Shown: positions 1-29,779 of the stretch, piece after piece
Layout of the letters: the number at the start of each line of letters is the position of its first letter
How positions within the stretch are numbered: position 1 is the stretch's first letter
Source: a virus
Length of the DNA stretch: 29,779 nucleotides
Reading direction: 5' to 3' (one strand)
Virus record (IMG/VR): IMGVR_UViG_3300033153_005864
Span: 1 to 29,779 of that record
Translations under genes and position numbers: made by a program
The notes under the pieces: model-generated
Database searches by the model: none
What the model was told of the DNA's origin: nothing
Seen by the model: only the letters and a program-made list of their open reading frames with translations

Positions 1-458
1 GCGCCGATCCTGACCGGCCACCGCTGACAATCAAGCTCGACAAGTTACTTCCGAAGGCCGCCCGCGAGCTAGTGATTGACCTGGAACCTCTCGGTGGGGG
101 TTGGGAGATGGGGACGGCGAAAGCTTACAAGAAGGGTAGTTTGGATGTGCCCCTCTTAGACGCCAACCGCTTGGGTGTTTATGCTGCCGAGGTTATCGAG
201 GGAACTTATCCCAACCTCTCAATGGTTATTCCAGACCACGCGGCGGAATATCAGGGCGTGGATTGCGTGTCCTATACCTCCCAATTTATGTCCCTCGTCT
301 GTAAAGTTTTTGAGAATGAGAAGGGTTTTAGTTTCCATTACAAGGACGGCAGCTTAGGGCCTACGGTGGTAACCTCTGTTGTCGAGGGGTTTGATTCGGA
401 CACTTCGGAGTTAATGATAATTATGCCCGTGATGGAACGAAACGGGTTCACAGATTAA
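1..458 (+). CDS. Sliding-clamp-like (DnaN beta-type) protein, C-terminal part
   Basis: The reading frame is open from base 3, at the left edge of the window, to the stop at 456-458, so this is the 3' part of a longer gene; an internal GTG at 72 is not needed as a start. Two short stretches look like the third domain of bacterial beta clamps: TYPNLSMVIPD recalls the conserved 'FPDYRRVLP' region, and the near-terminal LMIIMPVM recalls the 'YVVMPMRL' ending. Between them is an alternating hydrophobic pattern typical of clamp beta sheets. A clamp would tether the phage DNA polymerase found downstream (11403-13985). The match is by motif only; a different beta-rich phage protein remains possible. 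Confidence 0.5.
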   Translation, partial: ADPDRPPLTIKLDKLLPKAARELVIDLEPLGGGWEMGTAKAYKKGSLDVPLLDANRLGVYAAEVIEGTYPNLSMVIPDHAAEYQGVDCVSYTSQFMSLVCKVFENEKGFSFHYKDGSLGPTVVTSVVEGFDSDTSELMIIMPVMERNGFTD

Positions 459-532
459 CGAAGCAACACCATTTCAGGACAGTGTAAAGGTTCGCTATAA
501 GGCTTTTACACTGCCCAAGGGAGAAAAGAACA
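459..532 (+). other. Intergenic hairpin
   Basis: CAGTGTAAA (480-488) pairs perfectly with TTTACACTG (505-513) around a 16-base loop, and pairing resumes with two G-C pairs beyond one mismatch. No T run follows, so it is not a clear intrinsic terminator. It sits between the clamp-like gene and the ribosome site (AAGGGAG) of the next gene, and could be an RNA processing or transcript-stability element. Confidence 0.4.
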
Positions 533-781
533 ATGGCAAAATTACGGAAAAAGGCGCTCATTCTTCATCTTTGCGCCAACAATGACCCTAACGGCAACCC
601 CCAGAGGGTGTTTGTCGCCATAGACACTCGAAGCGGCGAAATCCTGGAAACAATGGACGAAGGTTACAGGGGAAGCGTGGCGTGGCGTGAGAGATACCCC
701 AACGGCGTTGAAGGGCCGAGATTTTACACGTCAAAGTCAGAATATCATAGCTTGGTTAAATTCCCGAATGGCGGGTATTGA
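533..781 (+). CDS. Small phage protein of unknown function (82 aa)
   Basis: The ATG at 533 follows an AAGGGAG ribosome site at a good distance. The product is basic at the N-terminus, then has a probable beta strand (RVFVAID) and a charged C-terminal half ending in a short aromatic/glycine tail. No catalytic motif, membrane segment or metal site is visible. It is followed by a very stable hairpin (788-831), which may end or stabilise its message. I do not recognise the family. It is probably an early accessory protein, judging only by its place at the front of the replication block. Confidence 0.6.
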   Translation: MAKLRKKALILHLCANNDPNGNPQRVFVAIDTRSGEILETMDEGYRGSVAWRERYPNGVEGPRFYTSKSEYHSLVKFPNGGY

Positions 782-787
782 ATTGAC

Positions 788-831
788 CCCCCACCCCATG
801 CCGTCAATCCCGAGGCGGCATGGGGTGGGGG
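788..831 (+). terminator. Strong GC-rich hairpin, terminator-like without T tail
   Basis: CCCCCACCCCATGCCG (788-803) is perfectly complementary to 816-831 around a 12-base loop, giving 16 uninterrupted pairs, mostly G-C. The downstream bases are CCAAACTAAAG, so the usual T run of an intrinsic terminator is missing. It may be a transcript 3'-end stabiliser, a pause site or a terminator that works with a factor. The next ribosome site lies only about 20 bases further on. Confidence 0.5.
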
Positions 832-860
832 CCAAACTAAAGAGGCGAAAGGAGAGCATT

Positions 861-959
861 ATGGGTAGAGAAGCGGAAATTGCTCGCTATGGTTACGAAT
901 TAGGGCGTTTCGACGCGCCAAGGATGTACACGGTAGTTATGCTCCTGCCCCCCGAGTAA
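861..959 (+). CDS. Very small protein of unknown function (32 aa)
   Basis: The ATG at 861 is preceded by GGCGAAAGGAGAG, a near-ideal ribosome site, which is the main reason to believe this short gene. The product begins with a charged stretch (MGREAEIARYGYELGRF) and ends with a hydrophobic one (YTVVMLLPPE). It is too short to place in a family. It lies just after the strong hairpin and just before another small gene at 978. The frame remains open upstream, but the better ribosome site favours this start. Confidence 0.45.
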   Translation: MGREAEIARYGYELGRFDAPRMYTVVMLLPPE

Positions 960-977
960 TGGGACGATGGGGCGAGG

Positions 978-1172
978 ATGAGAGACTACATACGATTCAC
1001 ATGTATCTCAGCAAGGTGTCCAGAAGCCGCTGGACGTCTGGCGCGGGAAGAGGTAGCAATGGCCGACCTCAAGGATTCCGGCGCAACGGAGGGCGACGTG
1101 GCGGATCTAACTGACGTTATTGAGACCCTAGTGACCTTTGAGGGCGAACACCTTCCTATTGTTCTGCGCTAA
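978..1172 (+). CDS. Small protein of unknown function (64 aa)
   Basis: The ATG at 978 has a GGGGCGAGG sequence almost touching it. A second in-frame ATG at 1059 has a better-placed GAGG site and would give a 37-residue product (MADLKDSGATEGDV...). The choice between them is open. The C-terminal half is acidic and probably helical. No motif, signal peptide or membrane segment is visible. It belongs to the run of small genes that precedes the helicase. Confidence 0.45.
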   Translation: MRDYIRFTCISARCPEAAGRLAREEVAMADLKDSGATEGDVADLTDVIETLVTFEGEHLPIVLR

Positions 1173-1215
1173 GTCTTGCATACGTACAGGAGGCCAAACT
1201 AAAGGAAAGGGTGAT

Positions 1216-1434
1216 TTGATTACGAAAACGGTAGAGGCGACTTGGGAAGCTCATCTTGATTGCAAATGCCCCGAGTGTTATGGTTCTATAGACTTGCTTG
1301 CTGAGACAGTGAGTTTTGACGCTTGGGAGCATGGCGAACCGGCGGTGTTTGAGGTTAATACACCGAGGACTATTGAAGTAGGGGCTGTGTGTCCTTATTG
1401 TGGGTGTAAGTTCAAATTCAACTGTATTATTTAA
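1216..1434 (+). CDS. Small zinc-ribbon-like protein (72 aa)
   Basis: The chosen start is TTG at 1216, placed after AAAGGAAAGGG; no ATG is available in this frame and the earlier TTG at 1138 lies inside the previous gene. Two Cys pairs, CPEC near residue 18 and CPYCGC near residue 63, are spaced as in zinc ribbons, with a beta-rich acidic segment between them. Such small ribbons often bind nucleic acids or partner proteins, but no function can be assigned. The leader shares the 13-base sequence GGCCAAACTAAAG with the leader of the gene at 861. Confidence 0.55.
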   Translation: MITKTVEATWEAHLDCKCPECYGSIDLLAETVSFDAWEHGEPAVFEVNTPRTIEVGAVCPYCGCKFKFNCII

Positions 1435-1470
1435 GTCGGATTAGCATTAAATGAAAGGCGGATTAAGGTA

Positions 1471-1506
1471 ATGCGAATAATAATGAAATCAGCAGGAAAG
1501 GAGTAA
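1471..1506 (+). CDS. Possible 11-residue leader peptide
   Basis: The ATG at 1471 follows AAGGCGGATTAAGG and opens an 11-codon frame (MRIIMKSAGKE) whose last codons contain the AGGAAAGGAG ribosome site of the gene at 1511. Translation of this frame could expose or couple that site. An even shorter frame (1451-1471) ends in TAATG on its start. The support is positional only. Confidence 0.25.
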   Translation: MRIIMKSAGKE

Positions 1507-1510
1507 TCCA

Positions 1511-1726
1511 ATGATTAATCCAGACAGGGTGGTTGTAGTCGTCCGTGGTGGCATTGTCGAGGACGTAGACGGGCCGGAGGGTCTGTTCATTGACATTCAG
1601 GACTATGACATTGAGGGCGTCCCTGACGGCGCTCTCGACCTCAAGGTTGACCGCAACGGCGATACCTACTTCGAGACAACTTACGTTAATACTGATCCAG
1701 AGGAGGGAACGCGCCATGAATACTGA
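1511..1726 (+). CDS. Small acidic phage protein (71 aa)
   Basis: The ATG at 1511 is served by AGGAAAGGAG. The product starts with a strongly hydrophobic strand pattern, RVVVVVRGGIVEDV, followed by an acidic segment with DIQDYDIEG and a polar tail. This 'VVVVV-GG-V' opening is common in small phage and mobile-element proteins of unknown role. The end overlaps the ATG of the next gene by 11 bases, so the two are probably translated together. No enzymatic motif is visible. Confidence 0.6.
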   Translation: MINPDRVVVVVRGGIVEDVDGPEGLFIDIQDYDIEGVPDGALDLKVDRNGDTYFETTYVNTDPEEGTRHEY

Positions 1727-2168
1727 ATGGGAAGGAAATAAGGCCCAAAAAGATGATTGGAATCTATCGTTAGTTTGCCTTTATGCCGACGACTTCGGGC
1801 CAAAGCGTGAGATGTGGCATTGGAGGGCACTACGTCACGACCCCTACATCATAGTTGAGGGGAATGCTAAATCCAGCTCCTCGGCGAAGCGGGCGGCGAC
1901 TGATATGGTTGCTCACATGCAGCGCTTGGAAAGGCCGAAGCGCCCTTTTAGAGTGAGGTGGATCCCTTTTGTTGGGATGCGGGGTAGTCGCGCCGACTGT
2001 GGTGATTGGGTATTGCGCGTAAGTCCTATATATGAGGATAGGTGGTTTTGGAAATTGAATACTTGGAAAACAAATAAAGATGGTTTCTGCGTTAAAGGTT
2101 TTGCTGCTACCGAACGTAGTGCCAAGCGAGCGGCCACCACTGAACTCTATGCTCGATTGAAAAGATAA
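1716..2168 (+). CDS. Protein with a duplicated small alpha/beta module (150 aa)
   Basis: The ATG at 1716 lies within the end of the previous gene, behind AGAGGAGGGAACG. The protein consists of two related halves. Each has an aromatic strand (MWHWRALRH; WFWKLNTWK), a turn, then a Ser/Thr-rich entry into a basic helix (SSSSAKRAATDMVAHMQR; TERSAKRAATTELYARLKR). Both halves share the core SAKRAAT. A similar strand-plus-helix unit occurs in the proteins at 4483, 9009 and the end of 6295. The basic, aromatic character suggests nucleic-acid or protein binding, but this is inference and the family is not one I can name. Confidence 0.6.
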   Translation: MNTEWEGNKAQKDDWNLSLVCLYADDFGPKREMWHWRALRHDPYIIVEGNAKSSSSAKRAATDMVAHMQRLERPKRPFRVRWIPFVGMRGSRADCGDWVLRVSPIYEDRWFWKLNTWKTNKDGFCVKGFAATERSAKRAATTELYARLKR

Positions 2169-2172
2169 GATA

Positions 2173-2379
2173 ATGCTGTTAAACCCTAACACTTTCGCTA
2201 TAGCCTGTAATCTCGGCCTTCCGGTTGTCGAAGTTGAGGCATGGTTGGAAGTTACAGGTTACAGCCCCGAGGAGGTGTTAAAGTCCTTGGGGCGTCTCGA
2301 TGCCAACTCCTTGAGGGTCGAGATTCTGGGCATAAGGCGAAGGAGGCCTACAGAGTATGACAGCACTAGAAAAGGATGA
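2173..2379 (+). CDS. Small protein of unknown function (68 aa)
   Basis: The ATG at 2173 sits four bases after the previous stop, with a modest purine-rich site (AAAAGATAAGA). The N-terminal half (FAIACNLGLPVVEVEAWLEVTGYSPEEVLKSL, broken into shorter recognisable pieces FAIACNLGLP and EAWLEVTG) looks like a small helical fold reminiscent of a DNA-binding helix pair, and the end is very basic (GIRRRRPTEY). It overlaps the next gene by 23 bases. No reliable family match; DNA binding is a guess from charge. Confidence 0.45.
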   Translation: MLLNPNTFAIACNLGLPVVEVEAWLEVTGYSPEEVLKSLGRLDANSLRVEILGIRRRRPTEYDSTRKG

Positions 2380-2560
2380 CACCCTGAAAGAAGGCTTGAG
2401 AGTGTTACTCAATTCCGACTTTCCGGTGCCCCTCTTAGAGCGGAAGCTTGAGGCGCTGTCCAAGACCGACGGTGAAGATTGGGCGATACTGTGGGATATA
2501 TCCCAAAGTAAGGGGCGAGATAGGTGGGTATGGCTCACTGAGTTCGCCGAAAGCGATTAG
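2357..2560 (+). CDS. Small acidic protein of unknown function (67 aa)
   Basis: The ATG at 2357 has AAGGAGG eight to ten bases upstream, inside the previous gene, so the two are translationally linked. The product is mainly acidic and probably helical in its first half, with two tryptophan-containing stretches (EDWAILWDIS; RWVWLTEF) near the end. No known motif is visible. Directly after its stop an inverted repeat begins (2561-2631) that may control the next gene. Confidence 0.5.
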   Translation: MTALEKDDTLKEGLRVLLNSDFPVPLLERKLEALSKTDGEDWAILWDISQSKGRDRWVWLTEFAESD

Positions 2561-2631
2561 CATGCCAAGCCAAAAAATACCCTTTTATTGCAGTATTGGC
2601 GTTTTTCCTTGTTTGACGGGAAATTGGCATG
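2561..2631 (+). promoter_or_regulatory. Possible operator: spaced inverted repeat before the regulator gene
   Basis: CATGCCAA (2561-2568) and its exact reverse complement TTGGCATG (2624-2631) flank a 55-base A/T-rich spacer in the 109-base gap before the XRE-type gene. The spacer contains TTGACG (2613-2618), which could be a -35 box, but I see no convincing -10 box at the right distance. Paired half-sites in front of a repressor-like gene suggest autoregulation; binding is unproven. Confidence 0.3.
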
Positions 2632-2669
2632 ATTACTGTGTAAGCATAGTCTTTATTGAGGACATGAAG

Positions 2670-2972
2670 ATGAGTTCAAATAGAGCAAGGCCATCGAAAC
2701 CACCTGACACGTCTCTACTTGAGAGAGCTCTCGTGGAGGTTAATCCCACGATGATGAGCTCCTTCGACTTCAGTCGTATCCGTAGAGGCTTGAGGCTTAC
2801 TCAACGGAGACTGGCCGAGATACTCCACGTTACTTACACCAGCGTCCAGGGTTGGGAACACGACCGAATGCCGATTAGGCCAATAACCAGTATGGCGCTG
2901 CTGTTTTTAGTCAAAACGACTCTTGAAAGGGTAGAGGATGAGCAATCAATTGCTGACGCCGAAAGAACTTAA
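2670..2972 (+). CDS. XRE-family helix-turn-helix regulator (100 aa)
   Basis: Residues about 36-66 (FSRIRRGLRLTQRRLAEILH, then VTYTSVQGWEHD) form the typical XRE/Cro helix-turn-helix: a first helix, 'TQRRLAEIL' helix 2, and 'TSVQGWE' as the recognition helix. The start at 2670 is chosen because GAGG lies eight bases upstream; ATG 2664 is too close to it, and the frame is open further up to 2562. The N-terminal 30 residues are basic and proline-rich. It overlaps the helicase gene by 35 bases. A role in controlling the early operon, perhaps through the inverted repeat at 2561-2631, is inferred. Confidence 0.7.
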   Translation: MSSNRARPSKPPDTSLLERALVEVNPTMMSSFDFSRIRRGLRLTQRRLAEILHVTYTSVQGWEHDRMPIRPITSMALLFLVKTTLERVEDEQSIADAERT

Positions 2973-4479
2973 TATACCAGGATTTGAGCATTTTAGGCTT
3001 CAACAGTTAGAGGCTATTGAGAGTATTGAGCAGGCGGCGAAACGCTTCACGGGTCTGTGTATGCCCACCGGCGCCGGAAAGTCGCTCGCTTACGTGGCCG
3101 CTGCTGTCAAGCTAGGCTACCGTACAGCCATCCTGACGTCCACAAAGGCCCTTCAAGACCAAATAGTCAAGGACTTTGGTTCAATAGGCCTGATGGACGT
3201 CAGAGGGCGCACAAACTATGTTTGTAACCTCGACCACTCCCTGACTGCGGCGGAGGCTCCGTGTGTCTATGACAGGGCCTTCGAGTGTCCATACTCAGCG
3301 GAGTGTGAATACCGGATAGCGATAGCCAGGGCGCGTCAGGCAAATCTACTTGTCACCAATTACCACTTCTGGGCGCTGGCGAAGGAGAGCTTGGGGAAGT
3401 TTGATCTCGTCGTTCTCGATGAGGCCCATGACTCCCCCGAGATACTCGCCAGTTTGGTGTCCCTCAGACTGTCCCAGAAGATGCTGAAGCGCTTCGAGTG
3501 GGATTTGCCGAGGTACAAGAAGGTCACACTCTGGCGTCATTGGGCGGCGCATAACTCTGCTGCCCTCGGCGGCATGTTGACAAGCTTCGGCGAACCTTCA
3601 ACATTCAAGAAGGCCGTCCAGATGTCCCGCACACTCTTCCTAAAACGAAAACTGGACCGTGTTGCAGTTATGAGAGATGATGACTGGGTACTCCAGAGCG
3701 ATGATAGAGGTGTGACGTTCTACCCTGTCGGCGATATTTCAAGCTACTCAGAGGAGATGCTCTTCAACGGTATTGAGAACGTGGTCCTGTGCTCCGCCAC
3801 TCTGTCGCCCAAGACAATGGAACTCTTGGTAGATGGCCTCCCATACTACATATACAATTGTGATTCCGATTTCGCAGCTTCGAGGAATCCAATCTACCAC
3901 GTCGATACGGCGAAGATTACCACTAAGTCAACCGAGGGCGATTACAAGGTCTGGCTCCAGAGGATAGACCAAATCATATCCCAGCGCCTTGATCGTAAGG
4001 GCCTGATTTCAGCACACTCTTACAAGCGTAGGAATACCATTGTGGGCGGTAGTAAACATAAGGATATACTGTTTTCCCACTATAGGGAGAACCTCTCCGA
4101 GGTCGTGGCGACGTTCAAGGAAACCCACGCCCCCGCTGTCATGGTCTCACCGGCGTTGACTACAGGGTATGACTTCCCTGACGATGAATGCCGATACCAA
4201 ATTATTGGTAAAGTGCCTTTCCCTGATATATCCGATTGGATAATGCAGAGGCGAATGAAGAAAGACAAGGACCTCTTGACCTATCTGACGACTCAGGCTC
4301 TTGTCCAAACCTGTGGTCGTGGTATGAGGTCGGCGGACGACTGGTGCGAAGTTATTATTATTGATGATGTCTTTAAGTGGTTCGTCGAGCGTATGGGGCG
4401 ATATGCTCCCAAGTGGTTCATGGATAGGGTGCAATTGAGGAATACCTTACCGACGCCTTTGAGCGTAGAAGGGAGATAA
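2938..4479 (+). CDS. XPD/DinG-like superfamily 2 DNA helicase with Fe-S cluster
   Basis: This 513-residue protein carries the full SF2 motif set: Walker A MPTGAGKS (42-49), DEAH (161-164), SAT (286-288), motif V TTGYDFP (408-414), and motif VI QTCGRGMR (457-464). Between Walker A and DEAH, four cysteines (C96, C109, C117, C123) follow RGRTNYVC and precede LLVTNYHFW, the layout of the 4Fe-4S domain in XPD, Rad3 and DinG. The predicted role is ATP-driven 5'-to-3' unwinding of phage DNA or removal of R-loops and structures during replication and repair. It is shorter than E. coli DinG. Its ATG lies inside the regulator gene, behind GAAAGGGTAGAGG. It is probably the main replicative or recombination helicase here, since no DnaB-like helicase is seen. 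Confidence 0.88.
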   Translation: MSNQLLTPKELNIPGFEHFRLQQLEAIESIEQAAKRFTGLCMPTGAGKSLAYVAAAVKLGYRTAILTSTKALQDQIVKDFGSIGLMDVRGRTNYVCNLDHSLTAAEAPCVYDRAFECPYSAECEYRIAIARARQANLLVTNYHFWALAKESLGKFDLVVLDEAHDSPEILASLVSLRLSQKMLKRFEWDLPRYKKVTLWRHWAAHNSAALGGMLTSFGEPSTFKKAVQMSRTLFLKRKLDRVAVMRDDDWVLQSDDRGVTFYPVGDISSYSEEMLFNGIENVVLCSATLSPKTMELLVDGLPYYIYNCDSDFAASRNPIYHVDTAKITTKSTEGDYKVWLQRIDQIISQRLDRKGLISAHSYKRRNTIVGGSKHKDILFSHYRENLSEVVATFKETHAPAVMVSPALTTGYDFPDDECRYQIIGKVPFPDISDWIMQRRMKKDKDLLTYLTTQALVQTCGRGMRSADDWCEVIIIDDVFKWFVERMGRYAPKWFMDRVQLRNTLPTPLSVEGR

Positions 4480-4482
4480 GTT

Positions 4483-4713
4483 ATGCCAGGTTGGAACCAA
4501 GTATCTGTATATAAATGGGAGCGCCCTTGGGGTGAGATTACTCTCAACGTGGAAAGATGTGACGTTGATGGGAGGGATGGGTATAAGTGGATAGTTAGGG
4601 ACAGGTGTAACAAGGTGACATTAATCCCTTATAATGTAGTCTGGTCACACAAGACCCTCTCAGGCGCTCAACGGAAAGCGGAGGCTGTGGCGGATAGGTG
4701 GTCTACAAGTTAG
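4483..4713 (+). CDS. Small protein with the recurring strand-helix module (76 aa)
   Basis: The ATG at 4483 follows GAAGGGAGATAAGTT, three bases after the helicase stop. The protein has several aromatic beta strands (ITLNVERC; GYKWIVRDR) followed by a Ser-started basic helix (LSGAQRKAEAVADRW). This layout matches the halves of the 1716 protein and the 9009 protein. No catalytic residues are apparent. It is probably co-transcribed with the helicase; any partnership is a guess. Confidence 0.6.
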   Translation: MPGWNQVSVYKWERPWGEITLNVERCDVDGRDGYKWIVRDRCNKVTLIPYNVVWSHKTLSGAQRKAEAVADRWSTS

Positions 4714-4716
4714 AAT

Positions 4717-4843
4717 CTTGCGCGGTGGCGGCGTAGCGTGTTCCATAACTTAAGGTATGGAGCCGGAGAGCATCTTAGGTATCTTAAGGTTAGCTACTTT
4801 TTGGCTTAAGACATGTTGGTTCGATTCCAGACCGCCGCGCAAG
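4717..4843 (+). tRNA. tRNA-like element, oversized or degenerate
   Basis: A 12-pair stem with one G-U (4717-4728 with 4832-4843) is joined directly to a T-arm: stem GTTGG (4815-4819), loop TTCGATT (4820-4826), stem CCAGA (4827-4831). This is the acceptor/T-arm stack of a tRNA. The seven pairs next to the T-arm (4722-4728 with 4832-4838) would be the acceptor, with no encoded CCA. The part between (4729-4814, 86 bases) is roughly twice the usual size. It holds a hairpin CCATA/TATGG (8-base loop including CTTAAG) and a second one TCTTA/TAAGG (7-base loop GGTATCT). Neither is a normal anticodon arm: the first loop is 8 bases and the second lacks U33. An anticodon cannot be assigned. Confidence 0.4.
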
Positions 4844-4870
4844 TTCAAATTTTGAAAGGGAGAACGATTA

Positions 4871-5101
4871 ATGGTTGATAAAAGAGAAACCGGTGGGCCA
4901 GCTTATCCAGTAGTTACGGATGTATCGGTAATTCACCGAGGTATGACCCTCCGTGACTGGTTCGCAGGGCAAGCGCTCAATGGGCTGCGTGCTGCTAATC
5001 TAGGAGGAGAATTTGAAGAGGACATTCTTGCACGTCTGGCTTACAAATCTGCGGGCGCTATGATTGTCGAAAGGGACAAAATCGAAAACCAAAAACCATA
5101 A
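4871..5101 (+). CDS. Small phage protein with GMTLRDWFA motif (76 aa)
   Basis: The ATG at 4871 follows GAAAGGGAGAACG. The product shows the pattern GGPAYP near the N-terminus, then GMTLRDWFAGQAL, and a C-terminal helix with LAYKSAGAMIVERDK. This combination is widespread among small proteins of phages and prophages and has no established function. The length agrees with that family. It lies between the tRNA-like element and a structured leader. Membership of the family is fairly sure; the role is unknown. Confidence 0.7.
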   Translation: MVDKRETGGPAYPVVTDVSVIHRGMTLRDWFAGQALNGLRAANLGGEFEEDILARLAYKSAGAMIVERDKIENQKP

Positions 5102-5120
5102 TTTTTTGTAAGGTGGTTTT

Positions 5121-5165
5121 ATGAGAAAGCAATCCAGATCCAAGGAGGAGGGTCCTCATCGCTAG
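5121..5165 (+). CDS. Possible 14-residue leader peptide
   Basis: An ATG at 5121 with AAGGTGG upstream opens a 14-codon frame (MRKQSRSKEEGPHR). It ends just before a set of RNA hairpins in the leader of the gene at 5260. Small basic frames in this position can control leader folding, but the sequence gives no more than position and ribosome site. Confidence 0.25.
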   Translation: MRKQSRSKEEGPHR

Positions 5166-5259
5166 AGGGGTTACTCCCTCGGTCAACAGCTTCTTCTCAC
5201 TGCTGTGGCTGTTGACTGAGTCAGTAGACTCTAAATAACTTTTCTAAGGAGTAGAAACT
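5166..5259 (+). promoter_or_regulatory. Structured leader upstream of the 5260 gene
   Basis: GAGGG/CCCTC forms a short hairpin around 5165-5180. Next, CTCGGTCAACAGC (5178-5190) pairs with 5208-5220 through 13 pairs (one G-U) around a 17-base loop. A competing hairpin GAGTC AGTA GACTC (5218-5231) uses the last three bases of that stem, so the two cannot form fully together. The ribosome site CTAAGGAG lies at 5244-5251. No T run follows either stem. The layout suggests translational or attenuation control, possibly autoregulation, but this is inferred from folding by eye. Confidence 0.4.
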
Positions 5260-5994
5260 ATGAGTTTCAACCCGGAAACCTTTGTCGATGGTGGCGGTCT
5301 GCTCGATGACGCGATAGTCACCGTCGTCAAAGCTCGTACAGTGATGTTTGACTATAAGGGGACGCAAGATCCTGCGCCTGCGTTGCTGCTGGTGCTACAG
5401 CCGGAAGATGGTGATCCTATTGACCAGTACTGGACGTGTGGTAAAGCGGCTGACTGGAAACCGTCGGAAGATGGTAAAAGTATGGTTCCCATTGGTACAG
5501 CTAGGGCGATAGTTAAATCATCCAATGTGGGTATCCTGATGATGTCGTTGGTCAATTCGGGATTCCCAGGAGACAAGCTCGACGATGTGACCAACCTCGA
5601 AGGCCTGAAGGGGCACGTTATCCGTCAAGATCCGCCTGAGAGCTCTGGTGACAGTGACATCAAGCGAGGCCGAACGCTGGTTTTCGACGAGATCATCAGT
5701 ATGCCTGGTGAAGGTAAAGAGAACAAGAAGAAAAGGGCCGCGCCTAAGAGTGGCGGTAAGCGAGAGGGTATCGACGTTGACACCCTCCTCAACGACACCA
5801 TCACTGAAATCCTTGTTGACAATGACGAGATCAAGAAATCAAAGATCGCCAACTTTGTCAACAAATCTCTGGCTGGCCGTGATGACATCTCGGAGTCCGT
5901 CCGACGAGAGGCCGTCAAACGCTCCATTAAGGATGACTTCCTTTCGAGTAATCCTGACTGGGCCTACGAGGATGGTGTCCTTTCCCTCGGGTAG
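5260..5994 (+). CDS. Two-domain phage protein in the replication module, unknown role (244 aa)
   Basis: The ATG at 5260 has the site AAGGAGTAGAAACT. Residues 1-148 are rich in beta strands (DDAIVTVVKARTVMFDYKG; PALLLVLQPEDGDP; VGILMMSLVNSGFPG) and recall a common but uncharacterised phage family found beside recombination genes. Residues 150-170 are a lysine/glycine linker (KENKKKRAAPKSGGKR). Residues 172-244 are a helical C-terminal domain. A single-stranded-DNA-binding or annealing-accessory role would fit the charged linker, the elaborate leader and the neighbours, but no OB-fold signature can be proved by eye. A terminator-like hairpin follows at 6032. Confidence 0.6.
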   Translation: MSFNPETFVDGGGLLDDAIVTVVKARTVMFDYKGTQDPAPALLLVLQPEDGDPIDQYWTCGKAADWKPSEDGKSMVPIGTARAIVKSSNVGILMMSLVNSGFPGDKLDDVTNLEGLKGHVIRQDPPESSGDSDIKRGRTLVFDEIISMPGEGKENKKKRAAPKSGGKREGIDVDTLLNDTITEILVDNDEIKKSKIANFVNKSLAGRDDISESVRREAVKRSIKDDFLSSNPDWAYEDGVLSLG

Positions 5995-6031
5995 TAGTCC
6001 TTGTTGTGTGGATTACAGACGCCAAAGGGAG

Positions 6032-6082
6032 GACTCGTGGGGCCAAGCGCGACCTGCCTAAAAGGCCCCACGAGTCAATTTT
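6032..6082 (+). terminator. Intrinsic terminator-like hairpin
   Basis: GACTCGTGGGGCC (6032-6044) is perfectly complementary to 6064-6076 (13 pairs), with a 19-base loop, followed by AATTTTT. The stem and T run fit an intrinsic terminator; the long loop is slightly unusual. It would end or attenuate the message of the 5260 gene. The ribosome site of the next gene lies just beyond it, so read-through or a nearby promoter must supply the downstream genes. Confidence 0.7.
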
Positions 6083-6098
6083 TCCAAGGAGTAGAGAT

Positions 6099-6314
6099 AT
6101 GGTGAGAATACCATTACCTAGATGCCGTATCCCAGTGCCCGACAACACTTCTGATGGCGAAAGAGAGTGTGGCGAACCCGCTGTGGCAATATGGCATACC
6201 GTTGAGCATCCCGATGAGGGGGTGACAATGAGTGTCCCTATCTATGTGTGCGGAGAGCATGACGTTACCCTTATAGAACAACAGGAGCGCGAAGATGAAG
6301 CAAGAATTGATTAG
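6099..6314 (+). CDS. Small Cys/His-containing protein (71 aa)
   Basis: The ATG at 6099 follows AAGGAGTAGAGAT, nearly the same ribosome site as the gene at 5260. Four residues typical of metal binding are spaced along the chain: C9 in PRCRIPV, C24 in RECGEPA, and C52/H55 in IYVCGEHD. Together they could hold a single zinc ion. The C-terminus is acidic and helical (TLIEQQEREDEARID) and overlaps the nuclease gene by 20 bases, so the two are probably produced together. The function is unknown. Confidence 0.55.
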   Translation: MVRIPLPRCRIPVPDNTSDGERECGEPAVAIWHTVEHPDEGVTMSVPIYVCGEHDVTLIEQQEREDEARID

Positions 6315-7227
6315 TACCGATCTACCTTTGTGTGGCAGTGGTGTCCCTCGGTCAGAGGGGTTGCATGTTTCAAAAATAATCCATGATTTAGCCGACGAGT
6401 TGGGCTTTGGAAATAAACCAAGTAAATCCAGCAGGTCTATTGATGAGTCTATGCTGAACAAGATGGGAGAGATTGGATTCATGTGGGAAGATGTTCTCTC
6501 TCGTGTCTTTGGTGATAGACTGGGAGACCGGCCTGGAGAGATTGAAGATGATGGCATTATCATGTCCCCCGACGGCATCAATGTTGATGATGGTGGAGAC
6601 CTCATCCTTGAGGAATACAAGTTCACTTGGCGTTCCGATAGGCGGCTTCCTATGGAGAACTGGGTGTGGATGGCTCAAACTAAGGCCTACTGTAGGGCTA
6701 TAGGCGCAACGGCGGTAGTATTTAGAGTTCTCTACTGCTGTGGCGATTATACCCCACCCTTCCCCAAGTATTATGAGTACAAGATAACCTTTACATACCG
6801 TGACTTGGAGGAGAACTGGTCAATGATTCTCAATCACGCTCGCGGTAAAGGATGGCTGGAACCTGCCCCTGAGAGCGATGAGGTGGTGGAGCCTGAAGGA
6901 CCCTTAGTCACTTATAAAATCAGAAGTAAGTCTACAACCACCGGAGAAGAGGCTTATATAGAGGTTGACGCTGAGCCAGTCACCCTTAAAGGCTTTGGTA
7001 AGGACTTCTTCATCCATGAGGTCGTCGAGGAAGCTCGTGATACGCCTTTGGGAAGCTATATCGTAACGGATAACTGGACGGGCTACAAGGCTGGACAGGG
7101 GGCAACCAAGGGGGAAGCTGTCACTAATGCAGTCGGCCAGCTAAAGCGTAGTGTGGGTAGTCTCAAGAATCTCAACATCTATAGGAAGTCTTTTTCTGCG
7201 CGTGACGGTTATGTTAAAATCAAGTAG
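6295..7227 (+). CDS. PD-(D/E)XK nuclease (RecB/Cas4-like) with C-terminal add-on module
   Basis: The 310-residue product shows the nuclease core: E65 in GFMWEDVL, the SPDGI turn with D93, the E-Y-K motif (E107, K109) in LILEEYKF, and a following helix with Q128 and Y132 (AQTKAYC), as in RecB-family exonucleases. A phage exonuclease that resects DNA ends for recombination is the likely role. Residues about 200-290 are extra: beta strands ending in GYKAGQGATKGEAVTNAVGQ, the same strand-then-helix pattern as in the 1716, 4483 and 9009 proteins. The start has ACAGGAGCG upstream and overlaps the previous gene. The nearby ATPase (8275) and 5260 protein are likely partners. Confidence 0.75.
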   Translation: MKQELISTDLPLCGSGVPRSEGLHVSKIIHDLADELGFGNKPSKSSRSIDESMLNKMGEIGFMWEDVLSRVFGDRLGDRPGEIEDDGIIMSPDGINVDDGGDLILEEYKFTWRSDRRLPMENWVWMAQTKAYCRAIGATAVVFRVLYCCGDYTPPFPKYYEYKITFTYRDLEENWSMILNHARGKGWLEPAPESDEVVEPEGPLVTYKIRSKSTTTGEEAYIEVDAEPVTLKGFGKDFFIHEVVEEARDTPLGSYIVTDNWTGYKAGQGATKGEAVTNAVGQLKRSVGSLKNLNIYRKSFSARDGYVKIK

Positions 7228-7250
7228 GATATTGAAAGACGTCGAATAAA

Positions 7251-7556
7251 ATGACTGACGAAATTACTTTACGTCTCTGTTGCATCAGCCTATTCGTGGT
7301 TTTTATTCCAGCCCTCTGCATTAGCACGTGCCGAGAGGCTTTACCTACATCCAGTGTTAAAGGCTCTCCTCCGCCTGTCTGCCTCTATTGTGGCCTACCC
7401 GCTAAACACTCCCAACGTATAGCGCTGCCCGATAGAGGTAATGGTACTTACACTACTGATTATTTCTGTTGTGGGAGGGTTGTATGTAAGAGGATGTTTG
7501 AATACCATAAACTCTTACGGACGGCCACTATAAATAAAGAGGAGAAATCAAAATGA
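7251..7556 (+). CDS. Cysteine-rich protein with N-terminal membrane segment (101 aa)
   Basis: The ATG at 7251 has only a weak purine site. Residues 8-26 (LRLCCISLFVVFIPALCIS) form a clear hydrophobic membrane segment. The rest carries paired cysteines, CLYCG (about 43-47) and FCCG...VCKRMF (about 72-82) with a histidine near residue 85, a likely treble-clef or ribbon-like zinc site. A small zinc domain anchored to the membrane is the simplest reading. The stop overlaps the next start as ATGACTGA. I do not recognise the family. Confidence 0.5.
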   Translation: MTDEITLRLCCISLFVVFIPALCISTCREALPTSSVKGSPPPVCLYCGLPAKHSQRIALPDRGNGTYTTDYFCCGRVVCKRMFEYHKLLRTATINKEEKSK

Positions 7557-7963
7557 CTGAACTATGGCCTAGGATCGAAGATCATCCAAATAGGGAAAAT
7601 TTGACTACCGCCAAAAGTAGTGGAAAAGGGCCGTGCTATATGGTTCATCTTCATCAAGCAGAATACAATCATGCCCGCAAGTGCGTCAACGCCTGCGCCG
7701 AACTTGGAGACGATCCGGCGGCGGAAATCAAAAATTCGCATAAACAGGGGAAGGAACTTTCTTGGGAAATTGAAAACGTCAAGCGAACACACTGGGTGGA
7801 GATCGAGCGCCTCAAAACTATCATCGAAGAACTGACGGGCGACAATGTGAAAAAGGATGGAGAGATCGAGCGGTTGAAAGAAGAAATCAATCTCGCCGAA
7901 GCCTATTTTCGAGAAACTGACAAAGCGAATCCCGCTGGAGACTTCTGGCAGGGAGACAGGTAA
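7553..7963 (+). CDS. Coiled-coil protein of unknown function (136 aa)
   Basis: The ATG at 7553 is preceded by AAAGAGGAGAAATC and overlaps the previous stop. Residues about 50-117 are strongly heptad-patterned (for example WVEIERLKTIIEELTGD and KDGEIERLKEEINLAEAYF), so a coiled coil is near certain. The N-terminal 45 residues are mixed and contain a Cys pair (KCVNAC). The protein probably oligomerises or bridges partners. No enzymatic motif is present. Confidence 0.6.
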   Translation: MTELWPRIEDHPNRENLTTAKSSGKGPCYMVHLHQAEYNHARKCVNACAELGDDPAAEIKNSHKQGKELSWEIENVKRTHWVEIERLKTIIEELTGDNVKKDGEIERLKEEINLAEAYFRETDKANPAGDFWQGDR

Positions 7964-8012
7964 GCAATCGGGGCAACCCGAAACCATATATTCAAGAAAG
8001 GGTATAAAAATC

Positions 8013-8282
8013 ATGGCGAAAGAAAGCAAGACAAAAGACAACGTCTCCAGTGTTAAAAATCTATCAAAGGAGATGGCTATTGAGCATCTCATTGTGGGGA
8101 TGGCCGACAAGTTTGTTCCGGCGGACGTAAGGCGGCCAAAGGCTTTACGTTTAGCAGAGCTATCCACCCCTGACTTCATCCGTATCAAGCAGGATATGGA
8201 GTTTGCTCTCTCCGCCCTGAAGGTTCTGGGCTACAGCGTAGTGAAGGCCGATCCCTCGAAGAAGGAGAACTCAGATGATTAA
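8013..8282 (+). CDS. Small protein preceding the recombination ATPase (89 aa)
   Basis: The ATG at 8013 follows AAGAAAGGGTATAAAAATC. The product has a polar lysine-rich N-terminus, then predicted helices (EMAIEHLIVGMADKFVP; RIKQDMEFALSALKVLG) and a charged tail. It overlaps the ATPase gene by 8 bases, which suggests coupled synthesis and perhaps a complex. Helix-rich small partners are often found next to phage RecA-fold proteins, but the family cannot be named from the sequence. Confidence 0.6.
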   Translation: MAKESKTKDNVSSVKNLSKEMAIEHLIVGMADKFVPADVRRPKALRLAELSTPDFIRIKQDMEFALSALKVLGYSVVKADPSKKENSDD

Positions 8283-9012
8283 GGGCTTCATAAGCGCGGA
8301 CAAAATTGAGATCAAGCACAGGCTCATCGTGTCAGTTGAGGCGCAACCTAAGCGTGGGAAGACACACTTCATGCTGACGGCTCCCGCGCCAATTGCAGTG
8401 TTCAATTTCGACATAGGCCTTGAGGGCGTCATTGAAAAGTTCAGGGATGATAAAGAGATAATAGTGGCGACTCATAAACCCCCCTCGGTTTACCAGGGGG
8501 ACGACACTATGGATTGGAAGCGGATGTGGGACGACTTCTTCAAGCAGTGGTGTGATGTGCTTAAGGACCCCAGTGTCATCACTATTGGGGTGGACACCGC
8601 CAGTGAGATGTGGGAACTACTCCGTATGGCGCGCTTTGGGAAGCTCGCTCAGATCAAACCTCACCACTATGCTGAAGTTAACTCTGAATTCCGCAACCTC
8701 ATACGGATGGTGGATGATGGGGATAAGAACTTAGTATTAACCCATAAGGTAAAGAAGCGCTACAAGGGGGACTCGTGGGATGGGGGTTATGAGAGGGCGG
8801 GATTCTCAGAGGTAGGGCATCTTACCCACGTCAATGCGAGGCTTACCAGGGCCACTGGAGACGACATCGACGATGGTATCGTCTTGACTGTTATGGAATG
8901 CCGCCAGAACACCACTGTCAATGATATGGAGTTCACTGAGGGGGATAGCAATTGTGACTTCCCTTCATTGGCCTCTATGATATACGACGATAATGTGGAG
9001 GATTGGCAATGA
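8275..9012 (+). CDS. RecA-fold ATPase, Sak4/AAA_24-like recombination protein
   Basis: This 245-residue protein has a P-loop at residues 23-31 (AQPKRGKTH), a strand-acid pair AVFNFDIG (41-48), a Walker B-like strand VITIGVDTAS (101-110), and a sensor-like strand NLVLTHKVKKRYKGD (152-166). This matches phage RecA-like single-strand annealing or recombination ATPases (Sak4, Pfam AAA_24). The first position of the P-loop, normally Gly, is Ala (A23). It probably pairs homologous single strands together with the nuclease at 6295 and the 5260 protein. The ATG sits behind AAGGAGAACTCAG within the end of the previous gene and the gene ends as ATGA on the next start. Confidence 0.75.
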   Translation: MIKGFISADKIEIKHRLIVSVEAQPKRGKTHFMLTAPAPIAVFNFDIGLEGVIEKFRDDKEIIVATHKPPSVYQGDDTMDWKRMWDDFFKQWCDVLKDPSVITIGVDTASEMWELLRMARFGKLAQIKPHHYAEVNSEFRNLIRMVDDGDKNLVLTHKVKKRYKGDSWDGGYERAGFSEVGHLTHVNARLTRATGDDIDDGIVLTVMECRQNTTVNDMEFTEGDSNCDFPSLASMIYDDNVEDWQ

Positions 9013-9242
9013 ATAGAGTGAAATGGACATCAGGTGGTGTGCTCGGCTCTAAGTGGTTTGTTGCTGAAGCCTCCTACAGGGGGTACACCCTCCGAGTAGT
9101 CTACTCTGGAGGTAAGTGGCACTCAGTAGCTATGGGTGCAGACTACACTATCAACGCTACACATTATTACAAAAGTATACAAGCTGCCAAGAGGGGAGCC
9201 AAAAGGATGGCTGATATTGTAGCAAAAGGGAGTAAACGGTGA
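9009..9242 (+). CDS. Small protein with the recurring strand-helix module (77 aa)
   Basis: The ATG at 9009 follows GTGGAGGATTGGC and overlaps the ATPase stop. The product has four short strands rich in aromatic residues (SKWFVAEAS; YTLRVVYSGGKWHSVAMG) followed by a basic helix (SIQAAKRGAKRMADIVAKG). The helix resembles SAKRAAT in the duplicated 1716 protein. Being coupled to both the ATPase and the XPF-type nuclease, it may be an accessory DNA-binding subunit; that is inference. Confidence 0.65.
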   Translation: MNRVKWTSGGVLGSKWFVAEASYRGYTLRVVYSGGKWHSVAMGADYTINATHYYKSIQAAKRGAKRMADIVAKGSKR

Positions 9243-9946
9243 TCTTCATCGACGATAGAGTAGGCTCTAAGGAGATCGCTCCCTATATAACCACCGAGCA
9301 TGAGCTAACCCGCTTGGAGTCTGCTGACTTTGCCTTTACTGGTGTAGGTTCAGAGGGTATCGCCACCATTGGTGTTGAGCGTAAGACGGTTAGTGACCTC
9401 CTCAATTCAATGGTCACCGGCAGGCTCGTGGCGGTACAGCTACCCAAGATGCTGTCTTCTTACACTAGGGTTTACCTGCTCATCGAAGGCTTCTGGCAAG
9501 CTGAAGAGAATACCGGCCTCCTACAGGTGTTGCGTCGAGGGTGGGTGGATATTGAACGAGGGGGGCGTAGGTTTATGGCTAAAGACTTGCATAAGTTTAT
9601 CAACACCCTTGACACGCTGGCTAACGTCAGTATTCGCTCTTCGAGGGGTAGGAGAGATACCGGCACTATCCTTGACGCTCTTTATGAGTGGTGGCAGAAA
9701 CCTTATGAGGATCATGTAGGCCACTTGGCAATGAAGAGGGAGCAGGATGTCGTGTTGGCTAGGGCGAGTGTGTTGAGGAGAGTGGCGGCGCAGCTCCCTG
9801 GGATAGGGTGGAAGAGGTCTAGGGATGTAGCTGAGAGCTTTACATCGGTTGGCAATATGGCCAGGGCCACTGAAGAAGAGTGGCTCGCAATAGATGGTAT
9901 TGGTAAAGAGACGGCCAAGAAGGTTGTGAAGGCTATTTCTAGTTAA
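9239..9946 (+). CDS. ERCC4/XPF-type structure-specific nuclease with tandem HhH
   Basis: The GTG at 9239 overlaps the previous stop (GTGA) behind AAAAGGGAGTAAAC. The N-terminal half carries the ERCC4 nuclease core: D5/D6, and the hallmark VERKTVSDLL with E47, R48, K49 and D53, followed by GRL. The C-terminal part has two helix-hairpin-helix units, LPGIGWKRSRDVAESF (186-201) and IDGIGKETAKKVV (218-230). This is the layout of XPF, Mus81 and Hef nucleases, which cut flaps, forks and recombination intermediates. At 235 residues it is a minimal version without a helicase domain; the XPD-like helicase at 2938 could act with it. It probably resolves branched replication intermediates. Confidence 0.88.
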   Translation: MIFIDDRVGSKEIAPYITTEHELTRLESADFAFTGVGSEGIATIGVERKTVSDLLNSMVTGRLVAVQLPKMLSSYTRVYLLIEGFWQAEENTGLLQVLRRGWVDIERGGRRFMAKDLHKFINTLDTLANVSIRSSRGRRDTGTILDALYEWWQKPYEDHVGHLAMKREQDVVLARASVLRRVAAQLPGIGWKRSRDVAESFTSVGNMARATEEEWLAIDGIGKETAKKVVKAISS

Positions 9947-10052
9947 GTTAGGTGCGGTTGGATGCCGTGAAACATCGTAGTTTCCGGTGCGGTCGCGTAG
10001 AGTAAACTAAACGAGTAAAAAAGAAAGACAACTATCTTAAAGGAGAAAGAAG
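9947..10052 (+). other. Non-coding gap with short repeat
   Basis: The gap contains two copies of GGTGCGGT (about 9951 and 9999), and ends in an A-rich stretch and the AAAGGAGAAAGAAG ribosome site of the small leader frame at 10053. I see no good promoter or terminator and no tRNA. Confidence 0.3.
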
Positions 10053-10085
10053 ATGTACGAATTACTCAAAAGGAATAACAAATGA
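10053..10085 (+). CDS. Probable 10-residue coupling leader peptide
   Basis: The ATG at 10053 is placed correctly behind a strong AAAGGAGAAAGAAG site, and the frame (MYELLKRNNK) stops as ATGA on the start of the next gene, whose own upstream AAAAGGAATAACA site is weaker. Ribosomes finishing the short frame could restart on the following gene. The strong ribosome site has no other gene to serve, which is the main argument. Confidence 0.5.
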   Translation: MYELLKRNNK

Positions 10086-10471
10086 AAAGGAAACCTAAAG
10101 TATACATCGCCGGTCCTTACACTAAAGGGGACGTGGCGCTCAATGTGAAGAATGCTGTAGGTCTGGCTGACAGGCTTGTCGGCTATGGTTGCATACCCTT
10201 TGTCCCCCATTTTCTGCACTTTTGGCACATGATGTTTCCTCACAAGGATGAGCAATACTGGCTCGATTATGACAATGAATGGTTATTGGTATGTGACGCT
10301 CTTTTCAGGATACCCGGAGATTCTAAAGGGGCAGAGGCTGAAGTGGAGCTGGCTAGGCAGTCGGGGATACCTGTTTTTCATACCCTTTTCGATTTATCGT
10401 GTTGGTTCCAAGCGCGAAAGGGTGATATTATTAAAGAAGAGGAGACTGCCAATGCCAGCGCCAATAAGTAG
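10082..10471 (+). CDS. Nucleoside 2-deoxyribosyltransferase-like protein (129 aa)
   Basis: The start VYIAGPYTKGD, the middle PFVPHFLHFWH and the segment LLVCDALFRIPGDSKGAEAE followed by GIPVF are the conserved blocks of the deoxyribosyltransferase-like fold (DUF4406 group). YIAGPYT lines the nucleotide pocket, and the SKGAEAEVELA acid is the expected catalytic Glu position. Enzymes of the fold move or hydrolyse the base of deoxynucleosides; here it could adjust nucleotide pools for phage DNA synthesis or modified bases. The substrate cannot be told. It is translated right after a 10-codon leader and overlaps the next gene by 20 bases. Confidence 0.75.
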   Translation: MKRKPKVYIAGPYTKGDVALNVKNAVGLADRLVGYGCIPFVPHFLHFWHMMFPHKDEQYWLDYDNEWLLVCDALFRIPGDSKGAEAEVELARQSGIPVFHTLFDLSCWFQARKGDIIKEEETANASANK

Positions 10472-10919
10472 TAACCTGGGAAAGTGTGATGTATCCTTTG
10501 GGGGGTTGGACCTTGGGAGTAGCGACGTTAGCGTCGATTACTCTTGGCCCAATGTCGCAGAGGAACCTCAAGACCCTTGTTCGCTGGTGCCACCAAAACT
10601 GACCTCTGTGGGTGGACCTTCAGTGTCTTTTACTATTGATATTCAAGGTTCCCCCTTCCTCTATGCGGGTGCTTCATATACTTCCCTAGTCGTTCGTCAA
10701 CCTGCAACTCGTTGGTGGAAATGTACTCATATACTGACTGTGCCTCGAACTACTATTGAGACAATGACTGAACACGGTACTGAAGCAATATTGCTTGCTC
10801 TGTTCTCAGTGACTCCCGATAGTGAGGGTAGGGTAATGATAATGGAGAGAATATGGCCTTGGCAACGATGGTGGAGGAGACTAAAAAGGAGATTGAGTAA
10901 TGGTAATGCAAATAGGTAG
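10452..10919 (+). CDS. Protein of unknown function with Trp/Arg-rich tail (155 aa)
   Basis: The ATG at 10452 has AAGAGGAGACTGCC upstream, so the longer open frame before it is not used. The N-terminal 60 residues are Ser/Gly/Pro-rich and low in complexity. The middle (TEHGTEAILLALFSV with GRVMIMERIW) looks like strand and helix elements. The C-terminus is a striking cationic aromatic segment, WPWQRWWRRLKRRL, likely to insert into a membrane surface or bind nucleic acid. The N-terminal part includes a phrase common in phage proteins that carry 'TRWWKCTHILTVPRTTIE', not further identifiable. It overlaps the next gene by 20 bases. Confidence 0.5.
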   Translation: MPAPISSNLGKCDVSFGGLDLGSSDVSVDYSWPNVAEEPQDPCSLVPPKLTSVGGPSVSFTIDIQGSPFLYAGASYTSLVVRQPATRWWKCTHILTVPRTTIETMTEHGTEAILLALFSVTPDSEGRVMIMERIWPWQRWWRRLKRRLSNGNANR

Positions 10920-11193
10920 TCCAAGAGACACGAGTATAATCAAAAGACTGTCGAGTCTTGCGTATGACGAAAGGAAAAAGCTTACGAAGGCTCGTTGTCT
11001 CGCTCAGAGCATCCTTGCAGGACATGGCATTGAAATAGCCATCTCAGCCTGTGGAGAGTGTGACACCCCTTGGATAGCTATGCGCTATAAGGGAGAATAT
11101 ATCATAGGTAATGAGAAGCAGATGCAGGGGGCGGAGGCTCTCTGCACCTTCAAGAATGATGGACAACCTTGGATGAAGGCGTTGGGTGGCTAA
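10900..11193 (+). CDS. Small protein of unknown function (97 aa)
   Basis: The ATG at 10900 has AAAAAGGAGATTGAGTA upstream; a second ATG at 10906 is also possible. The N-terminal half is basic and helical (IKRLSSLAYDERKKLTKARC). A middle strand region holds CGEC, a Cys pair that may be redox-active or a half metal site. The C-terminal half is beta-rich with aromatic residues (TPWIAMRYKGEYIIGN). No known family is recognised. The gene continues the tightly packed early operon leading to the polymerase. Confidence 0.5.
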   Translation: MVMQIGSPRDTSIIKRLSSLAYDERKKLTKARCLAQSILAGHGIEIAISACGECDTPWIAMRYKGEYIIGNEKQMQGAEALCTFKNDGQPWMKALGG

Positions 11194-11205
11194 GGAGATT
11201 GAACA

Positions 11206-11406
11206 ATGAGCGAACCTAAAGGTCACTACGGCTACCCTGCTTACTCCAAGCCCGAGCGGGATGCGCTTGTCAGCACTATTGATACCTACCGTTCTATTAT
11301 TACTTCTATTACCAAGGGCCTAGATGATACCAATAAGAGATACGTCGCGTTCAAGGAAGCCCTTGACGACGCAATGAAGGGTATGGAGGAACATATGAGA
11401 AGATGA
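11206..11406 (+). CDS. Small helical protein before the polymerase (66 aa)
   Basis: The ATG at 11206 follows AAGGAGATTGAAC. After a Gly/Tyr/Pro-rich start (GHYGYPAYSKPERDAL) the rest is predicted to be helical, with a possible short coiled coil (TITDTYRS-type heptads through FKEALDDAMKGMEEHM). The stop overlaps the polymerase start as ATGA, so the two are translated in a coupled way. The function is unknown; a polymerase accessory role is a guess from that coupling. Confidence 0.55.
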   Translation: MSEPKGHYGYPAYSKPERDALVSTIDTYRSIITSITKGLDDTNKRYVAFKEALDDAMKGMEEHMRR

Positions 11407-13985
11407 CTCTCTCCTCTGACATCAAAGCCTGCTCGGCCTGTGTCCTGCGTGACACCTGCACCCAGTCTGTCCCTAGTAGTGGCAGTATCAATGCTCCTGT
11501 CATGCTCATTGGGGAAGCCCCTGGTAGGGATGAAGATAGGGAAGGCAAAACCTTCATTGGTAAGGCCGGTAAGGAGCTGGATAACTACCTGCGCCGCATC
11601 AAGCTTTATCGCAGTCGGTGCTATGTGGCTAATGTGGTTAAGTGTAGACCCAAGGGAGACTCCGACCCTCCGGTGGGGAGTATTGAGGTATGCAAGGCTC
11701 TCTATCTCGATGAGGAGATTGCGCAGTCCGAGGCCTTTGTGATAGGGCTACTGGGCGCTACAGCGTGTAGGACTATCCTCGGTAAGGATTTCAATCTTGA
11801 GATGAAGCATGGGATACCACAGGAGAGAGGTGGTAGGACTTATCTCCCTATGTACCATCCCGCCGCAGGGCTACACAATACTACACAGATGATTCATATC
11901 CTGAATGACTTTGCAGCGCTCCGAAGTGTCCTCTCAGGTGACTATAAAAGCGGTTGGGTTACCCTACCCCACGAGTACGTCTTACTTGATAGCGCTAAGG
12001 AGGATAAGGCCCACACTAAGGCCTCTAAAGACTTATTTCGCGCTAAGGATGTGGCAGTGGATACTGAGACGGCTTATGGTGACCCTTGGTGTCTAAGCTT
12101 CTGCTGTTCTCATGGTACAAGTTATGTAGTCATGGCTGACGACCATGAGATGCTCTACAGGCTCAACTCATACCTCTCGAAGCCTGGGGTTAATACAATA
12201 ATCCATAATGCGATGTTCGACCTTGGGATATTGGAAAAGATGAACGTCAAGCCCCATACTGTCTATGACTCAATGGTGGCCGCCTACCTCCTCCAGGATC
12301 AGCCACAAGGCCTCAAAGCTCTCGGGTACAGATTATGCGGAGTGGAGATGAACAGTTATACTGATGTCGTAAGTGAAGTTACCTACGACAAGGCCCTCGA
12401 CTATCTCCACAAAGTCTACGAGCGTGAATGGTCAACTCCCGAGTCTCAGATCAAGTGGGTCAAAGGTGAACCTAAAGTGTACACCCCACGACCACTCGAT
12501 GCCAAAGTTGAGACGATGGTTGTGGACTGCGCTATGAAGGAGGCGGACCCTGTCAAACGCTGGGCCAATGTTGATGTCGAGACACGTCTGCATGTATCCA
12601 ACATACTGGGTGAGCCTATGCCTGAAGGATCTCTAGCCGATGTTCCTCTTGACGTAGCTGTAGACTATTCAGCTCAAGACGCCGACATCACCCGGCGCAT
12701 CTGGCCTATCCTCAAAGAGCGTCTCGACGACCTAGGTTTATGGGAGACCTTTGAATTGGATATGAGTATCATTCCCATGGTCGCAGAGATGCAGAAGCAA
12801 GGCCTGAAACTCGATACAAGCGTCCTCACAGACCTCCGAGACTACCTACTTGATGAAATGGTCAAGATTGAGGATAAAGTGGCTGAGATGGCAGGGAAGC
12901 GGGTGAATTTAGCGTCTACGAAGGAGGTGGGGGGCTTACTCTATGAGAAATACAATCTTAGGCCTAAGAAGAAGTCTAAGAAGACCGGTGACCCCTCTAC
13001 CGACGCCGACTCCTTGGAAGCTATCAAGCACCGTCATCCCGTAGTCCCCTTGATAATGGAATGGAGAGTCCTTGAGAAGCTCAGAGGCACTTATACCGAT
13101 TCAATAGTCAGGAAGGTGGGCCTCGATGGGAGAGTCAAACCCACTATCCGTATCACAAGGACTCATACCGGCAGACTGGCTACCTCGGAGCCTAACCTTA
13201 TGGCTATCCCCAAGCGCTCCGAAGTAGGTAGGAGAGTCAGGGACGCTTTCATTGCAGATGATGGACGCAAGATCGTCTCAGGGGATTACTCACAGATAGA
13301 GCTTCGAGTGGCCGCAGCCGCGTCGGGGGATAAGGCTATGATAAAGGCCTTCCTTGACGACCAAGACATACATTCCCTTACAGCGAGTAGAATCTTCGGT
13401 ATCCCTATTGACAGGCTCGACAAGATGAGACACAGGCTTCCCGCCAAGACTGTCAACTTCGGCATCCTTTACTCAATCAGCGCTGAAGGACTCTATGACC
13501 AGCTCAAATCAGCAGGGTGTGAAGGTTGGACAGTGAGGAAGTGTGAAGGCCTTATCAAAGAATGGTTCAACCTGTTTGAGGGCATCAAAGACTACTTCAA
13601 GACGGTTGACTCCGAGGCTAGGCGCTATGGTTACGTGAGAAATATGTTTGGTAGGATCAGGCGCATCCCCGAAGTCAGGAGTGTACACTTTTGGGTAGCC
13701 GACGCAGGGATACGTCAAGCTCGTTCTCATGTTATCCAAGGGGCGGCGCAGGATATAATGAAGATGAGCATGGCTAAGATGACTCCGGTGTACCAAGGCT
13801 TCCAGAAACAGGGCTACTTCTGCTCACCATTGCTTCAGATTCACGATGACCTGCTCTATGAGATGGACAAAGGGATTGTAGAGGAGTTTACCAAAGAGCA
13901 GAAGAGAGTGATGGAGTCAGTGGTGGACTTACCGGTACCGATCAAGATAGATATTTCAGTAGGGGATAGATGGAGTGAAGTATAA
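11403..13985 (+). CDS. Family-4 uracil-DNA glycosylase fused to proofreading family-A DNA polymerase
   Basis: 860 residues in three parts. Residues 1-180 resemble family-4 UDG: Cys pairs C10/C13 and C81/C97 for an Fe-S cluster, GEAPGRDED (37-45) with FIGKAG, YVANVVKCRP (74-83), and YHPA (151-154). Residues about 210-430 are a DnaQ-like 3'-5' exonuclease: D220/E222, N269/D273, Y422-x3-D426. Residues about 440-860 are the polymerase: motif A DYSQIELR (628-635), O-helix R678, K682, F686, Y690, and motif C H814-D815-D816. In E. coli Pol I the last residue is Glu. A UDG-like N-terminus on a phage polymerase is known from the SPO1 type. The protein would replicate phage DNA and may sense or remove uracil. 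No 5' nuclease domain is present. The start is coupled to the previous stop. Confidence 0.92.
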   Translation: MTLSSDIKACSACVLRDTCTQSVPSSGSINAPVMLIGEAPGRDEDREGKTFIGKAGKELDNYLRRIKLYRSRCYVANVVKCRPKGDSDPPVGSIEVCKALYLDEEIAQSEAFVIGLLGATACRTILGKDFNLEMKHGIPQERGGRTYLPMYHPAAGLHNTTQMIHILNDFAALRSVLSGDYKSGWVTLPHEYVLLDSAKEDKAHTKASKDLFRAKDVAVDTETAYGDPWCLSFCCSHGTSYVVMADDHEMLYRLNSYLSKPGVNTIIHNAMFDLGILEKMNVKPHTVYDSMVAAYLLQDQPQGLKALGYRLCGVEMNSYTDVVSEVTYDKALDYLHKVYEREWSTPESQIKWVKGEPKVYTPRPLDAKVETMVVDCAMKEADPVKRWANVDVETRLHVSNILGEPMPEGSLADVPLDVAVDYSAQDADITRRIWPILKERLDDLGLWETFELDMSIIPMVAEMQKQGLKLDTSVLTDLRDYLLDEMVKIEDKVAEMAGKRVNLASTKEVGGLLYEKYNLRPKKKSKKTGDPSTDADSLEAIKHRHPVVPLIMEWRVLEKLRGTYTDSIVRKVGLDGRVKPTIRITRTHTGRLATSEPNLMAIPKRSEVGRRVRDAFIADDGRKIVSGDYSQIELRVAAAASGDKAMIKAFLDDQDIHSLTASRIFGIPIDRLDKMRHRLPAKTVNFGILYSISAEGLYDQLKSAGCEGWTVRKCEGLIKEWFNLFEGIKDYFKTVDSEARRYGYVRNMFGRIRRIPEVRSVHFWVADAGIRQARSHVIQGAAQDIMKMSMAKMTPVYQGFQKQGYFCSPLLQIHDDLLYEMDKGIVEEFTKEQKRVMESVVDLPVPIKIDISVGDRWSEV

Positions 13986-14232
13986 AAAAGGTATAAAGAT
14001 AGATTGCGATCCGAATGCTCTGAAACTCGGTTATGTTCATCTAATGTATAATCCAACTCTTACTGAAGATTATATTATTAGGCCCATACGTTGGTGGCAA
14101 TTCTGGCGATGGCATAAGTTGAAGGCATATCGAAAGCAAAGAGAATTTGAAAGGGAAGTCCGCCTACTTTTACTTATGGCGCATGACAAGAGATTAGAAG
14201 AATCTTTTTTGTATGAGGAATATGATGACTGA
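13975..14232 (+). CDS. Small basic aromatic protein (85 aa)
   Basis: The GTG at 13975 lies inside the last codons of the polymerase gene behind AGGGGATAGATGGA; no ATG is available early in the frame. Residues 30-60 hold a Trp/Arg/Lys-rich stretch (RWWQFWRWHKLKAYRKQR), followed by a long charged helix (EFEREVRLLLLMAHDKRLEE) and an acidic tail (YEEYDD). The aromatic cationic segment recalls the tail of the 10452 protein and suggests contact with membrane or nucleic acid. The function is unknown. Confidence 0.5.
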   Translation: MKYKKGIKIDCDPNALKLGYVHLMYNPTLTEDYIIRPIRWWQFWRWHKLKAYRKQREFEREVRLLLLMAHDKRLEESFLYEEYDD

Positions 14233-14455
14233 ACCAGCAAGATGGTGGGGCGCTTTCTGTGATAATGACGTTCCACTCAGTACGCCTTACGAGACGTGCC
14301 CACACCTTTATCGTGATGAGGCTGGGAAGTATCGCTGTAAATTATTTGATAGTGTAGAACTTTTTTGCGACCTCAGATTTAATCCGAATCGGGATAAGAG
14401 ATGTATTCAAACATTTGGAAAGGAGAACAGAAAGGATGACAAGAACTGTAAGTGA
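14222..14455 (+). CDS. Small cysteine-containing protein (77 aa)
   Basis: The ATG at 14222 follows TATGAGGAAT, within the end of the previous gene; ATG 14225 is an equally good start. Six cysteines are spread along the chain (FCDND, ETCPHLY, YRCKLF, LFCDL, KRCIQ, NCK), several with nearby His or Asp, so it may bind one or two metal ions or form disulfides. No known zinc-finger spacing is exact. The gene overlaps both neighbours. Confidence 0.5.
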   Translation: MMTEPARWWGAFCDNDVPLSTPYETCPHLYRDEAGKYRCKLFDSVELFCDLRFNPNRDKRCIQTFGKENRKDDKNCK

Positions 14456-14717
14456 AAAACTGTTCAAGGGGAGACCACCTAACATCCCACTAGCTAAGTG
14501 GCCTGACTTTGAAACGGCGGCGGGTGTTAGAGGTATGGCAGCGCCTGAGCCTTACGTTATCACATTTCGTGAAAACTACAACATAGCCAGAGAACACGTC
14601 AATAAGGCGTTTTCCATCTACAAGACCAAGGAAACCGTTAAGCGTGCGGCATTGGCCCAGAGGAAAAGACAGGCGCGTCTCAGGAAGATGAAGAAGGAAC
14701 ACGTATCTACATTGTAG
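14436..14717 (+). CDS. Small very basic protein (93 aa)
   Basis: The ATG at 14436 is well placed behind AAAGGAGAACAG; the TTG further upstream is less likely. The last third is a run of Lys/Arg-rich helix (KRAALAQRKRQARLRKMKKE), which makes nucleic-acid binding plausible. The N-terminal part carries a LFKGRPPNIPLAKWPDF stretch that may be a short folded segment. It overlaps the previous gene by 20 bases. The family is not recognised. Confidence 0.5.
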   Translation: MTRTVSEKLFKGRPPNIPLAKWPDFETAAGVRGMAAPEPYVITFRENYNIAREHVNKAFSIYKTKETVKRAALAQRKRQARLRKMKKEHVSTL

Positions 14718-14751
14718 AGCTTGTTATATATTATACTAAGGAGAAAGTACC

Positions 14752-15129
14752 ATGACTGAAGAAGCACCGTCAGCCGACGAGCTTATTGATAGGGGAGCTG
14801 ATATAGACCTTGTTGCAACCCTATCAAGCTTGCTGGAGGTGAGGGCCGATCTCAAGAAACAAGAGGACGTCCTCAAAGAGAAGAAAGGCGAGATCAGCGC
14901 TACTATTAAGACTACGATGGCTCGCCTCGGTGAGACAAGGTTCAGGGAATACGACATAGGGTCCCTTACTATCTCGGAGACTACCCGCACCACCATTGAC
15001 AAGACCAAGCTCAAACAGGGGATGCTGAGCGTAGGGTTGAGCGCAGAGAAGATCAACACTGTGATGGCCTCTTGCTCAACGACTAAGACTTCAGAGTCCT
15101 TGACGTTTAGGGCAGCAAAGGGAGACTAA
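14752..15129 (+). CDS. Coiled-coil phage protein of unknown function (125 aa)
   Basis: The ATG at 14752 is preceded by CTAAGGAGAAAGTACC. Residues about 18-50 form a coiled coil (LLEVRADLKKQEDVLKEKK), followed by a beta part: GETRFREYDIGSLTISETTR and TIDKTKLKQGMLSVGLS, ending in SESLTFRAAKGD. This order (helix hairpin, strands, 'TIDK-KL-Q-L-GLS') occurs in many phage proteins next to replication genes, without a known function. It ends as TAATG on the next gene. A TATACT box at 14732 upstream has no matching -35 box. Confidence 0.6.
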   Translation: MTEEAPSADELIDRGADIDLVATLSSLLEVRADLKKQEDVLKEKKGEISATIKTTMARLGETRFREYDIGSLTISETTRTTIDKTKLKQGMLSVGLSAEKINTVMASCSTTKTSESLTFRAAKGD

Positions 15130-15641
15130 TGAATTACGGTTCAGAGAGTTTACAAAAAGCTGTAGCATTACTAGCCGACGCCCTTGTGGATATAGAGGGT
15201 TATACCCCTCATATAGTACTGACGGAGTATCTGTACGGGATATGTCCATACGGTGACAACCTGAGTAAAGCTCTCACACTCTCAAAGTATAGAGAGGGCT
15301 TCTTTACCGCTGTTGACGAAGTTACCGACGATGAGATACGAATGGCGCGAGACAGGCATAAAGCGGAGGCCTCATACCTTTCAAAGGAACCAATGGGGGC
15401 GTTATTTGGCTTGTTTGCGCCTGCGGTGGGAAGGGTTCTTGATACACTGGCGCCAGGAGATAACGACCTTATTGATGTCTGTAAAAAATACCTCCTTCCT
15501 ATCATAATCCCTACTGTTGGAAGCCCCACCATAGCTGCCTTGTTCATGGGACAGTTTTGTGATATGTGGCCTAGAGGAGAAGCGCTCCAAAAGAGGATGG
15601 AGGTGACTGTATTGTCTCGTGTGACGGGAAGTCAAAACTAA
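15129..15641 (+). CDS. Helical protein of unknown function, last gene of the plus-strand block (170 aa)
   Basis: The ATG at 15129 overlaps the previous stop (CTAATG) with AAAGGGAGA upstream. The product looks largely helical. A hydrophobic stretch near residues 118-142 (KKYLLPIIIPTVGSPTIAAL) may be buried or membrane-associated, but contains polar and proline breaks. No recognised motif. The stop is followed within about ten bases by a strong two-way terminator, so this gene closes the early operon. Confidence 0.55.
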   Translation: MNYGSESLQKAVALLADALVDIEGYTPHIVLTEYLYGICPYGDNLSKALTLSKYREGFFTAVDEVTDDEIRMARDRHKAEASYLSKEPMGALFGLFAPAVGRVLDTLAPGDNDLIDVCKKYLLPIIIPTVGSPTIAALFMGQFCDMWPRGEALQKRMEVTVLSRVTGSQN

Positions 15642-15647
15642 GTATCA

Positions 15648-15691
15648 AAAAGCCCTTAGAAAACGCCGTATAAGCGCTTCTAAGGGCTTTT
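15648..15691. terminator. Bidirectional intrinsic terminator between convergent operons
   Basis: AAAAGCCCTTAGAA (15648-15661) pairs perfectly with TTCTAAGGGCTTTT (15678-15691) around a 16-base loop. The A run on one side and T run on the other make the hairpin a terminator on both strands. It lies in the 72-base gap where the plus-strand replication block and the minus-strand structural block meet. Confidence 0.9.
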
Positions 15692-15713
15692 CTCTCTAAA
15701 ACCTGTCAAACCA

Positions 15714-16094
15714 CTACTGGGGAGGTCCAAGTGGCTGAGCGTTGACTGAGGCTTCAGGAGCAGGGGGTATGGGAACTGGGAGCTGGGAAGCTAAGATGCC
15801 TTGGACAATGCCTTGAGCTATGGCCCTGACTCCTTGTACCTGCTTCTCGGAGTTGGCCTCATCCACTGTCTGTCCCACGTCGATCTCGCCCATTTGGCCT
15901 GGGGTGTCACTAGGCCACTTGTACTTCATGTTTCCCTCAGAACCCGTCATTTTTGAAAAGGGGCCGAGCAGGAGTAAGGATGTGAATTTAGTGTCCGCAT
16001 CCTTGAACCTCGTGAGGTGAGTTGAACAGCTAGTCAGTATCGTGAGGCTCATGGTCAACATGAGAAGCACTATGAATGTAGTTAATGTTCGCAT
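15714..16094 (-). CDS. Phage lipoprotein, possible outer spanin (126 aa)
   Basis: The ATG at 16094 is chosen because GGAGGCGGTA precedes it; upstream in-frame starts at 16106 and 16121 lack this. Residues 1-22 are a lipoprotein signal (MRTLTTFIVLLMLTMSLTIL followed by TSC), with lipid-bearing Cys23. The mature part is polar with a proline-rich end (PVPIPPAPEA). An exported lipoprotein overlapping a holin-like gene by 65 bases fits an outer-membrane spanin (Rz1-like), which would bridge the membranes at lysis. However, it is longer than many Rz1 proteins and no inner spanin is visible, so another surface lipoprotein function is possible. Confidence 0.6.
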   Translation of the reverse strand: MRTLTTFIVLLMLTMSLTILTSCSTHLTRFKDADTKFTSLLLLGPFSKMTGSEGNMKYKWPSDTPGQMGEIDVGQTVDEANSEKQVQGVRAIAQGIVQGILASQLPVPIPPAPEASVNAQPLGPPQ

Positions 16095-16272
16095 TACCGC
16101 CTCCATTCTTTGAATTCTCAACGCCCTGGCGTAGGAAGATTGCTGTCAGCGCCAAGAGGGCCGTTGTTATATTCCTCGTAGTTTCCTCATCCACGCCTAC
16201 TGTTGGTAGGAGAGTGGAGAGGAACGCGGCTACCGCTGTCCAGAATGTTTTCTGTCTGTAGAACGGTTTCAT
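16030..16272 (-). CDS. Holin-like small membrane protein (80 aa)
   Basis: The start at 16272 (MKPFYRQKTF) has AAAGGTGG eight bases upstream; the ATG at 16278 is too close to that site. Two hydrophobic segments, WTAVAAFLSTLLPTVGV (11-27) and ITTALLALTAIFLRQGV (35-51), are joined by an acidic turn. The 'YRQKTFWTAV ... ALLALTAIFLRQG' pattern is that of a widespread phage holin-like family. The C-terminus is polar and His-rich. The protein would gather in the inner membrane and open it at the end of infection. It overlaps both the lipoprotein gene and the end region of the next gene's leader, as in compact lysis cassettes. Confidence 0.65.
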   Translation of the reverse strand: MKPFYRQKTFWTAVAAFLSTLLPTVGVDEETTRNITTALLALTAIFLRQGVENSKNGGGNANINYIHSASHVDHEPHDTD

Positions 16273-16300
16273 AAACATCACCACCTTTCTGTTCCGTGTC

Positions 16301-16477
16301 TTATTTGCGTCCAGTGCCTTTTCCACGGCTACTACCAGCGCCACCACCGGGGCCTTCCTTAATGCAACGTCCCTTGTTTTGACCCTCTCTTCGGCCCCCC
16401 GGAACGCCAACGCCTTTTCCACGTCCATCACGCGGTCGTGCCGCGCCTCTTGGATTCTTTGTTGCGCTCGCCATCAT
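16301..16477 (-). CDS. Gly/Arg-rich small phage protein (58 aa)
   Basis: The ATG pair at 16477/16474 follows AGAAAGGAGAGT. Nearly the whole product is Gly, Arg, Lys and Pro (PRGAARPRDGRGKGVGVPGG, then GRCIKEGPGGGAGSSRGKGTGRK in short repeats). Small basic proteins with the pattern 'GRG-GVG-PGGRR' occur in many tailed phages; their role is not known. It lies between the LamG protein and the holin-like gene. The composition suggests nucleic-acid binding or a disordered linker protein. Confidence 0.55.
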   Translation of the reverse strand: MMASATKNPRGAARPRDGRGKGVGVPGGRREGQNKGRCIKEGPGGGAGSSRGKGTGRK

Positions 16478-16490
16478 ACTCTCCTTTCTA

Positions 16491-18062
16491 TTATGGTATA
16501 ACATACCAACCATCGTATCCGAGTGGGTAAGGCCCGATAATGCGAGGCTCGCATAGTCGTGAACCCTTACCCTCATTATAGAGGGCGGCAATTTCATCCG
16601 CTGTAATTACGCGGTTGAATATACGGACATCGTCAATGTCTCCATTAAAGACATTTGCAGCAGAACCCGAACGCTTAGAGCCTATCGTAAAGTCATCAGT
16701 ACAAGTATCCAATGGGCTTGCTATTGTGTTATCCGAATTCTTGAGAATGGTGTCAATATAAGAGAATGCTTCAGTGCCATCGTAAGTTATAACCAAGTGG
16801 TACCACGTCGATGTCTCAATGAAGCCCGCTATGCCAATCCCCGCATCACCTCCAGCGCTATCCCAAAGCTGTATTGACAAGCCTGATGTTGCGTTGTTTC
16901 TAACCCAGAGTGTACGGTTTCCAGCTCCTACATACTGAGCGCAGATTGTGGAGTTGGCGACGAGACTGGAATTGTTGAACCACAAGCTAAGGCTCATACT
17001 GGTCATGCCTCCCAGGATGTCATCTGTAGTGGGCACATAGTCATCCACTCCATCAAAGATTAATGACGGAGAAGTTATGCCGGATACTCCTGGAGTAGTA
17101 TGAGCGTCGGTGTTAGGGTCACCACCGACATCTGTGAAAGTGCCGTCATAACCACCTATTGAATCCTCGACAGTAGTGTTAGCTGTATTGTCATCCATCT
17201 TCCACCATGCAACAGTGTTGAAGCACAGGGAGAAGGTGCTGGCGTAGCCCTCACTGTAGAGAGTTGAAGTTGTCTCGCAGAGGGGAGCAACTCCTACAAC
17301 GCGGTAAAAATAGTGAGTCTCATCGTAACCGACTGTATGAGTGGCTATCTCATCTTCAGTGACTGTCAATACATTATCAAAGTTTATCTCATCGGTACCA
17401 TAGTAGACAGTGTAAGAAGTGGCCGTATCCTCTTCATCCCAAGTTATCACGATCTTGTCGTAGTAATCCCCGTCTGAAGCGTCAACCCCTGTTGGAGCCA
17501 CGACGTTAGGATCAGGAGTAGGGGCCAGTGCCATATAATCAATTCTAAAGAAATCATTGGCGACCCCTTTGGAAAGGTGGCAAATACGCAACCAGAGTTG
17601 ATTCGATTGAAAGTTGTTTGAATCTAAGACACCGGCTAGATTGAATGTATAGTCCTGATCGGACGACTCATCTGGAAAGTCCTTTGCGGCTTCCGTCACT
17701 CTCTCAAAGATTTCACTAACAAAATCATAGGCGCATAGAACGATAATATGACTAGGATTGCCGTCGTAGTAGCCTTGAAAGTCCATATTGAGTAGGCATC
17801 CTGGTTGCCGATTACTGGGGATATTCTTAAAATGGAAAATAACCTCTAATCCAGGTGTTGTTGCAGTCTCTTCAAACACAAGCCTAGTATCATCCTTCTC
17901 TTGCACATCACTCAAGTCCCCACTATCGTGAACACCGGCCACGAGAGTATAAGTCGCAGGGTAGTACCACGGAGTGGCGGTGGGTGACGGTGATGGAGAC
18001 GCCGTACATGGGTACCCTAAGACAGGGACCATGAGGATACAAAGACATAGGAGATACTTCAT
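16491..18062 (-). CDS. Exported FN3 plus LamG-like lectin protein (523 aa)
   Basis: The start at 18062 is set by CGAAAGGAATCCACT upstream. Residues 1-16 are a Sec signal (MKYLLCLCILMVPVLG), followed by a Ser/Pro/Thr linker (TASPSPSPTATP). Residues about 32-180 are an unassigned beta-rich domain. Residues 188-275 are a fibronectin type III domain (APTGVDASDG, IVITWDEEDTATSYTVYYGT). Residues 284-497 are a concanavalin-A/LamG-like domain (AWWKMDDN, SLIFDGVDDYV, GDIDDVRIFNRVITADEIAAL). LamG domains bind sugars or proteins. A signal peptide is odd for a virion protein, so this may be a surface or secreted product of the infected cell. It starts on the stop of the upstream gene (ATGA). Confidence 0.75.
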   Translation of the reverse strand: MKYLLCLCILMVPVLGYPCTASPSPSPTATPWYYPATYTLVAGVHDSGDLSDVQEKDDTRLVFEETATTPGLEVIFHFKNIPSNRQPGCLLNMDFQGYYDGNPSHIIVLCAYDFVSEIFERVTEAAKDFPDESSDQDYTFNLAGVLDSNNFQSNQLWLRICHLSKGVANDFFRIDYMALAPTPDPNVVAPTGVDASDGDYYDKIVITWDEEDTATSYTVYYGTDEINFDNVLTVTEDEIATHTVGYDETHYFYRVVGVAPLCETTSTLYSEGYASTFSLCFNTVAWWKMDDNTANTTVEDSIGGYDGTFTDVGGDPNTDAHTTPGVSGITSPSLIFDGVDDYVPTTDDILGGMTSMSLSLWFNNSSLVANSTICAQYVGAGNRTLWVRNNATSGLSIQLWDSAGGDAGIGIAGFIETSTWYHLVITYDGTEAFSYIDTILKNSDNTIASPLDTCTDDFTIGSKRSGSAANVFNGDIDDVRIFNRVITADEIAALYNEGKGSRLCEPRIIGPYPLGYDGWYVIP

Positions 18063-19021
18063 AGTGGATTCCTTTCGAGCCACCTTACGGCTGCCCTTCC
18101 CCAAGACGTATTGGGCCAATCGTCCTTTATTGTTATTGTTGTCTGTCTAGCGGCCTCGAAGACTGCACTGCGTTTGCCTAGCTTACCCTCGGAAGCGAAC
18201 TGCCTGGCAAGGGCAAGATAGGAACGCTGAGCATAAACCAACGCCCAGCAGAAGGAGTCATCATTAGCGCCTTCGGGCCTTGTTGCATAATACGTCCTGA
18301 CTGATTGAGTACAAAGGGCGTATTCCTTCCGCATGAACAACCCTTGGATTTCCAAGTACTTAGCTTCCCCTACTAGACCTGCTTCAGCCATTTTTACCAG
18401 TAGCGCATCCAACCTCTCCCAGTTACTCGCGTCCCTTGAACACTCTGCCAAGTCTTGGAGGATACGAGGATTGCTTACTAAGAGGGCTGAGGTCAATGGG
18501 ATAGAGTTTATCTTAATTATTGTTTGCTTGTGGAGGGCAGAGCCGCTCTCTCGAAAGGATCTGTGCCTCATCCAATTTATCCACCTCCACGCCTTCGGGG
18601 TGACTTGACCGGTAGTTGTCAGGGCATCAATAGACACCATCGTCGTATGGCTTTGAGGTAAGACTTCTCGGAGCCTGTTTACGACGCTTGTCAACGCGTC
18701 ATCGGTCTTTGAGGAGAAGAGCCTGTCAATCAAGAGTTTCTTCTCGTGGCGTAAAGGGTCGCGGTTCATCTCAAAGGCAGGGAGACTGACGATAAGGAAA
18801 GACTGGATACGTTTAGCTAAAAGGCGAGTTCGCTTGGTGACTTGGAGTAAATCCTCTTCAGAGACTCTTTTCAGCAATAACGAAGCCGTAGTAAGGTTGG
18901 CGTTGACCCCGCTCTTCCAACACAGTATTCGCGCCATATTGATTGTCTCCGTGGTGTTCAAAGCTTGGGCGCTCCCTGACACCATCAGCAGCAGTGTAAT
19001 TGTAAAGATTAGGCTTCTCAT
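18059..19021 (-). CDS. Exported alpha-helical protein of unknown function (320 aa)
   Basis: The ATG at 19021 follows CATAGGAGAGCC. Residues 1-20 (MRSLIFTITLLLMVSGSAQA) are a classical Sec signal with A-Q-A before the cut. The mature protein appears entirely helical; the C-terminal 130 residues (AKYLEIQGLFMRKEYALCTQ; YAQRSYLALARQFASEGKLG) resemble tetratricopeptide-type helix pairs. No hydrolase motif (lysozyme, amidase, peptidase) is visible. Translation is coupled to the LamG protein by ATGA, so the two probably act together outside the cytoplasm. Confidence 0.6.
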   Translation of the reverse strand: MRSLIFTITLLLMVSGSAQALNTTETINMARILCWKSGVNANLTTASLLLKRVSEEDLLQVTKRTRLLAKRIQSFLIVSLPAFEMNRDPLRHEKKLLIDRLFSSKTDDALTSVVNRLREVLPQSHTTMVSIDALTTTGQVTPKAWRWINWMRHRSFRESGSALHKQTIIKINSIPLTSALLVSNPRILQDLAECSRDASNWERLDALLVKMAEAGLVGEAKYLEIQGLFMRKEYALCTQSVRTYYATRPEGANDDSFCWALVYAQRSYLALARQFASEGKLGKRSAVFEAARQTTITIKDDWPNTSWGRAAVRWLERNPL

Positions 19022-19030
19022 AAGGCTCTC

Positions 19031-19999
19031 CTATGTATCCTGAGTACTAAACTTCAAAAGGACTCCTATGACATCGACATAGGTGTAGTCGCTGTTGAGC
19101 ACGTCAAATATCAATGTAAAGTTGACCATTCTACCCGCCGTCCATACCAAGTCCTTGCTCCCCAAGGAGGCTGTCAGGATGTCGGCCAGCTCCCCTGTAG
19201 CAGTGGGGTCTGGAGTTGTAACGTCTTGGTCGGCAATGACTGTGACACCCTGCTCTAATGGATTAATTATAGCGTTATTCCAATGAGCGGACTCCACATC
19301 GAAACGCCATATATCTCCTGATACAAAAGCGGTGTTTTCCATAGTGAGGAAGAGGACGACCTCGACAAGGCCTCCTGCGTAGTCTATAGGGACTGTAAAC
19401 GTCCACTGAGCCTCTGGGGTGTTACTCCCATCGGTATCGTCCATCCTGACCACTCTGAGGATAGGCCCAGCGGCGCTCTCTATAGTCTCCTTTGAGCAGT
19501 TTACAGTCATTGCGCCGCCGGCGGTAAGGAACATCTCACGGGTCTGGCTGGAGGCGGAGACGGTAAGTGTATCCTCGCCACTTGGTTGAGTAATATCAAT
19601 ACCGTCACCGGCTACGAGTTTGTCCTCAAGGTAGCCTGGTGTCCCAGCGGCATCTACTAGAACCAAACCTTCAAGGGCGTCGATAAGTGTCATTGCTCTG
19701 GTGTAGATGTCAGGGAAATGACGATCCCCTTGGTTGACTTTTGGTAGGTCGTGGTTTGTAGTGAAATCAGTGACGACAGCATAGGATACATCTATGCGTG
19801 TCGTGGGATAATTAGTTGTTAGAGTGATTGCCTGTGTAACGTTATCAACATCTGAGACGATGTAAAAGACGCTATCCGGCCCTATAGTTATTTCATCGCC
19901 AACTGAGACATTACTTCCTTTTATCCATCCAGTACTCGTACCGGAGATGGTGTTTGTTCCAGCAGCCGTAACTACTGTTCCCGTGCTGTATTGAGCCAT
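19031..19999 (-). CDS. Tail-fibre or baseplate-associated protein (322 aa)
   Basis: The start at 19999 (MAQYSTGTVV) uses GGGAGGCTATGAACTA upstream and overlaps the J-like stop as TAATG. Residues 1-80 follow a pattern typical of phage tail-fibre N-termini: GTNTISGTSTGW, VGDEITIG, FYIVSDVD, ITLTTNYP. Next come a hinge with 'GDRHFPDIYTRAMTLIDAL', a 'KLVAGDGIDITQPSGEDTL' stretch as in many fibre shafts, and a beta-sandwich C-terminal half (WTFTVPIDYAGG; LVEVVLFLTMENTA). It probably attaches to the tip complex next to the J-like protein. Confidence 0.7.
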   Translation of the reverse strand: MAQYSTGTVVTAAGTNTISGTSTGWIKGSNVSVGDEITIGPDSVFYIVSDVDNVTQAITLTTNYPTTRIDVSYAVVTDFTTNHDLPKVNQGDRHFPDIYTRAMTLIDALEGLVLVDAAGTPGYLEDKLVAGDGIDITQPSGEDTLTVSASSQTREMFLTAGGAMTVNCSKETIESAAGPILRVVRMDDTDGSNTPEAQWTFTVPIDYAGGLVEVVLFLTMENTAFVSGDIWRFDVESAHWNNAIINPLEQGVTVIADQDVTTPDPTATGELADILTASLGSKDLVWTAGRMVNFTLIFDVLNSDYTYVDVIGVLLKFSTQDT

Positions 20000-22900
20000 T
20001 AGTTCATAGCCTCCCATGAAGTTCCATTGTACCTATACATTTTATTGCCATCATCGGTATCGAACCAAATGTCACCGGCTATAGGGTCGGTAGGAGCAGT
20101 GTCTTGCGCGTAAGTCCAAGCTTCGGCGCCTACGTCAATATCATCGAAATCAAATTTTTCATTCGATTCATCGTCACCAAAGACATCGTAAGCATGTAGA
20201 CGGTAACCATATCCCCGGTCCCCCAGCTCATTACAGAATGTATTTGGCCCTTTATAAAGAGTGAAGGGGCCGTCGAGTAAGTCGAACTGGAAAGAACGTT
20301 TTACCTCATACTCAACTACGTCGGGGTCGGGATGAGCGTCCCAAGTGATGTACTTGTTGTGATAAGATATATAGACATTGAAGTTAGTACATATCGACGG
20401 CGCTTCATTCTTGACGGTTATAGTAGCGTCGTACTCCGACTTACTCCCAAAGACATCCACTGCCCATACTTTAATATTGAACTCCCTTTTTGGAGAGTTA
20501 TCATGGTCGTCAGTATTCTTTTCCAACGTATAGATGTACTCAGGATTCTGCGTTGTCTCGGTACGCTTCTTAGTCCATGCTCCTGGAATATCCTCTGTCC
20601 ACATTTCCACCAGATAGTGGCTAAAGAAAATATCTCGGGATGCTCCACCGGAGTAGTCGGACTCAAGGTCGCGCATGGTGAAGGCTGTTTCATTCCAGAC
20701 AAAGTGAGCATCAGCAGTGACAAACGTGGTGGAATTGGCGAGGTCTTTCAACTGTAACCCAGTGACTTTGGGAGGAGTCACGCCAATAGTAAAGTGAAAG
20801 TCCTCCGTCGGCGCATCGTCAAAATTAGCGACTACACCCCATTTGGAGACAGCAACCACTTTGACTTCATAGCGCATCCCTGGAGTGAAATCGTGAAGAG
20901 CATAAAAAGGCTTTTTGGTTGACCCTTCATACTCCCAACTGCCAGTACCGTACTCAGTAGTGTAAACGTCAACATGGTCAAAGAAGCCACTATCTTCATC
21001 TATATCGGCTATATCATAACCGATATAGATGACCATAGCGTAGGTCAATGAGTGAACGACAGAAATACTCTCCACCTGTGAAGGTGGCCTTCTAGGGTCG
21101 GGTAAATTAGAGTACTGGATGATTTCTGGAATGTCACCGCTTTCATCATAGACGGCCTCAATGTACTCAGAGCAAGTGATACTCACCTCCCCTTCACCCT
21201 CCCTCTCTATAGAGACGACCCTGAAGGGTTTGGTGGAGATGTCGGCAACACCGGTATCTCGGCCGATGGCGAAGACATCGTAGTCTTGAGGAGCAGCAGT
21301 CCAGTTACCATCAATGGTCAGAGGCGTGCCCGCAGGGTATGACCCTGGTAAACTTAGGAGTGTCTGACTCTCAATAACGTCTGAACCAGCATGACGAACT
21401 TTGATTTTATAGGCCTCACCCGAAGCAATATCAGGAAGCGTTATATCCCTCGTAGTTGTGAAAGTAGCATCTTCTCCCGAAGCGTTAGTTGACGACGCTA
21501 TTCTCCCACTGGCGACACCCCATTGTGGGACATCGTGGGCAAAGTTGATAACGTCTCCAGCTTGACAGGCTACAGCGTCTACACCAGCTTTGAATTTTAT
21601 ATCCCGCGTGACATTACGGGATATAAGCAGTATATACCTACAAATACGATAAGCCTGCTCTCGACGAGTAACACCAGCGAGGAAGAGAGACCTTTTCCTC
21701 ACAGGATCATTGTTAGCTATTGAATCCGTATCCTCGACAGCAATGATTTCCCTCTCATAATTATTATCCTCGTTCAAGAACTGTGCCTCAACCACGTTAT
21801 AGACATCCCGTATACTGTGGAAAGTTTCACTAAAGGAGTTGGCGACTATATTACCCATGGTGAACAGCTGCGTAGGTGTTTCTATTTTATCTATTACAAA
21901 CTTCACTGTGCTGGCGCTATAAAAAGGCCAACACCGAAAAGTAGTTGCAATCTGGATAAGCATGTCGAGAGAGCGAGTGAGACTATCTATGACCATATCC
22001 AATTTGAAACGCGCTCCACCATCTACCTCTTCATCACAATACTCTGCCATGTCGAAGAAGTCGTCGTTGTCAACAGCCGTCGATGGAAGGAAATCCCCAA
22101 CACCATACCTATGATTGGTAAGTAAGTCCCTAGTACACCATGAAGGGTTCTGTGAATATTCAATCATACTATCGTCGTCGGAGTCTACGACCTCAATCTC
22201 TAAGCCTTCTACATCCACGACAATGTTTGGTATGCTCCCAGAGAGTTGATCCGTCGCCATCAACTTAATGCCTAGTAGGGCAGTATAAGGATAAGCCAAC
22301 TCCTCACTTTGTATTTCTTCAACAGAGTGGAGATGTAAATCCCCTACGGTCATACTGTCACCAGGGGAACCAGAAGCATCCCACGTCGTTCTCTTCACAA
22401 GCATATCATATTTAGCAGGAGTCAAATCCGTAATCTCAGCACTACGCCTGAGAACTGAGGTAGTCTTCTCGGTTATTGTATTGGACGCTCCGAGAACCCA
22501 AGCGTCGCCACTTCCGTGAATCCTTGTATATACCTCATAACTTATACTCCACGGATGATATTTCCCAGATGACCCTGGCGTAGTGTATAATCCCGTAGGA
22601 ACCCTGAAGTGTGTAACGAGAGTATCGACGTTAGCATAAGAAGTAGTATAGATATAACCAGGCTCCGAACCATCCCCATAAACCAACTTTATATTAGCAG
22701 AGGACAAGTCAAAGCTATTAACCACACGATTGAAACCTTTGATAGGGGTTTGATCTTGAGTACCTAATCTAACCGATAGGGTGCCATCAGTATAATTACT
22801 GGCTGGATTACCCTCTATTTCTACAGTGTCACCAAAAGTAGCTATATCAACATCGTCCTGGTCTGACTCAAGCCCGCCAATGCTCTTTAATTTACCTTCC

Positions 22901-23442
22901 CCAAGACTTAAGAGGATGTTTAGATAGTTCTTATCGTCTATACTAGTCACAAAAACATTGATAACATTACCAGCATTGACCATCTTACCATAATTAATGG
23001 CAATAGGTACATCCACTTTAGCTTGAGTGACAGCACCATCCCAACCATAAGTAGGGGAATTATCGAGCGTGTCATTAGTTCCTGTCTCACTTTTGATACT
23101 CCCAGCGGCTTTCTTAGCTTGATTGGCTGTATACATAGCATACGCTGCTGCGGCTATTGTAGCAACTACAGCAATAATCTTTATGACGAGCCAGATTACT
23201 GCCAATACGGCAAGTGAAATACCAAAGCTAGGATAGATTATTATCTCTTCACCATCACCCACACGAGATATATTAATATCATCAGGTTCAACTCTCCCGA
23301 TACTGGATGTTACTACATGGAGGTCGCCACTGACTCGATCCAACGGGATATAATCAATCAAAAAAGGTGAGTGAAAACCAACTTCAACAACAACCCTATC
23401 GGACTCATCAAAAAGATTATTAATTGTAGTTATCTTTATCAT
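19999..23442 (-). CDS. Tail tip/host-specificity protein, lambda J-like (1147 aa)
   Basis: ATG 23442 behind CAAAGGAATA, overlapping the previous stop as TAATG. Residues about 74-104 are a long hydrophobic segment (ISLAVLAVIWLVIKIIAVVA and onward). After it come J-type blocks: PTYGWDGAVTQAKVDVPIAI, NYGKMVNAGNVI, LNILLSLGEGKLKSI. The middle contains the hub beta domains (WCTRDLLTNHRYGVG; GDVINFAHD). Residues about 690-1090 have three fibronectin type III-like domains, and the end (AGDIWFDTDDGNKMYRYNGT) is a short module common in fibre proteins. The protein forms the central tip spike and probably contacts the host receptor. No separate I-like gene precedes it; the hydrophobic N-terminus may be that part fused. 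Confidence 0.85.
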   Translation of the reverse strand: MIKITTINNLFDESDRVVVEVGFHSPFLIDYIPLDRVSGDLHVVTSSIGRVEPDDINISRVGDGEEIIIYPSFGISLAVLAVIWLVIKIIAVVATIAAAAYAMYTANQAKKAAGSIKSETGTNDTLDNSPTYGWDGAVTQAKVDVPIAINYGKMVNAGNVINVFVTSIDDKNYLNILLSLGEGKLKSIGGLESDQDDVDIATFGDTVEIEGNPASNYTDGTLSVRLGTQDQTPIKGFNRVVNSFDLSSANIKLVYGDGSEPGYIYTTSYANVDTLVTHFRVPTGLYTTPGSSGKYHPWSISYEVYTRIHGSGDAWVLGASNTITEKTTSVLRRSAEITDLTPAKYDMLVKRTTWDASGSPGDSMTVGDLHLHSVEEIQSEELAYPYTALLGIKLMATDQLSGSIPNIVVDVEGLEIEVVDSDDDSMIEYSQNPSWCTRDLLTNHRYGVGDFLPSTAVDNDDFFDMAEYCDEEVDGGARFKLDMVIDSLTRSLDMLIQIATTFRCWPFYSASTVKFVIDKIETPTQLFTMGNIVANSFSETFHSIRDVYNVVEAQFLNEDNNYEREIIAVEDTDSIANNDPVRKRSLFLAGVTRREQAYRICRYILLISRNVTRDIKFKAGVDAVACQAGDVINFAHDVPQWGVASGRIASSTNASGEDATFTTTRDITLPDIASGEAYKIKVRHAGSDVIESQTLLSLPGSYPAGTPLTIDGNWTAAPQDYDVFAIGRDTGVADISTKPFRVVSIEREGEGEVSITCSEYIEAVYDESGDIPEIIQYSNLPDPRRPPSQVESISVVHSLTYAMVIYIGYDIADIDEDSGFFDHVDVYTTEYGTGSWEYEGSTKKPFYALHDFTPGMRYEVKVVAVSKWGVVANFDDAPTEDFHFTIGVTPPKVTGLQLKDLANSTTFVTADAHFVWNETAFTMRDLESDYSGGASRDIFFSHYLVEMWTEDIPGAWTKKRTETTQNPEYIYTLEKNTDDHDNSPKREFNIKVWAVDVFGSKSEYDATITVKNEAPSICTNFNVYISYHNKYITWDAHPDPDVVEYEVKRSFQFDLLDGPFTLYKGPNTFCNELGDRGYGYRLHAYDVFGDDESNEKFDFDDIDVGAEAWTYAQDTAPTDPIAGDIWFDTDDGNKMYRYNGTSWEAMN

Positions 23443-23843
23443 TATTCCTTTGAGTACCTATAACACGAATGAAATTTCCTCTTCCAAACTTTATCCTCGA
23501 CCTTCGATACTATAACCCCACAAGACACTACGGCATGTATGAATTTTCCTCTCCCAAACGCGACACCTAAATGATTCAGCACGCCACTGTCGCCTTTGAA
23601 GAGCATAACATCCCCAGATTTCAGGTTGGCAATAGAGACTCGCCTACCAAATCTGTGGAAGTTAGAGAGGAAGAGTATTTGACCTTCGGCAGTATCACTG
23701 TAAGGGAAGTCAGGAATTGGAAGTCCTAGCTCATTGAGGATATAAAGAATAAGACCAAAACAGTCGATACCGTCAGAACCCCTACCACCAGTTACATACG
23801 GCCAACCGACACACTCCCTCACAATATCTTCAATATCTCTCAT
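23442..23843 (-). CDS. NlpC/P60 cysteine peptidase, tail-tip protein (lambda K-like)
   Basis: 133 residues with the NlpC/P60 catalytic set: C28 in GIDCFGLILY, H91 in LNHLGVAFGRGKF, and H103 in FIHAVVSC. The N-terminal 'CVGWPYVTGGRG' is the usual substrate-groove start. In lambda-like tails such a domain lies just before the J gene and cuts peptidoglycan peptides locally or helps tip assembly. Here it lacks the extra N-terminal Mov34-like metallo domain of lambda gpK, judging by length. The ATG at 23843 follows GAGGGGGGTAACC, two bases after the previous stop. Confidence 0.88.
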   Translation of the reverse strand: MRDIEDIVRECVGWPYVTGGRGSDGIDCFGLILYILNELGLPIPDFPYSDTAEGQILFLSNFHRFGRRVSIANLKSGDVMLFKGDSGVLNHLGVAFGRGKFIHAVVSCGVIVSKVEDKVWKRKFHSCYRYSKE

Positions 23844-23845
23844 GG

Positions 23846-25855
23846 TTACCCCCCTCTCACTCGCCTCGATGGTACTCCAGGAAAGCCACCAAAGCGTAAT
23901 TGATTGTTATGCTGCTTACAGGCTATTAAAGTCTTTGAACAGCTACTACTAACAGAAACATAGACGTTGCGGAAAGATAGGTTGATACTACTTGCATCCG
24001 TCGAATAACAATAGGCGCGAACATAATTGATGGCCGACACATCCAAATCGCCCCCTGCAACATTAAAGGATGAAAAAGGTATTTTGAATGCTTGGTAAGA
24101 AGCAGTGATGTTGGCTGTATCGGGGTATGTAGCCTCTAAAGGCAGCTTTTTAGATAAGTCCGTTAGGCTCCACTCATTTACATCCGATCCTCCACTACTG
24201 GTAATCTCCAACTGACTGTTTTCGCTGATTTTGGTTGGATTATCACATTTCATTTCAATGTAGCAGAAATCATTGGCATCGCGCTCCAAACCCGTAGCAT
24301 CCCTGTCTTGGAATTTGGCGTCAACCATGGAGAAATCGACCTTATAGAAGATACTGACGGCCTGAAAGTACATCATGGGAGAATAAGTGCCCCAAAAGAG
24401 TGGAGATATACGCAAGCGAATACTTCGGATAGAGGATAAATTGAGAGGCCCGTCATGCTCGACAAAATCGCTGAAAGGCAACTTTAGCGCGTACCATGGG
24501 CCTACATTGATCTCGTCCGTTCCTCCACCGGCTAGAGGAACTTGACCTCCGATGTTATCATACACCCACCTAGGACTATTATTTATATCCTCAACCGCAC
24601 TACTGATAGTTATATCGCTGTATCCAACCGCATCACGTATCAAGTCGGAATGAAAGCCTCCTGTCTCGGTGACTTTTATACTGATAAGCAATGAGTCTAC
24701 AGCCTTCCTTACTCCTGAGAAGTCCTTTGGCTGTGTGATGGCCATCAAGGGCCTGACACCACCCATACTCATGGTTCCACCTACAAGGCCTGGAAAGAAA
24801 GACGATTCGTTACTACCCTCTTGAGCAACATCTAAAAGAAGTATCTTATACCCCTTAAATGTATCATCACCAGGGGCGGTATAGTCAGGCATGTTAGGCC
24901 AAGAAAGGGAGGCTCGACGCCAGTACAAGCCACTAGATACAATATCTGGCGCGAAATAAGCAAAGATACGGATAAAGTCAATCTCGGATACGTCAAGAGG
25001 GTCGGTCTCAACAAAGTTGTCGAGGGTAATAATGAATGTTTGCCATGAATTGGAGATAGTAGCGCCTTTAATACTAGTCAACGCTCCTATATTGGTGTAC
25101 TGCCATACTTCTGAAGAGATGGAACCCGAGCTTGTTATCTCAATACGGGAATTAGAGAGATCGAAGTCATCGGGGTCATCAACCTTCATGTCAATCGTCA
25201 GAGAGCATGTAGCATCACGCACAAGGCCCGTACAATCTTTCTTGGCGAAACGTAGCGAAGCATCGACATAGGCAGAAAAACCCACTGATTCTACAGTATG
25301 CTCAGTCAGCAACCCCGCCTCATGCCAACAACCATAACCCTTATATCGCCAGGGACAGTAGTTACGTTGGTATCTTCTACGGGGTACTTTCGCCTGTTGA
25401 ATATCCATTTTGGTTGATAGAGTAAATTCAGCTGAATTAGCCGTAGTCGCCACCTTATCGATATAATAGGTGTCCTCCAGATAAGCATCAGAATCAGCTA
25501 AAAGACCAACAAATACTTGACGTATCGTAACCTGTCGGCCCCGAAGGGCATCTCGATTCTCTAATTCAAACTGTATCTCTTGACTGACATTAGATATTGT
25601 TACCTTTAGATTCTCGACACGGCCTTGAGTATTCTCTGATATACCTCCGTGCCTTATTGGAAAACGTGTATAGGTTTGAGGAGTATTTACATCCTTAAAG
25701 TACTCTATATCCGTATCGTACTCAGCTAGGAAGAGGTCATCCTCCCCGCTGTCGTCTGGAGTATCCGACAAGTTTATTCTATAAAGCCAAATGATCCCAA
25801 CCGTGGCGGCATCTTTCTCAGCCCTAAAATCATCCGATATAATGGTTCTAGCCAT
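23846..25855 (-). CDS. Lambda L-like tail tip protein with large three-repeat insertion (669 aa)
   Basis: The start at 25855 (MARTIISDDF) is served by AGAGGTGAGATA and overlaps the previous stop (TAATG). Residues 1-160 are a beta-rich tip domain. C167/C176 (RNYCPWRYKGYGCWHEAG) and C639/C646 (SSCSKTLIACKQHNN), followed by RFGGFPGVPSRR, match the C-x8-C and C-x6-C metal site and the ending of lambda-type minor tail protein L. In that family the four Cys lie close together; here about 460 residues intervene. They contain three related beta-sandwich units (about 200-320, 368-508, 512-636), sharing RDAT/RDAN, IEITSSG, W..T, and PLDVS.I.FIR patterns. These are likely binding domains displayed from the tip. 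Confidence 0.82.
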   Translation of the reverse strand: MARTIISDDFRAEKDAATVGIIWLYRINLSDTPDDSGEDDLFLAEYDTDIEYFKDVNTPQTYTRFPIRHGGISENTQGRVENLKVTISNVSQEIQFELENRDALRGRQVTIRQVFVGLLADSDAYLEDTYYIDKVATTANSAEFTLSTKMDIQQAKVPRRRYQRNYCPWRYKGYGCWHEAGLLTEHTVESVGFSAYVDASLRFAKKDCTGLVRDATCSLTIDMKVDDPDDFDLSNSRIEITSSGSISSEVWQYTNIGALTSIKGATISNSWQTFIITLDNFVETDPLDVSEIDFIRIFAYFAPDIVSSGLYWRRASLSWPNMPDYTAPGDDTFKGYKILLLDVAQEGSNESSFFPGLVGGTMSMGGVRPLMAITQPKDFSGVRKAVDSLLISIKVTETGGFHSDLIRDAVGYSDITISSAVEDINNSPRWVYDNIGGQVPLAGGGTDEINVGPWYALKLPFSDFVEHDGPLNLSSIRSIRLRISPLFWGTYSPMMYFQAVSIFYKVDFSMVDAKFQDRDATGLERDANDFCYIEMKCDNPTKISENSQLEITSSGGSDVNEWSLTDLSKKLPLEATYPDTANITASYQAFKIPFSSFNVAGGDLDVSAINYVRAYCYSTDASSINLSFRNVYVSVSSSCSKTLIACKQHNNQLRFGGFPGVPSRRVRGG

Positions 25856-26187
25856 TATCTCACCTCTTCCCACTCCCAATAGACAGTTACCCTACCCTCT
25901 GAGTAGACTCTCCTGAAGCTGCCTGGAGAGAATCTCAGAGTATAGGTCACATCGTCTAAGTGAGAATCCCAAGTAAATGTACTGAGACCACCACTACGAG
26001 CGTCAAAGAAGTCTTGATACTCTTGAGCCTGCGCCTCGGTCAGATTGACAGAGGAGCATTTGAACTGGCGAAAAGAGCCGGAAGTTATAGACCTGCGCTG
26101 CTCCGTGCCGTCCTCGAAATTGGAGATTAGGGTACGGTATGAAGGAGTCTCTTCAATAGTCGTCACATCGAGAGTAAAGTTAGCCAT
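25855..26187 (-). CDS. Minor tail protein, lambda M-like (110 aa)
   Basis: The ATG at 26187 is close behind AGGGGGCGTAAC. The sequence has the family features YRTLISNFEDGTEQRR near the N-terminus, a central LTEAQAQEYQDFFDARSGGL helix with STFTWDSH, and a closing YTLRFSPGSFRRVY strand. Size and position between tape measure and the L-like gene agree with lambda gpM, which sits at the tail tip during assembly. No anomalies seen. Confidence 0.78.
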   Translation of the reverse strand: MANFTLDVTTIEETPSYRTLISNFEDGTEQRRSITSGSFRQFKCSSVNLTEAQAQEYQDFFDARSGGLSTFTWDSHLDDVTYTLRFSPGSFRRVYSEGRVTVYWEWEEVR

Positions 26188-26188
26188 G

Positions 26189-29100
26189 TTACGCCCCCTG
26201 TATGGCCTTTCTTATAGGGCCATTATTCATTGTATCTTCAGATATGATATTTACGATGACATCTCTACCCGCTCTGGACGCCATGTTACGAGCCGTAGCT
26301 TCATCGGTCACAAAGTTCCAGATTTTGACACCATCTGAGCCGCCTTCACCAGGGGCCTTAGAATCGCTGGCAGGGGTAACAGACTCACCCGTATGGAGCT
26401 TGTAGTCCCCAGTGTAGGGAACATAGTCGGTGCCCTCTTTGAAGTTCTTAGAGGCTGCTATGGCTCCTACAGCGGCAGCAGCAAAAGCTAAGCCGACGGC
26501 AAGACCAGCATAGGGTATATGAGCGTGAGCCGATATGTACTTTGCAGTAGCCGTCCAGACAGCCACACCAACTTCCCATGCGGCCTTCATCCCCAACCAC
26601 GCCTTCTCCACTACCCACATAGCCTTTTTTTGCAGGAATGCCCAACGGTCCAACCAGACTTGCTTTGTGGCAACAGAGGCGCTCACAGCTAACTTAGACT
26701 TAGCAAACAGCTTTTGTATGGTCAGTGTAGTCTGCTCTGTCTGAAGCATCTTAGCGACATACTTAGCCATCGTGTTGGCCCACTGCCTAATCACAGCATT
26801 ACCAATATCCTTAAACAGGCCCTTCATAATGTCTTTGAAGTTCGCCCCACGTCGGGCCATAGCGTCAAAGGCATTAGCCCATGCTGATTCCATGGTAGCG
26901 GCAGATTGTTGAGCTTCAGTCATTTCCCAATTCGCACCCGTGCCCACACCCCGAAGCATCTCACGTCGCTTGTCTACAGCCTCCATTACAAAAACATCAT
27001 TACGTCTCTTAGCTTCCGCATAAAATCCATCAAGGAGCGCCATCTCCTTATTGAACGCCTCCTCCGTCATTATATGCCGAGACGCCAACTGTCCCTCATA
27101 AGACTTAGCGTACTCCTCCTTCTCTCTTTTTAAGCGCTCCCTTAGCTCCCTCTCCTCATTCCTTGCAGTAATAGCGGCAGCATCCTTTCTGATTCCCTCA
27201 AGGGCCGCCATAAGCCTCACCTCGGCAAGCTCCTTCAACAAGCTTACTTCGTTGACAGTACCCTTAGCCGAATTAACAGCTATCTCAAATTCGTGGTGAG
27301 CTTGGAGCGTTCTACGCGCTATCGTATCTTTGGTACTCACTATTTCAATCTGTCTTTCCAATGATGCTATATTCTTAAAATATCCCTCCTCAAGACTAAA
27401 TAACCCTTTTACCTTTTCATAGACGCCCGAGACAGAACCTTTAATCTGGTCCCAATAACTCTGCATCTCCTTCTCTTTTTCAACTAATTGTATGTACACT
27501 TCACCAAGAGCTTTTTCTTCATCTGAAGTCCTTGTTTTTTTACCAGCAAGGGCCTCGTAGTATTCTCTTAGCTGATTTACTTTAATGCCCGCCTGACCAA
27601 GATTCTCAATTACTGTACCCAAACCAGCCTCATAGCGAAGCATTGCCATTCGAGACTCAGTCCACGCGTTTACTACTGACGTCCCCATCCCCTCCATCAT
27701 AGATTTTATACGACCAATAACTTCAACTTGAGACTCCAGAGCTCTCTCCTCCAATCGAAGATTTTGTATGCGCTTAAGTATCTCCTTCCTTCTCTGTAGG
27801 TCAGGACCAGACCATCCTGGAGGGGCAACTGAGGCAAGAGGAGACGTATCAATCCCCCCTCTACCACGAGGCACTACTAGAGGAACAATCAATTCACGTC
27901 GTAGGGCTGCCAATGCTCCCCTCAATCTACTCAATTGATCCTCCTTCTCATCCAAAGCCCTCCCAGCGCCAATAGGGACTAGATTGTCCATATTTTTCCT
28001 GATCGTCGCCAAAGGCACCCCAAGATCGGTTGCCGCTTTAATGAGAGCCTCAGTAACGGATAATACTCTCAGTTCAGCATCCACCGAACCATCCATAGCA
28101 TTCGAGACTTTATCATATTGTTTTTGTAGATTTTGTAGCGCTTCTAATTTGGATACTAAAGACTCAATATGCCGTTTATCGGCTTCAGTAGCAGCCCTAC
28201 TTTTAGCTATATAAGTTGCAATGCCACCAACAACTAACGGGAGGACAACAAGAGCGCCTCCTAGGGTTAACCAGAGTGTTTTCATTGATATATCCAGAGC
28301 TGTCATAGCAATAACAAGATTTGATATTGTCAGTGTCAGAGAACCGAAGGCTAAATTTATTGCGCCTATTGTACCTATTGCCACAGTAGCGCCTATAATC
28401 CACGCGCCCCAAACCTTAGAAAATCTTTCAAACCCCTCCATACCTTCATCTAACCACTCATTAAGGGACATAAACAACCCTCTCAGAACATCGAAGGCTC
28501 CCGATTCAGCCATAAAGATATTACGAAGACGGAACCATTTATCCCTCATCATGGACATGAGACCCGTCCATGTGCGCGCCATCTTCTTAGCAGCCCCACG
28601 AAACTTACTTTCAGGATCAGTCCAAGCGTCCATCATTATCTTCCGAGTCTCAGCGATGGTGTAATGCACACCATCACGGAAACCCATCATAGCTGTAGTG
28701 CCGGACTCACGGAAGAGGTCGGCAGCGCCAGCTCCAGCAGAGAGCATGCGTTGGACTTGAATTGAAGTTTCTTCAAAGGTATGACGGGTAACAGCCGCCA
28801 AGTCGGAGATGAGAGGCATCCACTTTATGACATCGTCAGCGCCGCCTTCAAGGACAGCAGAGAGATTGGTGGCGGCCCCCATGATTTTCTCATACTCGTG
28901 GGGAACGGCAGCGGCATGTTTAGCCATAGCCTGGAACAGCCTTGACCCCTCAGCCTGACTCTTCAATACAGTAGAGAGACGCATGGCAAACTGTTCAGAT
29001 GTATCAGCGGCTTTTATGAACGTGCGCGCCGTCAGACCTATAGCCGCAGTTATGGCAGCGCCAAAGAGAGTTGCCGACATGGCGACTCTATTGAGAGCAT

Positions 29101-29449
29101 GTTCATTTCTTTTAAGCTTCTGGCTCCACGTCTCGGTAGACGCTATAACAGGGGTGATCTGCCTACGCAGAGCAGCCATACGCTGGTTGACCTGATCCAT
29201 AGCCCTCGCGTCGCCACGGAGGGAAAACTTTAGTATGTCTAACTGAGCTATCTGCTTCTTGACGGATGCAGTGGTGGTGATACCTAGGGATTTGAACTGA
29301 GCTTCCCGCTTACTCAATGCCTTAGCGGCGCTTGAAGATATAGCAGCATCGGAGCGCTTAAACGCTCCACGGACCTTGTCGAGGTCCCGCTTGAGACTCT
29401 TCAAGTCTATTATGACTCTTGCAGCTATGGCTCCAGCATCAAAGGCCAT
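26189..29449 (-). CDS. Tail tape measure protein (1086 aa)
   Basis: The ATG at 29449 (MAFDAGAIAARVIIDL) has GGGTAAAGGATA upstream and overlaps the previous stop. Residues about 1-130 are coiled coil. About 130-290 is the conserved TP901-type tape-measure core (KAADTSEQFAMRLSTVL; TNLSAVLEGGADDV; EETSIQVQRMLSAGAGAADL). Two hydrophobic regions lie near 345-410 and 985-1012. Long coiled coils fill 430-850, and a Gly-rich tail ends in FKEGTDYVPYTGDYKLHTGE. The protein sets tail length and is ejected ahead of DNA. At 1086 residues, and taking the usual rule of about 1.5 angstrom per residue, it suggests a tail of roughly 150 nm. Confidence 0.93.
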   Translation of the reverse strand: MAFDAGAIAARVIIDLKSLKRDLDKVRGAFKRSDAAISSSAAKALSKREAQFKSLGITTTASVKKQIAQLDILKFSLRGDARAMDQVNQRMAALRRQITPVIASTETWSQKLKRNEHALNRVAMSATLFGAAITAAIGLTARTFIKAADTSEQFAMRLSTVLKSQAEGSRLFQAMAKHAAAVPHEYEKIMGAATNLSAVLEGGADDVIKWMPLISDLAAVTRHTFEETSIQVQRMLSAGAGAADLFRESGTTAMMGFRDGVHYTIAETRKIMMDAWTDPESKFRGAAKKMARTWTGLMSMMRDKWFRLRNIFMAESGAFDVLRGLFMSLNEWLDEGMEGFERFSKVWGAWIIGATVAIGTIGAINLAFGSLTLTISNLVIAMTALDISMKTLWLTLGGALVVLPLVVGGIATYIAKSRAATEADKRHIESLVSKLEALQNLQKQYDKVSNAMDGSVDAELRVLSVTEALIKAATDLGVPLATIRKNMDNLVPIGAGRALDEKEDQLSRLRGALAALRRELIVPLVVPRGRGGIDTSPLASVAPPGWSGPDLQRRKEILKRIQNLRLEERALESQVEVIGRIKSMMEGMGTSVVNAWTESRMAMLRYEAGLGTVIENLGQAGIKVNQLREYYEALAGKKTRTSDEEKALGEVYIQLVEKEKEMQSYWDQIKGSVSGVYEKVKGLFSLEEGYFKNIASLERQIEIVSTKDTIARRTLQAHHEFEIAVNSAKGTVNEVSLLKELAEVRLMAALEGIRKDAAAITARNEERELRERLKREKEEYAKSYEGQLASRHIMTEEAFNKEMALLDGFYAEAKRRNDVFVMEAVDKRREMLRGVGTGANWEMTEAQQSAATMESAWANAFDAMARRGANFKDIMKGLFKDIGNAVIRQWANTMAKYVAKMLQTEQTTLTIQKLFAKSKLAVSASVATKQVWLDRWAFLQKKAMWVVEKAWLGMKAAWEVGVAVWTATAKYISAHAHIPYAGLAVGLAFAAAAVGAIAASKNFKEGTDYVPYTGDYKLHTGESVTPASDSKAPGEGGSDGVKIWNFVTDEATARNMASRAGRDVIVNIISEDTMNNGPIRKAIQGA

Positions 29450-29779
29450 TATCCTTTACCCTTCTGCTCTAGTTTCTGCCAGTTCTCGTCAACCACTTCG
29501 GCCTGTGTCTTACGAGATTCAAGCCTACCAATCTCTTTTTCCATAACAGATATGGCTCTCTTGTAATCCTTACCCTCAATGGCTCCAAGTCGAGCAGCCC
29601 ACGCTCGGCTTTGGTCTAGCCTTATAGACTGTATCCTGGCCTCCCTCCCCCAGAACTCTAAATCCCGCGCATCGAGATTCAATAAGTCCCTGAAGGAGAA
29701 GAGGCCAGGAAACGAACGGGCAATCAGGGCGAAGCTTTTTCCTCGCCCTCGGGCTTTTTTGACGCTTCATCGTCCTTCT
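29449..29779 (-). CDS. Tail assembly chaperone GT, frameshift product (3' part)
   Basis: This is the -1 frame that joins the frame of the G-like gene at the slippery site 29754-29760. It then reads ARGRGKSFALIARSFPG and LNLDARDLEFWGREARIQSI, and ends at 29449 on the tape measure start: 101 residues after the shift. The frame is closed by a TGA just upstream of the slippery site (about 29767-29769) and has no ATG or GTG before 29682 (a TTG), so independent translation is unlikely. In lambda, gpGT binds the tape measure and major tail protein during tail assembly. Size and position agree. The 5' part lies outside the window. Confidence 0.75.
29724..29779 (-). CDS. Tail assembly chaperone G, C-terminal end (partial)
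   Basis: The zero frame at the right edge reads KDDEASKKPEGEEKASP and stops at 29724-29726. The highly charged end and the position directly before the frameshifted partner and the tape measure gene match the C-terminus of lambda gpG-type chaperones. Only 17 residues are visible, so identity rests on the slippery site and gene order. Confidence 0.6.
   Translation of the reverse strand, partial: KDDEASKKPEGEEKASP
29754..29760 (-). promoter_or_regulatory. Programmed -1 ribosomal frameshift site (A AAA AAG)
   Basis: On the minus strand the zero-frame codons TCA AAA AAG form a perfect X XXY YYZ heptamer, A AAA AAG, in the correct register. Slipping back one base continues into the GT frame. The G-frame stop follows ten codons later. 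GC-rich bases (GCCCGAGGGCGAGG) directly downstream contain a CCC/GGG hairpin, GCCCGAGGGC, that could stimulate slipping. Confidence 0.75.

Follow-up and report, generated by a model that had tools for sequence, protein, structure and literature searches.

Genes at the locus

The window analysed here is the whole stretch of viral DNA, 29,779 nucleotides long (positions 1 to 29,779 of IMG/VR record IMGVR_UViG_3300033153_005864). It carries a set of tail genes on the minus strand:

26189..29449, minus strand: tape measure protein (TMP_3, E 1.3e-7)
25855..26187, minus strand: gpM/Dit-like minor tail protein, 110 aa (DUF2460, E 1.4e-8; Phage_min_tail, E 3.7e-4)
23846..25855, minus strand: gpL-type tail tip/hub protein P0002 with a split Fe-S motif, 669 aa
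23442..23843, minus strand: gpK-like NlpC/P60 protein (E 9.6e-18)
19999..23442, minus strand: gpJ-like central tail protein (phrog_31, E 3.8e-121)

These genes follow the lambda order tape measure - M - L - K - J. The P0002 gene starts with an ATG at 25855 and its stop codon ends at 23846; a TTG at 25879, upstream of the ATG, is a possible alternative start. The plus strand across the same interval is stop-rich. The gpJ-like protein has the conserved part of its family and a match to fn3. It also contains a long hydrophobic stretch at about residues 72-104, and its residues 62-165 match the tail assembly protein family phrog_32 very weakly (E 0.5). Since a separate I gene is absent between K and J, these two features suggest that J may include a gpI-like part by fusion, comparable to the iris domain of the RcGTA megatron.

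Two further genes of the window are of note. Downstream of the tail genes (16491-18119, minus strand), a protein of 542 aa carries a lectin domain of the Laminin_G_3/concanavalin-like type (E 9.5e-24) and is, by this match, a probable further glycan-binding part. At 11403-13985 on the plus strand an 860-aa fusion protein begins with a domain of the uracil-DNA glycosylase superfamily (PF03167, E 3.6e-26), followed by a family A DNA polymerase that includes a 3'-5' exonuclease domain.

A gpL-type protein with a divided cysteine motif

The features of P0002, in order from its N-terminus, are as follows:

25361..25855, minus strand: N-terminal HDI-like beta-sandwich core (Phage_tail_L), residues 1-165 (PF05100, 8iyk_L)
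25328..25357, minus strand: first cysteine pair, C167-x8-C176 (CPWRYKGYGC)
23942..25327, minus strand: 462-residue insert between Cys 2 and Cys 3, residues 177-638
24890..25288, minus strand: repeat unit 1, residues 190-322, predicted CBM30/11-like beta-sandwich
24791..24889, minus strand: 33-residue linker before unit 2, residues 323-355
24338..24790, minus strand: repeat unit 2, residues 356-506, 151 aa, the longest and most diverged
23945..24340, minus strand: repeat unit 3, residues 506-637
23918..23941, minus strand: second cysteine pair, C639-x6-C646
23870..23893, minus strand: C-terminal FGGFPGVP motif, residues 655-662

Phage_tail_L (PF05100) matches residues 60-178 with an E-value of 9.8e-17 and 61.4 bits, against a cut-off of 25. 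The family phrog_18 matches in two stretches (E 9.8e-28), and the structure of lambda gpL (8iyk_L) is matched by both halves of the protein, that is, by the N-terminal part and by residues 637-661; with the profile of alignment A7 the match to 8iyk_L reaches an E-value of 1.2e-32. On these matches P0002 is a lambda gpL-type hub protein, in agreement with the preliminary description, and the two cysteine pairs and the FGGFPGVP ending named there all lie where it placed them.

P0002 has cysteines at positions 167, 176, 208, 217, 531, 537, 616, 639 and 646. The four that make up the two pairs are invariant in an alignment of 25 proteins, comprising P0002, two other insert-bearing proteins (L184 and L185) and 22 compact homologues, and the profile of the second pair also aligns those of lambda gpL and the RcGTA hub (C250-x6-C257...FRGFPHIP in the latter). 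The context of Cys 2 within this group is GxGCW in insert-bearing members and mostly ECGY in compact ones. It had been proposed that the four cysteines normally lie within about 40 residues; those of lambda gpL (C173, C182, C205 and C212) bear this out (PMC10721106), and in the subfamily of P0002 itself they span only about 26 residues.

An AlphaFold2 model of full-length P0002 is poor (pLDDT 60.5, pTM 0.33). It is mostly confident up to residue 150, and pLDDT falls below 50 at residues 151-209 and nearly all of 637-669, the regions of the two cysteine pairs. Because the cysteines are invariant and the RcGTA, R4C and lambda structures provide precedents, we infer that the four cysteines of P0002 would meet at one cluster. 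What the Fe-S cluster does in siphophage tips is described as awaiting characterisation (PMC10721106).

Three homologous units fill the slot

Pairwise comparison of the three units gave scores of 155 for units 1 and 3 (shuffled maximum 49; 37% identity), 90 for units 1 and 2 (shuffled maximum 48) and 76 for units 2 and 3 (shuffled maximum 44). By these scores the units are homologous, with a similarity far above chance, and the insertion of some 460 residues with three related beta-rich domains, as first noticed, is confirmed.

Relatives of P0002 proved hard to find directly. Searches of viral contigs with the whole protein, the core only or the repeat units returned no relative, a phage search with the insert only and a DNA pattern for the CPW-type cysteine motif gave no match, and the best 80 matches of a scan with alignment A3 were short-slot L proteins only. 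Relatives were reached through a gpJ search, which led to locus L180, and then through a scan with alignment A5. The J protein of L180 is 46% identical to that of the window over the best segment. Its L protein has 203 aa with the arrangement C-x8-C-x8-C-x6-C, and is 39% identical over its whole length to P0002 minus the insert. The A5 scan, made with the pair of P0002 core and L180, yielded 79 loci.

The slot between Cys 2 and Cys 3 holds 8 residues in L180 and the other compact homologues (22 residues in three outgroup rows of the 22), compared with 462 in P0002. These relatives with an empty slot align with their cysteines intact, which upholds the earlier view that the insertion leaves the tip core unaltered. 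At the same site, L185 has an insert of 161 residues and L184 one of 290 residues, containing respectively one and two units homologous to those of P0002 (unit 3 of P0002 against the L185 unit: score 185, shuffled maximum 44). With one unit in L185, two in L184 and none in the compact relatives, the slot thus holds 0, 1, 2 or 3 copies. The tree of the units is poorly resolved, so that a single duplication history and repeated gain look alike. A further relative near P0002 is L211 (33-1403, plus strand), with an unrelated slot insert of 166 residues that looks helix-rich, an altered second cysteine pair (C-x9-C) and extra sequence in the N-terminal half.

Predicted fold of the units

Unit 1, modelled by itself with five homologues, is confidently predicted to be all-beta (pLDDT 86.4). 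A Foldseek search of the PDB placed two CBM30 structures first and second: 1wmx (probability 1.00, E 8.5e-3, TMq 0.55) and 2c24 (probability 1.00, E 1.3e-2, TMq 0.59). Eight of the ten best PDB matches are CBM30 (1wmx, 2c24, 1wzx), CBM4-2 or agarase structures with probabilities of 0.98-1.00; the E-values are modest, the best being 8.5e-3, and the TM-scores of the CBM30 matches are 0.54-0.59. Complex I assembly entries are the non-sugar exceptions among the top ten, with 7zkq ranking third. Among the best matches in viral structures are proteins of uncultured marine viruses and one putative polysaccharide deacetylase.

Independently of the fold, profile searches hint at CBM11/CBM30 with scores under the curated cut-offs. 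The best CBM_11 score is 23.0 bits against a cut-off of 27, in L184, and CBM matches came from the first unit of L184 only; none of the P0002 units passes the cut-off of a Pfam family profile. We therefore describe the unit, from its model, as a CBM30/11-like beta-sandwich that is not a member of the CBM30 or CBM11 family. Going by the modelled fold, the inserted domains of P0002 probably bind sugar.

Use of the slot across gpL-type proteins

The spacing between Cys 2 and Cys 3 was read in 251 gpL-type proteins with readable cysteines; as these were gathered by sequence patterns and include near-copies, the counts are not natural frequencies. The spacing is 20-29 residues in 173 proteins, less than 10 in 30 and 30-39 in four, and the remaining 44 have 74-712 residues in the slot. 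A clade of 20 rows, with endings such as FGGFPSIEAYRYTN, has 124-712 residues there. A tree of the core region requires the insert to have come or gone six times. Well-supported branches force five of these events, and several long branches are unsure; by this tree the slot insert has been gained or lost at least five times.

The content of the slot also varies. Cyanophage S-2L (L006) has 181 residues that look helix-rich. The slot insert of L260 gives a B_lectin match in Pfam (E 4.3e-4, under the cut-off), matches mannose lectins, putidacin and L-type pyocins (lectin-like bacteriocins) in the PDB, and contains QNDGNLVLY, a form of the canonical mannose-lectin motif QxDxNxVxY. As far as these matches go, it is a mannose-lectin domain, unrelated to the units of P0002. 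Together with the Foldseek matches to CBMs, it makes probable the glycan-binding device inside the Fe-S knot that had been suggested for P0002. Many other slot inserts gave no recognised domain in Pfam. A chitin-binding (CBM5/12) motif had been suspected in inserts of the L098, L130 and L232 type and was dropped for want of Pfam support.

Additional sequence also occurs elsewhere in these proteins. L098 (1-1221, plus strand) has a second insert, between the last cysteine and the FGGFPG ending, that matches E1_FCCH (E 2.2e-8). PF05100 was found in 18 of 399 Pseudomonadota genomes, in frames of 230-308 aa except for two. The prophage L proteins of G095 and G395 (428 and 421 aa; Pseudomonadota) have extra sequence near position 92 of the PF05100 profile; by alignment to the profile, this marks another place at which the gpL fold takes insertions, distinct from the cysteine slot.

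Proposed function and alternative explanations

We consider it likely that P0002 is a gpL-type hub protein whose outward Cys 2-Cys 3 loop carries three CBM30/11-like modules that grip host polysaccharide. The N-terminal domain and the four-cysteine Fe-S domain would make up the conserved core of the tail tip in a lambda-like siphophage, and the loop, facing outward, would act as an insertion socket. In the lineage of P0002 this socket would have taken up a CBM30/CBM11-like beta-sandwich module, now present in three tandem copies. If there are three hub chains per tail, as in lambda, nine modules would surround the tip. They may bind a host-surface polysaccharide (capsule, exopolysaccharide or LPS) in a weak, multivalent fashion, and so may hold the tip near the cell until J takes hold of the true receptor. 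The cluster itself, the outward position of the modules, their binding of sugar and a role in adsorption are all putative properties of P0002.

The inserted domains might instead be structural, as Ig-like or jelly-roll decorations or spacers that bind no sugar and widen the tip or contact gpJ, fibres or side proteins. Tails often carry beta-sandwich decorations, the slots of other lineages have quite different contents (for example with the helix-rich-looking segments of S-2L and L211), the CBM assignment is statistically weak, and similar beta-sandwiches have non-sugar roles, as 7zkq does in complex I assembly. However, CBM-type matches head both the fold search and the Pfam hints, and the unrelated insert of L260 is a mannose-lectin domain with the canonical motif. 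Oligosaccharide-binding domains moreover occupy the slots of RcGTA and R4C (PMC7296036, PMC10276861), and a sugar-free role seems to us unlikely. That the array is the primary receptor-binding protein and sets the host range is quite improbable: slot contents do vary in copy number and identity among close relatives, as would be the case for host-range determinants, but the window encodes a gpJ that has its conserved part and matches fn3, and the array, being missing entirely from close relatives, is one that the lineage can do without.

We give little credence to the idea that the insertion broke the Fe-S site and left the cysteine pairs as relics or as binders of separate metals. The full-length model does place the cysteines without confidence, and the second pair of L211 is altered, but the four cysteines and their surrounding motifs are kept in P0002, L184, L185 and other long-insert proteins, and RcGTA and R4C hold their cluster by four cysteines around an inserted domain (PMC7296036, PMC10276861). 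An assembly join or chimeric gene, a prospect raised in the preliminary description, has its unusual length alone to commend it. The P0002 frame is open and stop-free, the GC content of the insert (0.455) is close to that of the core (0.426) and of the tail half (0.467), and the gene order around the L gene is common to P0002 and its relatives. Because homologous units stand at the identical site in L184 and L185, on contigs with different IMG/VR identifiers, a join is to all intents ruled out.

The putative sugar-gripping array may be one case of something wider. Relatives with zero, one, two or different inserts at one site make the site look like a reusable socket. It is an evenly balanced question whether the Cys 2-Cys 3 loop is a general socket, an 'evolved hub' that has repeatedly received glycan-binding modules of unrelated kinds, which then multiplied in tandem, with the cluster as a clamp around 0 to more than 700 residues. 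Such tolerance between ligating cysteines suggests that the cluster serves as a staple for interchangeable modules. If this reading is true, siphophages would have a further evolvable adhesion site beside evolved Dit and Tal, and the Cys 2-Cys 3 spacing would be a simple genomic read-out for adhesion modules in uncultured phages. The natural variants with 0, 1, 2 or 3 units make the staple idea directly testable.

Comparison with known systems

Lambda gpL (8IYK) has in common with P0002 the N-terminal domain, the four cysteines, the C-terminal FGGF motif and the gene neighbourhood, but its Cys 2-Cys 3 spacing is just 22 residues and it lacks an inserted domain. The CBM30/CBM11 modules of cellulosomes (1WMX, 2C24, 1V0A) resemble the P0002 unit in predicted fold and through weak sequence hints, whereas the P0002 units score under the family cut-offs and sit in a phage tail. 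In evolved Dits of lactococcal and other siphophages, carbohydrate-binding modules likewise occur in a conserved tail-tip core protein and are missing in close relatives, and these insertions have been shown experimentally to promote adsorption (PMC10688798, PMC7291167). There the insertion is in Dit, while in P0002 it lies within the hub Fe-S motif and the Dit/gpM-like protein of the window has only 110 aa.

The closest parallels are the hub g13 of RcGTA (6TBA/6TEH) and the hub of roseophage R4C, in which, as in P0002, the Fe-S domain is split by inserted sequence. In the RcGTA hub the insert is an oligosaccharide-binding domain (residues 168-249), flanked by the two parts of the ion-binding domain at 143-167 and 250-263 (PMC7296036); in R4C such a domain at 162-243 lies between ion-binding segments 142-161 and 244-266 (PMC10276861). 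This placement, which had been thought undescribed, was therefore already on record. The R4C megatron protein also has a CBM11-like domain (PMC10276861). Overall sequence similarity between P0002 and the RcGTA hub is slight (E 0.84), and the RcGTA and R4C hubs have a single domain of about 82 residues that is not of the CBM30 type, as against three CBM30/11-like units in 462 residues. The literature searched, mostly excluding subscription papers, held no description of tandem arrays or a copy-number series in the hub slot. In comparison with RcGTA and R4C, the new features are the arrangement of units in tandem, the series of copy numbers among relatives and the recurrent filling of the slot.
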